From NCBI GenBank assembly GCA_019359395.1, contig JAHHHK010000023.1, positions 57,786 to 121,785 on the forward strand: DNA of 64,000 bases, in the 5' to 3' direction. The notes beneath the pieces were generated by a model. That model saw nothing but the letters and a program-made list of their open reading frames with translations. It was not told the origin of the DNA and ran no database searches. Positions 1 to 64,000 of the stretch are shown piece by piece. The stretch is from Komarekiella atlantica HA4396-MV6. GTDB lineage: Bacteria; Cyanobacteriota; Cyanobacteriia; Cyanobacteriales; Nostocaceae. Position numbers and translations under genes: made by a program. The stretch's first letter is position 1; each line of letters starts with the position of its first letter.

Positions 1-254
1 TTCTCGATGAAGTCAAAAAAAGAAGCAACTGGGCGCAAAATAATCCAGTAGAAGTTGCCAAATTTCTCTCACCAGAATTGGGTATTGATGCTGAGGTTTT
101 AAAAGTCGCAGAAAAACGACGGGAGTATGGTGTACTACCGCTAACAGAGGAAGTGATTCGTGGACAACAGCAGATTGCTGATACCTTCTACAAAATCAAG
201 CTGATACCGAAATCTATCAATATTAGCGAAATCGTTTGGAAAGGCAATCAATAG
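1..254 (+). CDS. ABC transporter substrate-binding protein, aliphatic-sulfonate type (3' end only)
   Basis: An open frame enters from the left edge (codons in phase from base 3) and stops at TAG 252-254, giving the last 83 residues. The segment resembles the C-terminus of SsuA/TauA-type periplasmic binding proteins: a WAQNNPVEVAKFLS stretch, then a helix with IRGQQQIADTFYKIKLIPKSINISE, which matches in layout the C-terminus of the complete SBP at 33400-34503. Proteins of this family bind alkanesulfonates or taurine outside the membrane and deliver them to an ABC permease. It ends 13 bases before the AprA-like flavoprotein and probably shares its transcript. The N-terminus, signal peptide and any permease genes lie outside the window, so the substrate is inferred from the family only. 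Confidence 0.75.
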   Translation, partial: LDEVKKRSNWAQNNPVEVAKFLSPELGIDAEVLKVAEKRREYGVLPLTEEVIRGQQQIADTFYKIKLIPKSINISEIVWKGNQ

Positions 255-267
255 AAGGCAGAAAAAT

Positions 268-1977
268 ATGAATATCAATACCCAGTGGATTAAAACGGAT
301 GTGCTTGTGATTGGTGGTGGTACGGCCGGGACAATGGCAGGTATCAAAGCCAAACAAGCCAATCCCCATGCAGAGGTGCTGATTTTAGAAAAGGCTAACA
401 TCCGACGGAGTGGTGCGATCGCAATGGGTATGGATGGGGTAAACACCGCAGTCATTCCCGGACATTCCACACCAGAACAATATGTGCGCGAAATTACCCT
501 AGCTAATGATGGCATTCTCAACCAAAAAGCCGTATATCAAACAGGCAAATTAGGTTATGAAGTCATCCAAGAATTAGAAAGCTGGGGTGTGAAATTTCAA
601 AAAGATGCCCAAGGCAACTATGACTTAAAACAAGTGCATCGCGTGGGTAAATATGTCCTACCCATGCCAGAAGGTAAAGACCTCAAAACCATTCTTACCC
701 GCCAAGTCAAACGCCACAAAGTCAAAGTGACAAATCGTGTCATGGCAACCCGTGTCTTAGTCAAAGCAGGACATGCTATTGGTGCAGTGGGATTTGATGT
801 CAGAAACGGCGATTATATAGTTATTCAAGCTAAAGCAGTCATCTTGTGTACAGGTGCTTGCGGCAGACTCGGATTACCTGCTTCCGGCTATCTCTACGGC
901 ACTTACGAAAATCCTACCAATGCTGGGGATGGCTATTCAATGGCTTATCATGCAGGTGCAGAACTCAGCAATATTGAATGCTTTCAAATTAATCCTCTAA
1001 TCAAAGATTACAACGGCCCTGCCTGTGCTTATGTTGCCGGCCCGTTTGGCGCACATACAGCCAACGCCGAAGGAAATCGCTTTATTAGTTGCGACTATTG
1101 GAGTGGTCAAATGATGTTAGAAATCTGGAAAGAATTAAACTCTGGGAAAGGGCCAGTCCAACTGAAAATGACCCACCTTGATGAAGATACAATTGCCGAA
1201 ATTGAATCAATACTTTGGGCAAATGAACGACCAAGTAGAGAACGCTTTCATCAAGGCAGAAATGAAGATTATCGCACCCACGGCGTAGAGATGCATATTT
1301 CTGAAATTGGGTTATGTAGCGGTCATAGTGCCTCTGGTGTGTGGGTAAATGAAAATGCCCAAACAACCGTTTCTGGTTTATATGCAGCCGGAGATATGGC
1401 CAGCGTTCCCCATAATTACATGATTGGAGCATTTGTTTTCGGCCGCATAGCCGGAAATCATGCCATTGAATATATTGAAGGCTTAGATTTTATAGAACCA
1501 GATACAGAGTTCTTAGAAACAGAAAAAGCTAGAATTTATGCCCCATTAACTCGCCCTAATGGTGTACCTCATACCCAAATCGAATATAAATTAAGACGCT
1601 TAGTTAATGATTATCTGCAACCGCCAAAAACAGGTAATAAAATTGAGATTGGTTTGAAACAGTTTGTCCAATATCAACAAACATTAGATTTAATGGGTGC
1701 GCGTGATCCTCATGAATTGATGCGTTCTCTGGAAGTGCATTTTATTCGCGATTGTGCAGAAATGGCAGCCAGAGCATCATTATATCGTCAAGAAACTCGC
1801 TGGGGACTTTATCATTACCGCTTAGATTATCCAGAAAAGAATGATGATGAGTGGTTTTGTCATGTCAATCTAAAGAAAGATGAATTAGGACAAATGATAT
1901 TATTTAAGCGTCCTGTAGAATCTTATATTGTGGAAGTAGATGCAGTCAAGGAAATCTATAATGTAGCTGTCAGGTAA
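268..1977 (+). CDS. AprA-like FAD-dependent oxidoreductase (fumarate reductase/APS reductase flavoprotein family)
   Basis: A 569-residue flavoprotein with an N-terminal Rossmann dinucleotide-binding motif (GGGTAG, residues 16-21) and later a second FAD contact region (VSGLYAAGDMA). The family comprises flavoprotein subunits of succinate dehydrogenase, fumarate reductase and adenylylsulfate reductase; the early VHRVGKYVLPMPEGKDL segment is more AprA-like than SdhA-like. APS reductase needs an iron-sulfur partner, and a two-cluster ferredoxin gene lies 1.8 kb downstream on the same strand. An AGAAGG stretch precedes the ATG. The gene follows a sulfonate-type SBP by 13 bases, which points to sulfur metabolism. 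True dissimilatory APS reductase activity is not expected in a cyanobacterium, so the reaction remains unknown; family assignment is secure, substrate is not. Confidence 0.8.
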   Translation: MNINTQWIKTDVLVIGGGTAGTMAGIKAKQANPHAEVLILEKANIRRSGAIAMGMDGVNTAVIPGHSTPEQYVREITLANDGILNQKAVYQTGKLGYEVIQELESWGVKFQKDAQGNYDLKQVHRVGKYVLPMPEGKDLKTILTRQVKRHKVKVTNRVMATRVLVKAGHAIGAVGFDVRNGDYIVIQAKAVILCTGACGRLGLPASGYLYGTYENPTNAGDGYSMAYHAGAELSNIECFQINPLIKDYNGPACAYVAGPFGAHTANAEGNRFISCDYWSGQMMLEIWKELNSGKGPVQLKMTHLDEDTIAEIESILWANERPSRERFHQGRNEDYRTHGVEMHISEIGLCSGHSASGVWVNENAQTTVSGLYAAGDMASVPHNYMIGAFVFGRIAGNHAIEYIEGLDFIEPDTEFLETEKARIYAPLTRPNGVPHTQIEYKLRRLVNDYLQPPKTGNKIEIGLKQFVQYQQTLDLMGARDPHELMRSLEVHFIRDCAEMAARASLYRQETRWGLYHYRLDYPEKNDDEWFCHVNLKKDELGQMILFKRPVESYIVEVDAVKEIYNVAVR

Positions 1978-1989
1978 TATATTTTAATC

Positions 1990-2772
1990 ATGCCTATTTA
2001 TAATTCAATTGGTCAAAAATATTCAAAAACTCGCATCCCTGATAGTCGTATTGTCAATAAACTAATTGATTTACTAAGTTTACCCAAAGGTAGCATTATT
2101 GCTGATATTGGTGCTGGTACTGGAGGTTACAGTTTAGCCTTAGCTAACCAAGGATTTATTGTTAATGCCGTTGAACCTTCTGTAGTGATGCAAAAACAAG
2201 CAGTAGAACATCCACAAGTCAAGTGGTTTACTGGCTATGCAGAAAATTTACCTTTACCAGATAAGTCTGTTGATGGCGTTGTAAGTATCCTGGCAATTCA
2301 TCACTTTTCTCATCTCGAAAAAGCGTTTCAAGAAATGCACAGAGTTATTAAAGATGGTGCAATAGTTTTGCTAACTTTTGATATTAGGTTTGCTCAGAAA
2401 ATATGGCTTTATGATTATTTCCCATTTTTGTGGGAAGATGCTTTACGATTTTTACCACTTAACAAACAGATTAATTTAATTCATAGTAAAACTAAAAGGC
2501 GTGTTGAAGTCATACCCCTTTTGTTACCACATGATTTATCTGATTTATTCGCAGCAGCAGCCTGGAGACGACCAGAGTTATATCTTCAACCAGAGGTACG
2601 CGCTGGGATATCATCTTTTGCTTTAGCAAATCAAGATTCAGTAGAGCAAGGATTACAGTTATTGGCAGCAGATTTAAATAATGGAGAATGGAATAAGAAA
2701 TATGGTGATATTGGCAATTTGACAGAGATTGATTTAGGCTATCGTTTTATTCGCGCAACGCTGGATAATTAA
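1990..2772 (+). CDS. class I SAM-dependent methyltransferase
   Basis: A 260-residue protein of the Methyltransf_11 (UbiE/COQ5-like) type. Motif I is clear as ADIGAGTGGYS near residues 39-49, followed by an acidic residue at the end of strand 2 (NAVEPS) and the post-motif DGVVSILAIHHFSHLEKAFQEM. These contact S-adenosylmethionine; the methyl acceptor cannot be read from sequence. The ATG lies 12 bases after the flavoprotein stop with no obvious Shine-Dalgarno sequence, suggesting translation within a polycistronic message. It belongs to the same-strand run with two acetyltransferases and a ferredoxin. Cytoplasmic, no membrane segments. Confidence 0.8.
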   Translation: MPIYNSIGQKYSKTRIPDSRIVNKLIDLLSLPKGSIIADIGAGTGGYSLALANQGFIVNAVEPSVVMQKQAVEHPQVKWFTGYAENLPLPDKSVDGVVSILAIHHFSHLEKAFQEMHRVIKDGAIVLLTFDIRFAQKIWLYDYFPFLWEDALRFLPLNKQINLIHSKTKRRVEVIPLLLPHDLSDLFAAAAWRRPELYLQPEVRAGISSFALANQDSVEQGLQLLAADLNNGEWNKKYGDIGNLTEIDLGYRFIRATLDN

Positions 2773-2791
2773 ACCTTTTTAATTTAAAGTT

Positions 2792-3253
2792 ATGACAAAT
2801 AAAGTCACTGTAGGCGAGAAAATTAAAATTAGACAAGCTGAGATTAAAGATGCAGAGCGAATTGCTAATCTTTGCGAGCAACTTGAATATTATGTTACAA
2901 ATCAACAAATAGAGCAGCGACTTGCCAAAATTAATCATAACAATGCTCATATTGTTTATGTTGCAACTTTAGCAAATGAATATGTAATTGGTTGGGTGCA
3001 CGCTCATATTAGTGATTTATTAATTATTCCAACTCAAGCGATTCTTTTGGGGTTAGTTGTCGAGGAAAATTATCGTAGTAGTGGAATTGGACGTATTTTA
3101 ATGCAGCAGATTGAACAATGGGCTTCTCTGGCCGGATGTGAAGGTGTTATGTTACGTTCTAGTCTTAGACGCAAAGAGGCACATTTATTTTATGAGAAAA
3201 TTGGCTATACCAATATAAAACAGTCTTTGGCTTTTTATAAACAATTGGCTTAG
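2792..3253 (+). CDS. GNAT family N-acetyltransferase
   Basis: A 153-residue single-domain GNAT protein. The acetyl-CoA pyrophosphate loop is recognisable in VEENYRSSGIGRILMQQIEQWA (the Q/RxxGxG/A signature appears as RSSGIG), followed by the C-terminal strand and helix LRSSLRRKEAHLFYEKIGYTNIKQSLAFYKQL. The fold transfers an acetyl group from acetyl-CoA to an amine; the acceptor is unknown. It begins 19 bases after the methyltransferase and ends 7 bases before a second GNAT gene, so it is very likely co-transcribed. Cytoplasmic. Confidence 0.8.
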   Translation: MTNKVTVGEKIKIRQAEIKDAERIANLCEQLEYYVTNQQIEQRLAKINHNNAHIVYVATLANEYVIGWVHAHISDLLIIPTQAILLGLVVEENYRSSGIGRILMQQIEQWASLAGCEGVMLRSSLRRKEAHLFYEKIGYTNIKQSLAFYKQLA

Positions 3254-3260
3254 TCAAAAT

Positions 3261-3770
3261 ATGCACTTAATAGAAACATTTACTACCAGTCGCTTGTTTG
3301 CTGAACGCCTACGTTTTCAACATTTGAATGAACTTTACCGTATGCACCAAAATACACAAGTTATGGCAACGTTAGGCGGTGTTCGTTCTGATGAAGCAAC
3401 ACGACTGTTTATTTTAAATAACTTGAATCATTGGCAGCAGTATGGATTCGGTTTATGGGTGTTTCGAGATAAAGTTAATCATCAGTTTGTTGGTCGTGCT
3501 GGTCTTCGCAATACTGATGTAGAAGGCATGAGTGAAATTGAATTAGCTTACGCTCTCATGACTAAATTTTGGGGTAAAGGATTAGCAACAGAAATGGGTG
3601 AGAAGATTTTGAAAGTTAGTTTTGAAGTGCTGAATTTGCATGAGATAGTTTGCTTTACCCTGACGACTAACAAAGCATCACAAAGAGTTATGGAAAAGTT
3701 GGGATTTCAATACGAGCGTGATATTATCCACGCAAATTTACCATATTTATTATACCGCTTAAAAGTTTAA
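3261..3770 (+). CDS. GNAT acetyltransferase, RimJ/RimL-like
   Basis: A 169-residue acetyltransferase of the RimJ/RimL (Acetyltransf_3) branch. It shows the early TSRLFAERLRFQHLNELYRMHQN segment typical of that branch, the central EIELAYALMTKFWGKGLATE with the CoA loop (KFWGKGLATE), and the late TNKASQRVMEKLGFQYERD. RimJ/RimL relatives acetylate protein N-termini, but many act on small amines or antibiotics. It starts 7 bases after the preceding GNAT stop, and the two are different branches of the superfamily rather than recent duplicates. The acceptor is unknown. Confidence 0.8.
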   Translation: MHLIETFTTSRLFAERLRFQHLNELYRMHQNTQVMATLGGVRSDEATRLFILNNLNHWQQYGFGLWVFRDKVNHQFVGRAGLRNTDVEGMSEIELAYALMTKFWGKGLATEMGEKILKVSFEVLNLHEIVCFTLTTNKASQRVMEKLGFQYERDIIHANLPYLLYRLKV

Positions 3771-3792
3771 TTATGAATTCAAGAAGTAGTTT

Positions 3793-4020
3793 ATGGCTTT
3801 AATCAATCAAAGAATAGATGTTCCTGTCATTGTTGATGAATCAAAATGTTTAGAAAAATGCACAGCTTGTATTGAAGTTTGTCCATTAGATGTGTTGGCG
3901 AAAAATCCAGAGACAGGCAAAGCATATATGAAATATGATGAGTGTTGGTTTTGTCTGCCTTGTGAAAAAGAATGTCCCACCAATGCAATTACAGTACAAA
4001 TTCCTTTTTTGTTGCGATAG
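3793..4020 (+). CDS. 2[4Fe-4S] ferredoxin, AprB-like small electron carrier
   Basis: A 75-residue protein with two cysteine quartets: CLEKCTACIEVCP near the N-terminus (spacing C-x3-C-x2-C-x3-CP, one residue longer than the usual first gap) and CWFCLPCEKECP near the C-terminus (C-x2-C-x2-C-x3-CP). This layout binds two [4Fe-4S] clusters. The second half with its tryptophan between cysteines recalls the AprB subunit of adenylylsulfate reductase, and the AprA-like flavoprotein lies upstream on the same strand. The likely role is electron partner of that flavoprotein (inference). It starts 22 bases after the second GNAT gene. Confidence 0.85.
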   Translation: MALINQRIDVPVIVDESKCLEKCTACIEVCPLDVLAKNPETGKAYMKYDECWFCLPCEKECPTNAITVQIPFLLR

Positions 4021-4065
4021 TTCTTCTCTTATCCTCTGTGACTCTGTGCCTTTGTGGTAAAAATA

Positions 4066-4998
4066 ATGAATGATGACCTTAAGCTTTGGATAGAAATGCT
4101 GCGATCGCCTGATGTAAATGACCGCTTAGTAGCTGTCAAAACTTTACAACATTTAGGCGATGAAGAAACAATAGAAGCTTTAATTATCGCTTTGAAAGAT
4201 GAACACATTGCCGTCCAAAAAATAGCAATATCTGCCCTTTGGGAGATTGCCAATCCTGTTGCTATTCCTGCTTTAATTGAATGCCTAAATTCAGTAGATG
4301 CAGATATTCGCACTGAAGCAGCTTCAGCTTTAAATGAGTTAGTTATGCAAGATGACTTGCTACTTTTACTAGATAAGTTGCAAAGTAATGATATCAATAC
4401 ACAATTAAATATTTTAGTGCTTCTACGGAAGATTCATGATATTCAATCCTTACCGTACATTTTACCATTTTTAGAATCAGATAACCCTGAATTAAAAGAA
4501 GTAGCAATTACCACACTGCGATATATAAATCAATTAGAAAAATGTCCCCAAGCTTTGAATTTAATTTTTGATGAATCAGCACTTGTGCGTCGTGCTGCTG
4601 CTTTAACTTTAGGCCATTTACAAGATACAGAAGTGATTGCCATACTTTCTCAAGCACTTACAAATGATAGCGATTGGCAAGTTCGCCGTAATGTAGCTAA
4701 ATCTCTGGCTATTCATAAAAATCAGCAAGCAATTTCAGCATTAGAAATAGCTATAAGTGATGAACATTGGCAAGTGCGGAAATCAGTAGCACAAGCTTTG
4801 CAAAAGATTCCAGATATTCAAGTTATGCCGAAATTAATTCAAGCGTTAACAGATGAATATGCAGATGTCCGCAAAGAAGCAGTAATCGCCCTTGCTAATT
4901 TAGCTCATCCTGATGTTATTAACCCTTTGCAACAAGCTTTAGATGACCCTGATAAGGAAGTTGCTATTCAAGCACAGCGGGCAATTCACAACCTTTAA
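4066..4998 (+). CDS. HEAT-repeat (PBS lyase-like) protein
   Basis: About 310 residues built almost wholly of HEAT/PBS-lyase HEAT-like repeats of roughly 31 residues (repeated patterns such as DERLVAVKTLQHLGDEETIE and VRRNVAKSLAIH). Such proteins are scaffolds; in cyanobacteria relatives include phycobilin lyases, but no lyase-specific feature is seen. A GTG at 4054 opens the frame earlier, yet that stretch lies in a dispersed 'ctctgtgcctttgtggt' repeat, so ATG 4066 is preferred. Its place between the ferredoxin and the Mrp-like carrier suggests a role in assembly or docking of the redox proteins; this is inference. Confidence 0.75.
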   Translation: MNDDLKLWIEMLRSPDVNDRLVAVKTLQHLGDEETIEALIIALKDEHIAVQKIAISALWEIANPVAIPALIECLNSVDADIRTEAASALNELVMQDDLLLLLDKLQSNDINTQLNILVLLRKIHDIQSLPYILPFLESDNPELKEVAITTLRYINQLEKCPQALNLIFDESALVRRAAALTLGHLQDTEVIAILSQALTNDSDWQVRRNVAKSLAIHKNQQAISALEIAISDEHWQVRKSVAQALQKIPDIQVMPKLIQALTDEYADVRKEAVIALANLAHPDVINPLQQALDDPDKEVAIQAQRAIHNL

Positions 4999-5060
4999 AA
5001 ATATTGCGATCGCACGAAGAATTTTGGGTGAGAGAAATTTTAGAGAATATTTAAACGAGA

Positions 5061-6083
5061 ATGATAGACAAAGTGCAACCAGATTCTCGTCAGCAACAAG
5101 TAGTTGAACTGCTCAAACAGGTAATCGAACCTACTTTAAAAAACGACATCATTAGTTTGGGAATGGTACGAAACTTACGTATAGTTGATGACTATATTTA
5201 CTTGCGTTTATATGTTGGTTCCCATCAGCAGCAATTACAATTAGAAATTGAATCTAAATTATCATCTATAAGTTGGTGCAAAAAAACTTATATTCAAATT
5301 TGTACAATTCCTGGTGTTAAAACAACACTAGCAATTTCTAGTGGTAAAGGTGGCGTTGGTAAATCAACAACAGCCGTAAATATAGCCGCAGCTTTAAGAT
5401 TACGAGGTGCAAAAGTCGGACTATTAGATGCTGATATTTATGGCCCTAATTTACCGCAAATGTTAGGTTTGGGACAAGCTGATATTCAAGTGATTAATAC
5501 TCCCACAGGCGATAAGTTTTTACCTCTAGAAGTTCAGGGAATAAAACTAATGTCAGTCGGTTTACTTGCCGAAGCAAATCGTCCTTTAGCATGGCGAGGC
5601 CCTGTGTTGCACAAAATTATCACACAATTTTTGCAAGACGTGGAATGGGGTGAATTAGATTATTTATTAATAGATTTACCTCCCGGTACAGGTGATGCTC
5701 AAATCACTATTATCCAAGAAAGCCCTGTTTGTGGAGTTATCCTAGTGACAACTCCTCAACAAGTAGCTGTTGCAGATGTCCGACGTAATATCTATATGTT
5801 TCGCCAAGTAGGTGTTCCTGTTCTTGGCATCGTTGAAAATATGAGTTATTTAATCTGCGATGATTGTGGTTCACGTACACCAATTTTTGGTAGTGGTGGC
5901 GGCGAACAACTAGCCACAGAATTGCAAGCGCCTCTGTTAGGACAAATTCCTATTGATCAGCGCATTTGTAGCGGTGGTGATACTGGAAATCCTATTGCTG
6001 TCAGTGAATACGCTTCACCTACTGGTGAGGTGTTTACACAAATTGCTGCTGCACTAAATGTCACTTTTAGCTTACACAGCTAA
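5061..6083 (+). CDS. mrp: Mrp/ApbC/NBP35-type P-loop ATPase, Fe-S cluster carrier
   Basis: A 340-residue protein with an N-terminal MIP18 (DUF59) domain (about residues 10-80) and a C-terminal ParA/MinD-like ATPase. The deviant Walker A is GKGGVGKST at 95-103, preceded by AISS; the switch region reads LLDADIYGPNLPQMLG and the later LIDLPPGTGDAQ. A CxxC pair (CDDCG) typical of cluster-binding Mrp proteins sits near residue 275. The family inserts iron-sulfur clusters into client proteins. Here it closes a same-strand run that holds a ferredoxin, so maturation of that ferredoxin or of a partner is a plausible job. An AACGAGA stretch precedes the ATG. Confidence 0.9.
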   Translation: MIDKVQPDSRQQQVVELLKQVIEPTLKNDIISLGMVRNLRIVDDYIYLRLYVGSHQQQLQLEIESKLSSISWCKKTYIQICTIPGVKTTLAISSGKGGVGKSTTAVNIAAALRLRGAKVGLLDADIYGPNLPQMLGLGQADIQVINTPTGDKFLPLEVQGIKLMSVGLLAEANRPLAWRGPVLHKIITQFLQDVEWGELDYLLIDLPPGTGDAQITIIQESPVCGVILVTTPQQVAVADVRRNIYMFRQVGVPVLGIVENMSYLICDDCGSRTPIFGSGGGEQLATELQAPLLGQIPIDQRICSGGDTGNPIAVSEYASPTGEVFTQIAAALNVTFSLHS

Positions 6084-6233
6084 TAACCATTGACAAAGGA
6101 GTTTTTAGCATTGGTGAAGAAAATATTACATAAACAAAGCCCACCTACATGGTTGATAAAAACAACTTGCAAAGACAAATTTGTCTTGATAGCTGGGATT
6201 TTTAATCACCGGGATTAGAATTTAATATAAATA

Positions 6234-6255
6234 AGCTAGGGATTGCTCCCTAGCT
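6234..6255. terminator. hairpin between convergent genes (probable terminator)
   Basis: Perfect 9-bp inverted repeat AGCTAGGGA / TCCCTAGCT with a TTGC loop, located between the convergent mrp-like and pentapeptide genes. Read on the minus strand it is followed by an A/T-rich TTATTTATATT stretch, which fits a terminator for the pentapeptide gene. No strong T-run follows on the plus strand. Confidence 0.55.
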
Positions 6256-6288
6256 CAGATACCCATTAACGTAGCTATACATTTGGAA

Positions 6289-6906
6289 TTATTGATACGG
6301 ATTCATGAATCCTGTGGGTACTATTGCATCTTCCAAATCAGCACCTAACAAGTTTGCGCCTTGGATGTTGGCATTTATGAGATTTGTTTTTTGTAAATCT
6401 GCCTTTTGTAGATTTGCTCCTTGCAAATCAGCCCCTAACAGGTTTGCTCCTTCTAAATCAGCATCATATAAGTTTGCCCCTTGTAGATTCGCTCCAGCTA
6501 TATTTGCTTTGCTTAAATCTACTCCCTGTAAATTAGCTGTTGCGAGGTTTGTTCCTTGTAGATTCGCCTTTTCTAACTCTGCTTTTTGCAAGTTTGCACC
6601 TGCTAAGTTAGCTGCTTGCAGATTTGCATTGTCTAATTGCGCTTCAACTAAATTGCATCCAACACATTCATTGGTTGTTAATAGACGTTGAACATTTGCA
6701 GCTACGCTATCTACTGGCCATACTGTTTGAGGTATAACAGGAGCCGGAGATACTATTGGAACTTGTGTGGATTCTGTCGATACGGGTGGTATCTCTGACT
6801 GAGCTAAAGCATAGGGCTGATCAAAAAGAGAAAATATCGTCAGAAATCCTAGAAATACAGCAGTTAAAAGCCAATAAGTTACTTTCTTTGAGTTTGGTTT
6901 GTTCAT
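6289..6906 (-). CDS. secreted pentapeptide-repeat protein
   Basis: About 205 residues. An N-terminal signal peptide (KKVTYWLLTAVFLGFLTIFSLF with cleavage after the ALAQ region) precedes a proline-rich linker and then some 18 tandem A(D/N)LxX pentapeptides (ANLQAANLAGANLQKAELEKANLQ and so on), which fold as a right-handed quadrilateral beta-helix. An upstream in-frame start exists at 6945, but the ATG at 6906 is preceded by AGAGGA at good spacing and puts the signal peptide at the true N-terminus. A CxxC pair (NECVGC) lies just before the repeats. Likely periplasmic or thylakoid-lumenal; function unknown, as for most cyanobacterial pentapeptide proteins. Confidence 0.8.
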   Translation of the reverse strand: MNKPNSKKVTYWLLTAVFLGFLTIFSLFDQPYALAQSEIPPVSTESTQVPIVSPAPVIPQTVWPVDSVAANVQRLLTTNECVGCNLVEAQLDNANLQAANLAGANLQKAELEKANLQGTNLATANLQGVDLSKANIAGANLQGANLYDADLEGANLLGADLQGANLQKADLQKTNLINANIQGANLLGADLEDAIVPTGFMNPYQ

Positions 6907-7107
6907 TAGTTTATTCCTCTTGAATTCAGTAATGTTTAGTTTCAATTAACTTTGGCTCTATCTTAATGCCAATCAATCTCCAAAATCAAATACTATTATT
7001 TTGGATGATCATAAATAAAGGTGATGATTACTTTTTAGCTATTCGTCTCAACTGTAAAGCTATAATTAGGCTTCTTTAGATATTCATCTATAGGGTTTGA
7101 AATATAT

Positions 7108-7422
7108 TTATATTTTTTTACGATAATTATCATTCTTGTCAACCTCCAATCTATCTCGGTTTACCCAACGATTAACAAACTCATTTTGATTTTTCTGCAC
7201 TTTGACTTGTACTTGCTTAGAGCCTAATTTGACAACTTCGACAGGAATTTTATATGTATTCTCAGAGTCAGCACGAGCTTTATAAAGCCAAACAACTTTT
7301 TGTCCTACGAAATAGTCAGATTTTGAACTTAAGTGTGATGTTTCATCTGCCCAAGAGGGAGCCGCAATTACTAAGTTGATTAACAAAATTAAAACCATTA
7401 AAGCGATTTTGATAATTTTCAT
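7108..7422 (-). CDS. small secreted protein of unknown function
   Basis: A 104-residue protein with a clear signal peptide (MKIIKIALMVLILLINLVIA, cleavage near PSWADE). The mature part is about 78 residues, lysine- and valine-rich, with beta-strand-like alternation (VGQKVVWLYKARADSENTYKIPVEVVKLGSKQVQVKV), compatible with a small SH3-like or OB-like barrel. No family recognised. It lies between the pentapeptide gene and a CadD-like transporter on the same strand, 36 bases after the latter, so it may be co-transcribed with it. Confidence 0.65.
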   Translation of the reverse strand: MKIIKIALMVLILLINLVIAAPSWADETSHLSSKSDYFVGQKVVWLYKARADSENTYKIPVEVVKLGSKQVQVKVQKNQNEFVNRWVNRDRLEVDKNDNYRKKI

Positions 7423-7458
7423 GTGTGTAATTTAAGCTTCTATCCCACGATCAATAGT

Positions 7459-8130
7459 CTAATTAAAAAGCATTGCGAGACTAGGTACAAGTTGATAAGT
7501 TCCACTTTTAACTATGATGGATAATCCCAAATATATTAATACAAAGGGAAAGACTTTCCGACCATAGCGAGTCATAACAGAAGCCATGACAGGATTCCGC
7601 GTTAGGTTGTAAGAGACAAAGCACCACAGTCCAATCGCTGAATAGCAAACACATACAATGACTGCTAGACTAGGAACATTACTGCTAGCAAATAACGGAA
7701 CGTAAATACCGATATTATTTCCACCATTGGCAATGGTAACAGCAGAGACACGATAGGTTTGACGATCTTTGAGTATTGCTAATAATGATTTTTTATGGCG
7801 TTTAGATTTAGCTGAATTAGTAAAAGCTGATACAGCTTGTAAAGTATCTTCTTCCTTTCCTCGATTCATTAGATGGCTAATACCAATCATGATTGGGAGA
7901 ATTCCTAATAATCCAATCCATGCTTCTGGAAGAACTAAGCCACCGAGGAAACCAGGAAGACTAGCCATAACTAATGCAGTAAATCCCACAAATTCGCCAA
8001 TAATAATATGCTTGGGACGAAAGGTATGATTCACTTTACCAAAGAAAGCTGTCAAGTATAAATTATCATCAAATGTCGTTGCAAAAGCCGCAGATATTCC
8101 AATAAATAATGTACCAATTAGCCAAGCCAT
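7459..8130 (-). CDS. CadD-family cadmium/cation resistance transporter
   Basis: About 223 residues with five or six hydrophobic segments, matching the Cad (cadmium resistance transporter) family: the first segment ends in FATTFDDNLYLTAFF, the second is IIIGEFVGFTALVMASLPGFL, the third WIGLLGILPIMIGISHLM, followed by a charged loop and the conserved VTIANGGNNIGIYVPLFA. The acidic FDDN and the GGNN motifs are in membrane regions and probably line the transport path. Family members export Cd or other cations or amines. A TTG at 8145 would add five residues; ATG 8130 is preferred. An inverted repeat lies about 95 bases upstream. Confidence 0.8.
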   Translation of the reverse strand: MAWLIGTLFIGISAAFATTFDDNLYLTAFFGKVNHTFRPKHIIIGEFVGFTALVMASLPGFLGGLVLPEAWIGLLGILPIMIGISHLMNRGKEEDTLQAVSAFTNSAKSKRHKKSLLAILKDRQTYRVSAVTIANGGNNIGIYVPLFASSNVPSLAVIVCVCYSAIGLWCFVSYNLTRNPVMASVMTRYGRKVFPFVLIYLGLSIIVKSGTYQLVPSLAMLFN

Positions 8131-8222
8131 GTTTTTTCTATGCAATGATTTAGCGAGATTCTTTCAGAAGATGGTTGAAGCGATCGCTATTAATTACAGA
8201 TGTAATTTTGTCCTTCAACTGG

Positions 8223-8238
8223 TAAGCTGAGTAGCTTA
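8223..8238. promoter_or_regulatory. inverted repeat upstream of the CadD-like gene
   Basis: TAAGCT-GAGT-AGCTTA, a perfect 6-bp dyad with a 4-bp spacer, 93 bases before the CadD-like start. Position and symmetry suit an operator, but no regulator gene is adjacent and the sequence does not match the SmtB/ArsR consensus. Confidence 0.3.
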
Positions 8239-8373
8239 TGAACTCAATATTATGGTCTAGCTAAGATAAGAGCAAATACTCTTTTTTCTTAAAATGATAA
8301 ATTGAATTTATTGAATAAAATATTTAAAAACACCAGGCATGAGAATTGCTTGGTGCAAAATGTAAATGAAGGC

Positions 8374-8497
8374 TCAGATACCCAACTTCTTAAAGAAGTC
8401 GGGTATCTTGTTTTTCAGAACGGTTATATCAGTTGAAACACCAGGAGTATTGCCGCCATCAACCAGAATATCCACCCCAGTAATTGAAAAGGGCAGA
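8374..8497 (-). pseudogene. short-chain dehydrogenase C-terminal fragment
   Basis: Read on the minus strand, the segment encodes PFSITGVDILVDGGNTPGVSTD and runs to TGA at 8374-8376. The ITGVDILVDGG signature is the characteristic C-terminal strand of NAD-dependent short-chain dehydrogenases. No N-terminal Rossmann region or start is present. The fragment is fused upstream to a different gene remnant (8498-8708), so it is the tail left after a deletion. Its final residues are encoded by one arm of a dispersed hairpin repeat. Confidence 0.65.
8376..8408. repeat. dispersed hairpin repeat, copy 1
   Basis: Inverted repeat with arms AGATACCCAACTTCTT and AAGAAGTCGGGTATCT and almost no loop (one A-C mismatch). 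A near-identical hairpin with perfect arms (AGATCCCCGACTTCTT) occurs at 28760-28794. This is a recurrent Nostocales intergenic hairpin; it may act as a terminator or RNA-processing site. Confidence 0.7.
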
Positions 8498-8708
8498 TTA
8501 GAGTTACTTGCTTACCAGATAAACTTCCGATCCAAACATCAATATTAGACCTATCTCCAGCTTGAGTATCTTGCAAATATCCATAGTCCAAAGGGTAAAC
8601 AAAGGATAGATATCTGGGGTGTGAAGTTCCTCATAGACGCTCAATTTTGACATTACTAGTAGCTACTAGCCGATATAGTTTGTGCCAGAAGTCATTGCTG
8701 TCCGTCAT
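8498..8708 (-). pseudogene. inorganic pyrophosphatase-like N-terminal fragment, with internal stop
   Basis: On the minus strand an ATG at 8708 opens MTDSNDFWHKLYRLVATSNVKIERL, then an in-frame TGA, then GTSHPRYLSFVYPLDYGYLQDT and IDVWIGSLSGKQVTL. The YPLDYGY and D-x-W-x-G elements match the small pyrophosphatase-like proteins found in cyanobacteria (family judged from memory). The frame is broken by the nonsense codon and then abruptly joined to the SDR tail near 8498. Both breaks indicate a dead gene. Confidence 0.55.
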
Positions 8709-8772
8709 TACAGTACTGATAAAACATCAATAGCGATCGCTAGCTTAGATATCGTGATTTTACCTTGCACTG

Positions 8773-9429
8773 TTAATGTTGATTTTGCTGATCTAGCAGT
8801 TTTGGTAATAATTTCATGTCATTAAATACGACCGATGCACCGACTGCTCGTAGTTGTTCTGGGTTAATCAGTTCTGCATAACCAAATACTGTCATACCTG
8901 CATCAACTCCAGCTCTAACACCTGTTGGTGTATCTTCAATCACCACACATTCCTGTGGTAAAAATCCCATTTTCTCGGCTGCATATAAAAATACATCTGG
9001 ATATGGTTTGCTACGCGAAACTTCTGTGGCACTAAATATTTTTCCTGAAAAGTAAGGAAGCAAATCCGTTTAAGCTAAAGCTTTGTTTAGCCAATTATGG
9101 CCACTATTTGAGGCAACACAATAAGAAAGCTTGAGTGTACTTAAAACATTATGTATTCCTTGTACTGGATGCAAATCTGTTATGAAAACTTGCATACATC
9201 TTTGCTCAAATTCAGTAGCAAAGTTTTCTGGTGGAGATTTACCAAGCCTATTTTTAATTATTTCTATACAGAGATTCATGGATATGCCAACAAAAATATC
9301 AATGACATCCTCTAAAGTCAGCAATAGTCCTATTTCGTTGAGCATTTCCAGCAAAATAATGTTTGCGATTCGTTCACTATCTATCAGAACACCATCACAA
9401 TCAAAAATAACTAATTTAATTTTGTCCAT
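8773..9429 (-). pseudogene. HAD-family phosphatase (beta-phosphoglucomutase-like), interrupted by an in-frame stop
   Basis: The complete 218-codon frame shows all HAD motifs: FDCDGVLIDSE (nucleophile and acid/base Asp) at the start, a helical cap, VASNSG (motif II), KPYPDVFLYAAEKMGF (motif III Lys) and VIEDTPTGVRAGVDAGM (motif IV). A TAA at 9070-9072 interrupts it between LNKALA and TDLLPYFSGK; the frame is unchanged on both sides, so this is a single nonsense change, not an indel. Two truncated polypeptides would result, splitting the core domain, so activity is unlikely unless the stop is read through. The rest is well conserved, which suggests recent inactivation or a sequencing error. Confidence 0.8.
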
Positions 9430-9452
9430 GAATTTACAAAAAATTCAATGAT

Positions 9453-10403
9453 TCACAAATTGGAGACGTGCAATACAGCTTTGCCAAGGTAGCCTCTATT
9501 TAACAATTTCTGGGCTATGTCAGCTATTTCTGTCCAATCAGCTTCAATATCAATCACAGGACGCAATTGACCTACTTCTACTAAACGCAAAAGCCTTTGT
9601 AATCCTACTGCTGCTGATTCTCGTCTCAATTCATGGAACAAAATAAGACCATACAAACTTGCACCACCAGTTGCGTAGAAGCGCTGTGCGTTGAATGTTA
9701 CCTCATTTCCCCCGGAAGTACCAAACAGAACTATCGTCCCATCTTCTGCCAACAAACCGAGGGCTGTTCCGAGGGTGTTTCCACCCACTGATTCGATAAT
9801 TAAATGATAGGGGCCATATTTGCTAGCTGATGATAGGTCTTCACCAATGACTACAAAATCAGCACCAGCATCTTTAACGAAGGTTTCGTATTCTGGACGG
9901 CGAATGTGTGCCATTACTTGTGCGCCACTAAGACGTGCTAATTGAATGGCGAAGTGACCCACACCACCAGATGCACCTGTAATTAATACTGAACGACCTA
10001 AAAGTGAGCCACCTTTGAGTAGGGTATGATAGGCGGTTAAACCAGCTACAGGTAGTGTAGCAGCTTGAGCAAAGGAAACTGACGAGGGCAATTCTGCTAG
10101 TGAGTGGGTTGGTACTGATACTAATTCCGCCCATGCACCAGAACGGAGTAAGCCGACAACTCGCGTCCCGACAGCAGGGCCGGAACCATCAGCAGCAGGA
10201 GTTTCGACAACACCAGTTAAGTCCCAACCTGGTCGCCAACCAGCTTCGGCTGTGGTAGAACGTCTAACTTCTCCCCGGTTAAGGGAAATTTCTGCTACTC
10301 TAATAACCGCTTCATTTGCAGCAGGGGTGGGTGCATCTACATCACGTAGTGCTAAACGCCCTGATACATCAGGATCAACAACAACAGCACGGATTTTACT
10401 CAT
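9453..10403 (-). CDS. zinc-independent alcohol dehydrogenase/quinone oxidoreductase (MDR family)
   Basis: A 316-residue medium-chain dehydrogenase/reductase. The N-terminal GroES-like domain (residues 1-120) lacks the catalytic zinc cysteine/histidine set, and the C-terminal Rossmann domain carries GASGGVG at 143-149, as in NADPH:quinone oxidoreductases. It would use NADPH to reduce quinones or activated alkenes. Compared with neighbours the first 130 residues are rich in Ala/Gly/Arg (GWRPGWDLTGVVETPAADGSG), which is actinobacterial in flavour and could mean horizontal acquisition (inference). It lies 23 bases upstream of the broken HAD gene on the same strand. Confidence 0.85.
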   Translation of the reverse strand: MSKIRAVVVDPDVSGRLALRDVDAPTPAANEAVIRVAEISLNRGEVRRSTTAEAGWRPGWDLTGVVETPAADGSGPAVGTRVVGLLRSGAWAELVSVPTHSLAELPSSVSFAQAATLPVAGLTAYHTLLKGGSLLGRSVLITGASGGVGHFAIQLARLSGAQVMAHIRRPEYETFVKDAGADFVVIGEDLSSASKYGPYHLIIESVGGNTLGTALGLLAEDGTIVLFGTSGGNEVTFNAQRFYATGGASLYGLILFHELRRESAAVGLQRLLRLVEVGQLRPVIDIEADWTEIADIAQKLLNRGYLGKAVLHVSNL

Positions 10404-10514
10404 CTTGTCAAACCTAAATCGAGTTACAAGTTTTAGTTTGATACAGTTTCGTCGGAAAGAGCATTAATAATTTCTCTTAAGGGGCGATCGCGGTTAGACT
10501 ATTCTGGTGTTTCT

Positions 10515-11174
10515 TTACCCAAAAAAGTTAGCAAGCAATTTGGGAATCTCATCTGGAGTGTGGGCAATAAAATCAGCACCGTGTGTCTTTAACTCTTCTT
10601 CTGTTCCGTAGCCGTAGGTGACACCAATTGAAGTAATATGATTGTGGTTGGCTCCGATTATATCGTGCGAGCGATCGCCTACCATAACCACATGAGAAGA
10701 TGAAAGCTGTTCTGTAACTAAAATGTGATAAATCAAGTCAGCTTTTACACTCCGCGTGCCGTCAAGTTCACTTCCGTAAACCCCATCGAAAAGCGACGAC
10801 AAACCAAAATGTTCAATAATCTGCGTAGCATAAACATGTGGTTTAGAAGTCGCAACAAAGGTTTGATAACCAGCAAAACGAATAGCGTTTAAGGTTTCTG
10901 ACATCTGGGGATAAAGGGAGTTTTCAAATAATCCTATTGTGGCAAAGCGACTGCGATAAAGTGAAATTGCTTGTTCCAAAACTGTGTCATCTGAAGTGTT
11001 CAGTAGCAGCGAAAAACTGTGTTTGATTGGAGGGCCAATACACCAATGTAATTCATCAGTATTAGGTGGTTTGTAACCGAGTTCAGATAAAGCAAACCGA
11101 ATACAGCGAGTAATGCCAAGCTTGGGATCTGTCAAAGTTCCATCTAAATCAAACAAAATAGCGGAGGCAGACAT
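10515..11174 (-). CDS. HAD hydrolase, phosphoglycolate phosphatase-like
   Basis: A 219-residue HAD phosphatase with the motif I signature FDLDGTLTD (Asp9, Asp11), a small helical cap, VATSKP (motif II), and motif IV VMVGDRSHDIIGA. The cap type and size match Gph/PpaX-like 5'-nucleotidase or phosphoglycolate phosphatases; the exact phosphate ester is not predictable. Same strand as the MDR gene; separated from it by 111 bases. Cytoplasmic. Confidence 0.85.
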   Translation of the reverse strand: MSASAILFDLDGTLTDPKLGITRCIRFALSELGYKPPNTDELHWCIGPPIKHSFSLLLNTSDDTVLEQAISLYRSRFATIGLFENSLYPQMSETLNAIRFAGYQTFVATSKPHVYATQIIEHFGLSSLFDGVYGSELDGTRSVKADLIYHILVTEQLSSSHVVMVGDRSHDIIGANHNHITSIGVTYGYGTEEELKTHGADFIAHTPDEIPKLLANFFG

Positions 11175-11234
11175 AATTCGTAATACTCGCCAAGGGCGAG
11201 AAGCAAGCTACGTAATTCGTAATTTAGAAGATTT

Positions 11235-12317
11235 TTATGAAGGGCTACGTTTACGGATAAAGCCTTCTCCACTTAACAGTGTAATTCCTAATGTGACAAT
11301 TCCAATTCCCAAGCTTTGAATCAAATTTAAAGTTTCGCTAATTGTGACCCACGCGACTAATACTGTTAATGCTGGACTGCTAGCGCCGATAATTGAGGCC
11401 TTAGTTGCGCCAATCATGCGAATTCCTACATTATTGAATGTGTGCCCCATGAAACTCACTAAACCAGAAAAAATACTGCCAATCCACAGAGGTGTCCAAT
11501 CAAGTTGGGTACTAAAAGGTGGCCAAAACAGTAAGCTGATACCAGAAAACAGTAAAGTGCAGGTAAAACTAATCCAGGTGAAAGGAACTGGATGGAATTT
11601 TTCCAAGCATTTTTGGGCCATGACTTTATAAAAGGCGTAAACCACTCCAGAACCAACGCTGGCGAAAATGCCATTAGTAATAGTATCACTACTGTAAGCA
11701 GCAGAAGATTGAGGAATTGTAAGTACGCCACCCCCCAGAATAATCGCCATCACTAGCCAACGGAAGAGAGTAGGACGTTCGCCAAAAAACCTCCAAGCCA
11801 GCAACGCCGTAAACACGGGATAGGTAAAAAATAGAGTCATGGCAATTCCAGTCGGAATTAAGCCAATAGCAATGTAGAGTAAGGCAATATATACAAACAT
11901 CAATACTCCACAGCCCAATACTTGGAGCAAAACATCTGTACGTTCGCGCCTGAACAAATCTCGAAATTCTTTTCCAGCAGATGGATATAACTTGAATGCT
12001 AGAGATGCCACAAGTGGAACCACCAGTAGCATTCGCATGAACATCAGCAATAATGAGTTCTGCAAATCCGGTTTAACGTATCCACCAAGTAAAAATAAAC
12101 CCAGTACGAGATGTTCTGAAAACAAAACTCGCACAGCAACGTTGTGAAACGATAAGACGAAAGCGGATATAAGAACCGTCAGAATGCCCAAGTTACTAAA
12201 AAGGTTTCTCAAGGACAACCCGATTGTATTGCTAAAACCACTGATTTTTCTGCTGTTTGGCAAATGCTTACTATTTTTGTGTCTTTGTGGTGCAAGATTT
12301 TTTACCACAAAGACCAA
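11235..12317 (-). CDS. EamA/DMT-family transporter
   Basis: Ten hydrophobic segments arranged as two EamA repeats: first from about residue 45 (LGILTVLISAFVLSFHNVAVRVLF) and second from about residue 210, with the typical late WVTISETLNLIQSLGIGIVTLGITLL. The family exports amino acids, nucleotides or other metabolites. The open frame begins at a TTG (12317) but its first 10 codons fall in a dispersed hairpin repeat (12287-12313), so the true start is probably a TTG further in, for example at 12263; this is unresolved. It lies 18 bases downstream of the TauD-like gene on the same strand and may export its product. Confidence 0.8.
   Translation of the reverse strand: MVFVVKNLAPQRHKNSKHLPNSRKISGFSNTIGLSLRNLFSNLGILTVLISAFVLSFHNVAVRVLFSEHLVLGLFLLGGYVKPDLQNSLLLMFMRMLLVVPLVASLAFKLYPSAGKEFRDLFRRERTDVLLQVLGCGVLMFVYIALLYIAIGLIPTGIAMTLFFTYPVFTALLAWRFFGERPTLFRWLVMAIILGGGVLTIPQSSAAYSSDTITNGIFASVGSGVVYAFYKVMAQKCLEKFHPVPFTWISFTCTLLFSGISLLFWPPFSTQLDWTPLWIGSIFSGLVSFMGHTFNNVGIRMIGATKASIIGASSPALTVLVAWVTISETLNLIQSLGIGIVTLGITLLSGEGFIRKRSPS
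12287..12313. repeat. inverted repeat between TauD-like and DMT genes
   Basis: Arms CTTTGTGGT and ACCACAAAG with a 9-bp A/T-rich loop. The same 'ctttgtggt' string is seen at 4048-4057 in a non-coding context. It could attenuate transcription entering the DMT gene or be an inert dispersed repeat. Confidence 0.55.
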
Positions 12318-12334
12318 AACCTTTTTTACCTGTT

Positions 12335-13249
12335 TTAAACTAAAGCGGGTTCGCGTCGGTTATATGCAGAAGAATCTCCCTTGATGGCCTCACTATGCTT
12401 ACCATCAATACCAACAGGAATATCACCCACAAGTGTGACTCGCTGAACGTGGCGAGCTTGATTGCCGTAGTCTGCGATCGCATAATGTTGAGTAGCGCGA
12501 TTATCCCAAAAAGCTACATCGCCTACTTTCCAGCGCCACCGAACTGTGTTCTCAGGACGTGTGATGTAAGCCTGCAACAATTTCACGATTTCATCGGATT
12601 CATTTTGTGATAAACCACGCAGGCGACGCACGAACCCACCGATGAATAACCCACGTTCGCCAGATTCAGGATGAACGCGAACAACTGGATGCAGGGTTTC
12701 GTATACAGTCGAAGTGAAAACAGCCCGATAAGCGCGGACTTCTTCTGGTAAGTCAATTGTAGCTGCTGCATAATCGTAGGCATTGCTGTGTACTGCCCAG
12801 AGTTGCTCAGCAAGATTACGTAGAGGAACTGGTAAATCTTCGTATGCAGTCACGGAGTTTGCCCAAATCGTATCGCCTCCTGATGGCGGAATGACCAGCG
12901 CCCGTAAAACGGAACCTAGAGGAGGACGGTCTACAAATGTGACATCAGTGTGCCAGTTGTTAGCGCGGCTCACAGTCTTGCCATAATTCAGATCAAGAAC
13001 TTCTGGGTTTTCTGGCAATGAGGGAACGGTGGGATGAGCTGTGGTGACTTCTCCAAAGCGACGGGCGAAGGCTACTTGTCTATTAGCGTCAAGGTTCTGC
13101 TCTCGGAAGAAGATGACTTTGTATTTAACTAGAGTTTTACGGATATCGCTGATGATTTCGTCGCTGAGGTTATTGCTCAGGTCAACACCAATGATTTTTG
13201 CACCGATACGTCCGGCAATTGGTTTGATGTCAAAGTGTTGGGAAGTCAT
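12335..13249 (-). CDS. TauD/TfdA-family Fe(II)/2-oxoglutarate dioxygenase
   Basis: A 304-residue protein of the TauD/TfdA family. The iron triad is visible: His100 and Asp102 in NNWHTDVTF and a distal His255 in DNRATQHYAIADYG, with 2-oxoglutarate-binding arginine in QARHVQRVTL. Family members hydroxylate the carbon next to sulfur in taurine, alkylsulfonates or sulfate esters, releasing sulfite or sulfate, or attack other carboxylates. The genomic setting (ssuD, sulfonate SBPs) favours an organosulfur substrate, though specificity cannot be read. It starts the same-strand group that runs to the DMT transporter; the CmcJ-like and GST genes lie upstream. Confidence 0.85.
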   Translation of the reverse strand: MTSQHFDIKPIAGRIGAKIIGVDLSNNLSDEIISDIRKTLVKYKVIFFREQNLDANRQVAFARRFGEVTTAHPTVPSLPENPEVLDLNYGKTVSRANNWHTDVTFVDRPPLGSVLRALVIPPSGGDTIWANSVTAYEDLPVPLRNLAEQLWAVHSNAYDYAAATIDLPEEVRAYRAVFTSTVYETLHPVVRVHPESGERGLFIGGFVRRLRGLSQNESDEIVKLLQAYITRPENTVRWRWKVGDVAFWDNRATQHYAIADYGNQARHVQRVTLVGDIPVGIDGKHSEAIKGDSSAYNRREPALV

Positions 13250-13327
13250 GAGATTTATGTCTCCAAGGGTTAATTAATTTGTCTCACGCAGAGACGCAAA
13301 GGCGCAGAGAGTAAAAGTTGGAGGAAT

Positions 13328-14194
13328 CTATGCGGGGTAAAAGACGAATGTTCGTAGTTCGATGCTTTCTCGTGGGGGAGCGTTGGCTGGGCTGGTGGGG
13401 TCTTCAAAGGCTGTATGGGCTGCAAAACGTGCGTGTCCGTCTTCTGCGGAGTCAAAACACTTGATAAATAGTGCCTCGTCTCTGTGCATTTGTGGGAAGT
13501 AGAACCATTTATGTTCAGGGTTATACGTGACTCCGTATGTCTCACCGACGCGATCGCGGTACACTAAATCCCCGGCTACAAGGTCTGTTAATGGGATACT
13601 TTGCGCGTCACATAATGCTAGTGGGGACTCTTGAATTGGTTGGGCGGTCGCTCGCCAAACGTTGATGATGGCAAATCGTTGTTTTAGTAGCGCATCAATA
13701 TCGTCTATCCCTCGCGCTGCAAGTTCTAAACGGGCGCGAGTATAGCCTGATTTAGCGGTAAAGTCGTTGTGTACTCGCTTAGCAGGTTCTTTAATATTAT
13801 TCTCACCTGGCTTGGACTTACCTGCGTTACGCAGAGTGTGATCAAATATCACTACCTTGGTTGCACCTGTCACCTCTTTTAACAATTGCTCGGCTTCTGG
13901 ATAGTAGACGCGGCGTACTTCTTCTTCGTCGTAAAAGTTGCGGACGCTGGTGTGATGTTCAGTAAACGCAAAACCTTCTTGATCTAACGAGATGTTCTCT
14001 GAGATAGAACGAGCATTATAAATTGGTAGTTTATGCGTCTGATAAGTTGCATTGGTGCGGGGAATCCCTGGTGGGGGTTCGTAGGTATAGTTAACAGGTT
14101 TTTCTGCCATTGGAATTAGGTAAGTGAGGTTAGCCTCTACATATGGCAGTTCTTGGGAAATTGGTCTGTCTAGAACTTGGTTATTTAAGCTCAT
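13328..14194 (-). CDS. CmcJ/NvfI-family oxidoreductase
   Basis: A 288-residue protein resembling the CmcJ (7-alpha-cephem methoxylase P8 chain) and NvfI group: an N-terminal TYLIPMAEKPVNYTYEPPPG, then the conserved KVVIFDHTLRN and AKRVHNDFTAKSG, and INVWRATAQPIQESPLALCDAQS followed by LFIKCFDSAEDGHARFAAHTAF. The family acts in cephamycin and fungal meroterpenoid pathways and contains iron/2-oxoglutarate oxygenases; in bacteria most members are uncharacterised. It lies 12 bases downstream of a GST gene on the same strand, so the two are probably co-expressed. Substrate unknown. Confidence 0.8.
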   Translation of the reverse strand: MSLNNQVLDRPISQELPYVEANLTYLIPMAEKPVNYTYEPPPGIPRTNATYQTHKLPIYNARSISENISLDQEGFAFTEHHTSVRNFYDEEEVRRVYYPEAEQLLKEVTGATKVVIFDHTLRNAGKSKPGENNIKEPAKRVHNDFTAKSGYTRARLELAARGIDDIDALLKQRFAIINVWRATAQPIQESPLALCDAQSIPLTDLVAGDLVYRDRVGETYGVTYNPEHKWFYFPQMHRDEALFIKCFDSAEDGHARFAAHTAFEDPTSPANAPPRESIELRTFVFYPA

Positions 14195-14206
14195 AGATGA
14201 TACATC

Positions 14207-14878
14207 CTATTTTTGTGCAGCACCAACAGGAATCGGTTCACCGAGAATTTTGGCGAATCTTTGTAAATAGAAATCCACAGGATTTGCTACTGCTTGAATT
14301 GAGGCGCGATCGCTTACCAAATTCCACCATGTCTGCAAACGAGGTGTTTCTGCTGGTAGTGTAAATTTACGGAAGTGTTCTAAGAGTGGTAAACGTTCAA
14401 ACCAAGGATAGAAGCTGATATCAACTAGGCTAAACTGATCTCCTAATAAGTAATCACCTTTGCCTAATCCTTCTTGTTCAATATATAGAAGTGCTTCTGT
14501 GAACTCTTTTCTTCCCTGTTCTTGTTCTTCGCTATCTTTGCCGCGTAGAAATTTGTTAAAAGCAGGTACAAGCCGAGTATTAGCGTAGTCTATCCAAATT
14601 CTGGCGATCGCTTTCTTTGCCGGATCATGGGGTAACAATGGTGGTTCTGGAAAAACTTCATCTAGATATTCATTGATAATAGCAGACTCGTAAAGTTCAA
14701 CATCCCCATGTTTAATAGCCGGAACTTTGCCATAGCGAGAAATCTGCGTGTACCCATCTGGTTTGTTCTGTAAGTCAATCTCTATCGGCGTGAAATCAAT
14801 GCCTTTTTCCAGTAAGACTACACGAGTGCGTTGTGAGAAGGTAGAGGCTTTAGCAAAGTAAAGTTGTATGTTGCTCAT
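14207..14878 (-). CDS. glutathione S-transferase, serine-type N-terminal site
   Basis: About 223 residues with the thioredoxin-like N-terminal domain ([23 protein letters not shown], the cis-Pro region [23 protein letters not shown]) and an all-helical C-terminal domain. The active-site position carries Ser (STFS), unlike the cysteine of the related GST at 29996 (CPYA). ATG 14878 is preceded by AAGGAAAGGA; a TTG three bases earlier is ignored. The family conjugates glutathione, dehalogenates, or isomerises; substrates unknown. It heads the minus-strand run GST-CmcJ-TauD-DMT, and a 26-bp dyad motif lies 137 bases upstream. Confidence 0.85.
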
Positions 14879-15014
14879 CAAATCCTTTCCTTGTAATTAT
14901 CGTGAATCCAGAGTATTTGAGATTGCACAACTCAGTAAAACAGAAGCGAGATGTGTTGATTAGTGCAGTTAAATAATTTGACTGACAGCTATCTACGTCT
15001 GTTAGATGATATAT

Positions 15015-15040
15015 TACAGTTTGTCGGTCGATTTAACGTA
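15015..15040. promoter_or_regulatory. shared 26-bp dyad-like motif, site 1 (candidate operator)
   Basis: Begins TACAGTTTGTCGG and ends TCGATTTAACGTA. It matches the motif before ssuD (37682-37707) at 19 of 26 positions by eye. It sits between the divergent GST gene (start 14878, minus) and the racemase remnant (15145, plus), a typical operator position. The cognate regulator is unknown. Confidence 0.5.
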
Positions 15041-15144
15041 GTTTAAATATTATACAGTTTTTCTGAAAATATGTATACCTAATTATTAGTACAACTAAAT
15101 AAATATTTAGACATAATCAGGCTTGTCAAGAAAGAGGTATCATA

Positions 15145-15381
15145 ATGTACTCGAAAGCTAAGTCTAATAGGCAAATCCGTCTTGGCTTGCTAGTACCAGC
15201 AGGTAACACCACGTTTGAGCCTGACTTTCACGCTGCTTTTTCCAGTAAAGTCAGCATTCATAGCCATCGCGCGATCGCCAAACACCCACACGCTTATGAG
15301 AGCTATGAATCAATGGATGATATTAATCAAGAAGCAGTTAAAGAAGTAACTAAACTAGCTAAAGCTAGAGTGCAATCTTGA
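15145..15381 (+). pseudogene. Asp/Glu racemase / maleate isomerase-like N-terminal fragment
   Basis: A 78-residue frame with its own ATG after AAGAGGTATC. It encodes RQIRLGLLVPAGNTTFEPDF, the characteristic N-terminus of the maleate cis-trans isomerase/arylmalonate decarboxylase/Asp-Glu racemase superfamily (usually about 240-250 residues), where the loop after the first strand binds a carboxylate. After about 70 residues the similarity ends and the sequence joins the C-terminal half of an unrelated HAD gene. The rest, including both catalytic cysteine regions, is missing. Confidence 0.65.
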
Positions 15382-15848
15382 TGATCGATTGTTTCATCAA
15401 GATAAAAGATTGCGATCGCTGGCAAAATTAACCGATTCATTACGTGACAAAATCGTTTGTATTACCATTATTAACCAAGCTGATATTCTGTCTGAATTAG
15501 AAATAGCTATCCAGGAAAAATATGGTGGTAGAGTAGAAACTTATTATTTTGAAAATAGTTATTCTCCTGGCTGGTACTGGCTAACAATTTATAGTCATAA
15601 AGCCACTAAAGCTCAAGCAATCCTGACTCTACAAGAAACTTACGGATTGAGTGGTAAGAAGTTGATTGTATTTGGAGATCATAACTAATGATATTGAAAT
15701 GTTTCAGATAGCCGATTGCGCGTTCGCTGTTGATAACGCAACTTTGGAATTAAAACGCTATGCAACCCATATAATTGATTGCAATCAAGCGGATAGTGTG
15801 GTGCGATATATCTATCAAGATTGGAGTCAAATGAAGGCTGAAGTATGA
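15377..15848 (+). pseudogene. Cof-type HAD hydrolase C-terminal fragment, frameshifted
   Basis: Starting at CTT 15377 the plus frame reads LDDRLFHQDKRLRSLAKL and continues to KKLIVFGDHN, then shifts by one base to continue NDIEMFQIADCAFAVDNAT and ends at TGA 15846-15848. The VFGDHNNDIEMF and AVDNAT elements are the motif IV region of Cof/YbiV HAD phosphatases. An extra T in 'gatcataacTaatgat' near 15687 explains the frameshift. The N-terminal half with the nucleophile Asp is absent; the fragment overlaps the stop of the racemase remnant, so both ends come from a deletion fusing two genes. Confidence 0.7.
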
Positions 15849-15927
15849 AATTATTCCACAAATATAAAATTGTACGCCCAAAGTTACTTAAAATTAAAGC
15901 AAGACATAACAAAGTCGGAATAGCCAG

Positions 15928-16077
15928 ATGAAAAATGATTTCCACCATTACATTGAGATCGCGGATGGAGTCCGCAGTGGGAAACCTTGTATCGCTGGTA
16001 CGAGAATCTCTGTAGCAGATATAGCAATGATGTATTATCTCCTGAAGTTAATTATTTGCCATTTGCTTTGTTCCTAA
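15928..16077 (+). pseudogene. truncated DUF433 (antitoxin-like) gene
   Basis: An ATG at 15928 opens MKNDFHHYIEIADGVRSGKP and then CIAGTRISVADIAMMYYL, the hallmark of DUF433 helix-turn-helix proteins often found as antitoxins. Intact members continue with a GxS(x)EEI helix; here that part is replaced by an unrelated 10-residue tail ending at 16077, which runs into the 3' end of the convergent MFS gene. A truncated remnant. A second broken DUF433 gene lies at 23937. Confidence 0.65.
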
Positions 16078-17316
16078 GTGTATTAACTTCGCCATTTGGG
16101 GCAATTGTTGGATGAACAGCACCGAACCTACTATGCAAACGACACCACCCAAAATTAGTGTATTCGGAGCTTTCAAATAATGTGCCAGAGTTCCTGCTAA
16201 CAAGTTACCAAAAGGAGCCATACCCATAAAGCACATCGCATAAAAGCTCATTACCCTACCCCGTTTGCTATCCTCCACAATAAATTGCAGCACTGTGTTA
16301 CTAGCAGCTACCTGAAGTGTAGAACTCCAGCCAACTAAAACCAAAGCTAACTGAGAAATCCAGAAGACTTGAGAGACAGAGAAAAAGATAAAGCCAATCC
16401 CCATGATGGCTGGACAAAAGGCGATAAGTCTCTCTAAACCCACTACATTATGACGAAAGCTCAGGTAGACACAAGCAAACACCGATCCCATTGCTGCTGC
16501 GGCCGTGAGAAAACCTAACGTTTCCGATCCTCCATGTAGAACTTCTACAGCAAAGATGGGTAGAAGTGTCGTGTAAGACATACCTACTAAACTAGCTACT
16601 GCTAGTAACAGTAGGATAGAACGCACAGGTAGGAATTGGTAGGCATATTCAAACCCTTCTTTCAACTTCTGCCAAGTATTACTCGTCTGTATTTCTACTG
16701 TTCGGGGTATAATGACCATTGCTGAGATTGCCCAGATAGCTACAAGATAGCTGAGACTATCGTAAAGAAAGCAGAATCCTGCACCAAACTGAGCGATAAA
16801 AATGCCACCCAATGCAGGGCCAATGAGACGCGCACCATTGAGGAAGGCTGCATTCAGTGCGATCGCATTTCCCATCAGTTCACGAGTAACCATATCACTA
16901 ACAAAAGCTTGACGCACAGGCACATCTAAACCCTTCAATACGCCTAACAATGCACTCAGAGTTAGCAATGTCCAAAAATTTGCCAAACCCAGAAACGTGA
17001 TGGCTGTCAAAATTACAGATAGAGAAATACCTATAATCTGAAGTAGTAGTAAAAGGCGATGACGGTTGTAGCGATCGGCTAAAATACCTGAAACGGGAGC
17101 TAATACAAAAACGGGTAAGTGTCCCAGAAAACCTGCCAACCCCAGCAGTAAGGCAGAATCAGTTAATCGATAAATCAGCCAGAGAATCGCTACTTGGGTC
17201 ATGAAGTTACCTGTCATCGACAAGGCTTGTCCAGCAAAGTAGAGACGATAATTACGCGATCGCAAAGCAGGTAAATCGAGATTCAACTTGAACTTAATTT
17301 TAGGAAATAATTTCAT
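16048..17316 (-). CDS. MFS transporter, EntS/MFS_3-like exporter
   Basis: A 422-residue membrane protein with about 12 hydrophobic segments. The conserved loop 2-3 region reads GILADRYNRHRLLLLLQ, the A-motif equivalent, and the early YFAGQALSMTGNFMTQVAILWLIYRLT matches the MFS_3/enterobactin exporter branch. It would export a small molecule with proton coupling. It closes the minus-strand run with two flavoproteins, a ferredoxin and a SBP, 112 bases after the second flavoprotein, although that spacer contains repeats and may be a transcript boundary. Its 3' end overlaps a DUF433 remnant. Confidence 0.8.
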   Translation of the reverse strand: MKLFPKIKFKLNLDLPALRSRNYRLYFAGQALSMTGNFMTQVAILWLIYRLTDSALLLGLAGFLGHLPVFVLAPVSGILADRYNRHRLLLLLQIIGISLSVILTAITFLGLANFWTLLTLSALLGVLKGLDVPVRQAFVSDMVTRELMGNAIALNAAFLNGARLIGPALGGIFIAQFGAGFCFLYDSLSYLVAIWAISAMVIIPRTVEIQTSNTWQKLKEGFEYAYQFLPVRSILLLLAVASLVGMSYTTLLPIFAVEVLHGGSETLGFLTAAAAMGSVFACVYLSFRHNVVGLERLIAFCPAIMGIGFIFFSVSQVFWISQLALVLVGWSSTLQVAASNTVLQFIVEDSKRGRVMSFYAMCFMGMAPFGNLLAGTLAHYLKAPNTLILGGVVCIVGSVLFIQQLPQMAKLIHLGTKQMANN

Positions 17317-17333
17317 GAACTTAAATTCATCAA

Positions 17334-17414
17334 GACTCTGCGCCCCTCTGCGTTTTAAAGCCTTTTTTAACGCAAAGGTACGCGGAGGTTAGCGCAAAGG
17401 TACGCAGAGGTTTT
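17334..17414. repeat. imperfect direct/inverted intergenic repeat
   Basis: Contains 'ctctgcgcccctctgcgtt' and two near-identical units 'aacgcaaaggtacgcggaggtt' / 'gcgcaaaggtacgcagaggtt'. This 'CGCAAAGGCGCAGAG' family recurs at 13284-13308 and near 31575. It fills the spacer between the MFS and flavoprotein genes. Confidence 0.6.
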
Positions 17415-17428
17415 CTCAAGATAATTAA

Positions 17429-19042
17429 TTAGGCTGTAACTAATTCCCGATTTACAACTACTGACTCAGGCTTGACCCAAATTTTATCTAACCCACCACT
17501 GAGGAGCCGATATTGTTGGTTGGGGTCTTGTTGCGGGAAATCTTCGCGTTTGTGCATACCTCTAGTTTCTTGGCGTTGCAAACCACTGTTGTACATCCAA
17601 CGCGCAGTAGCAACCATCGCCGCAGCTGACCGCGATCGCACAATTTGGCTATCATCTGGTGTGTGGCTATGGCGAATTTCTTGCCAGAGATCATCGAGTC
17701 TATCTAGTGATGCACTTAAACTTGTAGCACTGCGGAAGAGATTGCGATCGTAGGGGAAAACTTCAGCTTGAGTTGCGGCGATCGCTTCATCTGGTGAGAA
17801 TCTACTATTACCTTTACCATGCAATCCAGCTTCGCCAACTCCCTGCACACTGCGTTGAGTAGCTTGTTCTCCCAAACTCAGCGCATAGCTAGCAGCAGAT
17901 TGTCCAGACCAATAGCCAGAAGACATTGCCCAAGCTGCATTGTGACTACCACCGCCTGTGAAGCCACCACAGATTAACTCTCTAGTAGCTGCATCTCCCG
18001 CCGCATAGAGTCCATGAACTGAACTAGCACAGGTGTAATCTGCAATTCTAATACCACCAGTGCCCCGTACAGTTCCTTCCAAGCGTAAAGTTATCGGGAA
18101 TCGTTGCGTGAAGGGATCAATCCCAGCGCGATCAAACACGACAAAGAAATTAGGCTGAGACGATCGCATCCAGGCTTTTGTCTCTTCATCCATATTTTGA
18201 TCCAGACGCGCATAAACTGGCTGAGTCAGCAATGTTTTAGCAATCACCGAACGACCGCGCTTAGAACCTGCACCTTCAATTACAGTGCCATCTTCATAAG
18301 TAAAAGATGCCCAATCATAATAACGAGTCTTGGTGACAGAAGAAAAAGCCGGAGAAATTGCATAGGCATTAGAAAATTCCATACCAGAAAAATCAGCACC
18401 AGCTTCAGCTGCCATCAATAGACCATCTCCTGTCAGAACATTACAACCAAGGGCTTTACTCAAGAAAGCACAGCCACCTGTAGCAATCACAACTGCCCCT
18501 GCTTGGACTGTCCAACGTTCCCCAGATTGACGATTAATCCCCTTAGCTCCAGCTACAGCGCCTTCTGCATCCACCAGCAACTCTAAAGCTGGGCTGTGGT
18601 CTAAAATTTTCACTCCTGCTTGCTTAATCTTTTTCCGCATGAAGCGCATATAGTCTGGGCCTTGCAGAGAGCGACGGATAACTTGCCCATTAGCATCAAC
18701 GCTGAAAGGATAGCCCTGATCTGCGAGGGAGTTAATGTTGTCGTAGGTGCGATCTAATACTCTAGTCATCCAGTGGCGGTCTGCCAGAAAGCCTCCCATC
18801 GCTTCCCGACTTGCCATTGCAGCTTCCCGTTGTTCGGGGTCTGGTGGAACATACCATACACCATTTCCGGCAGATGCAGCTGCACCACTTGTACCACAGT
18901 AACCCTTATCTACTAAAACAACTTTTGCTCCATTATTTGCTGCACTCCATGCTGCCCAAGTTCCAGCAGGGCCACCTCCGATAATTAATACATCTGTGAC
19001 TAAATCTAGGTTAGAAGCATCTTGATGGATACGACTATTCAT
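17429..19042 (-). CDS. AprA-like FAD-dependent oxidoreductase, paralogue B
   Basis: A 537-residue flavoprotein, Rossmann motif GGGPAG at 22-27, substrate/FAD region GAVVIATGGCAFLSKALGCNVLTGDG, and HGLYAAGDAATRELICGGFTGGGSHNAAWA near the C-terminal FAD contact. It is close over its whole length to the flavoprotein at 20571-22199 (for example the shared FLSKALGCNVLTGDG and TVIEGAGS blocks), so the pair arose by duplication, with a ferredoxin and a SBP gene between them. Both belong to the fumarate/APS reductase flavoprotein family but lack an obvious membrane anchor. Likely cytoplasmic redox enzyme; substrate unknown, possibly organosulfur given the neighbours. Confidence 0.8.
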   Translation of the reverse strand: MNSRIHQDASNLDLVTDVLIIGGGPAGTWAAWSAANNGAKVVLVDKGYCGTSGAAASAGNGVWYVPPDPEQREAAMASREAMGGFLADRHWMTRVLDRTYDNINSLADQGYPFSVDANGQVIRRSLQGPDYMRFMRKKIKQAGVKILDHSPALELLVDAEGAVAGAKGINRQSGERWTVQAGAVVIATGGCAFLSKALGCNVLTGDGLLMAAEAGADFSGMEFSNAYAISPAFSSVTKTRYYDWASFTYEDGTVIEGAGSKRGRSVIAKTLLTQPVYARLDQNMDEETKAWMRSSQPNFFVVFDRAGIDPFTQRFPITLRLEGTVRGTGGIRIADYTCASSVHGLYAAGDAATRELICGGFTGGGSHNAAWAMSSGYWSGQSAASYALSLGEQATQRSVQGVGEAGLHGKGNSRFSPDEAIAATQAEVFPYDRNLFRSATSLSASLDRLDDLWQEIRHSHTPDDSQIVRSRSAAAMVATARWMYNSGLQRQETRGMHKREDFPQQDPNQQYRLLSGGLDKIWVKPESVVVNRELVTA

Positions 19043-19123
19043 GAAATTTACTCCTTATATGATTCAGAAAAGGGGAAGGGTAAAGCTTCCCCAAAAATGC
19101 GAGAGTAACTCTTGTGAAAACTT

Positions 19124-20152
19124 TTAGGGATTGGGGATTTGCCAATCTTTAATATCAAAATCTGACTTCAACAATTTCTGGTCAGCGAGAAACTGCTTTG
19201 TTGAATTTAAGAGTTTCAATCCTTCCGGTGTGAAAGGTTCAGTGGGATAAAGGTCTAGTGGATAGGATTCTTTAGCGATCGCTAACGCCACATTCCCACT
19301 TGCCTGAGCCGCAAACTGGTAAAATTTATCTGGATTTGCCTTAATTTCCTGCAACGCTTGTTGTCTAATTTGATTCCACTTTTGCGGCAGTTCTGGGTAT
19401 CGAGAGAGAGAATTTTCCGTTACAACACTGACCCCCGTTCCAACTAGACCTTGATGATCTTTAGCTTGATCAATCGCTGGAAATCCTTGAGAAACCAATA
19501 TTGGCCCGGCTCCCATAGCAAACGGATAAGCGGAAATATCACCCCGTTCTAATGCTGGCTTGGCATCAGCAGAAGGAATTTGGACTACACTTACATCCTT
19601 AGTTAGTCCCTCTTTTTCTAGCAACCCCATCAGATATCTATGCGGATAAGTGCCTTTAGCAACTCCCACCTTCGTACCTTTGAGTTGTGCAACTGAGCGT
19701 ACACTGTTTTTCTTAGTTATTAACCAAGCATTCTGACCCACCCGTGTTTGATTAATCAATCGGGTTGGCAAACCTGCGGCTTTACCAACTAGAGCTGGGG
19801 TATCTCCATACAAACCCATATCTAATTGACCACTGACAAGGGCTTCATTGAGTGCCGGGCCGCCTACAAAGGGAATAAATTTTACTTCCGTCACACCCAG
19901 GCTTTTGAGCGCAGGTGTCAATGTTCCCTTTTGCAGCGCCCAACCCTCCGGGCCAATTGGTAACTTGCTTTCCGAACTGATAAAACCAACTCGTAAAACC
20001 AGGGTTTTCGCCTCTGTCGAATTTGCTCCCCTATTAGATGAAGCTACTGCTAAGTTGCTGGACTGGCTTTGTTGTGAACTACAACTAGTAAGACCGGACA
20101 AAAGCGCAACAGTTGTCACTGAAGCCAAAAGACGATAAACATAACTGCCCAT
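19124..20152 (-). CDS. lipoprotein substrate-binding protein, SsuA/TauA-like
   Basis: A 342-residue type 2 periplasmic binding protein. The N-terminus has a lipoprotein signal (LLASVTTVALLSGLTSC, lipobox LTSC). The body carries the NMT1/SsuA pattern: VLRVGFISSESKLPIGPEGWAL, EALVSGQLDMGLYGDTPALVG, and LKGTKVGVAKGTYPHRYLM. The family binds sulfonates, nitrate or bicarbonate; SsuA-type is favoured by context. No permease or ATPase gene is next to it: it is flanked by a ferredoxin (47 bases upstream) and a flavoprotein (81 bases downstream). It may use a distant ABC transporter or act as a sensor. Confidence 0.85.
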   Translation of the reverse strand: MGSYVYRLLASVTTVALLSGLTSCSSQQSQSSNLAVASSNRGANSTEAKTLVLRVGFISSESKLPIGPEGWALQKGTLTPALKSLGVTEVKFIPFVGGPALNEALVSGQLDMGLYGDTPALVGKAAGLPTRLINQTRVGQNAWLITKKNSVRSVAQLKGTKVGVAKGTYPHRYLMGLLEKEGLTKDVSVVQIPSADAKPALERGDISAYPFAMGAGPILVSQGFPAIDQAKDHQGLVGTGVSVVTENSLSRYPELPQKWNQIRQQALQEIKANPDKFYQFAAQASGNVALAIAKESYPLDLYPTEPFTPEGLKLLNSTKQFLADQKLLKSDFDIKDWQIPNP

Positions 20153-20199
20153 AAGCCCAGACTCCTAAAAGACTGTTCAATTTCCTTACTCTGCGTTTA

Positions 20200-20574
20200 C
20201 TAAGGAATAATTCTCCCCTGAGCATCCGTAGGCAAATTGCTGCTACTTTGCATAACTGGATAATAGTAAGCAGACTTCTCAGTTTTAGCCGCAGGTATAC
20301 GTCCCTTTCCCCAACCGACATTTTTCCGGTAACTGCCAAGTAACCCAGCTGTGATCAAAGTCTCCTCATCCACTGGAACTGATTCCTCAGCATTAGGATC
20401 AACATACAGTGCATCTACAGGACAGTACAGTTCGCACATATAACAGGTTTGACAATCGCTCTGGCGGGCAATTTTCGGCGCACGTCCTGGTACTGCATCG
20501 AAAACATTTGTTGGGCAGGCGGTGACGCAAAGATTACATTTAATACAGCGAGATTCACTGACTAATTCAATCAC
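20200..20574 (-). CDS. 2[4Fe-4S] ferredoxin-type protein
   Basis: A 124-residue protein with two complete cysteine quartets, CIKCNLCVTACP near residues 8-19 and CQTCYMCELYCP near 41-52, each C-x2-C-x2-C-x3-CP, thus two [4Fe-4S] clusters, followed by an unusual 70-residue C-terminal tail with AEESVPVDEETLITAGLLGSYRKNVGWGKGR. The GTG start overlaps the flavoprotein stop by four bases (GTGA), so translation is coupled. It is the obvious electron partner of the flavoprotein encoded just upstream, like AprB with AprA. Confidence 0.9.
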   Translation of the reverse strand: MIELVSESRCIKCNLCVTACPTNVFDAVPGRAPKIARQSDCQTCYMCELYCPVDALYVDPNAEESVPVDEETLITAGLLGSYRKNVGWGKGRIPAAKTEKSAYYYPVMQSSSNLPTDAQGRIIP

Positions 20575-22199
20575 AATGCCACTAACTCCTTCTTGACAAC
20601 TTCTTGTTCAGGCTTTGCCCAGACTGTATCCAATCCACCACTAATCAACCGATATTGCTGATTAGCATCTTGCTGAGGAAAATCCTGGTGCTTGTGCATT
20701 CCACGAGTTTCTTTTCTAGCTTGTGCTGAAGTATACATCCAGCGTGCAGTGGCAACCATTGCCGCTGCTTCTCTGGCTGGTAATGCTTGGCTATCTGTTG
20801 AGACAGCACTATAACGAATTTCTCGCCACAAACTATGCAATCTTTCTAGGGAATCGCTCAAGCCTTGTTCAGTACGGAAAAGATTGCGATTGTAGGGTAA
20901 TACTTCGGCTTGGATGGCTTGGATAATTTCTTGGGGATCAAAAGTGTGAGTACTTTCAGAACTAACTGCTGCTTGTCCAATTGAATGCGATCGCCGTTGA
21001 TTAGCCTGATCTCCTAATTGACGAGCATATTCAGCCGCCGCTTGTCCTGACCAATAGCCGGAAGACATTGCCCAAGCAGCGTTGTAACTACCACCACCTG
21101 TAAAGCCTCCACAGATGAGTTCCCGTGTAGCTGCATCTCCCGCCGCATAGAGTCCGGGTACTGAGGTTGCACAAGAATTATCCACAATCCGAATCCCGCC
21201 AGTACCTCGGACTGTGCCTTCCAAACGCAGAGTTACCGGGAAGCGTTGGGTAAAAGGGTCAATTCCTCTGCGGTCAAAGGGCAAAAAGAAGTTGTGCTGG
21301 ATGGTTCGCATCCAAGTGCGTACTTCTTCTGGAGTTTCGTGTAGGCTACAGTATACAGGCTGAGTAAGTAATGTCTTGGCAATTACAGAGCGTCCCCGTT
21401 GAGAACCAGCACCTTCAATTACTGTGCCATCTTCATAGGTGAATGTTGCCCAACGATAGAAAGCTCCTTTAGTTACAGAAGCAAAAGCAGGAGTCAAAGC
21501 ATAGGAATTAGAAAATTCCATCCCGGACATTTGCGCCCCGGCTTCAGCTGCCATTAAATAACCATCTCCAGTGAGGACATTACAACCGAGGGCTTTACTC
21601 AAAAAAGCACAACCACCAGTAGCAATGATTACTGCTCCGGCTCGCACTGTCCAGCGTCCACCTGCTTGGCGGCGGATTCCTTTGGCCCCGGCTACTGCTC
21701 CTTCTTGGTCTAACAACAATTCCAAGGCTGGGCTATGGTCAAGAATCTGCACTCCAGCTTTCTTGACTTGCTTACGCATCAGACGCATATATTCTGCGCC
21801 TTGCTGAAGCGAACGATAGTAAGGTTGTCCTTGTTGGTCAGAGGGAAAAGGATAACCCCAGTTACCTAACTGATATAGATTTGCATGAGTCCGGTCTAGA
21901 ACTCGCTCCATCCAAGAACGCTCTGCTAAAAACCCTCCCAGAGCTTCCCGACTGGCCATAGCGGTTTCTCGTTGGTTGGGGTTTGCTACATACCACACAC
22001 TAGTTCCACCAGACGCAGTTGCTCCACTAGAGCCACAATAGCCTTTGTCTACCAAAACAACCCGGACTCCACCAGCCGCAGCATTGTAAGCAGCCCAAGT
22101 ACCAGCCGGGCCGCCGCCAATAACTAAAACATCGGCCTCTAAATCTAGATTGGAGCCACTAGCAAATGATTGCTCAGACGCTAATTGATTTACGCTCAC
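20571..22199 (-). CDS. AprA-like FAD-dependent oxidoreductase, paralogue A
   Basis: A 542-residue flavoprotein with Rossmann motif GGGPAG at 28-33 and the same conserved blocks as its paralogue 17429-19042 (GAVIIATGGCAFLSKALGCN, FDRRGIDPFTQRFPVTLRL, VPGLYAAGDAATRELICGGF). It is the first gene of the minus-strand operon and is translationally coupled to the ferredoxin by a 4-base overlap, so the two very probably form a complex. Relatives reduce APS, fumarate or similar oxyanions or oxidise the reverse. The 431-base region upstream holds a motif shared with other promoters in the island. Confidence 0.85.
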   Translation of the reverse strand: MSVNQLASEQSFASGSNLDLEADVLVIGGGPAGTWAAYNAAAGGVRVVLVDKGYCGSSGATASGGTSVWYVANPNQRETAMASREALGGFLAERSWMERVLDRTHANLYQLGNWGYPFPSDQQGQPYYRSLQQGAEYMRLMRKQVKKAGVQILDHSPALELLLDQEGAVAGAKGIRRQAGGRWTVRAGAVIIATGGCAFLSKALGCNVLTGDGYLMAAEAGAQMSGMEFSNSYALTPAFASVTKGAFYRWATFTYEDGTVIEGAGSQRGRSVIAKTLLTQPVYCSLHETPEEVRTWMRTIQHNFFLPFDRRGIDPFTQRFPVTLRLEGTVRGTGGIRIVDNSCATSVPGLYAAGDAATRELICGGFTGGGSYNAAWAMSSGYWSGQAAAEYARQLGDQANQRRSHSIGQAAVSSESTHTFDPQEIIQAIQAEVLPYNRNLFRTEQGLSDSLERLHSLWREIRYSAVSTDSQALPAREAAAMVATARWMYTSAQARKETRGMHKHQDFPQQDANQQYRLISGGLDTVWAKPEQEVVKKELVAL

Positions 22200-22319
22200 T
22201 AGCTCTCACTCCTTATTTTTTAAAACCACAGATTATGACTAGCTAGATTCATCCGTGAATAACTTTTAGAAGACCTGAAAGACTTATTTGCCAAGTAATA
22301 CAGACGTTTTATTGTAAAA

Positions 22320-22349
22320 TACTAATCATCGACCGATTTAACGGTGATT
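22320..22349. promoter_or_regulatory. shared dyad-like motif, site 2 (candidate operator)
   Basis: Starts TACTAATCATCG and contains CGATTTAACGGT; inner arms AATCATCG (22324-22331) and CGGTGATT (22342-22349) form a 7/8 dyad. The core TCG(A/G)(C/T)CGATTTAACG is shared with the site at 15015. It sits 121 bases before the flavoprotein operon start. The surrounding 22200-22630 spacer holds no other recognisable feature apart from A/T-rich promoter-like sequence. Confidence 0.5.
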
Positions 22350-22630
22350 AACTTAGCAGTATTGCATGGTGCTAGAGAAAATTCAAGCCTTTCGCCATTA
22401 AAGTATATGATTTACTAAATTTATTAATTGCGAATAGTTAGAATTACTAAATATAATTTTATTTCGGTTTATACTTAGTTCAAGTTAACAAAAGTTAAAA
22501 GTATCCAAAAAACCAACACTAAACCCCAATAGTTCCAGATAAAAGCAGATCAAAGAGATCGACCGCAGCAAGTTGATCGCCACTACTATAGCGACAGGTT
22601 TTGCCCTAAGCCTGCTATTGTGTATAAATT

Positions 22631-23086
22631 ATGAATATTTCAATACGTAGCATTCAGCAAGATGAATTGTCAGCACTCCTGAATCTGTACACACATCTGA
22701 ATCCAACGGATGCTCCCTTACCTGACGAATCGACGCTTCAGGAAATATGGCAAGAAATATTAAGCGATCGCAAGATTAATTGCTTTGTAGCCGACTTAGG
22801 TAGAAAATTAATAGCTTCTTGTATTTTAGTGATTGTTCCTAATCTGACACGCGGCGCTCGTCCCTATGGCTTGATTGAAAATGTAATTACCCATGCTGAT
22901 TATCGTCGCCAAGGTGTTGGAACACGTTTAATAAAACATGCTCTGCAATCCGCGTGGAACCAGAATTGTTACAAAGTTATGCTCTTGAGTGGAAGCCAAC
23001 GCCAGGAAGTACACCAGTTCTACGAAAAAAATGGGTTTAAGAAGGGTATTAAAACTGGTTTTATTGCTACACCAGAATCTATATGA
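22631..23086 (+). CDS. GNAT family N-acetyltransferase
   Basis: A 151-residue GNAT protein. The CoA loop is visible as VITHADYRRQGVGTRLIKHALQSAW, followed by VMLLSGSQRQEVHQFYEKNGFKKG. The early part (IRSIQQDELSALLNLYTHLNPTD) is typical of the aminoglycoside/phosphinothricin-like branch. The acceptor is unknown. It is transcribed divergently from the flavoprotein operon and 101 bases before an SDR gene. Confidence 0.85.
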   Translation: MNISIRSIQQDELSALLNLYTHLNPTDAPLPDESTLQEIWQEILSDRKINCFVADLGRKLIASCILVIVPNLTRGARPYGLIENVITHADYRRQGVGTRLIKHALQSAWNQNCYKVMLLSGSQRQEVHQFYEKNGFKKGIKTGFIATPESI

Positions 23087-23187
23087 ACTAAGTTTGAAAT
23101 ATGGGCTTATAGAGCAATTTGATACTTTGTATTTTTGAGAAATGGTGTAACCTAACAAAACCTAAAAGATTAGGAGAAATAAAACAA

Positions 23188-23877
23188 ATGGCAAACATTG
23201 CATTGATTGTTGGGGCTGGTAGTGGACTCAGCGCATCACTAGCCCGGTTGTTTGCAAAAGAAGGCTTTGCTGTAGCTTTAGCAGCCAGACAAATAGATAA
23301 GCTCAGTGTATTCTCTGATGAAATTGGAGCAGTCAGTTTTGCGGCTGATGCTTCTCAACCAGATGAAATTGAACAACTATTCCAAAATATCGAACAAAAA
23401 CTAGGTGTACCAACGGTAGTTGTATATAATCCCAGTTGGCGAGTTCGGGGTTCCCTAGTGGAACTCGATCCAGCTGACGTTGCGAAAACGCTGAAAATCA
23501 CTGCTTATGGTGGTTTTTTAGTAGCACAAGCAGCAGCAAAACGTCAGATGGCTGTGGGTGGGGGAGCAATTTTCTTTACAGGTGCTTCTGCGAGTGTCAA
23601 GGGTTATCCGCTTTCTGCACCGTTTGCGATGGGTAAATTTGCTTTGCGTGGTTTAGCTCAAAGTATTGCGCGTGAACTAGCTCCGCAAAATATCCATGTG
23701 GCGCATTTCGTGATTGATGGGGCGATTCGTTCTGCTACTCGTATTGAGCCAGAAGATCAACCAGATAGCTTACTCGATCCAGATGCGATCGCTCAAACCT
23801 ACCTTAACATTCTCCGTCAACCCCGCAGTGCTTGGACATGGGAAGTAGAATTAAGGCCTTGGGTAGAAAAATTTTGA
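23188..23877 (+). CDS. SDR-family oxidoreductase with an atypical active site
   Basis: A 229-residue short-chain dehydrogenase. The nucleotide motif is GAGSGLS at residues 9-15, and the ATG is preceded by AGGAGA, so this start is chosen over an earlier in-frame one. The segment that normally carries the catalytic Tyr-x3-Lys reads PFAMGKFALRGLAQ: the lysine is kept but tyrosine is phenylalanine. A subgroup of SDRs shows this change and has no assigned chemistry. Ser is present in FTGASASVKG. Substrate unknown. Confidence 0.8.
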   Translation: MANIALIVGAGSGLSASLARLFAKEGFAVALAARQIDKLSVFSDEIGAVSFAADASQPDEIEQLFQNIEQKLGVPTVVVYNPSWRVRGSLVELDPADVAKTLKITAYGGFLVAQAAAKRQMAVGGGAIFFTGASASVKGYPLSAPFAMGKFALRGLAQSIARELAPQNIHVAHFVIDGAIRSATRIEPEDQPDSLLDPDAIAQTYLNILRQPRSAWTWEVELRPWVEKF

Positions 23878-23936
23878 TGAGTTAATAATGGGATGTACAA
23901 TCATTGTCTGGGGAGATTCTTAAGATATTGACAGCT

Positions 23937-24217
23937 ATGGTTCAAGCAACAGAACATCTTTATATTGTCAAAGATGAGCAGATTTTAGGTGGTGAGCCAA
24001 TTATCAAAGGAACTCGTACATCTGTTAGGGCGATCATTGAAACTTGGCGTATGGGTGTGTCCCCAGAAGAAATTCCCCAAGGTTTACCTCACCTAACCCT
24101 GGCACAAGTTTTTGATTAGTCGAGTTATTACAGCGATCGCCAAGATGAAATTAATGCTTATATTGAACGCAACGCATCCCTGTTGAATTGATTGATCCGT
24201 TGGTGCGCGATTTATGA
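23937..24217 (+). pseudogene. DUF433 gene with a nonsense codon and a frameshift
   Basis: ATG 23937 opens MVQATEHLYIVKDEQILGGE and then PIIKGTRTSVRAIIETWRMGVSPEEIPQ, a full DUF433 domain, up to LAQVFD. There an in-frame TAG replaces the usual continuation, but the next codons still read SSYYSDRQDEINAYIERN. A one-base shift then restores RIPVELIDPLVRDL and TGA at 24215-24217. Two independent lesions show the gene is dead, though the truncated 60-residue product could still be made. Confidence 0.75.
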
Positions 24218-24240
24218 GTGACGTGTTCATTCGCTTGTAC

Positions 24241-24265
24241 AGAGACGTAGCATTGCTACGTCTCT
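24241..24265. repeat. palindromic 'GAGACG...CGTCTC' repeat, copy 1
   Basis: Perfect 12-bp arms AGAGACGTAGCA / TGCTACGTCTCT around one T, preceded by TTGTAC. The outer part (TTGTACAGA...CGTCTCTAC) is shared with the palindromes at 53225, 61153 and 63848, which differ in the centre. A mobile-looking small palindrome family. Confidence 0.7.
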
Positions 24266-24341
24266 ACAGTACGTAGAATTGTTGATATTTGGTTGATTTT
24301 CAGAATTCACATCAGGCGTAATACATAATCAAAAGCAGTTA

Positions 24342-24365
24342 TACGGAATCAGACTTGATTTTGTA
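24342..24365. promoter_or_regulatory. dyad symmetry upstream of the methyltransferase gene
   Basis: TACGGAATCA-GACT-TGATTTTGTA, 8 of 10 positions symmetrical, 83 bases before the start at 24448. It resembles the 26-bp motif in its outer TAC/GTA but not in the core. Weak candidate operator. Confidence 0.3.
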
Positions 24366-24447
24366 TGAATATTTGTGATACTCTTCCTCTATTCATCAAC
24401 TACAGCTACTTGATAGGCTAACCGTAGTTTACAACTAAACAGTGTGC

Positions 24448-25125
24448 ATGAAATGGGAATTACCCCTTATGCCAAAAGATTGGTATGAATGGCACGACCT
24501 CTACAACACTGAGCCGACATTGCAACAGCGTTTAGAAATCGTGCGGGAATATATTTCTTATAGCTTGAATGCATCCCCAGATGGAGCTATCCGCGTAGTG
24601 AGTATTTGCGCGGCTGATGCACGAGATTTACTAGGAACTTTAAAAAATCACCCCCGGATAAGTGACGTATACGCACGACTTGTTGAACTCAACCCCCAGT
24701 TAGTTGAACGTGGACGAGCAACTATAGAATCTTTGGGTTTAACCAAGCAAATTGAGTTTATCAATGGTGATGCAACTCTTGCTAATAACTATGTAGGAGC
24801 AGTACCAGCAGATATTGCGATCGCATGTGGTGTTTTAGGCCATGTAGCTGAGAAAATTGAACTCAATCGCTTAATCAAAAACTTAAGTTTTCTGAGTAAA
24901 AGAGGTGCTTTTTTTATCTGGACTCGCGGACATTCTGACGGTATTTCCTACTCTGACAATGTGCGTAAAATCTTAAGTGCATCTGGATTTGAGAAAGTAA
25001 ATTTTAAACTCACTGCTACAGGAAACATGGCTGTAGGTCTTCATCGATACCTTGGTGAATACTTACCTCAACCCAAAGAGCAACAGTTATTTGTGTTTTC
25101 TGGCGTTCCTAGTAAAGCGAGATAA
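24448..25125 (+). CDS. class I SAM-dependent methyltransferase
   Basis: About 225 residues. The SAM-binding topology is visible: RVVSICAADARDLLG (motif I, with a CAAD rather than GxGxG glycine loop), LVELNPQLVERGRATIESLGL (acidic end of strand 2), EFINGDATLANNYVG (motif II) and DIAIACGVLGHVAE (strand 4). The family methylates small molecules or proteins; no specificity visible. ATG 24448 is chosen over a GTG two codons earlier. A GST fusion gene starts three bases after the stop, so the two are one transcription unit. Confidence 0.75.
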   Translation: MKWELPLMPKDWYEWHDLYNTEPTLQQRLEIVREYISYSLNASPDGAIRVVSICAADARDLLGTLKNHPRISDVYARLVELNPQLVERGRATIESLGLTKQIEFINGDATLANNYVGAVPADIAIACGVLGHVAEKIELNRLIKNLSFLSKRGAFFIWTRGHSDGISYSDNVRKILSASGFEKVNFKLTATGNMAVGLHRYLGEYLPQPKEQQLFVFSGVPSKAR

Positions 25126-25128
25126 AAA

Positions 25129-26352
25129 ATGTCTATTCAAAACACAGTATCGAGTTGGGAAGAAGTTTTAGAGACTGCTAGAAAAAATACTCCTGCGCGT
25201 AGGGTAAAGAGGCCGGGACAATCTCCTTCTACTGCGCCAATTCCCAGTAGTTTACAGAAACTTCCCTCAAACACAGAACCGCCAGTCTTGCTTTATCGAG
25301 ATACTAATTCCTGGTGTCCTTTCTGCGAACGAGTTTGGTTTGCTCTGGAAGAAAAGGAAATTCCATTTGCAACGGAGTTTATTGATTTAAGTAATAAACC
25401 CAAATGGTACACTGACCTAGTTCCCACAACCCTTGTGCCGGCTGCAAAGATTGAGGGGAACTTAGTATATGAATCCAAAGATATTCTCTTGGCTTTAGAA
25501 GCAAGGTTTCCTCATCCTGCATTATTACCGGAAAATCCAGAGGAAAACGCTGTTGCTAGACAGTTGGTTGAGGAGGCCGAAACTAACGGTTTTCGGAATC
25601 TTGCTTACAAATTCCTGAGAGAAGCACCTATAGATTCTGATGAGTTAGCAAAATTACAAGCAGAATTTGAGGCGAAGTTAGATGAACTTGAGCAAGCTTT
25701 GGCTAAATATCCCGGCCCCTACTTTGTCAGTACATTTAGCTTAGTAGATATTATGTATAGTCCCCATTTGGATAGATTGGCGGCTAATTTACCTGTATAT
25801 CGGGGATATCACCTCAAAGGAAATCCGCGCTTTCCTCGGATTAATGCTTGGTTTGACGCGCTTAATCAGCGTCCTGCTTATGATCTGGTGAAGTCGGATA
25901 ATATTACTAACAATTTGCTGTTGCGTCGTCGATGGGGTGTTGAACCGATCGCCAATCCTTTACCTCTGGATGCAACAGATAGTGAAAAAATCCAATATCG
26001 AGCCGAAGCAGCTGAGAGATTGAGCGATAATCGAGAAGTTGCGATCGCAGATATTATCAAAAACTCTGGAGTCCAAGCTTTAGCCGCAGATGGTGACTTT
26101 ACTACAGTTAAGGACGCTGTTGATTTTCACTTGCGACAACTGGCTGATTATTTAATTCATAGTAATGGTACAACTTTATCGGGTGGTCGGACTGGTGGTA
26201 AAAATAGCACTGTTGACCCTATCTTCGCTGCTGTGGGGGCTATTACTTTTGCATATTTGAGAAATCGCATCTGCGCGCCTCGTGATATGAGTGCTGGTGC
26301 AGCAACGGCTTTTCGGGCTGCGATCGCTAAATTGTTGACTTCTGTTTATTGA
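25129..26352 (+). CDS. glutathione S-transferase with an extra C-terminal helical domain
   Basis: A 407-residue protein. Residues 50-130 form a thioredoxin-like GST domain with a CPFC active site (NSWCPFCERVWFALEEKEIPF) and cis-Pro region TTLVPAAKIEGNLVYES; residues 140-270 are the helical GST domain (SLVDIMYSPHLDRLAA). The last 130 residues (from about WGVEPIANPLPLDATDS) are an additional helix-rich segment not seen in ordinary GSTs of about 220 residues. An N-terminal extension of 45 residues is polar. The family usually acts in glutathione-dependent reduction or dehalogenation. It follows a methyltransferase by 3 bases. Substrate unknown. Confidence 0.75.
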   Translation: MSIQNTVSSWEEVLETARKNTPARRVKRPGQSPSTAPIPSSLQKLPSNTEPPVLLYRDTNSWCPFCERVWFALEEKEIPFATEFIDLSNKPKWYTDLVPTTLVPAAKIEGNLVYESKDILLALEARFPHPALLPENPEENAVARQLVEEAETNGFRNLAYKFLREAPIDSDELAKLQAEFEAKLDELEQALAKYPGPYFVSTFSLVDIMYSPHLDRLAANLPVYRGYHLKGNPRFPRINAWFDALNQRPAYDLVKSDNITNNLLLRRRWGVEPIANPLPLDATDSEKIQYRAEAAERLSDNREVAIADIIKNSGVQALAADGDFTTVKDAVDFHLRQLADYLIHSNGTTLSGGRTGGKNSTVDPIFAAVGAITFAYLRNRICAPRDMSAGAATAFRAAIAKLLTSVY

Positions 26353-26385
26353 AGTAGAAGTCAGGTGTCAAGAGGTTAGTAATTC

Positions 26386-27408
26386 TTACTCAGCACTCTC
26401 AAGAACTGTTTTACGTAGTTCTGGAAATACTTTGGAGACTTTATTCAAGAGATATTCGCCATAAGTCCCGCGAAATTCGTGAACACTGGCTTTATCCCAG
26501 CGATCGCTTTGATCATCATTCACTACTATGTCTTTCAGCTCAATGGGTTTGACTTCAACGTTGAAATTAGGATCAAAGAAGAATGGAAATGATAGGCGAT
26601 TACTGGTTGATAGGTTCTGAACGCGGTGAGGTGTTGAGCGATACAGTCCTCGTGTCATGCGATCGAGCATATCGCCAATATTGCACACAAAGGAGTTAGG
26701 AATAGGGGGTGCATCTATCCAACCAGACTTTGATTTTACTTGTAATCCTCCTACGTTATCTTGCTTGAGTATGGTTAATACTCCATAATCTGTATGTTCG
26801 CCAACGCCCCATTCGGATAATGATGGATTGGGAGGATAGTTGAAAATGCGAAATAATATCAATGGGTCTTTTGTATAACGGTCTGCAAAGTATGAATCTC
26901 TTAATCCCAAACTTAGAGCAATACCAGCCATTAGCGTATGTCCGAGTTTTGTCATTGACTGCATATATTCAAGGACTGTTTCCCTAAATTGGGGAATATT
27001 CGATGGAAAAAGATTGCACCCGTGCATTGGTATACTAGCTTTCACAAGTGGATGATTTTCTTCTAGTTCTACACCGAAGTAAATACCTTCTTTTAAGTCT
27101 GGTCTACCTGATGTTAACTCGTTACCAACTGGAAAATATCCTCGCCATGCTCTACCGCCAAGAGCCATACGAATCTTTAGTTTAGTTTCTATATCCTGTG
27201 CGAAGAATTGTCGGCTGAGATATTCTAACTGCTCTTGTAGTTGTTCATCAACTCCATGTCCGATGATATAGAAGAAGCCGTAATCTTGGCATGCTTGTCT
27301 GATTTGGTCTGCAACTATATCAGAATTGCTAGTTTGAGAAACCAACGTACTAATATCAATGACGGGAACTTGTGAAAACTCTTGATCCACAACTTGTAAG
27401 TTTGCCAT
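26386..27408 (-). CDS. isopenicillin-N-synthase-like Fe(II)/2-oxoglutarate oxygenase
   Basis: A 340-residue protein of the IPNS/2OG-Fe(II) oxygenase family. The N-terminal DIOX_N region (VPVIDISTLVSQ, then CQDYGFFYIIGHGV) is followed by the jelly-roll core with iron ligands His205 and Asp207 in GEHTDYGVLTIL, His261 in STPHRVQNLS, and the 2-oxoglutarate or substrate-binding Arg271-x-Ser273 in RLSFPFFF. Bacterial relatives hydroxylate or desaturate small metabolites. No direct operon partner: the next genes are convergent (GST, 34 bases) and divergent (aldo/keto reductase). The region upstream is A/T-rich with a palindrome ATACTTTTTAAGTAT near 27509. Confidence 0.85.
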   Translation of the reverse strand: MANLQVVDQEFSQVPVIDISTLVSQTSNSDIVADQIRQACQDYGFFYIIGHGVDEQLQEQLEYLSRQFFAQDIETKLKIRMALGGRAWRGYFPVGNELTSGRPDLKEGIYFGVELEENHPLVKASIPMHGCNLFPSNIPQFRETVLEYMQSMTKLGHTLMAGIALSLGLRDSYFADRYTKDPLILFRIFNYPPNPSLSEWGVGEHTDYGVLTILKQDNVGGLQVKSKSGWIDAPPIPNSFVCNIGDMLDRMTRGLYRSTPHRVQNLSTSNRLSFPFFFDPNFNVEVKPIELKDIVVNDDQSDRWDKASVHEFRGTYGEYLLNKVSKVFPELRKTVLESAE

Positions 27409-27708
27409 ACTCCGGTTCTCCTAGTCGTGCATAGACTAATAACTAGACTACATAAGAATTATATCGATAACCATAATTTTGTGCATGGCGATCGCTAATA
27501 CTTTTTAAGTATCAAAATAGATGTTTGTTAAAATGAATTTGTGAATTTTATTTTAAATACAGTAATTTTATACAAATAAAGTAGTATTATCCAAATAATT
27601 TCCATTGGTTTTCACAAGAAAAAGATTTTACAGCATAATCAATAATTATTGAGCAATACAAACAGAATAATGAAACTTGTCAATTCAATAATTAAATCAT
27701 CTCAAAAT

Positions 27709-28746
27709 ATGCAGTATAACCAATTAGGCAATAGTGATCTCAAAGTTTCCGAGATTTGCCTTGGCACAATGACCTATGGGCAACAAAATACCATTGGAGA
27801 AGCCCACCAGCAGCTAGATTATGCAATTGACCAAGGAATTAATTTCATAGATGCGGCTGAGATGTATCCAGTACCAACCAGTGCTGAAACCTATGGCTCA
27901 ACTGAAACTTACATTGGAGAATGGTTAAAACATCAACAGCGAGATCAATTAATAATTGCTACTAAAATTGCGGGGCCAGGTCGAGGCTTTAAATGGGTGC
28001 GTGGTGGAGCTAAAGCCATTGACCGAGACAATATCAAACAAGCAGTAGATGATAGTCTGAAAAGATTGCAAACAGACTATATTGATTTATATCAAATCCA
28101 TTGGCCAGATCGTTATGTACCACGGTTTGGGCAAACAGTTTTTGACCCATATCAGGTAGGGACAACAGTTACCATCACTGAACAACTAGAAGTTTTTGCT
28201 GATGTCATCAATGCGGGAAAAATTCGCTATATCGGCTTAAGCAATGAGACTCCTTGGGGCGTTGTACAATTTAGTTACGCAGCTAAACAATTAGGATTAC
28301 CTAAAGTTGTCTCGATTCAAAATGCCTACAATTTACTCAATCGAGTTTTTGATGGCGCACTTGCAGAAGCAGTGTATTACGAAAACATTCCTTTACTAGC
28401 TTACAGCCCTTTAGGATTTGGCTATTTAACTGGTAAATACCTTAATGGTAAACCAGAGAAAGCCAGAGTTACCTTGTTTGAAAACTTTGGTCAGCGATAT
28501 TTAAAACCAAATGTTAGAGAAGCAGTAGCAGCTTATCTAGAAATAGCTAAACGCCATCAAATCAGTCCCGCACAACTAGCGATCGCATTTGTGCGGAGTC
28601 GTTGGTTTGTCGCTAGTACGATTATTGGTGCTACCACACTAGAACAACTCAAAGAGAATATAGAAAGCATCAATATAGTTCTCAACAAAGATGTCTTAGC
28701 TGAATTGGATGCAGTTCATACTCAATATCCGAATCCAGCACCATAA
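27709..28746 (+). CDS. aldo/keto reductase, Tas-like
   Basis: About 346 residues, the usual length of the Tas-type aldo/keto reductases; starts at ATG 27709 (MQYNQLGNSDLKVSEICLGT) in preference to ATG 27670, since the family begins this way. The catalytic tetrad is visible: Asp and Tyr in IDAAEMYP, Lys in IATKIAGPG, and His in YQIHWPDRYVP. NADPH-dependent reduction of aldehydes or ketones is expected. A hairpin repeat and an arylsulfotransferase-like gene follow on the same strand. Confidence 0.85.
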   Translation: MQYNQLGNSDLKVSEICLGTMTYGQQNTIGEAHQQLDYAIDQGINFIDAAEMYPVPTSAETYGSTETYIGEWLKHQQRDQLIIATKIAGPGRGFKWVRGGAKAIDRDNIKQAVDDSLKRLQTDYIDLYQIHWPDRYVPRFGQTVFDPYQVGTTVTITEQLEVFADVINAGKIRYIGLSNETPWGVVQFSYAAKQLGLPKVVSIQNAYNLLNRVFDGALAEAVYYENIPLLAYSPLGFGYLTGKYLNGKPEKARVTLFENFGQRYLKPNVREAVAAYLEIAKRHQISPAQLAIAFVRSRWFVASTIIGATTLEQLKENIESINIVLNKDVLAELDAVHTQYPNPAP

Positions 28747-28759
28747 GAACACGACTTCT

Positions 28760-28794
28760 CAGATCCCCGACTTCTTAAAGAAGTCGGGGATCTG
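28760..28794. repeat. dispersed hairpin repeat, copy 2
   Basis: Arms CAGATCCCCGACTTCTT and AAGAAGTCGGGGATCTG, perfect, with a minimal loop (1 to 2 bases). Near-copy at 8376-8408. It lies between two same-strand genes and may terminate or process the transcript. Confidence 0.75.
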
Positions 28795-28821
28795 AACAAA
28801 CCAAATGTGTACAAAAAAATT

Positions 28822-29943
28822 ATGACGATCGCAACAGCATCAGTTGACCAAAATACTATTCGTCGCCGTGGTACTGGTTTAAGAGCTTATAATCCTGACA
28901 AGGTATTTAAGGGATACACACTTTTTACTCCACTTACAGGTAATGGAGAAGTATATCTTCTGAATCTAGAAGGAGAAGTAGTACATCAATGGGATTTGCC
29001 GTATTCACCGGGTTTATATGGTTATCTCTTACCCAACGGCAACCTTTTTTATAACGGTAAGACGCTAGATATTCCGCCACATTTTCCTTTGTGGGCTGCT
29101 TTTAAAGGTGGCGTTGTCTTAGAAGCAGATCCCAAGGGCAATATTATTTGGGAGTATAAGCATCCAGCTCATCATCACGATGGACGCAGACTACGCAACG
29201 GGAACACGATTTTATTAGCCATTGAAAAGATACCTCAGTCTTTGATTCCCCGGATCAAAGGCGGTGTACCGGGAACGGAAGCAGACGGTAATATCTATGC
29301 TGATGTGCTTTACGAAGTTACTCCTGGTGGTGAGATTGTTTGGACTTGGCACGCTTACGAACATTTAGATCCAGATATTTTTACTATCACTCCCCAAGAT
29401 CAACGACACGAATGGACTCATGGTAATACTGTAGGCGAACTCGCCGACGGCAATATTATAGTCAGCTTCCGCAACATCTCTACCGTCGCAATTATTGATC
29501 GCAACACAAAAGAGATTATCTGGACGCTGGGAGATGATGTATTAGCACAGCAACATTTTCCCAACGAATTAGCTAACGGCAATATCCTAATTTTTGACAA
29601 TGGCGCACATCGTCGTCACACTGCACTCAATTTCTCTCGTGTGATTGAAGTTAACCGTCAAACTAAACAAATAGTTTGGGAGTACACTGACAACCCACCT
29701 CAAAATTTTTTCAGTTCGTATATATCAGGCGCACAGCGTCTACCAAATGGCAACACTTTAATTACAGAAGGTGCTTACGGCCGCATATTTGAGGTGACAG
29801 TTACAGGAGAGATTGTTTGGGAATACGTCAATCCCCACTTTGCTGTGAGGAATCTGGGTGAGAAGTCAGCAGTGGCTCGTGGGGAGCAAAATTCAGTCTT
29901 CCGCGCCTTTCGTTATGCACCCGAAGAAGTCCCTTGGCTCTAG
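28822..29943 (+). CDS. arylsulfotransferase (ASST)-like beta-propeller protein
   Basis: About 373 residues. Repeated strands of the type G(E/N)I(V/I)W(T/E) (EVVHQWDLPY, NIIWEYKHP, EIVWTWHAYEH, EIIWTLGDDV, QIVWEYTDNP, EIVWEYVNP) and the recurring LPNGN, RNGNTIL, LADGNIIVSF and LANGNILIF give a six-bladed propeller as in the ASST family. ASST moves a sulfuryl group between phenols without PAPS. The usual active-site histidine cannot be placed with certainty. ATG 28822 is preferred to GTG 28807. No signal peptide, unlike periplasmic ASSTs, so cytoplasmic; fits the sulfur theme. Confidence 0.8.
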   Translation: MTIATASVDQNTIRRRGTGLRAYNPDKVFKGYTLFTPLTGNGEVYLLNLEGEVVHQWDLPYSPGLYGYLLPNGNLFYNGKTLDIPPHFPLWAAFKGGVVLEADPKGNIIWEYKHPAHHHDGRRLRNGNTILLAIEKIPQSLIPRIKGGVPGTEADGNIYADVLYEVTPGGEIVWTWHAYEHLDPDIFTITPQDQRHEWTHGNTVGELADGNIIVSFRNISTVAIIDRNTKEIIWTLGDDVLAQQHFPNELANGNILIFDNGAHRRHTALNFSRVIEVNRQTKQIVWEYTDNPPQNFFSSYISGAQRLPNGNTLITEGAYGRIFEVTVTGEIVWEYVNPHFAVRNLGEKSAVARGEQNSVFRAFRYAPEEVPWL

Positions 29944-29995
29944 TTCGATATTAGACTTTGGATTGAATTGAACCTATTTCTAGAGGAATATTAAC

Positions 29996-30661
29996 ATGGC
30001 TGAAATCAAGATATATAGTGCGGTCGTTTGCCCTTATGCTCACCGTTCGCGTTTGGTACTGCAAGAAAAAGGCATCGACTTTGATTTGATTGAGATTGAT
30101 TTGCAGAACAAGCCAGAGGGATTTACAGATATTTCTCCTTATGGAAAAGTGCCTGCGATCGCACATCATAATCACCGAGTTTGGGAATCGGCAGTAATTA
30201 ACGAATATCTTAATGAGGTATTTCCTAATCCGCCTCTTTTACCCAGCAGTCCCATTGCTAAGGCTCAGGCTCGCATCTGGATTGATTTTGCTAATACTCG
30301 ATTTGTTCCGGCTTTTTCTACTTTCTTGCGTAGTCCTGAAATCCCACAGCAAGAAGCAGCTAAACAGGAACTATACAAACATCTGGAATTTATCGAAAAC
30401 GAAGGTTTAGGGAAGTTATCAGAACAAGGCCCCTACTGGTTTGGTGAATCCGTCAGTTTGGTTGATTTTACCTTTTACCCCTGGTTTGAGCGTTGGCCTG
30501 CACTGAAGCACTATCGAGGCTTTGGGATACCAGAGGAATTTACTCGTCTGCGTCAGTGGAAGAAGGCTTTAAAACAACGTAATTCTGTAGTGGCGATCGC
30601 AAACACCAAGGAGTTCTATATAGAGCGATATGCTAGATTTGCTACTCCTGTTGCTGCATAG
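29996..30661 (+). CDS. glutathione S-transferase, cysteine type
   Basis: A 221-residue GST: N-terminal thioredoxin-like domain with CPYA ([34 protein letters not shown]), cis-Pro GKVPAIAHHN, then the helical domain ending in SVVAIANTKEFYIERYARF. It is clearly related to the GST at 14207 (shared [22 protein letters not shown] and NEYL-EVFP-PPLLP) but keeps the active-site cysteine that the other replaces by serine. AGAGGA precedes the ATG. Omega/beta-like reductase or lyase activity is likely; substrate unknown. It follows the ASST-like gene by 52 bases and may be co-transcribed. Confidence 0.85.
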   Translation: MAEIKIYSAVVCPYAHRSRLVLQEKGIDFDLIEIDLQNKPEGFTDISPYGKVPAIAHHNHRVWESAVINEYLNEVFPNPPLLPSSPIAKAQARIWIDFANTRFVPAFSTFLRSPEIPQQEAAKQELYKHLEFIENEGLGKLSEQGPYWFGESVSLVDFTFYPWFERWPALKHYRGFGIPEEFTRLRQWKKALKQRNSVVAIANTKEFYIERYARFATPVAA

Positions 30662-31194
30662 CACAGCTTTTCTTGCTCTCTGAGACTTTGCATCTACCGT
30701 ACCCCTACGCAAAAGCCAAGCTACGCCTTGGTCTCGAATTTCTCTGTGCGTGATCCAAATTTATATTTCCACTCAGCAACGCCGAATTTTTTTACAAAAT
30801 CTACTTGCCTTTTACAGTTAACCATGCAACACTGCTATTTATAAACAAACTACTAAAAACCTACCGACTTATAGTATTTAAATTTAACAGATCTTGCCAT
30901 TACCAGGATAGTTACTTGATAAAAGTGCTTGCCGAGTAAAGATTTAAGATTAAGCAGACTCCACAGAACTTAGGGAGAAGCAGTGTTGATTCAAAAAAAT
31001 TGTTGTCCAGTTGACTGAAAAATTACTGATTTAAACTAGCTGATAATTTCAATCAGCAACGCCAAAGATTGAATCTTGGGAATTGGGCGAACTATACCTC
31101 TTCGTGTCGCAACTGAAGCAAACTTCCATCATTGTCCAATTCCCATTTCCTCATCCATACTTACCATCAGGAGAACAATAGATAATGGTGCAAC
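30662..31194. other. intergenic stretch with a dispersed repeat
   Basis: No credible gene. It contains the string 'cctacgcaaaagccaagctacgc' region (30703-30740), whose core CCAAG-CTACG-CCTTGG is a small hairpin and which recurs at 48367-48401. The rest is A/T-rich; 'ctaccgacttatag' near 30868 faintly resembles the shared motif but no symmetry supports it. Confidence 0.5.
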
Positions 31195-31399
31195 TATTAG
31201 TTAAAGAAGAATCCAAATATTGGATTAACGTTGCTACTTCTTTATCTACGGAATTGGTAGCCACCGCAAGTACGGTTTTGACTGTTACTGGCGAGATTTA
31301 CGTACTTTCACCCTCCACGACCCTGTAGATTATAAGTTGCGCGATATCGGCAATTGGGTACTGAACGAAAAATTACCCTTAGTCAAGCAATATTCCTAG
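31195..31399 (+). pseudogene. acyl-CoA dehydrogenase (DszC/SfnB-like) with internal deletion
   Basis: An ATG at 31195 behind AGGAGA opens MVQLLVKEESKYWINVATSL, like the N-terminal helix of this family. After about 25 codons a different frame continues RKYGFDCYWRDLRTFTLHDPV, then RDIGNWVLNEKLPLVKQYS to TAG 31399; the THTLHDPV-like and IGNWVLN elements are the C-terminus of flavin-dependent monooxygenases related to DszC and SfnB, which attack organosulfur compounds. Some 300 residues are missing between. The start signals are intact but the product cannot be functional. Family placement is by remembered motifs. Confidence 0.6.
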
Positions 31400-31434
31400 A
31401 GTTGTAGCCACAGTAAACCTCTAATCGGTTGTTT

Positions 31435-31470
31435 AAGGTGGGTAAAACCACCTTACTTCCTTTTTTTTCA
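31435..31470 (+). terminator. rho-independent terminator
   Basis: Stem AAGGTGG / CCACCTT with a GTAAAA loop, followed by 'acttcc' and a run of eight T. It ends the transcript that contained the acyl-CoA dehydrogenase remnant. Confidence 0.7.
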
Positions 31471-31607
31471 ATTGCAGATGTAGTTAAATCAAAAGATCAA
31501 ATCTCACGCATTCGTCGTTAGGCTTCTCGTAAAACCCTGCGGACATGGCTTATGGCGATAGCGTTGCGTAGCAAAAAATAGGCGCAGAAGCGCAGAGATA
31601 TACAGTT

Positions 31608-33353
31608 ATGAATAAAAAAAAATCCAAAGTTATTGTGAGTGCAGCTAGTAGACGGTCTTTTTTGTTACACACTAGTATCTTTACTGCAAGTAGTGTTGTA
31701 GTAGGGGCGGTGGGTTTAAAGTTTTCTACCCAAAAAGCTCAGGCACACGAGCAGGTATCATATGCTAGGAACAAGTTTACGGAAAAGGCTTATCGCGTAC
31801 GTGTTGCCGCAGCCGAGGCTAATCATCAAATTCCCATTGCGTCCAATCCTACTAATGGCGATGAGAAACGGTATCCTAATAAGATTGGCTCTGATACTAG
31901 GGGACTACCACACAACAAACAGAGTGAGGTTGATCTCAAAGCCTATGACTCTTTGACTAAAGCCGTGACAACCCATGACCATGATGACTTTGAAAAGGTC
32001 ATTTTGGGTGGTACCAGAAAATTAGTTAATGCTCAGGGGCCTCTCGCGGCCAGTTTAGAAGGATGTCATGGAGTGCAGGTAGCAGTACCGCCACCACCAA
32101 CTCTAGCTAGTTCAGAACGGGCTGTAGAAGCTGTTGAACTGTATTGGCAAGCTTTATTGCGAGACGTACCTTTTCATAAACTACAGAACAACACCGACGA
32201 GCCTTTGGTATTAGCAGCTGTTGAAGAACTTAATCAGCTTTCAACGTTTAAAGGGCCAAAACAAAATGGACGTGTCACCCCCGAAACTCTGTTTCGTGGT
32301 ACTGTCACCTACGTTGATCAAAATGACAAATCTGGCAAGACAGCCAAACACGTAACTCCGCCAGGGGTATTAGTGGGGCCTCACATCTCCCAGTTTGCAT
32401 TGCTAAATATTCCTTGGGGCGTCCAGTTTATACCGTCTGTGATTCGGACAGCTCTACCTGGTAATGATTTCCTGACTGATTATGAAGAATGGCTGAATGT
32501 GCAGAATGGCGGTACTCCTAAAGCGATTCAGTATGACCCAGTGCGTCGTTATGTATCGACAATTCGTGACTTATCAGAATTTTCCCATGCACCAGGGGCG
32601 GCATTTTCTGGCGCTGCTCTGATTTTGGGTAGTAGTCGCAACGCTAACGACCCTTTAAGTAGTGGAATTGGCGCACCCTTTAATTCAGGTAATCCCTTTG
32701 TTAAATCAAAAACCCAACAGGGGGGCAATGGGTCATTTGCCCTCGGACATTTAGAAGCCTTACTGTCCTTGGGTAGATCCCGCGCTATTAGAGCTGCTTA
32801 CTGGCAGAAGTTTTATGTACACCGCACTCTGCGTCCAGAAGCTTATGGGGGGCTAGTTCATCACAACATTGTCAATAAAACTAAATATCCGACTCATAGA
32901 GATATATTAAATTCCCAAGCTTTAGCTCGGAGTTTTAGTAAATTTGGTTCCTATCTCTTACCGCATGGATACCCAGAAGGCGCACCCATTCATTCATCTT
33001 ACGTTGGTGGTGCAGCCTCTATTGCAGGTGCCAGTGCCACATTGTTAAAAGCATACTTTGACGAAGATTTTATCATCCCTAATCCTGTAGTTCCTGATCC
33101 TAATGACCCCACTAAGGTGATTCCCTACACAGGAGAGCCTTTAACTGTGGGTGGAGAATTGAACAAACTGGCAGCTAATTACACCTTTGGTCGTGGTCAT
33201 GGTGGTATTCACTGGCGCACAGATGGTTCTGCTGGCATAGCCTTGGGTGAAGAGATTGCTATTAGCATCCTGAAAGATGAAAGGTTGGGTTACAACGAAA
33301 AATTTAATGGCTTCATATTCACAAAATTTGATGGGACACAAGTCACAGTTTAA
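31608..33353 (+). CDS. vanadium-dependent haloperoxidase homologue, Tat-exported
   Basis: A 581-residue protein. A twin-arginine signal (Arg15-Arg16 in SRRSFLLHTS, then a hydrophobic stretch and AQA) predicts export by Tat. The body matches vanadium haloperoxidases/PAP2-related acid phosphatases: FSHAPGAAFSGAALIL, YWQKFYVHRTLRPEAYGG, PIHSSYVGGAASIAGASATLL (from 460) and FGRGHGGIHWRTDGSAGIALGE with the vanadate-ligand His535 in HWRTD. The usual SGHA segment with its catalytic serine and histidine reads GGAA here, so acid/base chemistry may be lost or altered. Possible role: halide oxidation, or a non-halogenating function. No close operon partner; the SBP gene starts 46 bases later. Confidence 0.8.
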   Translation: MNKKKSKVIVSAASRRSFLLHTSIFTASSVVVGAVGLKFSTQKAQAHEQVSYARNKFTEKAYRVRVAAAEANHQIPIASNPTNGDEKRYPNKIGSDTRGLPHNKQSEVDLKAYDSLTKAVTTHDHDDFEKVILGGTRKLVNAQGPLAASLEGCHGVQVAVPPPPTLASSERAVEAVELYWQALLRDVPFHKLQNNTDEPLVLAAVEELNQLSTFKGPKQNGRVTPETLFRGTVTYVDQNDKSGKTAKHVTPPGVLVGPHISQFALLNIPWGVQFIPSVIRTALPGNDFLTDYEEWLNVQNGGTPKAIQYDPVRRYVSTIRDLSEFSHAPGAAFSGAALILGSSRNANDPLSSGIGAPFNSGNPFVKSKTQQGGNGSFALGHLEALLSLGRSRAIRAAYWQKFYVHRTLRPEAYGGLVHHNIVNKTKYPTHRDILNSQALARSFSKFGSYLLPHGYPEGAPIHSSYVGGAASIAGASATLLKAYFDEDFIIPNPVVPDPNDPTKVIPYTGEPLTVGGELNKLAANYTFGRGHGGIHWRTDGSAGIALGEEIAISILKDERLGYNEKFNGFIFTKFDGTQVTV

Positions 33354-33399
33354 ATCTTTTGTTTGACAATTTGTTTGATAATTAGAGGTAGATTAATTA

Positions 33400-34503
33400 A
33401 TGAGATATTTCAAAAAAAAATTTACATTCTGGGAAAATCGACGCATTACTCGTCGTCACGCTTTATTTGCTTTTGGCTATAGTTTAGTATTATCCACTAC
33501 ACTATTTAGTTGCAGTAATTCACCCGATAATTCTCAGCAACAAGCAGTTTCATCGGCTTCTAATGTAGCTAGTGGTAGTAATACTACTGCTGATAAAGTA
33601 ATTAGAATTGTCCGCTCTAAACAACTTACTGCTCTAGCCGTTTTAGAACAAAAAGGTATTCTAGCAGAACGATTAAAACCTTTAGGATATAGGGTAGAAT
33701 GGCCAGAATTTGCTGCCGGGCCACAACAATTAGAAGCTTTAAATGCAGGCGCACTTGATATTGCTTCGACAGCCGAATCTCCTCCTATTTTCTCTCAAGC
33801 AGCCGGCGCACCTCTTGTATATCTAGCGGCTAATTCTTCTGATGGTCAGTCAGTTTCACTGTTAGTTCCTAAAAATTCTCCTATTCAAAGTGTCAAAGAT
33901 TTAAAAGGTAAAAAAGTAGCTTTTCAAAAAGCATCGATCGGTCATTATCTTATACTTAGAGCTTTAGAAAAAGAAGGTTTAAAGCTGAGTGATATAGAAT
34001 CAGTCTCCCTACCACCTCCAGATGCTAATGTGGCATTTAGTCAAGGTAAAGTAAGTGCTTGGTTTATCTGGGAACCATTTGTTACAAGAAATGTCCAAAA
34101 TGGTGTAGGAAGAGTTCTGGTAGATGGTGGTAATGGTTTGCGAGATACTAATAATTTTATATCCACAAACCGCAAATTCTATGAAGAAAATCGAGAAGTC
34201 ATCAAAGTCTTTCTAGAAGAAGTACAAAAAGCCCAAAATTGGGCTAAAAATAATCCTAAAGAAATTTCCAAATTGCTCTCTGCAACAACTCAACTTGATC
34301 CACCTACATTAGAGATTATGCACAAAAAGTATGATTTCACGCTTATACCAATTACTGAAGCAATTATTAAGAAACAACAAGAAGTTGCTGATAAATGGTA
34401 TAGCCTGGGACTCATACCTAAGAAGGTAAATGTGAGAGATGGCTTCTTAACTACTGAACAATATGCCGAAATTACTCCTCAAGAAGTGCTTGCGAAAAAG
34501 TAA
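33400..34503 (+). CDS. aliphatic-sulfonate-type ABC substrate-binding lipoprotein
   Basis: A 367-residue SBP of the SsuA/TauA (NMT1-like) family. The N-terminus has RRITRRHALFAF and a lipobox LFSC. Core elements: IRIVRSKQLTALAVLEQKGIL, EWPEFAAGPQQLEALNAGALDIA, APLVYLAANSSDGQSVSLLVPKNSPI, LKGKKVAFQKASIGHYLILRALEKEGL and the hinge-side WFIWEPFV. Sulfonate or taurine binding is the family function. It follows the haloperoxidase by 46 bases and precedes a TauD remnant that would fit a desulfonation pathway. No ABC permease or ATPase is nearby. Confidence 0.9.
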   Translation: MRYFKKKFTFWENRRITRRHALFAFGYSLVLSTTLFSCSNSPDNSQQQAVSSASNVASGSNTTADKVIRIVRSKQLTALAVLEQKGILAERLKPLGYRVEWPEFAAGPQQLEALNAGALDIASTAESPPIFSQAAGAPLVYLAANSSDGQSVSLLVPKNSPIQSVKDLKGKKVAFQKASIGHYLILRALEKEGLKLSDIESVSLPPPDANVAFSQGKVSAWFIWEPFVTRNVQNGVGRVLVDGGNGLRDTNNFISTNRKFYEENREVIKVFLEEVQKAQNWAKNNPKEISKLLSATTQLDPPTLEIMHKKYDFTLIPITEAIIKKQQEVADKWYSLGLIPKKVNVRDGFLTTEQYAEITPQEVLAKK

Positions 34504-34561
34504 GATTTGGAGCGATAAATACTAGTTATTCTTTGGAATTTGTATACAGATGCGATCGCAT

Positions 34562-34708
34562 GTACATCAACCTCAGTTTGATCGCCAACACAAACGGTCT
34601 GTAGGCGATATTCTCTATTGAGATAATCAGGCTACTTTGCATTATCGTCAAGCATTTGATCCCAATCAACGCCGGGTGATAAATTTAGCGGGTAGCCGTC
34701 CATTTTGA
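34562..34708 (+). pseudogene. TauD/TfdA dioxygenase C-terminal fragment
   Basis: The plus frame ending at TGA 34706-34708 reads HKRSVGDILY, stop, DNQATLHYRQAFDPNQRRVINLA and GSRPF. In TauD proteins this is the WDNR(A/C)TLHRRDAFDP region with the distal iron-ligand histidine; the Trp codon is TGA here. The first 230 or so residues are missing. It lies directly after the SBP on the same strand, which suggests an original SBP-dioxygenase unit. The 444-base spacer 34504-34947 holds only this remnant, a terminator and A/T-rich promoter sequence. Confidence 0.75.
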
Positions 34709-34751
34709 GGAAAAATCCCATTTCTTTGAAAAAATAATTTGGCTAGATTAA

Positions 34752-34780
34752 CCCCGGTTTATTAAATAAACCGGGATTTT
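34752..34780 (+). terminator. rho-independent terminator after the TauD remnant
   Basis: Perfect stem CCCGGTTTAT / ATAAACCGGG with a short TAA loop, followed by A then TTTT. Placement fits the end of the SBP-dioxygenase transcript. Confidence 0.75.
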
Positions 34781-34947
34781 GTACTTCGTGACGATTTAAA
34801 TTTTCTTAATTGAGAATATTTTAATTTTATCTCCAAAATTATTAACGCTATCTATTCATATTTTTTGACGAAATTAGATAAAATATAATATAATCTACAT
34901 TAAGTCTATCGAGTTTAGTACTTATTAAATTGTAGGCAAAAATCGAA

Positions 34948-35193
34948 ATGGCATTAGCTCAACACATCAACATCAAAAATGCTAAAAAAGTAAATGATTA
35001 TTTGTTGTGGAAGATACTAAAATTTGGTACAGCTTTGTTAAAGCAGCTATGGTGGCATACTAAAGCGTATACAACAGTTTTCGGTATTATGTTTTTGACC
35101 TTTGCCAGTATTGTATTTTTATGTATACATTATTTGTCTGGGAGAAAGTTGAATCATGTTTTTCCAAATGAAACTATTGTAGACCAAAAATGA
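34948..35193 (+). CDS. small single-span membrane protein
   Basis: An 81-residue protein with a positively charged first half (about residues 1-45) and one strong hydrophobic segment, TTVFGIMFLTFASIVFLCIHYLSG. No family recognised. Its TGA overlaps the ATG of the next gene (ATGA), so the two are translationally coupled. It could anchor or present the soluble binding protein encoded next. Alternatively it is a remnant; the frame is intact and codon use looks ordinary. Confidence 0.55.
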   Translation: MALAQHINIKNAKKVNDYLLWKILKFGTALLKQLWWHTKAYTTVFGIMFLTFASIVFLCIHYLSGRKLNHVFPNETIVDQK

Positions 35194-35975
35194 CTATAGA
35201 TAAAAGATTGCAAATTACATCTTATTTAGCTCCAAATTGGTTCGGATTTTATCAGGCGATCGCAGCTTATTTAGGTCGTGTTTTAAAAGTAGAAGTCCAA
35301 CTACAACAAGGTGAATATGATCCCTTAGAAGATCCCCTATTATTTCAAGATCAGATAGACCTAGCTTTTATTTGTGGATTCCCACTAATTCGCTATAGTA
35401 AAATAGGTTCAAATCAATTGCAGACATTAGTTGCACCAGTAATGCAATCATCACGATATAGCAACTGTCCTGTTTACTATGCAGATGTAATAGTCAATGC
35501 TAATAGTAATATCAAAAAATTTACAGATTTAGCAGGAAAAACATTTTGTTATAATGACCTCGGTTCTAATAGTGGTTATAATTTACTCTTTCATAGATTA
35601 ATTCAAGAAAGATATCCTGAAAATTTCTTTAGCAAAACGCTACAATCAGGCTCGCATCAGCGTTCAATTCGCTGGGTAATTGAGGGATTGGCAGATTGTG
35701 CAGCGATTGATAGTGTGGTACTAGAACAGGAATTAAAGGATTTTCCCGAATTATTACAGCATTTGCGTGTAGTGGAAGTGCTAGGGCCTTCTCCGATGCC
35801 ACCTTTGGTGGTAGCACAGCGGCTAGGTATATCTTTAATTCAGCAAATGCAGTTGGCACTACTCCAACCAGATGCAGAGATGCAAAGAGTGATGAAACAG
35901 TTTGGAGTCAGGCGTTTTGCCGTAGTAAGATTGGAAGATTATCAGATATTACATCAGATTTACAGCGTAGCGTAG
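35190..35975 (+). CDS. PhnD-like substrate-binding protein without signal peptide
   Basis: A 261-residue protein of the PhnD/phosphonate-binding type 2 periplasmic binding family: RLQITSYLAPNWFGFYQAIAAYLGRVL, DLAFICGFPLIRYSK, DVIVNANSNIKKFTDLAGKTFCYNDLGSNSGYNLLFHRLIQE. It starts directly with the first beta strand: no signal peptide or lipobox is present, unlike PhnD of ABC transporters. Either it is cytoplasmic and acts as a sensor, or it is tethered through the overlapping small membrane protein (ATGA overlap). Ligand class (phosphonate, phosphite, thiamine-like) is uncertain. Confidence 0.75.
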   Translation: MTIDKRLQITSYLAPNWFGFYQAIAAYLGRVLKVEVQLQQGEYDPLEDPLLFQDQIDLAFICGFPLIRYSKIGSNQLQTLVAPVMQSSRYSNCPVYYADVIVNANSNIKKFTDLAGKTFCYNDLGSNSGYNLLFHRLIQERYPENFFSKTLQSGSHQRSIRWVIEGLADCAAIDSVVLEQELKDFPELLQHLRVVEVLGPSPMPPLVVAQRLGISLIQQMQLALLQPDAEMQRVMKQFGVRRFAVVRLEDYQILHQIYSVA

Positions 35976-35982
35976 CCCAATA

Positions 35983-36183
35983 CTACTCGATGCCTCGGTT
36001 AATATCTAATTCTTCAGTGAGTTCAGCCAAAGGAGATTCACGGAAAAAGTCTGAGAGTTTGCTTGGTTGCTCTGGGTGGGTATTGTTATTGTGTGTGGTA
36101 AAGCTTTGAGCAAGAAGTTGGATAACATACAGTTTATCATTGGGCGAAAGCTGAAGGAGTTGTTCGAGTTCTTGGATAGCCAT
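35983..36183 (-). CDS. small conserved-looking hypothetical protein (antitoxin-like)
   Basis: A 66-residue protein, MAIQELEQLLQLSPNDKLYVIQLLAQSF then PSKLSDFFRESPLAELTEELDINR. The helical N-terminal half and the RESPL-AE-ELDINR tail resemble small cyanobacterial antitoxin-like proteins, but no toxin gene is adjacent. It lies between the convergent SBP (7 bases) and the TPR gene. Might be a remnant of a toxin-antitoxin pair; low certainty. Confidence 0.45.
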   Translation of the reverse strand: MAIQELEQLLQLSPNDKLYVIQLLAQSFTTHNNNTHPEQPSKLSDFFRESPLAELTEELDINRGIE

Positions 36184-36222
36184 GATCAGGGTGTGGAAGA
36201 TAATTTTATTTTGTACCAGTTT

Positions 36223-37470
36223 TTAAGACACGGCATAATTCCAACTCTGCTTTTGTGCTGACAACACCGCATCTTGATAAACTTGCCCAAATAATACTCG
36301 CTGTGCATGACTCCCTCCAATCTCATGTAAGCGTGATAAAACAGGTTTCAGTTCTGCAACACTGGTGTTGAAATCGCCTTTGGCATGAGCTACCATTCCT
36401 CTAGCTGCGGGAATTGCTACCTCTATCCAACTTTGTCGCAGAAAAGGATTAATACTCAAAGTGTGATACTGCATACTCTGAAGCATTTGGTTCAGCCAAT
36501 CATGGTGTCCAGCTTTGGCAAGGGCATAGACATAATGCAAATCCTGGAATGGTAATGCGTGTTCATTAATCCGGCTGTAAATATAAGGACTGATGCCTTG
36601 CCAACGATTCTCCACATCTACACCGCTCAACTCTAGGCGCAATAATAATGAAATTGCTCCTACTTGGTCTTTAGGAGATTGTTTGTTGGCATATTCCCAA
36701 ATATGCGTATCATAGAGTTTGAGAACTTTTTGGTAGTTTTCTAACTGCAAATAATATAGTGCAATGTGCCACCAGTTGTGAGTGTAGAGCATAGAGTTGC
36801 AGTTTTCCCAGGTATCTGCAAAACTCTCCATCCAAGCTATGCCCTCATCGGCTCTTTCCTGAGTTTCCATGACATGAGCAATCGCATGGTGCGCCCAGGG
36901 ATCAGATCTATTTAAGGCGATCGCTTGATGAGCTATTTTTTCTGCTGCTTTGAGTTGGTGACATTGTTCTAATCCAAAGGCCACCATGCCATACAAATAA
37001 TGTTGTTGGGGATTGCTAGGTAAAACCTTCTGGGCAATTTCTAGTAATTTTTCTTTGTTGCCTGTATAAAAATAATGATACTGTCCCTGCTGCACAGATA
37101 TTAAATCACGGGGAAATTGATTGGCAATCTCTTCATGACAGGCGATCGCTAGATCAATTTCTTGATTTGCCCAAGCTAAAATCGCTTGCACATATAACTT
37201 TTCTCTGACAGTAATCTTGGCTAAAGGCTGTTGTAATATTTGCAAATATGGTACAGCTCGCTGCCAAGCTTTGCTGTTTTCTTGGGTGAGATAATAAGCA
37301 GCTGCATAAGCATGAGCTAAAACACAAGTTGGATCTGCGGCAATTGCTTGTAAGATAGCTGCTTCTGCATTTTTACTATAACCAAGGGCTTGATCAATAA
37401 AACGGTTAATAGCTGCGATCGCATTGGCTGAATCTGTTGTAACTACTAGTCCTTGTGCATCTTTAAGCAT
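36223..37470 (-). CDS. TPR protein, TTC38-like
   Basis: About 415 residues from ATG 37470, which is preceded by AAGGAA; an upstream in-frame start at 37515 is less likely. The protein consists of TPR-like helical pairs: AEAAILQAIAADPTCVLAHAYAA, AIACHEEIANQFPRDLISVQQ, AEKIAHQAIALNRSDPWAHHAIAHVMETQ, and CNSMLYTHNWWHIALYYLQLENYQKVLKLYD. The HNWWHIALYYLQ block is characteristic of the TTC38 family, of unknown function, found in bacteria and animals. Soluble scaffold. It is transcribed away from ssuD across a 281-base spacer containing a dyad motif. Confidence 0.85.
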   Translation of the reverse strand: MLKDAQGLVVTTDSANAIAAINRFIDQALGYSKNAEAAILQAIAADPTCVLAHAYAAAYYLTQENSKAWQRAVPYLQILQQPLAKITVREKLYVQAILAWANQEIDLAIACHEEIANQFPRDLISVQQGQYHYFYTGNKEKLLEIAQKVLPSNPQQHYLYGMVAFGLEQCHQLKAAEKIAHQAIALNRSDPWAHHAIAHVMETQERADEGIAWMESFADTWENCNSMLYTHNWWHIALYYLQLENYQKVLKLYDTHIWEYANKQSPKDQVGAISLLLRLELSGVDVENRWQGISPYIYSRINEHALPFQDLHYVYALAKAGHHDWLNQMLQSMQYHTLSINPFLRQSWIEVAIPAARGMVAHAKGDFNTSVAELKPVLSRLHEIGGSHAQRVLFGQVYQDAVLSAQKQSWNYAVS

Positions 37471-37681
37471 GATTAATTCCTTGCAGCAAGATTTGTGAAG
37501 CAGATTATAAACCACGGTAAGTCGATAGGAATAATGTTGCTTTCAGTTAAAGTATGTCATAGCTACCACGCAAACCGCAAGTAATAAACTACTGTAACTT
37601 TATTGATTAACCGTATTTAGTTTTGTAAAAGTATTGCTTTGCTTGCCTGACTGTGCGATAGTCTAAAAATGACTCAGATAA

Positions 37682-37707
37682 TACAGTAAATCGATAAATT
37701 TACCGTA
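37682..37707. promoter_or_regulatory. shared 26-bp dyad motif, site 3 (candidate operator for ssuD)
   Basis: TACAGTAAAT, six bases, ATTTACCGTA: 9 of 10 positions symmetrical. It ends 44 bases before the ssuD ATG and lies in the ssuD/TPR divergent spacer. It aligns with the site at 15015 (19/26) and partly with 22320 (about 15/26). Strongest of the three dyads. Confidence 0.55.
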
Positions 37708-37751
37708 CTTAAAGAACCAAGAAATATTGGAGCTACTTTGACATAGATATC

Positions 37752-38894
37752 ATGCAGCTACTTTGGTTTATTCCAACTCACGGTGAAGGGCGCTATCTTG
37801 GTACTGCCATAGGTGGGCGGGTAGTCAACTTTGATTACTGGCGACAGATTGCCCAAGCAGTAGATCATTTAGGTTTTACAGGTGCATTACTACCTACAGG
37901 CCGTTCTTGTGAAGATGCCTGGGTTTTAGCATCAACTTTGGTGACACACACCAAGCAGATGAAGTTTTTGGTAGCTATTCGTCCGGGGTTGATGTCGCCG
38001 GGAGTAGCAACACGAATGGCAGCAACCTTTGATCGTATTTCTGGTGGAAGGTTGCTGATTAACGTGGTTACAGGTGGCGATCCGGTGGAATTGGCGGGAG
38101 ATGGCTTACATCTTTCCCATGACGATCGCTACAGATTAACAGATGAATTTTTAGCAGTGTGGCGACAGATAGCAAGCGGAGAAACTGCTGATTTTCAGGG
38201 AGATCATCTGAATATTCAAAGTGGTAAGCTGTTATTTCCCACAGTCCAGAAACCTCATCCGCCTCTGTGGTTTGGAGGTTCTTCAGCCATTGCTCAAGAA
38301 ATTGCAGCCAAACACGTAGACGTATATTTAACTTGGGGCGAACCACCAGAACAAGTTGCCCAAAAGATTGCCTCTGTACGCCGATTAGCAGCAGCACAAG
38401 GGAGAACATTACGTTTTGGGATTCGTCTCCATGTGATTGTGCGGGAGACTGAAAGCCAAGCCTGGGATGCAGCAAATGATTTGATTCGCTACGTAGATGA
38501 TTCGGCGATCGCTAAATCCCAACAAGCTTACGCACGTATGGATTCCGAAGGACAACGCCGGATGAAAGAATTACACAACGGCAGTCGAAAATCCTTAGAA
38601 ATTAGTCCAAATTTATGGGCAGGAATTGGTTTAGTGCGTGGTGGTGCTGGCACAGCCTTAGTAGGCGATCCCGATACCGTTGCTCAAAGAATGCTGGAAT
38701 ATCAACAGTTAGGTATCGATACCTTCATCTTCTCTGGTTATCCTCACTTAGAAGAAGCGTATCGGGTAGCAGAATTACTTTTTCCTCGCTTACCTCTAGA
38801 CAACCAGCCAACATCAGAACCGCAACTATTGAGTCCCTTTGGCGAAGTTGTAGCCAACCAAGAATTCCCCAAACAGCACGCCACCGTGGATTAA
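37752..38894 (+). CDS. ssuD: FMNH2-dependent alkanesulfonate monooxygenase
   Basis: A 380-residue bacterial luciferase-like protein that matches SsuD over its length: [79 protein letters not shown], and [35 protein letters not shown]. The enzyme uses FMNH2 and O2 to split alkanesulfonates into aldehyde and sulfite, in the cytoplasm, for sulfur supply. The FMN reductase partner (SsuE) and the ABC permease/ATPase (SsuCB) are not encoded nearby. A symmetric 26-bp motif 44 bases upstream suggests regulation, perhaps by sulfur status. Confidence 0.92.
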
Positions 38895-39363
38895 ATCAGT
38901 CAACATTAAACAGTAAAGAGTAAAGAGTCAATAGTAAAGAGTAAACAGTTGAGGGATTTAAACCCGCAGATAGGGTCTATTGCTAATCGGCTTTGAATTA
39001 TTAGTTTTCAGTTGTCAGTACTTGCACCCTTAGTGGTTATCCTTAAGTTTACTGTTTACCGTTTACTGTTTACCGATAATGCTAGTGAATCAGATTTATC
39101 GTTACTCCTTTCTCATTAGCAGCTGGGTGATTTCCATCCATCTGCTATTTTTTAGCAAATACGGGAGTAAAAATTGTAAAATTTATTACCAATAATGTAG
39201 AAGCGATCGCTCAATCGTTTATGGGCGTAACAAAGATAGTAAAATCTAGGAGAAAGTAAAGAGTAAGGTTGCAAAATAGCAGAATAAAAAAATTATTGTG
39301 AAAGTGCGATCGCAAGCTCATTCTTCCTGTTAAGCTTTGCCTTGTATTTTTAGCAAACTATAT
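38895..39363. other. non-coding stretch with short tandem heptamer-like repeats
   Basis: Holds an array of AGTAAA(C/G)AG-type units (38910-38949) and the complementary (T)TTTACTGTTTACC units (39047-39074). Together they could form a long stem around the ~100 intervening bases. HIP1-like GCGATCGC sites follow. No gene seen. Confidence 0.55.
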
Positions 39364-40350
39364 ATGACTAACCCACAGCAGGAAGCTATTATCGACGCAA
39401 TTTTGGCAGATAGTTTAGCAAAGCAAGAAGAGAAAGGGCCTGATCTGCGACAACTTCATCCTAAGAGTCACGGGTTGGTTTGGGGAGAATTTATTGTTGA
39501 AGAGAATCTTCCTGATACATTGCGAGTTGGTATTTTCAAAACTGTACGAAGTTACCCCGTTTGGATTCGTTTTTCTAATGGCGGTGGCTTAGAAGAAAGA
39601 GGAAAATTTAAGTCTGATAAAGAGCCTGATGTTCGTGGTATGGCAATTAAGCTGATGAATGTCGAAGGTGAAAAAGTTCTGGATGATGAAGAGAAAACCC
39701 AGGATTTTGTACTTGTCAATAGTTTCATCTTTTTTCTGCGAGATCTGCAAGGTTATGTTAACCTCGCCAAGTTACAGAAAGGAGAACTCGATCCAGCTTC
39801 GATGTCATACGAGCTTGGCTTATTGGCAAAGATGAGCGCCCAGAAAGTTTCTAGCCCTTTGAGTATCCAGTATGGAAGTACAACCTCCTATCAACTGGGA
39901 AACCAAGCAATCAAGTTTTGTGTACGCCACCATGCTGACAACGAGACTTCTAATTCACCTGGTAACTCAGAGAACTATCTACGGGAGGCAATAGTTAAAC
40001 ATCTGACAACTGAAGGTAAGGATGCTTATTTTGACTTCCTGGTTCAGCTGTATGTAAATGATGAAAAAACTCCCATTGAAGACTCGACAATTGAGTGGCA
40101 ACAGATAGATTCACCATTTGTTAAAGTGGCAACAATTAAGATTCCCAATCAAGTATTTGATACTGAAGAACGCAAAAGACTGAATGAGGGTTTATCATTT
40201 ACACCTTGGCATACATTGCCTGAACATCAGCCACTCGGTGCAGTGAATTTAGCTCGTAAGAAGATTTACCAAGAAGCGACTCGGAATCGCCGTGAGCATA
40301 TTCAGCAACGTCTGAGAGAACCTCAGCCCTATGGTCAGAATAATTCGTAA
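39364..40350 (+). CDS. catalase-family heme protein (small, catalase-related)
   Basis: About 328 residues, shorter than classical catalases (480 or more). It has HPKSHGLVWGEFIVEENLP, YPVWIRFSNGGG, and the EPDVRGMAIKLMNVEGEKV segment with the heme-pocket asparagine context RFSN and the RGMAIK block. The C-terminus, TPWHTLPEHQPLGAVNLARKKIYQEATRNRREH, corresponds to the proximal-ligand helix region; the fifth-ligand tyrosine is not evident. Relatives include allene-oxide-synthase-like and catalase-like proteins that act on peroxides or lipid hydroperoxides. ATG 39364 is chosen over a TTG 27 bases earlier. Reaction uncertain. Confidence 0.8.
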   Translation: MTNPQQEAIIDAILADSLAKQEEKGPDLRQLHPKSHGLVWGEFIVEENLPDTLRVGIFKTVRSYPVWIRFSNGGGLEERGKFKSDKEPDVRGMAIKLMNVEGEKVLDDEEKTQDFVLVNSFIFFLRDLQGYVNLAKLQKGELDPASMSYELGLLAKMSAQKVSSPLSIQYGSTTSYQLGNQAIKFCVRHHADNETSNSPGNSENYLREAIVKHLTTEGKDAYFDFLVQLYVNDEKTPIEDSTIEWQQIDSPFVKVATIKIPNQVFDTEERKRLNEGLSFTPWHTLPEHQPLGAVNLARKKIYQEATRNRREHIQQRLREPQPYGQNNS

Positions 40351-40460
40351 TTTAGGGTACGTTAGTGGGAGGCTTGCGGCAATAGACTAGACTAAGCCAA
40401 ATAGAGCTAATGCACTCTTCCCTTGTATATTATTCATGCACCTCAAATAGATTCTCAGCT

Positions 40461-41141
40461 ATGAAAATCGGTATTATCGGTAGTGGTAATATGGGGCGAT
40501 CGCTCGGTATTCTCTGGGCTGAACAAGGACATAATGTATTTTTTGGCGCTCGCGACTTAGAGAAAGGTAAAGCTGTAGCTGAACTTGCCGGACATGGCAC
40601 AAACGGCGGTACAAACGATGAGGCAGCCATATTTGGAGATGTACTACTCTACAGTGTTCGAGGCGTGAATCCGGTTGAAGTCTTCTCCTCAACAGAAGTG
40701 TTGTCAGGAAAGATCCTTATTGACTGCAATAACTTTGATATTCCAGAAGGATTTGCCTTTCAACCAATTGTGCAATCCCTGGCGGAGAAACTAGCAGCAG
40801 AAGTTCCTAATGCTCTTGTCGTCAAAGCCTTCAATACAATGGCACAGGAAGTTTTTGAACTTGCACCCACACCCCTCAAAGACTATGAAGTTTCTGTGTT
40901 TGTTGCGGGAGATGATGCTCAAGCAAGGCAAGTGGTGATGTCTTTAGCCGAAGATATTGGCTTTGCCCCTGTAGACTGTGGCGCGTTACGCAATGCCCGT
41001 ATGATTGAGGGAGCTGGGGACTTTATCCGGTTTCTACTCATCAGTCAGCTTCAGAATCCCTATGCCACAATTTCGGTTAAGATTCTCCCACAAGCACAGC
41101 AACAGCGACTTGGTGGGCGGCAGACTTCTAATCTTCATTGA
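40461..41141 (+). CDS. F420-dependent NADP reductase-like oxidoreductase
   Basis: About 226 residues beginning MKIGIIGSGNMGRSLGILWAEQGHNVFFGARD, a classic Rossmann motif GSGNMG of the NADP-oxidoreductase coenzyme F420-dependent family. Further family features: ILIDCNNFDIPEGF, VVKAFNTMAQEVFELAP, SVFVAGDDAQARQVVMSLAEDIGFAPVDCG. Cyanobacteria do not use F420 broadly, so an NADPH-dependent imine or ferric reductase-like activity is more likely. Not obviously linked to flanking genes. Confidence 0.8.
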   Translation: MKIGIIGSGNMGRSLGILWAEQGHNVFFGARDLEKGKAVAELAGHGTNGGTNDEAAIFGDVLLYSVRGVNPVEVFSSTEVLSGKILIDCNNFDIPEGFAFQPIVQSLAEKLAAEVPNALVVKAFNTMAQEVFELAPTPLKDYEVSVFVAGDDAQARQVVMSLAEDIGFAPVDCGALRNARMIEGAGDFIRFLLISQLQNPYATISVKILPQAQQQRLGGRQTSNLH

Positions 41142-41249
41142 ATCCAACCTGGTAATTCGAGTAGAGGTTTTGAAGAAACCTGATACAGGCTTTGGAATGT
41201 TGCTTGCAAAGCCTATATCAAGTTCCAGATTGAATTGAGTTAGAGAAGT

Positions 41250-41954
41250 ATGTCAAATAAAATCATCGATTTTGATACCAATCCACCGATTGCGGCAGAT
41301 GAGTACGCGCAAATGGCACGTCTAGCACTTCCCGGCTATGAAGTGATGCATACTTTTGTGCTGGCTTGTTTGCGCTCCTGTTTATCAGAAACAGCAAATT
41401 TATTAGTTGTTGGTGCTGGTGGAGGGATGGAGTTAGTTCGCTTGGGCCAAAGTAATCCCCAGTGGCAATTTTTGGGTGTTGATCCTTCAGCAAAGATGCT
41501 GGCGATCGCACAGCAAAAAATAACTCAACATCAACTATCTCAACGTATTAAAATCATTCAAGGATATGTTCAAGATTTACCAAATGATCCCATCTATGAT
41601 GCAGCGACTAGCATTTTAGTCATGCATTTTATCCCAGATGAAGATGCTAAACTTGCTTTCCTAAAAGGCATTGCTCAACGTTTAAAAACGTCGGCACTGT
41701 TTATCTTAGTTGATGTTTTTGGTACAAAAGGCAGCCCTGAATTAGAGCAAACTATAGCTACACTTCAAGCCTATTGGAAAGAAACAGGATTGTCTGAGGA
41801 TAAGCAGAAGCAACTCCTAGAAAACTTCAACAACAGAGTTTATCCACTCTCAGAAGCGAAAATTTTAGAGCTACTCCAGCAAGTAGGTTTTAACCATGCG
41901 ATTCGCTTTTACACTGGACTGTGGGTAGGTGGATGGATGGTATTTAAAGGATAG
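41250..41954 (+). CDS. class I SAM-dependent methyltransferase
   Basis: A 234-residue methyltransferase. SAM site: NLLVVGAGGGMELVRLG (motif I), FLGVDPSAKMLAIAQQKI (acidic end of strand 2), IKIIQGYVQDLP (motif II) and AATSILVMHFIPDEDAKLAFLKGIAQRL. It resembles TrmB/Cmo-type small-molecule methyltransferases (CmoA-like). Acceptor unknown. AGAGAAGTATG-type sequence around the ATG is compatible with translation. The preceding F420-like gene ends 108 bases earlier. Confidence 0.8.
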   Translation: MSNKIIDFDTNPPIAADEYAQMARLALPGYEVMHTFVLACLRSCLSETANLLVVGAGGGMELVRLGQSNPQWQFLGVDPSAKMLAIAQQKITQHQLSQRIKIIQGYVQDLPNDPIYDAATSILVMHFIPDEDAKLAFLKGIAQRLKTSALFILVDVFGTKGSPELEQTIATLQAYWKETGLSEDKQKQLLENFNNRVYPLSEAKILELLQQVGFNHAIRFYTGLWVGGWMVFKG

Positions 41955-42042
41955 TTGAATAAAGACCATTTAAGTGCTTCTGGTCATGTTTTAAGGTAAA
42001 AGCGCGATGCCTCCGGCGCGCTACGCGATCGCATTAAACTGT

Positions 42043-42441
42043 TTAATTTGTTTGTAGCCAGTTGAGTAAATCAGCGATCGTACTAAAATCTAATAAAGCT
42101 TCACCCAGTGCGTCCAACTGTTCTAACGACATACTTTGAATCTGTTGCCGGACTTCTTGGGGTAACTCTCCCACCCGTTTTTGCAGTTGTCGCAGGACAA
42201 GTGCTTGTGCTTGTTTTAGTTGTCCTTCTTCCTTTCCGCGCTCATAGCCAACGCGCTCGCCTGTGGTAATGTAACTCATGCTACGCTCCTGCTCGAATTG
42301 TTTAAACTCTTGCCAAAACTCTGCTTCTAAGGCTTTTGGTAAAATCATAACCCAATCGATAAAGCGATAAAGGTTACGGATATCTCTTTCTTGTAGTCCC
42401 TGTGCGTACAATCGCCTAGTTAAGAGTTCCCTGATATAAAT
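42043..42441 (-). pseudogene. DUF4351 (Rpn/PD-(D/E)XK-related) C-terminal fragment
   Basis: The frame reads LYAQGLQERDIRNLYRFIDWVM, then ERMSYITTGERVGYERGKEEGQ and a C-terminal DUF4351 domain, VGELPQEVRQQIQSMSLEQL and GEALLDFSTIADLLNWL. Complete proteins of this group have an N-terminal PD-(D/E)XK nuclease-like domain of about 170 residues, which is absent here; the frame runs upstream only to about 42441 without a start. It is the 3' remnant of a transposase-related gene, near the larger rearranged DUF4351 region at 43.6-44.5 kb. The conserved tail may still be translated from an internal start. Confidence 0.6.
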
Positions 42442-42512
42442 ACCTTAGTTGTTCTGACTGAATCAAATTTAATGAGATAATTTCTTAATTAGCAGCTAAG
42501 ACTTTATCTCCT

Positions 42513-43511
42513 ATGACTATCACCATTTCCCAACAAACTTATGATGAACTATGGAAAGAAATACGGACTAATGAAAATAGTCACTATCCTGACACTAATG
42601 ACAAGTTTGATGTGATGTACAAGTTTCCGCAGCCATTGGGACGAGGTTACTGGCGAGAAATTCAACTCAGGGAGGGTTTTAATTTAACTATTGCTGACTA
42701 TAGAATACGCGATCGCCTGATGATAGAATTCTTGGATCTAGATACACCTGGTATAGAGTATCACTTTCATCTCTCTGGAGAAACTCAGTGTCGCCAAACT
42801 TTTCTTGAGGGTGGAAGATACGGTGTCTACGGTAGAGGTATAGAAATAGAATCACGAGGTGATATTTCCGTCAGACAGCCTTTTTTGGAAGTGATTATTG
42901 AGATGTTGCCTGAGACATTGTACTCTTTAGCTGGTAATCCAGATGGAGAAATACCAAGAGAATTAGAACATTTGGTCAGAGCATCTGGGCAAGAATGTTA
43001 CTGTCGAGATGGTATCGCTACACCATCCATGCAAACTGTCGCCAAACAGATTATCCAGTGTCCTTATCGGGGAATTGCCAAGCGAGTGTATCTAGAAGGC
43101 AAAGCTTTAGAGTTGATGGGAATGTTGCTAGCTGTGGAAACAGAAATACAAGACGGTAACACCAATCCTCATCCATTGACAGGCGATTTAGTAGACAGAA
43201 TTTATTATGCTAGAGATATTTTGCAACAAAAATTAGATAACCCACCCAGTCTTAGAGAGTTAGCAAGATTAGTAGGGTTAAATGAATGTACTCTCAAACA
43301 GGGTTTCCGTCAGATTTTTGGCACAACAGTATTTGGTTATCTCCACGGTTATTGTATGGAGCAAGCATGGCAAATGCTGCAAACGGGGACATGGAAAGTC
43401 AAAGAAGTTGCCAATATGATCGGTTATAATGATTTGACCGCTTTTGGGAGAGCGTTTCGTAAAAAGTTTGGCATTCGTCCACGGGATTGTGTGAAAAAAT
43501 TTTCCGTTTGA
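42513..43511 (+). CDS. AraC-family regulator, PchR-like
   Basis: A 332-residue protein with a C-terminal AraC DNA-binding domain (from about residue 235): PSLRELARLVGLNECTLKQGFRQIFG is the first helix-turn-helix and VKEVANMIGYNDLTAFGRAFRKKFGIRPRDC the second. The N-terminal ligand-binding part is long and cupin-unlike, as in PchR-type iron/siderophore regulators. The TonB-dependent siderophore receptor and siderophore SBP lie downstream on the same strand, so regulation of that iron-uptake block is likely. Its 3' end is partly duplicated about 750 bases further on, within the degenerate DUF4351 region. Confidence 0.85.
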   Translation: MTITISQQTYDELWKEIRTNENSHYPDTNDKFDVMYKFPQPLGRGYWREIQLREGFNLTIADYRIRDRLMIEFLDLDTPGIEYHFHLSGETQCRQTFLEGGRYGVYGRGIEIESRGDISVRQPFLEVIIEMLPETLYSLAGNPDGEIPRELEHLVRASGQECYCRDGIATPSMQTVAKQIIQCPYRGIAKRVYLEGKALELMGMLLAVETEIQDGNTNPHPLTGDLVDRIYYARDILQQKLDNPPSLRELARLVGLNECTLKQGFRQIFGTTVFGYLHGYCMEQAWQMLQTGTWKVKEVANMIGYNDLTAFGRAFRKKFGIRPRDCVKKFSV

Positions 43512-43608
43512 GCCGAGTTATCTCTATCCTCACTTCATGATTTTCCCATAGAATTTACGACTGATCTGCGATCGCTTCGGTCGCCGTAGGCATCGTGTAG
43601 CGACTCTC

Positions 43609-44136
43609 CTAGTGTATCGCTTCCAACCAAGCATCTAAATCAGCCATACTGGTAAAATCAAGCAACGCTTCCCCCAGATTTTCTAATTGTTCCAAAGAAA
43701 GGGATTCAACTTGCGATATCTACGGTGAGCTTCTCTGCGAGAGGCTCCGCCAACGCTAACGCACCTCTGGTAGTAATTCTCCCACACGACGAGTTAATAA
43801 ACGCAAAACGAGCGATCGGGCTTCCACTTCCCTTATTTCGCGGTAAAACCGCGTTTCTTGAAGTGTGATTCCTAACATCTGTTCTACCTACTGTTGACTT
43901 TTACCCTCAAACTTATAAACCATGATCGTCGTCAATAAATCTATGATGGCACGATTTTCTGGTTGAGATACTTCCTGCTGACTTCTTGCTAGTAGATACC
44001 TTGCTTCCTTAGTGGTGCGTTCTTCCTCTAGCGTCGTCAATGCCATTAAAGCAACCCACACAGGTAAAGAGCGAATATCACCCAACTCATCTGCCGCAAT
44101 CATCAAAGACTTATCATCGATGAGCTTACCTCTCAA
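43609..44136 (-). pseudogene. DUF4351 protein gene broken by a stop and a repeat insertion
   Basis: The minus frame begins MRGKLIDDKSLMIAADELGDIR and continues to FEGKSQQ where a TAG interrupts. The same frame then gives VEQMLGITLQETRFYREI and VLRLLTRRVGELLPEVR, where a 'ctacggtgagc...cgctaacgcac' repeat (43721-43764) is inserted; beyond it the original DUF4351 tail VESLSLEQLENLGEALLDF and SMADLDAWLEAIH resumes and stops at 43609. The N-terminal nuclease-like part is also short. Two lesions: nonsense (CAG to TAG fits) and insertion. Confidence 0.7.
43721..43764. repeat. repeat inserted in the DUF4351 gene
   Basis: 'tacggtgagc' and 'cgctaacgcac' ends flank a hairpin-forming 'tctctgcgagaggctccgcc'. 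Shorter members with the same ends occur at about 55938-55970 and 56607-56638 ('gatacct(g/a)cggt(g/a)agctacgctaacgca'). Confidence 0.6.
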
Positions 44137-44206
44137 GATCGCTATCTTTTGTAGTGATACCCAACATATGATTTAGGAGTGATATGCGATTGCATAGCGA
44201 CTCTCC

Positions 44207-44540
44207 TAGAGTATCGCTTTCAACCAAGAGAGCAAATCTGGGAGAGCATTTCGCAAAAAGTTTGGCATCCGTCCACGGGATTAGACCTGCCTTGAAAATA
44301 GGGACTGGGGATTGGGGACTGGGGACTGGGGAAGAAATATTTTCATTCCTTCGTTGTGAACCGTGTTCATGGAGTCTCTTGCAAAAGTCAGAAAACTATT
44401 AGTGTCATTCTGACCAGAACGTAGTGGAGGGAAGAATCTCCGAGATGTTTCGCTCCGCTCAACATGACAATTTAAGCATTTATGCAAGAGGTCTATTGTG
44501 TGAAAAAATTTTCCGTTTGAGCAGAATATAAATTCCGTTT
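44207..44540. other. duplicated 3' ends of the DUF4351 and AraC genes, split by a mobile element
   Basis: 44207-44240 (minus) repeats the DUF4351 tail (DLLSWLKAIL, stop). Right beside it, 44243-44281 repeats 'gggagagc-tttcg-aaaaagtttggcat-cgtccacggga' of the AraC 3' end (43450-43485), and the match resumes at 44497 ('gtgtgaaaaaattttccgtttgag', as at 43490). The missing bases mark an insertion at 44282-44495. Confidence 0.65.
44282..44495. mobile_element. MITE-like insertion
   Basis: About 214 bp with inverted ends TAGACCT / AGGTCTA, extending to the related 'CTTGCATAAATGC' on the right. Its removal restores continuity of the duplicated AraC 3' end, and 'ATT' flanks both sides. Inside: a GGGGACTGGGGA array and a palindromic 'gtgtcattctga ... 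tcaacatgaca' REP-like unit. No coding capacity, so a non-autonomous element. Confidence 0.65.
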
Positions 44541-44626
44541 GAGCCGAATAATGTCTATCTTCACCTTCATGGTTCTTCATAAGCTAGTTAGGAAAAGTTT
44601 CTATTAAGCTTGAAGGTGTGGGAGTG

Positions 44627-47164
44627 ATGGTGAATTTTTTACAGCGGCGTAGACGCGTAGCGGCTTGTCTGCCGACATCGCTATTGCTGACAGGTGTGTT
44701 TTTTATTTTGGGAGTGCAAGCAACATGGGCAGAGGATACTAATTCTTCTAATACTCCAATTTTGGTACAGTCACCAATACCGACATCAGAAACTATCCCA
44801 ATCACAGGAGTTAAGGCAACTCCCACAGACAAAGGTGTGGAGATAATTTTAGAAACAACTGTTGGAGAACAACTACAAATTACCAATCGCAGTACGGATA
44901 ATAATTTTATTGGTGATATTCCTAACGCTCAGTTGCGTTTACCCAATGGCAATGCTTTTAACTTTCGTTCAGAAAAACCAATTGCGGGAATTACTGAGAT
45001 AACGGTTATAAATGCTGATGCAAATACTGTGCGAGTGACGGTGGTAGGTGAAAACGCTTTGCCGATAGTTGAGTTATTTGATGACAACGCAGGGCTGGTT
45101 TTTGGTATAAATTCCGCTGCAACCGCTATGCAGCCACCAGCACCACAGGAGCCGGAAACCCCAGCCGCACAAAAACCAGTAAACCAGACACCGCCAACAG
45201 AAGCAGCGCCGCAAGACGATCCGATTGAGTTAGTGGTGACAGGGGAACAAGATGGATATCGAGTGCTAGATGCTAACACTGGAAGTAGGCTTGATATTCC
45301 ACTACTAGAAACACCTGCATCAATTGGTGTAATTACAGAAGAATTCATTGAGGATAAAGCACCGCGACGAGTAGAAGACTTAGCCCCTTACATTAGTGGA
45401 GTGACAGCGGGAAACGTTGGACAGGGTGGACTGTTCACTGACTTTCAAATTCGTGGATTTAGTACAGGTAGCCAAGTTTATATCAATGGGTTACGAGATA
45501 ATTACCGTTCTCTAATTAGAGACTTTGCTAATATTGAACGTCTAGAAATTTTAAAAGGTTTCTCTTCGTTACTTTATGGCACAGGTTCACCTGGTGGAGT
45601 AGTTAACTATATTACAAAAAAGCCCCAAGCCACACCCAGTTATAAATTTTCCGCCGATGCTGGTAGCTTTAATTTTTATCGCAGTGAGGTGGATTTAACA
45701 GGGCCGTTAACTCAGGACAAGAATCTGCTCTATCGCCTCATTCTAGCTTTTCAAGATTCGGATGATTTTGTAGACAACGTTGAAGATAATCGCATTTTTG
45801 TTGCTCCCTCAATAACATTGTTAACAGGTGGAGGCGGTTCTTTAACAGTTGAAGGGGAGTATTATCGACAAGATAAAGACTTTAATACTGGAGCTAAATT
45901 CTTTAATGGTCAGATTTTTTATGACCGCAGTTATACAGACCCTCGCAATAGCCAAATTTACGATCACTATCGGATTGCAGCTTATTTAGACCAGCCAATT
46001 AGTAAGCAATGGTCAATTAATCTTAGTGGTCAGTACTTTAATACGCAAAGAGAAGCCAATCCTATCTTTGTCGCACTTGGTTTTGAAGGTGATACATTAA
46101 CACGTTTTTACCGCACAATTTTTGATGACTATTATCAATACAATCTTCGAGGTGAAATCAGAGGAAACTTCAATATTGGGGTCTCAGAACATAAGTTACT
46201 TGCAGGCATTGAGTACAATAAGTATCGCTCAAGATTCAATGGTGTTAATGCTGGTTTCTTTGGCAGTATTGACGTTGCTAACCCTAGTTTTAATGTTCCT
46301 ATTCCCACTGGACTTACTAATCGCTCAGTTGATTTTAGCGACAGTGATTGGGGCGTTTACATTCAAGATTTCGTGAAACTTGGACAATTTCGGTTATTAG
46401 CAGGTTTGCGCTATGGCGGATTTGATTCTGTAACTGGTAGTGCAGATAATTTTGTTTCTCCTAGCATCGGGTTAGTTTATAACTTGACAGATTCAGCTTC
46501 AATTTACGCAAGCTTTAGTAAATCGACAGAGCCACAATATGGTTTACTTTCAGACGGTGGTTTTCCTGACCCCAGAAAAGCTACTCAATATGAAGTTGGT
46601 GCTAAATTAAATCTGTTAAATGATAGACTGACAATCACGACTGCACTGTTTAACTTAAAGCAAACAAATATTGCAGAAACCGATCCTAGTAATCCTGAAT
46701 TCAACATTCTTGTAGGCGATATTCGTAGCCGTGGATTTGAATTAGATATCAGTGGAAAAGTAACCGAAAATTTTAGCTTGATTGCAGCTTACACCCTTTT
46801 AGATTCAGAAATTACCAAAAGTGTTGTCCCTGGACTGGAAGGAAATCGCCCGATTAATAGTCCACAACACAGCGTGGGACTTTATGGCAAGTACGAGTTT
46901 ACTGGAGGTTCGCTAAAAGGGTTGAGTTTAGGTACAGGTTTAGTTTATGTGGGTGAAAGAAAAGGAGATAACGAAAATACTTTTGAGCTTCCTGGCTATG
47001 TGCGAGTCGATTTAGGAACTGCTTACAAAGTTAATAACCTAACTTTTAGGTTAGGTATTGAAAACCTTTTTGATATTCGTTATGCTTCCGGTTCAAACAA
47101 TCGAGCAAACATTTCTCAAGGTTCACCTTTTGCAATTACTGGGTCAGTTTCAGTACAGTTTTAA
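44627..47164 (+). CDS. TonB-dependent siderophore receptor with AMIN domain
   Basis: About 845 residues. A signal peptide (RRRRVAACLPTSLLLTGVFFILGVQATWA) is followed by an AMIN domain (about 55-150, GVKATPTDKGVEIILETTVGEQL), a proline-rich linker (about 165-190), a plug (about 215-320; LETPASIGVITEEFIEDKAP, then IERLEILKGFSSLLYGTGSPGGVVNYITKKP) and a 22-strand barrel ending VSVQF. Outer-membrane uptake of ferric siderophores driven by TonB is the family function; the AMIN domain is a cyanobacterial addition that may bind peptidoglycan. ATG 44627 is chosen over GTG 44618 by its position after AAGG. Confidence 0.9.
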   Translation: MVNFLQRRRRVAACLPTSLLLTGVFFILGVQATWAEDTNSSNTPILVQSPIPTSETIPITGVKATPTDKGVEIILETTVGEQLQITNRSTDNNFIGDIPNAQLRLPNGNAFNFRSEKPIAGITEITVINADANTVRVTVVGENALPIVELFDDNAGLVFGINSAATAMQPPAPQEPETPAAQKPVNQTPPTEAAPQDDPIELVVTGEQDGYRVLDANTGSRLDIPLLETPASIGVITEEFIEDKAPRRVEDLAPYISGVTAGNVGQGGLFTDFQIRGFSTGSQVYINGLRDNYRSLIRDFANIERLEILKGFSSLLYGTGSPGGVVNYITKKPQATPSYKFSADAGSFNFYRSEVDLTGPLTQDKNLLYRLILAFQDSDDFVDNVEDNRIFVAPSITLLTGGGGSLTVEGEYYRQDKDFNTGAKFFNGQIFYDRSYTDPRNSQIYDHYRIAAYLDQPISKQWSINLSGQYFNTQREANPIFVALGFEGDTLTRFYRTIFDDYYQYNLRGEIRGNFNIGVSEHKLLAGIEYNKYRSRFNGVNAGFFGSIDVANPSFNVPIPTGLTNRSVDFSDSDWGVYIQDFVKLGQFRLLAGLRYGGFDSVTGSADNFVSPSIGLVYNLTDSASIYASFSKSTEPQYGLLSDGGFPDPRKATQYEVGAKLNLLNDRLTITTALFNLKQTNIAETDPSNPEFNILVGDIRSRGFELDISGKVTENFSLIAAYTLLDSEITKSVVPGLEGNRPINSPQHSVGLYGKYEFTGGSLKGLSLGTGLVYVGERKGDNENTFELPGYVRVDLGTAYKVNNLTFRLGIENLFDIRYASGSNNRANISQGSPFAITGSVSVQF

Positions 47165-47220
47165 TTTAGGTTTCATTTAAGAGATAATTTTGTGGTCATC
47201 TTAAAAAGCTGACTGAAGCG

Positions 47221-48186
47221 ATGAAAACAGTGACAATACGCTATTGCATATGTTGTTTAGCATTAATGCTTTTGATTTTTGGACTGATTACAGCTTGCAG
47301 CAGCCACAAATCTCAAAACACAGTTTCTCCTACTAATTTTGCAAGTCAAAATTGCCGCGTAGTTCAACATACAATGGGAGAAACCTGCGTTCCTATAAAT
47401 CCCCGGCGTATTGTCACTTTTTCTTTACCAACTTTAGGTAATGCGCTTGCGCTTGAAGTTAAGCCTTTGGGAAGCACCTTCATTGATCTGCTGGATAAAC
47501 ATACATATCTAGAAGGGAAAGTTGATGGTATAAAATCGTTAGGAATTTCTTCGCCTAATCTAGAAAAAATTTTACTAATTAAGCCCGATCTGATTATAGG
47601 TTGGAACGCGGAAAGACAATTTTATCCTCTACTTTCAAGAATCGCTCCTACTGTATTATTTGATTGGCGACAAAATAAAACTTGGCGAGAGCTATTTGAT
47701 TTTGTGACTCAGGTTTTAGGAAAACAAAAAACTGCACAGCAAGCATGGGAACATTATAATCAACGAGTCGCAGAACTCAAAGCAGCTTTGGGCGATCGCT
47801 ATCAAAACAAGGAAATTTCTCTTGTATTCTTGGCTCCTGGTGTAATATTTAGTGAGACTAAAAACTCGTTTCCCGATTATATTCTTCAGAATGTGGGGCT
47901 GCAACGTCCCAAAGCACAAAATGCGATCGCACCTCATGGACAACTTTATTTTTCTATAGAAGAATTAGAGAAAGCTGACGGTGATGTTATGTTTATAGGA
48001 ACATTGAATGATGATAGCCAAAAGTTTCTTGAAGAACTCAAGCAAAAACCGCTTTGGAAACATCTTCGAGCCGTTCAACAAAATCGTGTTTATTCTATCA
48101 ATTACCTGACTTGGAGAGGAGGAAATTTACTTGCGGCTGATGCTGTAATTGATGACTTGTATAAATATTTGCTTAACGCACCATAA
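47221..48186 (+). CDS. iron-siderophore substrate-binding lipoprotein (FecB/FhuD-like)
   Basis: A 321-residue periplasmic binding protein, type III fold. A lipoprotein signal (MLLIFGLITAC, lipobox ITAC) precedes the family core: PRRIVTFSLPTLGNALALEVKPLGST, IKSLGISSPNLEKILLIKPDLIIGWN, and HLRAVQQNRVYSINYLTWRGGNLLAADAVIDDL. It would carry ferric siderophore from the TonB receptor, encoded 57 bases upstream, to an ABC permease. That permease is not in the window. Good agreement with FecB/FhuD-like proteins in cyanobacteria. Confidence 0.88.
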   Translation: MKTVTIRYCICCLALMLLIFGLITACSSHKSQNTVSPTNFASQNCRVVQHTMGETCVPINPRRIVTFSLPTLGNALALEVKPLGSTFIDLLDKHTYLEGKVDGIKSLGISSPNLEKILLIKPDLIIGWNAERQFYPLLSRIAPTVLFDWRQNKTWRELFDFVTQVLGKQKTAQQAWEHYNQRVAELKAALGDRYQNKEISLVFLAPGVIFSETKNSFPDYILQNVGLQRPKAQNAIAPHGQLYFSIEELEKADGDVMFIGTLNDDSQKFLEELKQKPLWKHLRAVQQNRVYSINYLTWRGGNLLAADAVIDDLYKYLLNAP

Positions 48187-48524
48187 ACCAATACAGTTCA
48201 GTTAAGGTTAAAACTCTTTGTCAAAGTCAATTTTTTTAACGAACCGCCAAGGACGCATTCGCGTAGCGTCTCGTAGAGAAGGGCGCAAAGAGAAGGAAAA
48301 AATACTTAACTGAACTATATTGCACCATAAACCGCCGCTCAAATTTCTCTCTACGTGTTAGCATACCTCTACGCAAAAGCCAAGCTACGCCTTGGTCTGT
48401 CTGCGACACCAAGGCGAACGTAGAAAAGCGGGGTGTAGCCCGATAAGTCATCCCGCATTTATGCAACGCCATTTTGCTTTATCTGTTTCATATCTGAGAG
48501 AATTTGCCGCGATCGCAGAAGTTG
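48187..48524. repeat. repeat-rich intergenic stretch
   Basis: Contains 'gaaccgccaaggacgcattcgcgtagcg' and a second copy of the hairpin 'cctctacgcaaaagccaag-ctacg-ccttggtct' (48367-48401; first copy 30703-30740). No gene visible. Such units are common insertion-like elements in Nostoc. Confidence 0.6.
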
Positions 48525-49442
48525 TTACCTGATTAAATAGTGGTATTGTCTTCTGGAGGCAAACTGTTTATATCCAGCGCTTTGAAAGGCGCGGATCATT
48601 GGTGCATTATTGATATCGGTATCAGAACGGATGCGTGTAGCACCCCTGGACTTGAGTGTGAGTGTTGCTTGAAGCAGCAAATCGTTGACGTAGCCTTTTC
48701 CGCGATGTTTTGGTACTACACCGATATATCCGATGATTGGACCACCATCATTCTCTGCTGGCAGAATTAAACCAATGAGAGACTGTTCGTCAGTGTAAGC
48801 TAGTTGCCACCATCTAGGTTGATACTTCAAAGCCTTTAATAACTTGAAACGTTCTGTTGCTTCTTGCTCTTGACCGAGTTCTGCTTGGTTGTGCAAAATT
48901 GAACGGTCTAAAGTTTGTGATGATACTTGGATGATAGCGTTAATGAAAGCATCCTCACCGACTTCCTCAATAGAACGGAAAGTTAGGCGATTTGATGGCG
49001 TTACCTGAGTCTGAGTGTCTTTCCACTCAAAACGGATAGTTTCCCTTTGCAGAGAGAAGCCAAAGTGTTCAAAAAGCTCAATTCGTTTCTGTAGTGATGT
49101 AAAGTCTGAGGATGTACAATCGAGGTCATACTCTACGCTTTGAAGTTGCAACTGTACCAAGCTATGTTGCAGGAGGTTTGTACCAACCTCAATATAGTTC
49201 TGGCTCCAAGGTACTTCTAAGATATCAATAAGCATAGGCTTGTCGAGCGATCGCAATGACCAGTAGACAATACGTCCGATAAACTTTCCTGCTTCCTCGG
49301 CAACAAAACACCACTCTGGGCGGACGTAGACTAATGCCCACATATCTTTCAAGTAAGTGAAAAAATGCTCATTTAAATCTGCACGATCGCTGAAACTAGC
49401 AAAGGTTTCCAGTTCCTCACGGCAAATAGGGCGAATATCCAT
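48525..49442 (-). CDS. tandem GNAT acetyltransferase-like protein
   Basis: About 305 residues. The C-terminal half holds a clear GNAT core (IIGYIGVVPKHRGKGYVNDLLLQATLTLKSRGATRIRSDTDINNAPMIRAFQSAGYKQF), with the CoA loop KHRGKGYVND. The N-terminal half (VRPEWCFVAEEAGKFIGRIVYWSLRS) looks like a second, decayed GNAT domain without a complete loop. The ATG 49442 is preceded by AGGAAA; longer in-frame starts (49550) are not supported. The enzyme probably acetylates a small amine; acceptor unknown. Confidence 0.75.
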   Translation of the reverse strand: MDIRPICREELETFASFSDRADLNEHFFTYLKDMWALVYVRPEWCFVAEEAGKFIGRIVYWSLRSLDKPMLIDILEVPWSQNYIEVGTNLLQHSLVQLQLQSVEYDLDCTSSDFTSLQKRIELFEHFGFSLQRETIRFEWKDTQTQVTPSNRLTFRSIEEVGEDAFINAIIQVSSQTLDRSILHNQAELGQEQEATERFKLLKALKYQPRWWQLAYTDEQSLIGLILPAENDGGPIIGYIGVVPKHRGKGYVNDLLLQATLTLKSRGATRIRSDTDINNAPMIRAFQSAGYKQFASRRQYHYLIR

Positions 49443-49845
49443 GATGAATTTCCTAATTGTGTAGCGATAGTTAGTTGCTGTTTTAAAGTCATCATAGGTA
49501 TCACCCTCTGGGTGCGAAAAATTATGCTCGTTGGTAGATGAATCTACCATGCCAAGAATTTTAACAGAATACGCAAAACAAAGCGTGCAACAAAATTGTA
49601 AGTTGCACGCCCAAGTTATAAGTTCTTAATTTTGAATTTTCAACTTGTCGCGGCGAGGAGTCCCCCACCATATCTTTATGTTGGTGGCGGGAGAAACGCC
49701 GCTCCAGGACTGGGGACTGGGAGATTGTTCCAAAATATATTCGGGGTCAAAGAGCCCCTTCCATAATTTTTCCGCGCTCTTACCCAGTCCCCAATCCCTA
49801 ATCCCCAGTCCCCAGTCCCTTTTACTTCAGCAAACAACTCAAACT
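49443..49845. other. non-coding stretch with inverted G-rich repeats
   Basis: Between the GNAT and ilvB genes. Contains 'tccCCACCAtatctttatgtTGGTGG' (near 49664-49690), and 'ggactggggactggg' (49709-49723) facing 'cccagtccccaatccc' / 'ccccagtccccagtcc' (about 49782-49818), which together could pair as a long hairpin. No ORF with coding character. Confidence 0.5.
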
Positions 49846-51762
49846 CTACAATTTAGTGCCACACTCAGCACAAAAGTTGTGGGTAGGAGGATTTTTGGCA
49901 GCACAGTGGCTACAATAAACTGGTTCTACTGCGGCTTTCGGTGGCTGCTTAGGCAAGCCGATCATTTGAGCGTTACTCTTACCAGGGGCTACCATTGGAT
50001 AGCAATTTTCGTCTCTGGTGACTTGAACATTCACTAGCACCGGGCCATTGTGTGCCAGCATTTCGGCGATCGCATCTTTCAACTCACTGCGATCGCTAAC
50101 CACCATCCCCTTAATCCCGTATGCTTTTGCCAACAATTCTACGTCTGGCATCCCTACTTCCATATTTGAGCATGAGTAACGCTCACCGTAGAAGGCTTGT
50201 TGCCACTGGCGCACCATCCCCTGCCAGCCGTTATTGATAATCACAGTCTTGACATTTATACCATACTGTGCAAGTGTGCCTAATTCCTGCAAACACATCT
50301 GGAAACTGGCATCACCGCTGATACAAATGACTTCTTCATCAGGAAACGCCACTTTAGCGCCCATTGCCGCAGGTACGCCAAACCCCATCGTTCCCAAGCC
50401 TGCACTAGAAATCCAGCGTCTTGGGCCATTCTTCAGAAATTGTGCTGCCCACATTTGATGTTGTCCCACATCTGTGCTGTAGAAAGCGTGGGGTGCTTGG
50501 CGACTAATTTCTACGATTACCTCTTGCGGTGAAATACTGTCGGCATGCTGAGGTACTACTAGCGGATACTCATCGCGCCAACGGTTGATTAAATTTAGCC
50601 ACTCTTGTGTTTGATTTGGTGTACCTGCTGCACTTGTTTTTTTACATCGATGCAACAAGTCAGTCAACACGTTTCGGACATCGCCGACGATGGGCACTTC
50701 GGGAATACGGTTTTTGCCGACTTCTGCTGGATCGATGTCGATGTGAATTACCTTGGCGCGGGAAGCGAATTCATCCAATTTGCCTGTAACGCGGTCATCA
50801 AATCGAGCACCAACACAAATTAGCAAGTCACAATCACTTACGGCAAAGTTGGCGTAAGCTGTGCCGTGCATCCCCAACATTCCTAAAGCTAGGGGATGAT
50901 GTTCGTCAAATGCACCGATCCCCATCAAAGTTGTAGTGACAGGGATATTGAATAATTCAGCTAGTTGTTTAATTTCTTCATGGGCATCAGCAGCGATCGC
51001 CCCCCCACCCACATACAATAAGGGACGACGACTTTCAGTAATTAACTGGAGTGCTGCATTGATTTGCCGGGGATTCCCCTTCACTGTGGGGCGATAACCA
51101 CGTAACTTTACTGAACCTGGCTTTACTGGCACATAGTCAAATTCTTCTAAAGCTACATCCTTGGGGACATCAATCAAAACTGGCCCTGGACGCCCAGTCT
51201 TAGCAATGTGGAATGCTTCAGCAACAATTCGCGCCATATCTCTGGGATCACGCACTACATAAGAGTGCTTAACAATCGGTAGCGTAATCCCGTAAATATC
51301 TGTTTCTTGAAACGCATCTGTTCCAATCGCTGGACGTGATACCTGCCCTGTAACCACAACCATCGGAATCGAATCCATGTAGGCTGTAGCAATGCCTGTT
51401 ACCAAATTAGTCGCTCCTGGGCCAGATGTGCCAAAGCATACGCCTACTTTTCCTGTGGCGCGGGCATAGCCATCAGCGGCGTGGGCTGCACCTTGTTCGT
51501 GTCTCACTAGGATGTGCTTAATAGCACCCGTTGCTTCCACCTTGTACAGGTCATCGTAAATCGGCAAAATCGCCCCACCAGGATAACCAAAAATATACTC
51601 AACGCCGTGGCGATGAAGGCTGTCAAGCAGAGCAAAACCGCCAGATGCACGTTTGGGCACGACTGGCGGATTAGAAGTATGGGATTGCTTGTGATTCTCA
51701 GTTTGTGGAGCAATTGGGGAAGACAAATCTCCTACGGAGACACTTTGTGATCGCACGGTCAA
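49846..51762 (-). CDS. ilvB: acetolactate synthase large subunit with a C-terminal zinc ribbon
   Basis: A 638-residue ThDP enzyme. ALS features run in order: [23 protein letters not shown] with the catalytic Glu, [28 protein letters not shown], the FAD-binding middle domain, and the ThDP motif [29 protein letters not shown]. It condenses two pyruvates, or pyruvate and 2-oxobutyrate, in branched-chain amino acid synthesis. Beyond the usual end it has a linker and a zinc ribbon: C617-x2-C620 and C631-x2-C634 ([20 protein letters not shown]). This addition is atypical. A regulatory subunit gene (ilvN) is not in the window. Cytoplasmic. Confidence 0.9.
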
Positions 51763-51892
51763 ACCTCAGACTATAGCTAAAGTTAATGCTGAAATTCTGT
51801 AGTTAAGATTTCATTTTAATAGAAAAGTGCAATCAAATCCTTACAAAAATGACTATTTTAAATATTAAGTCTAGGCTATTAGTTTAAATTAG

Positions 51893-53152
51893 TTAAATCA
51901 CATCTTGCAAGACTCTACGAGTATTATTCCAAGCCCAAATACCGACAACTACAACCACAACACTCATTCCTATAAGCACAACTCGCAAGCCCAGAGCATC
52001 AGTTAATGGGCCAGTAATTGCCAAAGGTGCGGATAGAGCAATGTTGACGGCATGATTTTGAAAGCCGAATACTTTACCGTGCATCATCGGTGGTGTTTGC
52101 TGTTGAATTAAAGTTTGCATAGGCACGCCAATGAGCGAAGCACCCACACCCAAAAATCCACAAAGCACGAGCGCAAACAACAGATTATGGGTAAAAGTAA
52201 ACACTCCTAAAACTAGCGCGATCATTAAAAAGCCAATTAAGGGTAAGGGTTTGTGATGCAGTTTCTCGCCCCAATGACCTAAAATTGCTGCACCGAATAC
52301 CATCCCTACCCCTGCTGCTGCCAAGAAAAAGCCAAACTGTTTTTCTTTTAAACCAAATTCTGCTGCTAATTGAATCGTCAGCACCGTTAATGCTGCAAAC
52401 ACACAATATAAAGTTGTTAGTTGCAGCATGGCATTCAAAATCAATCGGTTTTTCTTGAGATAGCGCAAGCCCTCTTTAAAGTCAGCCCAAGGATGGATTA
52501 CTGCCTGAGTCTCGCTAATGGATTTATTTTCTTTAAAATTAATTGGCTGCATCATCCCAGCAGACAATAGGTACAACGCCCCAACTACAAGCTCTTGACC
52601 ATAGTTTTCTCCCAGCAAAGCTTTAGCAGCACTCAATATTGGCTCTCCGATTGCAAAGCCAATCACTAAAGCTCCCATCATCGTGCTGCTAAAGAGTGCG
52701 TTAGCTGCTAACAAGTTCTCTTTTCGCACCAAAAGCGGGATAGCGGCTTGCTCAGCTGGCGCAAAAAACTGCGTCACAGAAGAGATGACAAAGGCAAATA
52801 TCAACAAAACAATAAACTCTTTGGGGAAAAAAGGAATTGCCAATGTCATTAGTCCCCTGACCACATCAGAGCCAACCATAATTAGTTTTTTCGGAAAGCG
52901 GTCAACAAAGACGCCGCCTGCTGAACCAAACAAGATTGCTGGCACTGTAAATGCCACCATCAAAGTGGAATACATAGAGTTTTCCGCCCCAGGTGGGTGT
53001 GGATAGTTCTCCAGCAGAGCAACCAGTAAAACGAAGAATACTTTATCTCCTAACTGGGAAACCAATTGCCCAATCCACAGGAGCATAAAACTACGATTTT
53101 TTAGTAGGGTGCCAAACCCATTATTCACAGCAGCGGGTTCTGTTGGAAACAT
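51893..53152 (-). CDS. MFS transporter
   Basis: A 419-residue membrane protein with 12 predicted spans, MFS_3/MFS_1 type (FMLLWIGQLVSQLGDKVFFVLLVALLENYP, then GGVFVDRFPKKLIMVGSDVVRGLMTLAIPFF as the A-motif loop, and VGMVFGAAILGHWGEKLHHKPLPLIGF). Likely drug or metabolite efflux. It is related in family to the MFS at 16048 but distinct. It lies 130 bases upstream of ilvB on the same strand, with the spacer A/T-rich. Confidence 0.8.
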   Translation of the reverse strand: MFPTEPAAVNNGFGTLLKNRSFMLLWIGQLVSQLGDKVFFVLLVALLENYPHPPGAENSMYSTLMVAFTVPAILFGSAGGVFVDRFPKKLIMVGSDVVRGLMTLAIPFFPKEFIVLLIFAFVISSVTQFFAPAEQAAIPLLVRKENLLAANALFSSTMMGALVIGFAIGEPILSAAKALLGENYGQELVVGALYLLSAGMMQPINFKENKSISETQAVIHPWADFKEGLRYLKKNRLILNAMLQLTTLYCVFAALTVLTIQLAAEFGLKEKQFGFFLAAAGVGMVFGAAILGHWGEKLHHKPLPLIGFLMIALVLGVFTFTHNLLFALVLCGFLGVGASLIGVPMQTLIQQQTPPMMHGKVFGFQNHAVNIALSAPLAITGPLTDALGLRVVLIGMSVVVVVVGIWAWNNTRRVLQDVI

Positions 53153-53224
53153 CAGATACTTTGGGATAGTGACTAAGGTAGATGGGGCAGGGGGTCAATA
53201 AATACTGGCTCTTGACCCTTGTAC

Positions 53225-53244
53225 AGACGCGATTAATCGCGTCT
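53225..53244. repeat. perfect palindrome AGACGCGATTAATCGCGTCT
   Basis: Exact 20-bp palindrome preceded by CTTGTAC. An identical copy opens the tandem array at the right end (63848-63867), and the outer part is shared with 24241 and 61153. Confidence 0.75.
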
Positions 53245-53324
53245 CTACTCCTGACAAATGACAAATGACTCTTAACCCTTGACTCGTTATTTCTCACTCC
53301 TGCTTACTAACTCTGTTTTCCGGA

Positions 53325-53897
53325 CTAATTTGCTTGATAGCGCTTTAACAGCATATGCAAAAATTCAGCCGCAGTTAGACGACCTTTGGGTGGAAAAATC
53401 TCGATTTTTGAGTCTACCCACGAGCCTTGTACAGTTTTTGGCGATCGCCACATGGACAAATGATCAACTGCTGGTTCTGCATAAAAGTTATTTTGCCCAC
53501 TACCCAGCAAACAAGAACTCCAATGGGTGAAATAATCATGACTCATCCGCGAAATCGGGAAATCACCCCAAAGTGGCACTCCCCACCCATCTATCGCAAT
53601 AAATGCTTTGACACGGCCGCCCAATAACTGCCATGAATATGCCGCTCCTATTGCCCCAACTACACCGGCACTAAAGCTAATAAATATAACTGGCGATTCT
53701 AGATTGTCGCCTAAGCGATCGCGTAAAAACTGCAAGATGTGAAATGCTGATAAAGCCAAAAAACCCTTGCCCGGAAAAACTAGTATACTCACTGGGTTTT
53801 GACTGGTTGAGCTATCAGAAAATGGATCTAACCATCCTGATATAAAGCTTTCAGTTAAAGCTGGTTCATTGATTCCAGGGCAAATGATTATCCTCAT
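53325..53897 (-). CDS. alpha/beta-hydrolase-like protein of unknown function
   Basis: A 190-residue protein. Early MRIIICPGINEPALTESFISGWLDPF and the central VIFISFSAGVVGAIGAAYSWQLLGGRV look like the first strand and nucleophile elbow (SFSAGVVG, a GxSxG-like turn) of an alpha/beta-hydrolase, followed by VKAFIAIDGWGVPLWGDFPI and a late HLSMWRSP that may hold the catalytic histidine. The family is not recognised with confidence; cyanobacterial homologues seem to be uncharacterised. Soluble, no signal peptide. Confidence 0.65.
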   Translation of the reverse strand: MRIIICPGINEPALTESFISGWLDPFSDSSTSQNPVSILVFPGKGFLALSAFHILQFLRDRLGDNLESPVIFISFSAGVVGAIGAAYSWQLLGGRVKAFIAIDGWGVPLWGDFPISRMSHDYFTHWSSCLLGSGQNNFYAEPAVDHLSMWRSPKTVQGSWVDSKIEIFPPKGRLTAAEFLHMLLKRYQAN

Positions 53898-54235
53898 TCA
53901 TCATTTGGTGTTAACAGCTTTTACAATTCTACAATAAAAAGAAAAGTATAAAAACATACTTGCAGTCTAAAGTCTTTTAATAACTCATGTACTAGAAAAA
54001 CTCACTAGTTCTATGTAAATTTCGCTTTTATCCAAATTAAATTTAAATACAAACTCTTAGAAAAGCTGTTTTTCAATACTCAGTATTTGGTAATAACCCC
54101 AGTATGTCTTTTGATATATTGTTTTTATTTTTTACCTATCCTATCCCCCTGGATAGGATAATATGTTACGAGTAAGGGAAATAATTGAAATATTCCTTAA
54201 GCTCTACCCAGTTTGGTTATATAGAGGAAATTATT
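53898..54235. other. non-coding spacer with a dyad (see 54137)
   Basis: A/T-rich divergent spacer between the hydrolase-like and ferrochelatase-like genes. Apart from the inverted repeat at 54137-54160 nothing is recognised. Confidence 0.5.
54137..54160. promoter_or_regulatory. inverted repeat in the leader of the ferrochelatase-like gene
   Basis: TATCCTATCC-CCCT-GGATAGGATA, perfect 10-bp arms, about 75 bases before the GTG start. It may be an operator or an RNA hairpin controlling the metal chelatase. Confidence 0.45.
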
Positions 54236-55360
54236 GTGGTTGCCACCCCAGAAAAACTGCACGCCACCCACGAACATTTATCAGGTCAAGACCGTGTAGC
54301 TGTATTGCTCATGGGCTATGGCGAAGTCGAAAGCTACGAAGACTTCGCTAACTATAATGAACAAGCTTTAAATCTACTCACAGCAAAATTTGCGCCAGTG
54401 CCAACCTGGGTTTATCCCCCCCTGGCAAAACTTCTAGCGTTATTTGATCGGCATGAGTGGGGACACACACATCACGATTTTATTTCTCCACATAACGCCA
54501 TATTTGAACAACAACGCGCTGGGATCGAGAAGAATTTACAAGCAAAGTGGGGTGATGGTGTCCAAGTCTTCAAAGCCTTCAACTTCTGCGCCCCCTTTCT
54601 ACCAAACCAAGTCTTGACAGAAATCAAAAGCCAAGGCTTTGATAAAGTTTTAATTTATCCACTGTTAGTTGTTGATTCCATTTTTACCAGTGGTATTGCG
54701 ATCGAGCAAGTTAACAACGCTCTTGCCGAGTTGGCTGATGGTGAGGAACATTGGGTTAAAGGACTGCGCTACATTCCTTCTTTCTTCAATGAACCAGCCT
54801 ATATCGATTTGATGGCTCACTTAGTTGAAGAGAAAATTAACGCTGATTTAGCAGCAACTTACCTACCTTCTCAAATCGGCATTGTGTTAATGAATCACGG
54901 CTGTCCTCACAAAGCCAAAGGATTCACCTCTGGAATTATCGAAAGTCAGGCACTATACGATTTGGTAAGGGATAAGTTAATTAACCGCTATCCTTTAATC
55001 TCAGTAGGTTGGCTCAATCACGATACACCCTTAATTGAATGGACAGTACCAAACGCGGAGCAAGCTGCTAACAACCTCATTCAATTGGGTGCAAAAGTAG
55101 TCATATTTATGCCAATTGGTTTTGCTACAGAAAACCATGAAACTCTATTGGATGTACATCACATCATTCATGCTTTGGAGAAAAAGCATTCTGGTGTGAA
55201 CTACGTACAAATGGCTTGTGTTAACGACCATCCACAGTTTTTGGCGATGGCTGCTGAATGGGCGAATGCTCACATTGCCGAGTTGAAGAATGAGCAAGCT
55301 GTGACGGTTAACCCCCAACTATCTGGGGATCACCATCACCATCACCACCATCATCATTAA
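54236..55360 (+). CDS. ferrochelatase/CbiX-superfamily metal chelatase with poly-His tail
   Basis: About 374 residues from GTG 54236, which has AGAGGA at good spacing (an upstream TTG start would add 17 residues). It shows two chelatase-like halves: RVAVLLMGYGEVESYEDFANYNEQAL, then ISPHNAIFEQQRAGIEKNL, FKAFNFCAPFLPNQVLTEI, VLIYPLLVVDSIFTSGIAIEQV, and IGIVLMNHGCPHKAKGFTSGIIESQALYD. This is the ferrochelatase (chelatase class II) fold. The C-terminus is DHHHHHHHHH, nine consecutive histidines, as seen in cobalt/nickel chelatases and metallochaperones. The metal and tetrapyrrole are unknown. No C-terminal CAB helix as in cyanobacterial HemH is present. Confidence 0.8.
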   Translation: MVATPEKLHATHEHLSGQDRVAVLLMGYGEVESYEDFANYNEQALNLLTAKFAPVPTWVYPPLAKLLALFDRHEWGHTHHDFISPHNAIFEQQRAGIEKNLQAKWGDGVQVFKAFNFCAPFLPNQVLTEIKSQGFDKVLIYPLLVVDSIFTSGIAIEQVNNALAELADGEEHWVKGLRYIPSFFNEPAYIDLMAHLVEEKINADLAATYLPSQIGIVLMNHGCPHKAKGFTSGIIESQALYDLVRDKLINRYPLISVGWLNHDTPLIEWTVPNAEQAANNLIQLGAKVVIFMPIGFATENHETLLDVHHIIHALEKKHSGVNYVQMACVNDHPQFLAMAAEWANAHIAELKNEQAVTVNPQLSGDHHHHHHHHH

Positions 55361-55448
55361 GTTGAGGTAAAAGGGACTGGGGATTGAGTATTAATTATTT
55401 ATTCACCTTGTCCCCCAGTCCCTAGACAAAAAAGCCGCAATTATACCA

Positions 55449-55713
55449 CAAAATCAGTACATATAGGCGGAAATCCTTCTTTTTGCTCCTGTGCGAGAGA
55501 ATCCCATTTTTCACGTTTTAACCAAGATGCGTCAGGCGATCGCATAGCCCCATTTGGTAAAATAAACCCAACCGAAGAACCAAAAGCTATACTTAGTGAC
55601 TCATCACGATTTCACACTCCAAGTTGAGCAGTTAAATTAGCATTACGGTTGCTGGTTAAACCTCCTACTAAAGGCATTAGTAGCAATGTGCCATCAGCAT
55701 TACGCTCAAATCT
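55449..55713 (-). pseudogene. degenerate Uma2 gene fragment
   Basis: The minus strand is near-identical to the middle of the intact Uma2 gene (about 56215-56480), including the ELRSD-like to GG-TSNRNA-LTAQLGV region. The W codon of the QLGVWNR segment reads TGA, the N- and C-termini are absent, and it is joined on its 5' side to a different small gene fragment. A decayed partial copy of the neighbour. Confidence 0.75.
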
Positions 55714-55856
55714 GATTTTGACTGGCTTGAAGCCAAAATGTCAGTTTCATCATCAGAAAGCAGCGTCACTAGCACTTTTGTTCCTTCCGGTAATTTCGCT
55801 AACTCCAGCAGTTCTATTTTTCCTTGCCGAACAGTAGCCCAAAACGTTTTTAGCAT
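55714..55856 (-). pseudogene. small antitoxin-like N-terminal fragment
   Basis: From ATG 55856 the minus frame reads MLKTFWATVRQGKIELLELA and then KLPEGTKVLVTLLSDDETD, a pattern like the AF2212-type small antitoxins (beta-hairpin then LPEGTxVxVTL). It runs into the Uma2 remnant without a proper end, so it is a truncated fusion. Low certainty on family. Confidence 0.45.
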
Positions 55857-55988
55857 ATCCGTTTTATGAACAGTCGTGTTTTGATTTTATACTTGGATGG
55901 CTAAGAGTGCGATCGCCTTACAGAAAACCTCAAAAACAAAGCGATACCTGCGGTGAGCTACGCTAACGCATTTCGTATTTTAATCAAT

Positions 55989-56564
55989 TCACCAGATATC
56001 TTTAAGATTAAGTACAAATTGCGGTAGCACATCTTCTCCTGATAAACTAGCAGGAGATTGCAGCACTTCAACATCTCTACCAGAACGATAAATTTCTACT
56101 TGCCGAGTTTCTAAATCAATTAACCAACCTAATCTAGCACCGTTATCTCGGTACTCTTGCATTTTATTTTGTAGCCTTGTTAAACAATCAGTATCAGAAC
56201 GCAATTCCACGACAAAATCAGGACATACAGGCGGAAATCTCTCTTTTTGCTCCTGTGTGAGACAATCCCATCTGTCACTTCTTAACCAAGATGCGTCAGG
56301 AGAACGAACTGCCCCATTTGGTAAAATAAACCCAACCGAAGAACCAAAGGCTATACCTAGTGATTCATTACGATTCCACACTCCAAGTTGAGCAGTTAAG
56401 TTAGCATTGCGGTTGCTGGTTAAACCTCCGACTAGAGGCATTAGTAGCAATGTGCCATCAGCATTACGCTCAAATCTGATTAATTCATTTATTTGACATA
56501 ACTGGAAGAATTGCTCATCTGTTATTTGAAGAACAGGAGCAAAGTTGATAGTTAACGCATCCAT
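55989..56564 (-). CDS. Uma2-family (DUF820) PD-(D/E)XK protein
   Basis: A 191-residue cyanobacterial Uma2/DUF820 protein: ITDEQFFQLCQINELIRFERNADGTLLLMPLVGGLTSNRNANL, GFILPNGAVRSPDASWL, PDFVVELRSDTDCLTRLQNKMQEYRDNGARLGWLIDLETRQVEIYR. The PDxSW, VELRS and K-M-x-EYxDNGxxLGWLID elements are the conserved restriction-endonuclease-like core. Function is unknown; many copies exist per genome. A decayed partial copy lies just beyond its 3' end. Confidence 0.85.
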   Translation of the reverse strand: MDALTINFAPVLQITDEQFFQLCQINELIRFERNADGTLLLMPLVGGLTSNRNANLTAQLGVWNRNESLGIAFGSSVGFILPNGAVRSPDASWLRSDRWDCLTQEQKERFPPVCPDFVVELRSDTDCLTRLQNKMQEYRDNGARLGWLIDLETRQVEIYRSGRDVEVLQSPASLSGEDVLPQFVLNLKDIW

Positions 56565-56802
56565 AGAAAAATTTCAACTTGAATATTTCCATAAAATTTA
56601 ATATAGAAGCGATACCTACGGTAAGCTACGCTAACGCACTCCCCCATTACCAAAGCGATCGCTGATTGTATGATGGCACTGTAGGCGATCGCCTAACAGA
56701 AAACCTCAAAAATAAAGCTATCGCCTGTTGTGGAAGAGTGAGTGCGATCGCTTTTCATAAACATTTAATTTTCAATTTTTTAATCAAGAGCAGAATTTAT
56801 AA
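56565..56802. repeat. repeat-containing intergenic stretch
   Basis: Includes 'gcgatacctacggtaagctacgctaacgca' (56607-56638) and a HIP1-rich segment; related repeat at 55938-55970. No gene. Confidence 0.5.
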
Positions 56803-59310
56803 CTAATTTATCAGTAGGTTAACAGGCACTTCAGCTTTAAGTGTTGCCTCGACTGCTGGGTTAAAATTGACCGTGTATTGACGAATAACTGTTAGCTGAT
56901 CCCAGGTTAAGCGGCCTTCACGACGTTGCAAAAGCATTCGTAATAAATCTGTATCATGATCTAATTTTCTCTGCTTAATTAATGCATCCTTATTTTTCTG
57001 AAATTGCTCGTTCACCTTGCTGAGAAGATATTCTAACGGATCATCATTTTCTGGTAATGACTGTATTTTTCCTTCTTCTATACGCTCTAGCATTTCGCCA
57101 AAGTAATATAGCATCGCGTATGTTGTATAGGGCCATTGTCCACTGATAACTAACCAGCGAATTGTAGGCACAGGATTATTCAATATAAACTGTTCTCCCT
57201 TGTATTCAGCTAAAGTGCGAACAAGACGGTAGACGTTTACCAATCGTTTTAAATGACGGGGGTTAGGTCGCAAAAATCTTATAAAGTGGTAGAAGGCTTC
57301 TAGCTCGTCATAGCTAAAAGCAACTAAAGAGGGCGGCTCAGAAGGTTCAACAATCTTGCTTTCTGGAGTTTCAGCAGGTGTTAGTTTATCAACTAATTTT
57401 GAGGGAGTAGAGTTACTAGTATCCCTTAGTTGATATATTGGAGTGTTTTCAGTTTGAGAGGAAGTTTTTGATGAAGGAGTAGTAGAAACTGGTGGTTTTG
57501 GGTTTCCTAATTGTTCTGAAATGAAAGATTTAATTTCATCTGGGTTAGGTTCTGGGATGCGGAATGGAATTTGCACAATTTTGTCCAAATACTCATACCC
57601 AGAAGCTCCTGCTGGGCCTAGAAGATTGCTGTAGTGTTTTTCCACTGCACGGGTAATAATACGAGCATCAATTCCTAGACATACGATAAAGCTCTTAAAG
57701 TTGAGAAGTAAGTTAACAGCCTGTAAGACTTCAACAGCTTTTTGTGGTTCACAGCGATCTAAGTCATCTATAATTATTAATACTCGACCATTGTCTTTTT
57801 GCAACTGCTTTGCTAGCAATTCCAAGTCAGAGTGAATTTCCTCCATATAATCCATCTTTTTGCCATAATCAGTTCCCTTTAATAGAGTTGCAATCCACTG
57901 ACTCATAGGTTTGGACAATGTATCAGCTACCAGTTTGAATAATCCGGTAACTCCGACTGCTAAAACTGCACCCCAGATAAGTTTGAAGTCAATCTTGAAC
58001 TTGAACACCGTAAAGACTAATAGACCAGCTAATATAGCCAGAATAAAAATTAGTTGACCTTTAATATCTTCCAATTCACGTTGAAAGTTACGTGAGAATT
58101 TTTTTGCAAATAAACCAGGAAAACCCCAAGAAACTTTCTTTTCCAGTTCATTCATAATCTTGCGTACCAGTCCAGACCAAATGAGTTTAGCCGCACTGTA
58201 TTCCCAGGCGTTGAATTTGACAACATGAACACATGGGATAGGTGGATTGGTTTGAGATTCCTTTGTCTTGCGACGCTTTTCATCACGTTCTTTTAGTTCT
58301 CTTGTAATATGGTCAAGTAGGAACGACTTGCCCATACCCCACGATCCAAAGATACCAATAGTTAAAGGGGGCTTGGTGTATGGTGATTCAATTAGGTCAG
58401 CAAAAGCTTTGAAGTAGTGATTAAAGCCAAGATGATCATTTTCGGCTACGACATCATTTCCTGCGCCCCTAAGTTTACCAATCTGGTAGAACTTAATAAG
58501 TTCTTCAGTTTCGTTTAGATTAGGTTCTATAATTGGTATCTGATCAGCAGTATTTATTGAGCTATCTTTTGGAGTTACTACTTCTGTCGTGTTGACTACA
58601 GTTCTTTCTTTAGTTGGTAGTTTAGCAATAAGTATTTTGTAGCCCTCTCTCGCCGCATAGATTTGTGGTGTCATAGCAGGAGCAGTTTCTTGGACTTTCT
58701 GTTTGGCGTACTCATGTAACTCATCGACAGAAATTATGCCATCATTATTTAAATCTGCTGCTCCAGTCTCCATTCCCTCAATGAGGTAACGAGTGTAAAT
58801 TGATAATTCCGATCCATCCTCCGCAAAGGAATACTGTGTAGAAGTCGAAGAAGTGAGGACTGCACTGTTGCTTTTTGATGATAGTCCGTCAGCAAAAGCT
58901 CCACTAAACGTAGAGTCGATCATCACTACTTGCTGCCGAGAGCGGCTATTATTCATCATTTCATGGATAAAACTGGATGGAACAGCTGTTGATTGAATTA
59001 ATTCCCCTGTGGAACTTTTACGGGTTTTGGTAGTTGCAAAGTTAAGCCTTCCGCTCTCATTTTTAATACCATGACCTGAAAAGTAAAGCAGCACTAAGTC
59101 ATCCCTGTGGCGGTCTAAGAATAGGAGTTCAATAGCTTCTTGCATTGCCATTGAATCAGGATTTAGCAATGTTTGCACTTCATCAAAATCGCCAATCTCA
59201 TGGTTCAGCAACACTCGTTGCATTACCTCGACATCTTTTTCGGATGCTGGTAGAGGACTCAATCCAGTTTCATACTCACTGACTCCAATCAGCAATGCTA
59301 TCTTAGCCAT
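56803..59310 (-). CDS. caspase-like/EF-hand/KAP P-loop NTPase fusion protein
   Basis: 835 residues. Residues 1-230 form a caspase-like (peptidase C14) domain: KIALLIGVSEYETGLSPL, the catalytic His80 in LLYFSGHG, but the cysteine motif DCC(H/F)SG reads D132-STFSG, with Thr134 where cysteine is expected. A canonical EF-hand loop DLNNDGIISVDE occupies 186-197. After a linker (about 230-300) a KAP-type NTPase follows: Walker A GSWGMGKS at 322-329, two membrane spans at about 420-436 and 443-462 inserted in the NTPase, Walker B LIIIDDLDRCE at 511-521, and a C-terminal helical part. KAP NTPases and caspase-like proteins occur in conflict/defence systems. It stands alone on its strand. Function unknown. 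Confidence 0.85.
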   Translation of the reverse strand: MAKIALLIGVSEYETGLSPLPASEKDVEVMQRVLLNHEIGDFDEVQTLLNPDSMAMQEAIELLFLDRHRDDLVLLYFSGHGIKNESGRLNFATTKTRKSSTGELIQSTAVPSSFIHEMMNNSRSRQQVVMIDSTFSGAFADGLSSKSNSAVLTSSTSTQYSFAEDGSELSIYTRYLIEGMETGAADLNNDGIISVDELHEYAKQKVQETAPAMTPQIYAAREGYKILIAKLPTKERTVVNTTEVVTPKDSSINTADQIPIIEPNLNETEELIKFYQIGKLRGAGNDVVAENDHLGFNHYFKAFADLIESPYTKPPLTIGIFGSWGMGKSFLLDHITRELKERDEKRRKTKESQTNPPIPCVHVVKFNAWEYSAAKLIWSGLVRKIMNELEKKVSWGFPGLFAKKFSRNFQRELEDIKGQLIFILAILAGLLVFTVFKFKIDFKLIWGAVLAVGVTGLFKLVADTLSKPMSQWIATLLKGTDYGKKMDYMEEIHSDLELLAKQLQKDNGRVLIIIDDLDRCEPQKAVEVLQAVNLLLNFKSFIVCLGIDARIITRAVEKHYSNLLGPAGASGYEYLDKIVQIPFRIPEPNPDEIKSFISEQLGNPKPPVSTTPSSKTSSQTENTPIYQLRDTSNSTPSKLVDKLTPAETPESKIVEPSEPPSLVAFSYDELEAFYHFIRFLRPNPRHLKRLVNVYRLVRTLAEYKGEQFILNNPVPTIRWLVISGQWPYTTYAMLYYFGEMLERIEEGKIQSLPENDDPLEYLLSKVNEQFQKNKDALIKQRKLDHDTDLLRMLLQRREGRLTWDQLTVIRQYTVNFNPAVEATLKAEVPVNLLIN

Positions 59311-59466
59311 TCAATATCTCCTATTAAACTTCCACGAATTTCAGTTCTCTATAAAATCACTGTAAATTTAATCACTTCATAATACTTTAATTCCAGGAAT
59401 ACTTCTGGAATCAAGCTGCCATTAAAAGCTTTTATTCAAAAGTGATTTGCCCAATCAATTTCAAAC

Positions 59467-59492
59467 AAAAAACGGAGCCTTTAGTGACTCCG
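59467..59492 (-). terminator. rho-independent terminator of chlH
   Basis: Read on the minus strand: CGGAGTCACT, then AAAGGCTCCG (stem CGGAG / CTCCG), followed by TTTTTTG. Positioned about 50 bases after the chlH stop. Confidence 0.75.
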
Positions 59493-59542
59493 CTGTATAT
59501 AATATTAGCTGTAAAGCTTAGATAAATATTTACTCTTCCAAT

Positions 59543-62500
59543 CTACTCAATCCCTTCAATCCGGTCTTCAACTTCTTGGTATAACTCGCGCAGGCGATCT
59601 AAATTCTCCTCGCTAGTCTCCCAATAACCGCGTCCATTTACTTCCAATAAAGTTGATACAACCTTGCGGAAAGAATGGGGATTGAGGTTCATCAAACGTT
59701 TCTGCATTTCTTCATCTTTGATGAAGGTTTCGTTGGTATCCTCGTAAATCCAGTTATCAACTGCGCCAGCTGTCGCGCTCCAACCCATTGTATTTACTAA
59801 TCGTTTGGAGAGTTCGCGCACACCTTCATAACCGTGATTCAGCATTCCCTCATACCATTTGGGATTTAACAATTTGGTACGAGCATCCAAACGCACGGTT
59901 TCTGATAATGTCCGCACTTGAGCGTTAGCTGTGGTGGTGTCAGCGATATAAGATGCTGGTGTCTTGCCATCACCTCGCAGACTTGCCACAAGCTTGGTGG
60001 GATCAGAGTCGAAGTAGTGGGAAACATCCGTTAAGCTAATCTCGGAAGAATCCAGATTTTGGAAAGTTGCATCAGCAGTTTTCAATGTACTTTCAAAAAT
60101 CCCGCGCGATTCATCCATTATTCCGGGGTTATCGGAATTGAAGGAGAAGGATTTCCGGTTGAGATACATTTCCTGTAACTCGGCTTCGCTGTCCCAAGTG
60201 CTGTTTTCTACCGCCAAGTTGATATTTGACGAGTAGGAACCAGAAGCATTAGAGAAAACACGCGTCGCTGCTTGACGCAGATTAATCCCCATGTCTTCGG
60301 CTTGTTGCAAAGCATGTTTGCGGACAAAGTTCATTTCTAAGGGTTCATCTGCCTCAGCTGCCATTTTCACGCCTTGGTCTAGCAGGTTCATTTGATTGAT
60401 GAACAAGTCGCGGAATACCCCAGAACAGTTGATTACCACGTCAATTCTGGGGCGTCCCAACTCTTCTAAAGGAATTAACTCCAACTTGTTCACCCGTCCC
60501 AAAGCATCGGGAACCGGACGCACACCCACCATCCACATGATTTGGGCTAGGGATTCACCATAAGTTTTGATGTTATCGGTTCCCCAAAGGACGCAGGCAA
60601 TGGTTTCTGGCCACTTTCCATCGTTTTCGGCTTTGTTGCGTGCCAAAAGCCTGTCTACGACAATTTTGGCTGATTGGACTGCTGCTGTTGTCGGGATGGA
60701 TTGGGGGTCGAGTGCATGGATATTTTTACCTGTGGGTAATACATCTGGGTTACGAATAGGATCGCCACCAGGCCCAGGTAGGATATACTCGCCTTCTAAC
60801 CCTTTAAGTAATGCTCCGAGTTCGTTATCAGCACAAACTTGCTGCAAGCAGAATTCCAAATACTCAAACAGGGGTTTTAGGGCTGCGCTATCGACTTTGG
60901 GATAGCCTGCTTGATGCAATGCTTCTACCCAAGGTTCTTTTTTACCCATGTTGAAGAAATTCAACCGAGACACCAGCGAAACTCGCCCTTCAGCATCAGT
61001 TTGCTCTTGGACAAGGGCGCTAACTGCGGCGCGGGTTGCTAAAGTGATGTCTTGGAGTAGTTGGACATCTTCTAAAATGCCTCGGTCATTATTTTGGTAA
61101 ATATCGTCAATGTTGCGTCCAATACTGTTGGCGATAATTCCTGGTAAACTCTGTAGAGACGTTAAATTTAACGTCTCTACGCCTTCTGGGCGATCTAAGC
61201 TGGCGATATTGACGAGAGTTGCAACTGCTTCTTCTGCACTTGGTGGTTTACCAATAACGTGCAAACCACAAGGCAATAATCTCGACTCAATCTCCATCAA
61301 CTTCCGGTAGACGTTGCCAACAATATTATCCCGCTCCTCGGCAGTCATATCCTTAGCATCGGTTTCTGGCAGATTGATATCCTTATCCAGATTCACGATC
61401 CGGCATTTATCCATGATGCTGTTGACAATGGGGATGCCGCGTCCAGTATCTTTCAAGGTTTGGTAAGAAGCAATTAACTCGCTAAGTTCCTTCAAACCTT
61501 TATATAATCCAGCATTCTCCGCCGGAGGTGTCAGGTAGGAAATTGTCTCGGCATAACTCCGACGCTTAGCAATTGTCGCCTCACTGGGATTATTTGCTGC
61601 GTAGTAATACAGGTTGGGAATTGAGCCAATCAAGTTATCTGGATAGCAGTCACCAGACATCCCCATTTGCTTACCTGGCATGAATTCCAAGGAACCATGT
61701 GTACCAAAGTGAAGTACGGCATCAGCGCCCCAAATTTGCTCTAGATAGGTGTAATATGCTGCAAAACCGTGGTGAGGACTGGCTGAACGGGAGAACAATA
61801 GCCGCATCGGATCACCTTCGTAACCAAAGGTAGGTTGTACTCCAATGAAGACGTTACCGAATTGTTTACCGTAAACTAGCAGGTTTTGCCCATCACTGTT
61901 GAGATGTCCGGGAGGTGGGCCCCAGTTTTCTTCTAGGCGTTGGGAGTAGGGTGTCAGTGCTTCATATTCTGGCACAGACATTCTGTAAGCAATGTTGAGT
62001 TCGGGGCTGCTGTACTGTGCTTGGGCGTCATGAATGACTTCTTGCATCAGCGCTTCGGCGGATTCTGGTAATTCTGGTAAGTCGTAGCCGTTATTTTTCA
62101 GTGCTCTCATTACCTCGTAGATGGAGCCGAACACATCCAAGTAAGCGGCGGTTCCCACGTTGCCTTTATCTGGGGGGAAGCTGAAAACGGTGATGGCAAC
62201 TTTTTTATCAAGTTTCGGTTTGCGGCGGAGGTTTGCCCATTTTAAGGCGCGTTCGGCTACAGCTTCAACCCGATCGCGCAATGCGATCGCTTTGCCTGTA
62301 GTCCCATCTCTACCTGATAATATAATCGGCTCAATTGCTCCATCCAATTCGGGGATTGCAATTTGCAAAGCGACTTGAATCGGATGCAGTCCCAAATCGC
62401 TATCCATCCACTCTTCTGTGGTTTGGAATACTAAGGGCAACGCTACCATGTAAGGACGATTTAAGCGTTTGAGTGACTCAATTGCTTTAGGATGGTCTTG

Positions 62501-63550
62501 TCTTGCTGGGCCACCAACGAGAGCAAAACCAGTCAGCGATATCACTGCATCTACTAACTGTGTGTTGGTATTTGGTTCATAGAAGTAGGCATCTACAGGT
62601 TTGGAGAAATCCAAACCACCAGCAAATACGGGAAGTACTCGTGCGCCTAGTGCTTCCAACTCCTGCACCATTGCCACATAATGGGCATCATCACCTGTAA
62701 CTAGATGGGTGCGCTGTAATACTAACCCGACACAGGGAGCTAAAGGATCTTTGAGATCGTTAGAGATATCCTTACGAGCTGTGTACCAGTTGAGGTACTC
62801 TCTAACATCCTCAAACATACTGGGAGCCAAAGGATGCCAAATCCCTAAATCGGGATAAACCACTGGCGCTTGATATGTATTAGATGCAAAATTTTGTTTC
62901 TCTAAACCTTTAAATACATATTTATCAGCTAGCATCAGCAAGAAGTTTTCCAGGTTTTCTGGAGAACCACCTAGCCAATACTGAAAGCTGAGCATGAAAT
63001 TTCGGGCATCTTGTGCCTTGTCCATTGGCAGGAATTTCAGCACTTGCGGCAGTGTTCGCAAAAGCTTCAGCATTCCATCTTGGAATCCCGCACCTGATTT
63101 TTCTTTGCGTTTCCGCATGAATTGGGCGATCGCACTTTTCGACTGACCCAACTGTGCTAGAGAAAAGCTGCCCATTTTGTTTAGGCGCATTACTTCTGGC
63201 ATGGAGGGAAAGACAACGGAAACATCAAGGTGATCGCGGTGTGGTTCTACAGCTGCTACTACTTTCTGTGCTAAGTCTTCGATGAAAATGAGTGAAGCGA
63301 TGAAGATATTCGCACTCTCAATTTCCCGTTTGAACTCCTCGTAGTTCTCTGGGTCGCGGAGTTCCTCAATTAAGTACCCGCTGATTTCAATCGCCAAGTT
63401 GGGATTGCTCTCGTTAATCGTGCGAACCGCTTGCGACAATGCACTCTGGTACTGGGACTCAAGCACGACATAGACCACCTTAATTAAATTACGTCCGCGC
63501 AGGTTATCAGGCGCAATGTGTCTAATGGTGGACTTGACGTGGGTGAACAT
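59543..63550 (-). CDS. chlH: magnesium chelatase subunit H
   Basis: A 1335-residue CobN/ChlH-type protein, full length for cyanobacterial ChlH. Recognised segments: [40 protein letters not shown], the conserved [53 protein letters not shown] block (read here as [12 protein letters not shown]), and [14 protein letters not shown] [26 protein letters not shown]. It binds protoporphyrin IX and works with ChlI and ChlD to insert Mg2+ in chlorophyll synthesis; those genes are not in the window. Residues 791-799 (VETLNLTSL) are encoded by a palindromic repeat, so the gene tolerates an insertion there. A terminator follows. Confidence 0.95.
61153..61180. repeat. palindromic repeat inserted in-frame in chlH
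   Basis: Perfect 28-bp palindrome made of GTAGAGACGTTAAA and its complement TTTAACGTCTCTAC. On the minus strand it encodes VETLNLTSL (chlH residues 791-799). The outer 'GTAGAGACG' is shared with intergenic palindromes at 24241, 53225 and 63848. Confidence 0.75.
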
Positions 63551-63860
63551 GCAGGTAGGCTCCTTTGATGCGCGTTCTCTACTGGAAGTTATGTAGTGAC
63601 AAATGCTGCCACAACTGACTTCTTCTCTTCGGCAATATGAACTTTTTATCAGAAAACGCTTACCTGCTAGGCATTTTGTCGTCTATATGACACAAATCGA
63701 TATAAAAAATGCAACATTTGTTAATACATATTGACAACTGATAAAAGTGATTACTCTAGTTTATGTAACGAAGATGTAATATTTGGGATTGGGGACTGGG
63801 GACTGTTGGCTGGGGAATGGGGCAAGGGGAACTTTTGACCCTTGTACAGACGCGATTAAT
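63551..63860. other. chlH upstream region with G-rich repeats
   Basis: The first 200 bases are A/T-rich and should hold the chlH promoter (minus strand); no motif is certain. From about 63785 a G-rich array ('ggggactgggg', 'ctggggaatgggg') follows, then CTTGTAC and the palindrome at 63848. Confidence 0.5.
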
Positions 63861-64000
63861 CGCGTCTCTACTAGATTAATCGCGTCTCTACTAGATTAAT
63901 CGCGTCTCTACTAGATTAATCGCGTCTCTACTAGATTAATCGCGTCTCTACTAGATTAATCGCGTCTCTACTAGATTAATCGCGTCTCTACTAGATTAAT
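63861..64000. repeat. 20-bp tandem repeat, seven copies to the window edge
   Basis: Unit CGCGTCTCTACTAGATTAAT, repeated seven times without a mismatch and cut off by the end of the window, so the true copy number is unknown. It begins inside the palindrome AGACGCGATTAATCGCGTCT (63848-63867); each unit contains half of that palindrome plus CTACTA. No spacers, so not a CRISPR array. Confidence 0.9.

Follow-up and report, generated by a model that had tools for sequence, protein, structure and literature searches.

A disarmed caspase fused to a predicted membrane NTPase

A single gene of the cyanobacterium Komarekiella atlantica HA4396-MV6 joins a KAP NTPase to a caspase-like domain from which the catalytic Cys and the greater part of the following loop are missing. 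We propose, with a probability of about 0.4, that this dead caspase acts as a non-cutting adaptor linking a predicted membrane-associated KAP NTPase ring to the Cys-bearing EACC1-type caspases of the cell, perhaps in phage defence. The gene lies in a 64,000-nucleotide stretch of contig JAHHHK010000023.1 (the window), which is part of a 7.8 Mb assembly, and forms one intact ORF with an ATG start (Table 1).

Pfam places a Peptidase_C14 match at residues 3-219 (72.3 bits) and a KAP_NTPase match (PF07693) at residues 296-698 (163.8 bits against a cut-off of 20). The N-terminal part is caspase-like of the C14 type both by this match, which is above cut-off, and by the caspase fold of the structural model, in which 19 of the first 22 ten-residue blocks have a pLDDT of at least 90; the C-terminal part combines an above-cut-off match with the KAP NTPase residues K328, S329, D515 and D516. 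Hydrophobic stretches at about 413-442 and 440-463, with hydropathy maxima in windows starting at residues 420 and 444, lie between Walker A (322) and Walker B (510); they are predicted transmembrane segments, and their hydropathy suggests that the KAP part is inserted in the membrane. Pfam, hydropathy and alignment thereby agree with the first-pass annotation, which had read the gene as a pseudo-caspase joined to a membrane-inserted KAP NTPase. The site of the low-confidence linker between the two parts is long, and helical by appearance, in the related fusions P0004-P0007.

Table 1. Features of the fusion gene and its neighbors, in window coordinates
Feature	Position	Strand	Evidence
Caspase-KAP fusion gene, 835 aa	56803..59310	-	ORF, Pfam, model
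Caspase-like domain, residues 1-232, putative EACC1-associated type, without Cys	58615..59310	-	Pfam, profile, model
Retained catalytic His80	59071..59073	-	alignment
Thr134 at catalytic Cys position	58909..58911	-	alignment
Remnant of p20/p10 intersubunit loop, residues 141-149 (8 residues from Gly142; relatives about 21)	58864..58890	-	
EF-hand loop DLNNDGIISVDE, residues 186-197, inside caspase fold	58720..58755	-	sequence, model
Low-confidence linker, residues 233-290	58441..58614	-	alignment, model
KAP NTPase domain, Pfam 296-698	57217..58425	-	Pfam
Walker A, residues 322-329 (Lys328, Ser329)	58324..58347	-	sequence
Hydrophobic segment 1, residues 418-438, predicted TM	57997..58059	-	hydropathy, model
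Hydrophobic segment 2, residues 443-462, predicted TM	57925..57984	-	hydropathy
Walker B, residues 510-519 (Asp515, Asp516, Arg519)	57754..57783	-	sequence
Low-confidence insert, residues 605-661	57328..57498	-	alignment, model
C-terminal helical part of KAP module, residues 662-835	56806..57327	-	alignment, model
chlH (magnesium chelatase H), 3' end borders apparent accessory-gene hotspot	59543..63550	-	Pfam, locus comparison
Uma2 gene, downstream of fusion	55989..56564	-	Pfam

The catalytic site carries two lesions

At the active site the protein reads IDSTFSG (D132-S133-T134-F-S-G), where most relatives have D-C-C-F-S-G. The alignment shows that His80 is kept and that Thr134 stands at the position of the Cys, as the first-pass annotation had stated, and the protein thus lacks the His-Cys dyad of an active caspase or orthocaspase and has the p20 fold with a substituted catalytic dyad that defines a pseudo-orthocaspase. 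That another Cys might fill the site in cis, a possibility raised with the same reading, is ruled out: the caspase domain has no Cys, and none occurs anywhere in the protein before residue 360.

Shortening of the loop is a second lesion, overlooked at first pass. The segment between the helix behind the catalytic site and the next strand, which in caspases forms the intersubunit linker and carries the cleavage point of zymogens, has 8 residues in the K. atlantica fusion and 19-28 (typically about 21) in 95 of 98 relatives; the three remaining relatives have loops of 10, 13 and 14 residues, and all three bear the Cys. Measured from the motif Asp to the strand, the distance is 19 residues here, 21 in the fusion P0003 and 32-33 in P0002 and P0004-P0007, and P0003 shows the same pair of lesions, a shortened loop and Ser for Cys.

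We analyzed how general the loss of the Cys is. Both His and Cys are kept in all 38 caspases of a first set and in 96 of the 98 loci of an enlarged one, the exceptions being one Tyr-for-His and one His-for-Cys substitution. The 98 loci comprise these 38 (5 from the K. atlantica genome, 4 from another search and 29 from relatives) and 60 hand-picked from the search of 100 genomes described below for near-full caspase coverage; shorter, broken or weaker rows were set aside, as were every caspase-KAP copy and four weak matches in the own genome (L053-L056). Loss of the Cys as a family trait, which the first-pass annotation had wished to see checked by alignment, is therefore ruled out, since 97 of the 98 keep it, and by the test proposed there the loss is partly local. 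Of these four weak matches, L053-L055 retain the full dyad, whereas in L056 the His is replaced by Tyr and the Cys position is unaligned; the genome further holds at least five EACC1-type paralogues with an intact His-Cys dyad. Among the search matches, the nearest named relatives are cyanobacteria, with Nostoc, Brasilonema, Scytonema and Fischerella as examples.

At least nine caspase-KAP fusions occur among the best 120 listed of 3068 and 3140 homologues, and further ones may exist, as these are the best 120 of more than 3000. The Cys is lost in three of the nine, replaced by Thr in K. atlantica and by Ser in P0003 and P0033, and present in the other six (P0002, P0004-P0007 and P0010); the caspases of P0010 and P0033 are more distant. 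Comparing three of nine fusions with one of 98 loci without Cys gives a Fisher value of 0.0016, which ignores relatedness and is a guide only. Recurrence in three of nine fusions, in two of them together with loop shortening, argues that the loss is more than one stray point mutation. All three replacements are by Thr or Ser and His80 is invariant, as would be expected if catalysis persisted in an altered form, with Thr134 and His80 providing a hydroxyl nucleophile. We consider this very improbable, given that most of the loop is gone and that pseudo-orthocaspases, which are presumed to be inactive, often have Ser in place of Cys in the available text of PMC6426788.

The fold around the site is preserved

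A conservation profile was computed for the K. atlantica caspase against 34 homologues that bear the Cys (5 from the same genome and 29 from relatives), relative to their consensus. The consensus-match ratio is 0.64 at the active site and 0.42 just after it, whereas strands b1, b3 and b5 reach 0.93-1.00 and the EF-hand unit 0.87-0.92. The loop DLNNDGIISVDE has D, N, D, G and E at positions 1, 3, 5, 6 and 12, in keeping with a 12-residue EF-hand loop with D/N/S ligands and Glu12, and is a putative Ca2+-binding site. The first-pass annotation had recognized this loop and placed it between the protease-like and NTPase parts; the loop stands, whereas the model moves it inside the caspase fold, between helices 171-182 and 195-209 and ahead of the last caspase strands (216-219 and 227-230), and so rules out a separate inter-domain module. 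Most Cys-bearing relatives among the 98 loci have an EF-hand, which is a general trait of this caspase family and not a device of the fusion.

Such a preserved fold could serve as a sensor in its own right, with its pocket binding Arg/Lys peptides or its EF-hand binding Ca2+ and gating the KAP NTPase without any other caspase. D26 and D132, presumably part of the basic S1 pocket in metacaspases and MALT1, are invariant across the nine listed fusions, as is His80; MALT1 and metacaspases are also the top fold matches of the caspase part, and the EF-hand loop is intact. The EF-hand is, however, shared with most Cys-bearing relatives, so that neither it nor the pocket needs a new role here; we hold this explanation to be quite improbable.

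Neutral decay, in which the caspase half became unnecessary after fusion and is eroding, would account for the loss of the Cys and most of the loop, for the long branch of the K. atlantica caspase (0.4 changes per column) and for the state of the N. spongiaeforme fusion P0002, which has SE for SG in the same motif and, against the K. atlantica protein, dN/dS values of 0.24 for residues 1-135 of the caspase and 0.10 for the KAP part (pairwise, dS high). Against it, the ORF is intact, the changes are concentrated at the active site, and the EF-hand and core strands are kept. Against the two Cys-bearing homologues L009 and L011, the caspase part gives dN/dS values of about 0.11-0.14, and these two compared with each other give 0.18; all are pairwise values with high dS, which cannot date selection relative to the loss of the Cys. 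We therefore regard simple erosion as unlikely.

Caspases of different clades on one KAP lineage

We compared a tree of 49 caspase domains with a tree of the KAP parts (50 rows, quick method). The K. atlantica caspase falls near L014, L009 and L012, without firm support, the P0003 caspase groups with the own-genome paralogue L006 (support 100/100), and that of P0002 with L032-L034 (95/85). A single caspase clade for the three fusions is rejected (p-AU 9e-50), as is one for K. atlantica and P0002 (p 0.002), both groupings having been named after seeing the tree; one origin of the caspase halves in the seven nearest fusions, a clade set beforehand, is likewise rejected (p-AU 2e-76). The KAP parts of K. 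atlantica, P0002 and P0003, in contrast, form one clade (100 SH-aLRT), which also holds P0008, P0009 (EAD1-KAP) and P0012. Three caspase clades on one KAP lineage indicate that the caspase half was swapped repeatedly, and two of the three caspases are without the Cys and most of the loop. By eye, the N terminus of P0008, the KAP sister of P0003, resembles the end of a P0010-type caspase. Pfam labels in the wider KAP subfamily, among the matches listed, include TIR, CHAT, trypsin, Clp_N, HEAT, pentapeptide and EAD1.

Several caspase types on one KAP lineage, and the disarming of the bait, would fit an integrated decoy well: the dead caspase would be a bait copy of the host's caspases, and invader proteins that block or cleave these would bind it and trigger the KAP NTPase. 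We know of no invader-encoded inhibitor of these EACC1-type caspases, which counts against this explanation, and the N-terminal slot of the listed KAP relatives holds effector or adaptor domains (TIR, trypsin, EAD1) that are not obvious host targets. It is, in our view, rather unlikely, even though dominant-negative, decoy or peptide-binding roles have been suggested for inactive domains in related conflict systems (PMC7159879, in the part available).

The fusion occupies a variable site next to chlH

The fusion gene starts 232 bp past the 3' end of chlH, and P0002 stands on the same side of chlH in N. spongiaeforme, behind three elements: a Uma2-like gene, assigned by eye, a XisI gene, and a 129-bp copy (91%) of the 3' end of chlH with adjoining flank; short copies of the chlH 3' end also occur in the congeners G001 and G004. 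The same slot holds HigB, an HTH gene and Uma2 in G001, XisH, XisI, a HEPN gene and a Uma2-like gene in G002, NYN, several small genes and Uma2 in G003, and AIPR/AbiU in G004 (AbiU E 6.5e-181), Uma2 having been assigned by DNA match and some small genes by eye. The 3' side of chlH thus looks like an accessory hotspot with defence content, and the fusion, missing from the slot in all four congeners, is therefore dispensable. The Uma2 gene is unlikely to be a dedicated partner, as 92% identical copies are present at the same site in G001 and G003 without the fusion. An affinity to conflict systems, suspected at first pass from the KAP domain, gains from these defence-type neighbors and from a structural match to RdrA of RADAR (see below).

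Some match to the fusion is found in 79 of 100 genomes searched, its own included; a match to both halves appears in no other genome of the 100, among the matches listed (at most nine candidates scored per genome). The KAP part is matched (E 1e-10) in 38 of 386 cyanobacterial genomes, own included, with 30% identity for the best match outside. Viral contigs yield five matching loci, in the KAP part only (22-26% identity), none of 1091 matching plasmid records covers 80% of the fusion, and a sequence search of the PDB gave no meaningful relative up to E 1.

A cyanobacterial family related to EACC1

The NCBI model of EACC1-associated caspases (NF047832, cut-off 140) gives the fusion 139.8 bits, and 143.5 in the genome search. 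Many Cys-bearing caspases are preceded by a gene of about 125 aa, in 26 of 38 loci of the first set and 63 of 98 of the enlarged one, counted on the same strand within 800 nt (with a flank of at most 700 nt for 60 of the 98). Profile A2, used for the 98 loci, contains proteins of 7 of them, and the other upstream-gene profile includes the product of at least one counted locus; for these loci the counts are not model-independent. An EACC1-like gene lies upstream of four of the five own-genome paralogues. Profile searches found none in the 3 kb upstream of the fusion within the window, in accord with the first-pass remark that no partner is visible, and none upstream of P0002.

The EACC1 model PF19953 has no match anywhere in the K. 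atlantica genome, in a search that had no positive control; with the profiles built here, EACC1 homologues came to light that escape the models of Pfam and NCBIfam. The 125-aa family has 1071 database matches, with no Pfam label in the best 120 of them, and profile comparison shows that it is homologous (97.9%, E 4e-13) to the proteins upstream of four actinobacterial caspases, which themselves score 29.5, 16.7, 21.8 and no match against the EACC1 cut-off of 23.6 bits. The C-terminal half of an EACC1-like domain is also built into the KAP module of P0004-P0007 (98.1%, E 9e-14), with further matches in the trypsin-KAP protein P0011 and in P0016 and P0017 among 132 proteins searched. A profile of all nine fusions has no match to the EACC1-like family, P0004-P0007 being the only ones of them that match. 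The low-confidence insert of the K. atlantica protein aligns where these four carry the half-domain. Actinobacteria and, sporadically, proteobacteria are the hosts named for the EACC1 system in section 33 of PMC7159879. The widespread and unnamed cyanobacterial family, linked here to EACC1, would extend the two-gene system to cyanobacteria.

A proposed non-cutting adaptor for intact caspases

The site is lost, the fold is kept, and several caspase types sit on one KAP lineage; judged from these sequence features, the data suit a domain that docks with the cell's own caspases, or serves as bait in their stead, better than simple decay. In the adaptor model, the pseudo-caspase would be changed by a trigger, which may be an invader protein or Ca2+ bound at the EF-hand, and the KAP module would bind ATP and assemble at the membrane, where its RdrA-like fold suggests that it may form a ring. 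Through the dead caspase the fusion would bind those EACC1-type caspases of the cell that have the Cys, or their binding partners, and the pseudo-caspases clustered by assembly of the KAP module would recruit and activate these caspases, or restrain them, as c-FLIP does with caspase-8. We infer the activity of the paralogues, their docking with the fusion and an ATP- or Ca2+-dependent switch, as well as the role in defence. Structure 3h11, which we take to be the complex of c-FLIP with caspase-8, is among the fold matches of the caspase part.

Several observations weigh against the adaptor. The last caspase strand, the usual dimer edge in metazoan caspases, has a ratio of 0.71 against the same 34 homologues; it is not specially conserved and therefore does not favor a dimer with paralogues as a conserved feature. 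The N. spongiaeforme copy at this locus, P0002, keeps its Cys next to the changed SG, so catalytic loss is not needed for the KAP chassis, and its dN/dS against the K. atlantica fusion is higher in the caspase part than in the KAP part, as given above. P0004-P0007 keep both Cys and loop, and three Cys-bearing relatives are also short-looped (10-14 residues). Moreover, only three fusions of this KAP lineage have a readable site, and the fusion is missing from this site in four congeners.

A wider version of the adaptor reading, which we hold only tentatively and think doubtful, would make the fusion a bacterial counterpart of c-FLIP or of integrated-decoy NLRs, in which a KAP ring repeatedly takes up a caspase of local type, disarms it through loss of the catalytic Cys and the activation loop, and with the dead copy senses attacks on, or gates, the working EACC1-type caspases of the cell. 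In animal cell death, pseudo-enzymes that govern their active relatives play a central part; we know of no bacterial example, tested by experiment, in which a dead caspase directs active ones. One NTPase chassis carrying caspases of different clades, two of three disarmed in the same two places, would be of interest in this respect, and the intact-dyad EACC1-type caspases of the genome make the adaptor idea testable. A dead caspase as such is no surprise; what is new is the fusion to a KAP NTPase, the mosaic origin and the paired lesions.

Comparison with known systems

The closest described arrangement is the two-gene EACC1-caspase system of Kaur et al. 2020 (PMC7159879), which the fusion resembles in its N-terminal caspase of apparently EACC1-associated type with a variable C-terminal partner, membrane association having been proposed there. 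Unlike that system, the K. atlantica gene has no adjacent EACC1 gene, and it lacks the Cys and most of the intersubunit loop; the autoproteolytic deployment proposed for the EACC1 system would therefore not work in cis. Section 33 of that paper names no KAP NTPase as a C-terminal partner. The same source, in the part available, calls about 70% of effector-position caspase domains of VMAP-ternary systems inactive; those dead caspases are fused to vWA components, whereas the K. atlantica one sits on a KAP NTPase and belongs to a family that otherwise retains its dyad.

Like pseudo-orthocaspases, the domain is a cyanobacterial caspase fold with a substituted His-Cys dyad (PMC6426788, PMC7889975), and an inactive variant is said to be present in all cyanobacteria with orthocaspases (PMC7889975, 2021). 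The weak match L056 of the K. atlantica genome, a separate caspase with Tyr for His, is in keeping with this. The substituted dyads are commonly YS, YA, FS, QC or HA in the available text of these papers; the K. atlantica protein has His-Thr, together with an EF-hand and a KAP NTPase. For a caspase-KAP fusion with a lost Cys, we found no description in the open-licence papers searched.

On the NTPase side, related systems can have a KAP ATPase in the place of a STAND NTPase (PMC8195603, available part). The KAP P-loop domain is shared with Tmn, whose architecture is similar in that it also has two unusual transmembrane domains (PMC11846954), and with QatA, which appears as a heptamer or octamer (PMC13279940); the available accounts of Tmn, QatA and PifA report no caspase-like domain, unlike the fusion described here. 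The top structural match of the KAP part, RdrA of RADAR (11% identity, rmsd 5.1), comes without a caspase in the available text of PMC9994260, and the likeness is one of fold only. The fusion scores 118.4 bits with the QatA model NF041923, below the cut-off of 600, and 107 bits with the PifA model of PADLOC. On the caspase side, the comparison leads to c-FLIP, a pseudo-caspase that acts on caspase-8 and thus regulates an active caspase, as we propose for K. atlantica; for c-FLIP, which has no NTPase, we propose no homology that goes further than the caspase fold.

The 3′ end of chlH is a hotspot for accessory genes

The gene encoding the caspase-KAP NTPase fusion adjoins chlH (magnesium chelatase H), the 3′ end of which is a hotspot for accessory genes in the genus Komarekiella and in N. 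spongiaeforme. The genes found there encode AbiU, HigB, XisH/XisI, HEPN, NYN and Uma2 proteins, and three of the five other loci compared have copies of the chlH 3′ end at their inner borders. Downstream of the fusion, the Uma2 gene has a second, partial copy of 282 bp (90% identical), close to which lie short repeats bearing GCGATCGC, and an ORF of the ferrochelatase family ends with nine consecutive His.

Coordinates of the features described
Feature	Locus	Position
chlH 3′-end hotspot	window	55400-59543
chlH 3′-end hotspot	L107-L110	
chlH 3′-end hotspot	L007	6650-11500
Partial Uma2 copy	window	55436-55717
Ferrochelatase-family ORF	window	54185-55360
EACC1-like gene, ~125 aa	L003	1092-1466
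EACC1-like gene, ~125 aa	L009	7606-7980
EACC1-like gene, ~125 aa	L014	2264-2635

Caspases and EACC1-like proteins

The genome of K. atlantica encodes five further EACC1-type caspases (loci L002-L006), all of which keep both His and Cys and which differ in their C-terminal part, where TPR, periplasmic-binding, FGE-sulfatase and GUN4-like domains were recognized by eye. Four weaker caspase matches (L053-L056) were also found, one with Tyr in place of His. Elsewhere, five homologues (P0038, P0050, P0056, P0062 and P0075) are double-caspase proteins whose second, C-terminal caspase stops at the intersubunit linker; in this second domain, His is substituted in P0038, and both His and Cys in P0075. 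Plasmid p057_M of Nostoc sp. C057 (L106), typed as mobilizable, carries a caspase 74% identical to a Brasilonema one; the annotation shows no gene immediately upstream of it on the same strand.

At 63 of the 98 caspase loci, the upstream gene belongs to a family of ~125 aa proteins widespread in cyanobacteria (P0121-P0240), for which none of the 120 matches listed carries a Pfam label. Judged by profile comparison, this family is homologous to EACC1, the partner encoded 5′ of the caspase gene in the known two-gene system. Several KAP proteins also contain an EACC1-like domain, represented by its C-terminal half only, either within their KAP module or ahead of it, namely the Cys-bearing caspase-KAP fusions P0004-P0007 as well as P0011, P0016 and P0017.
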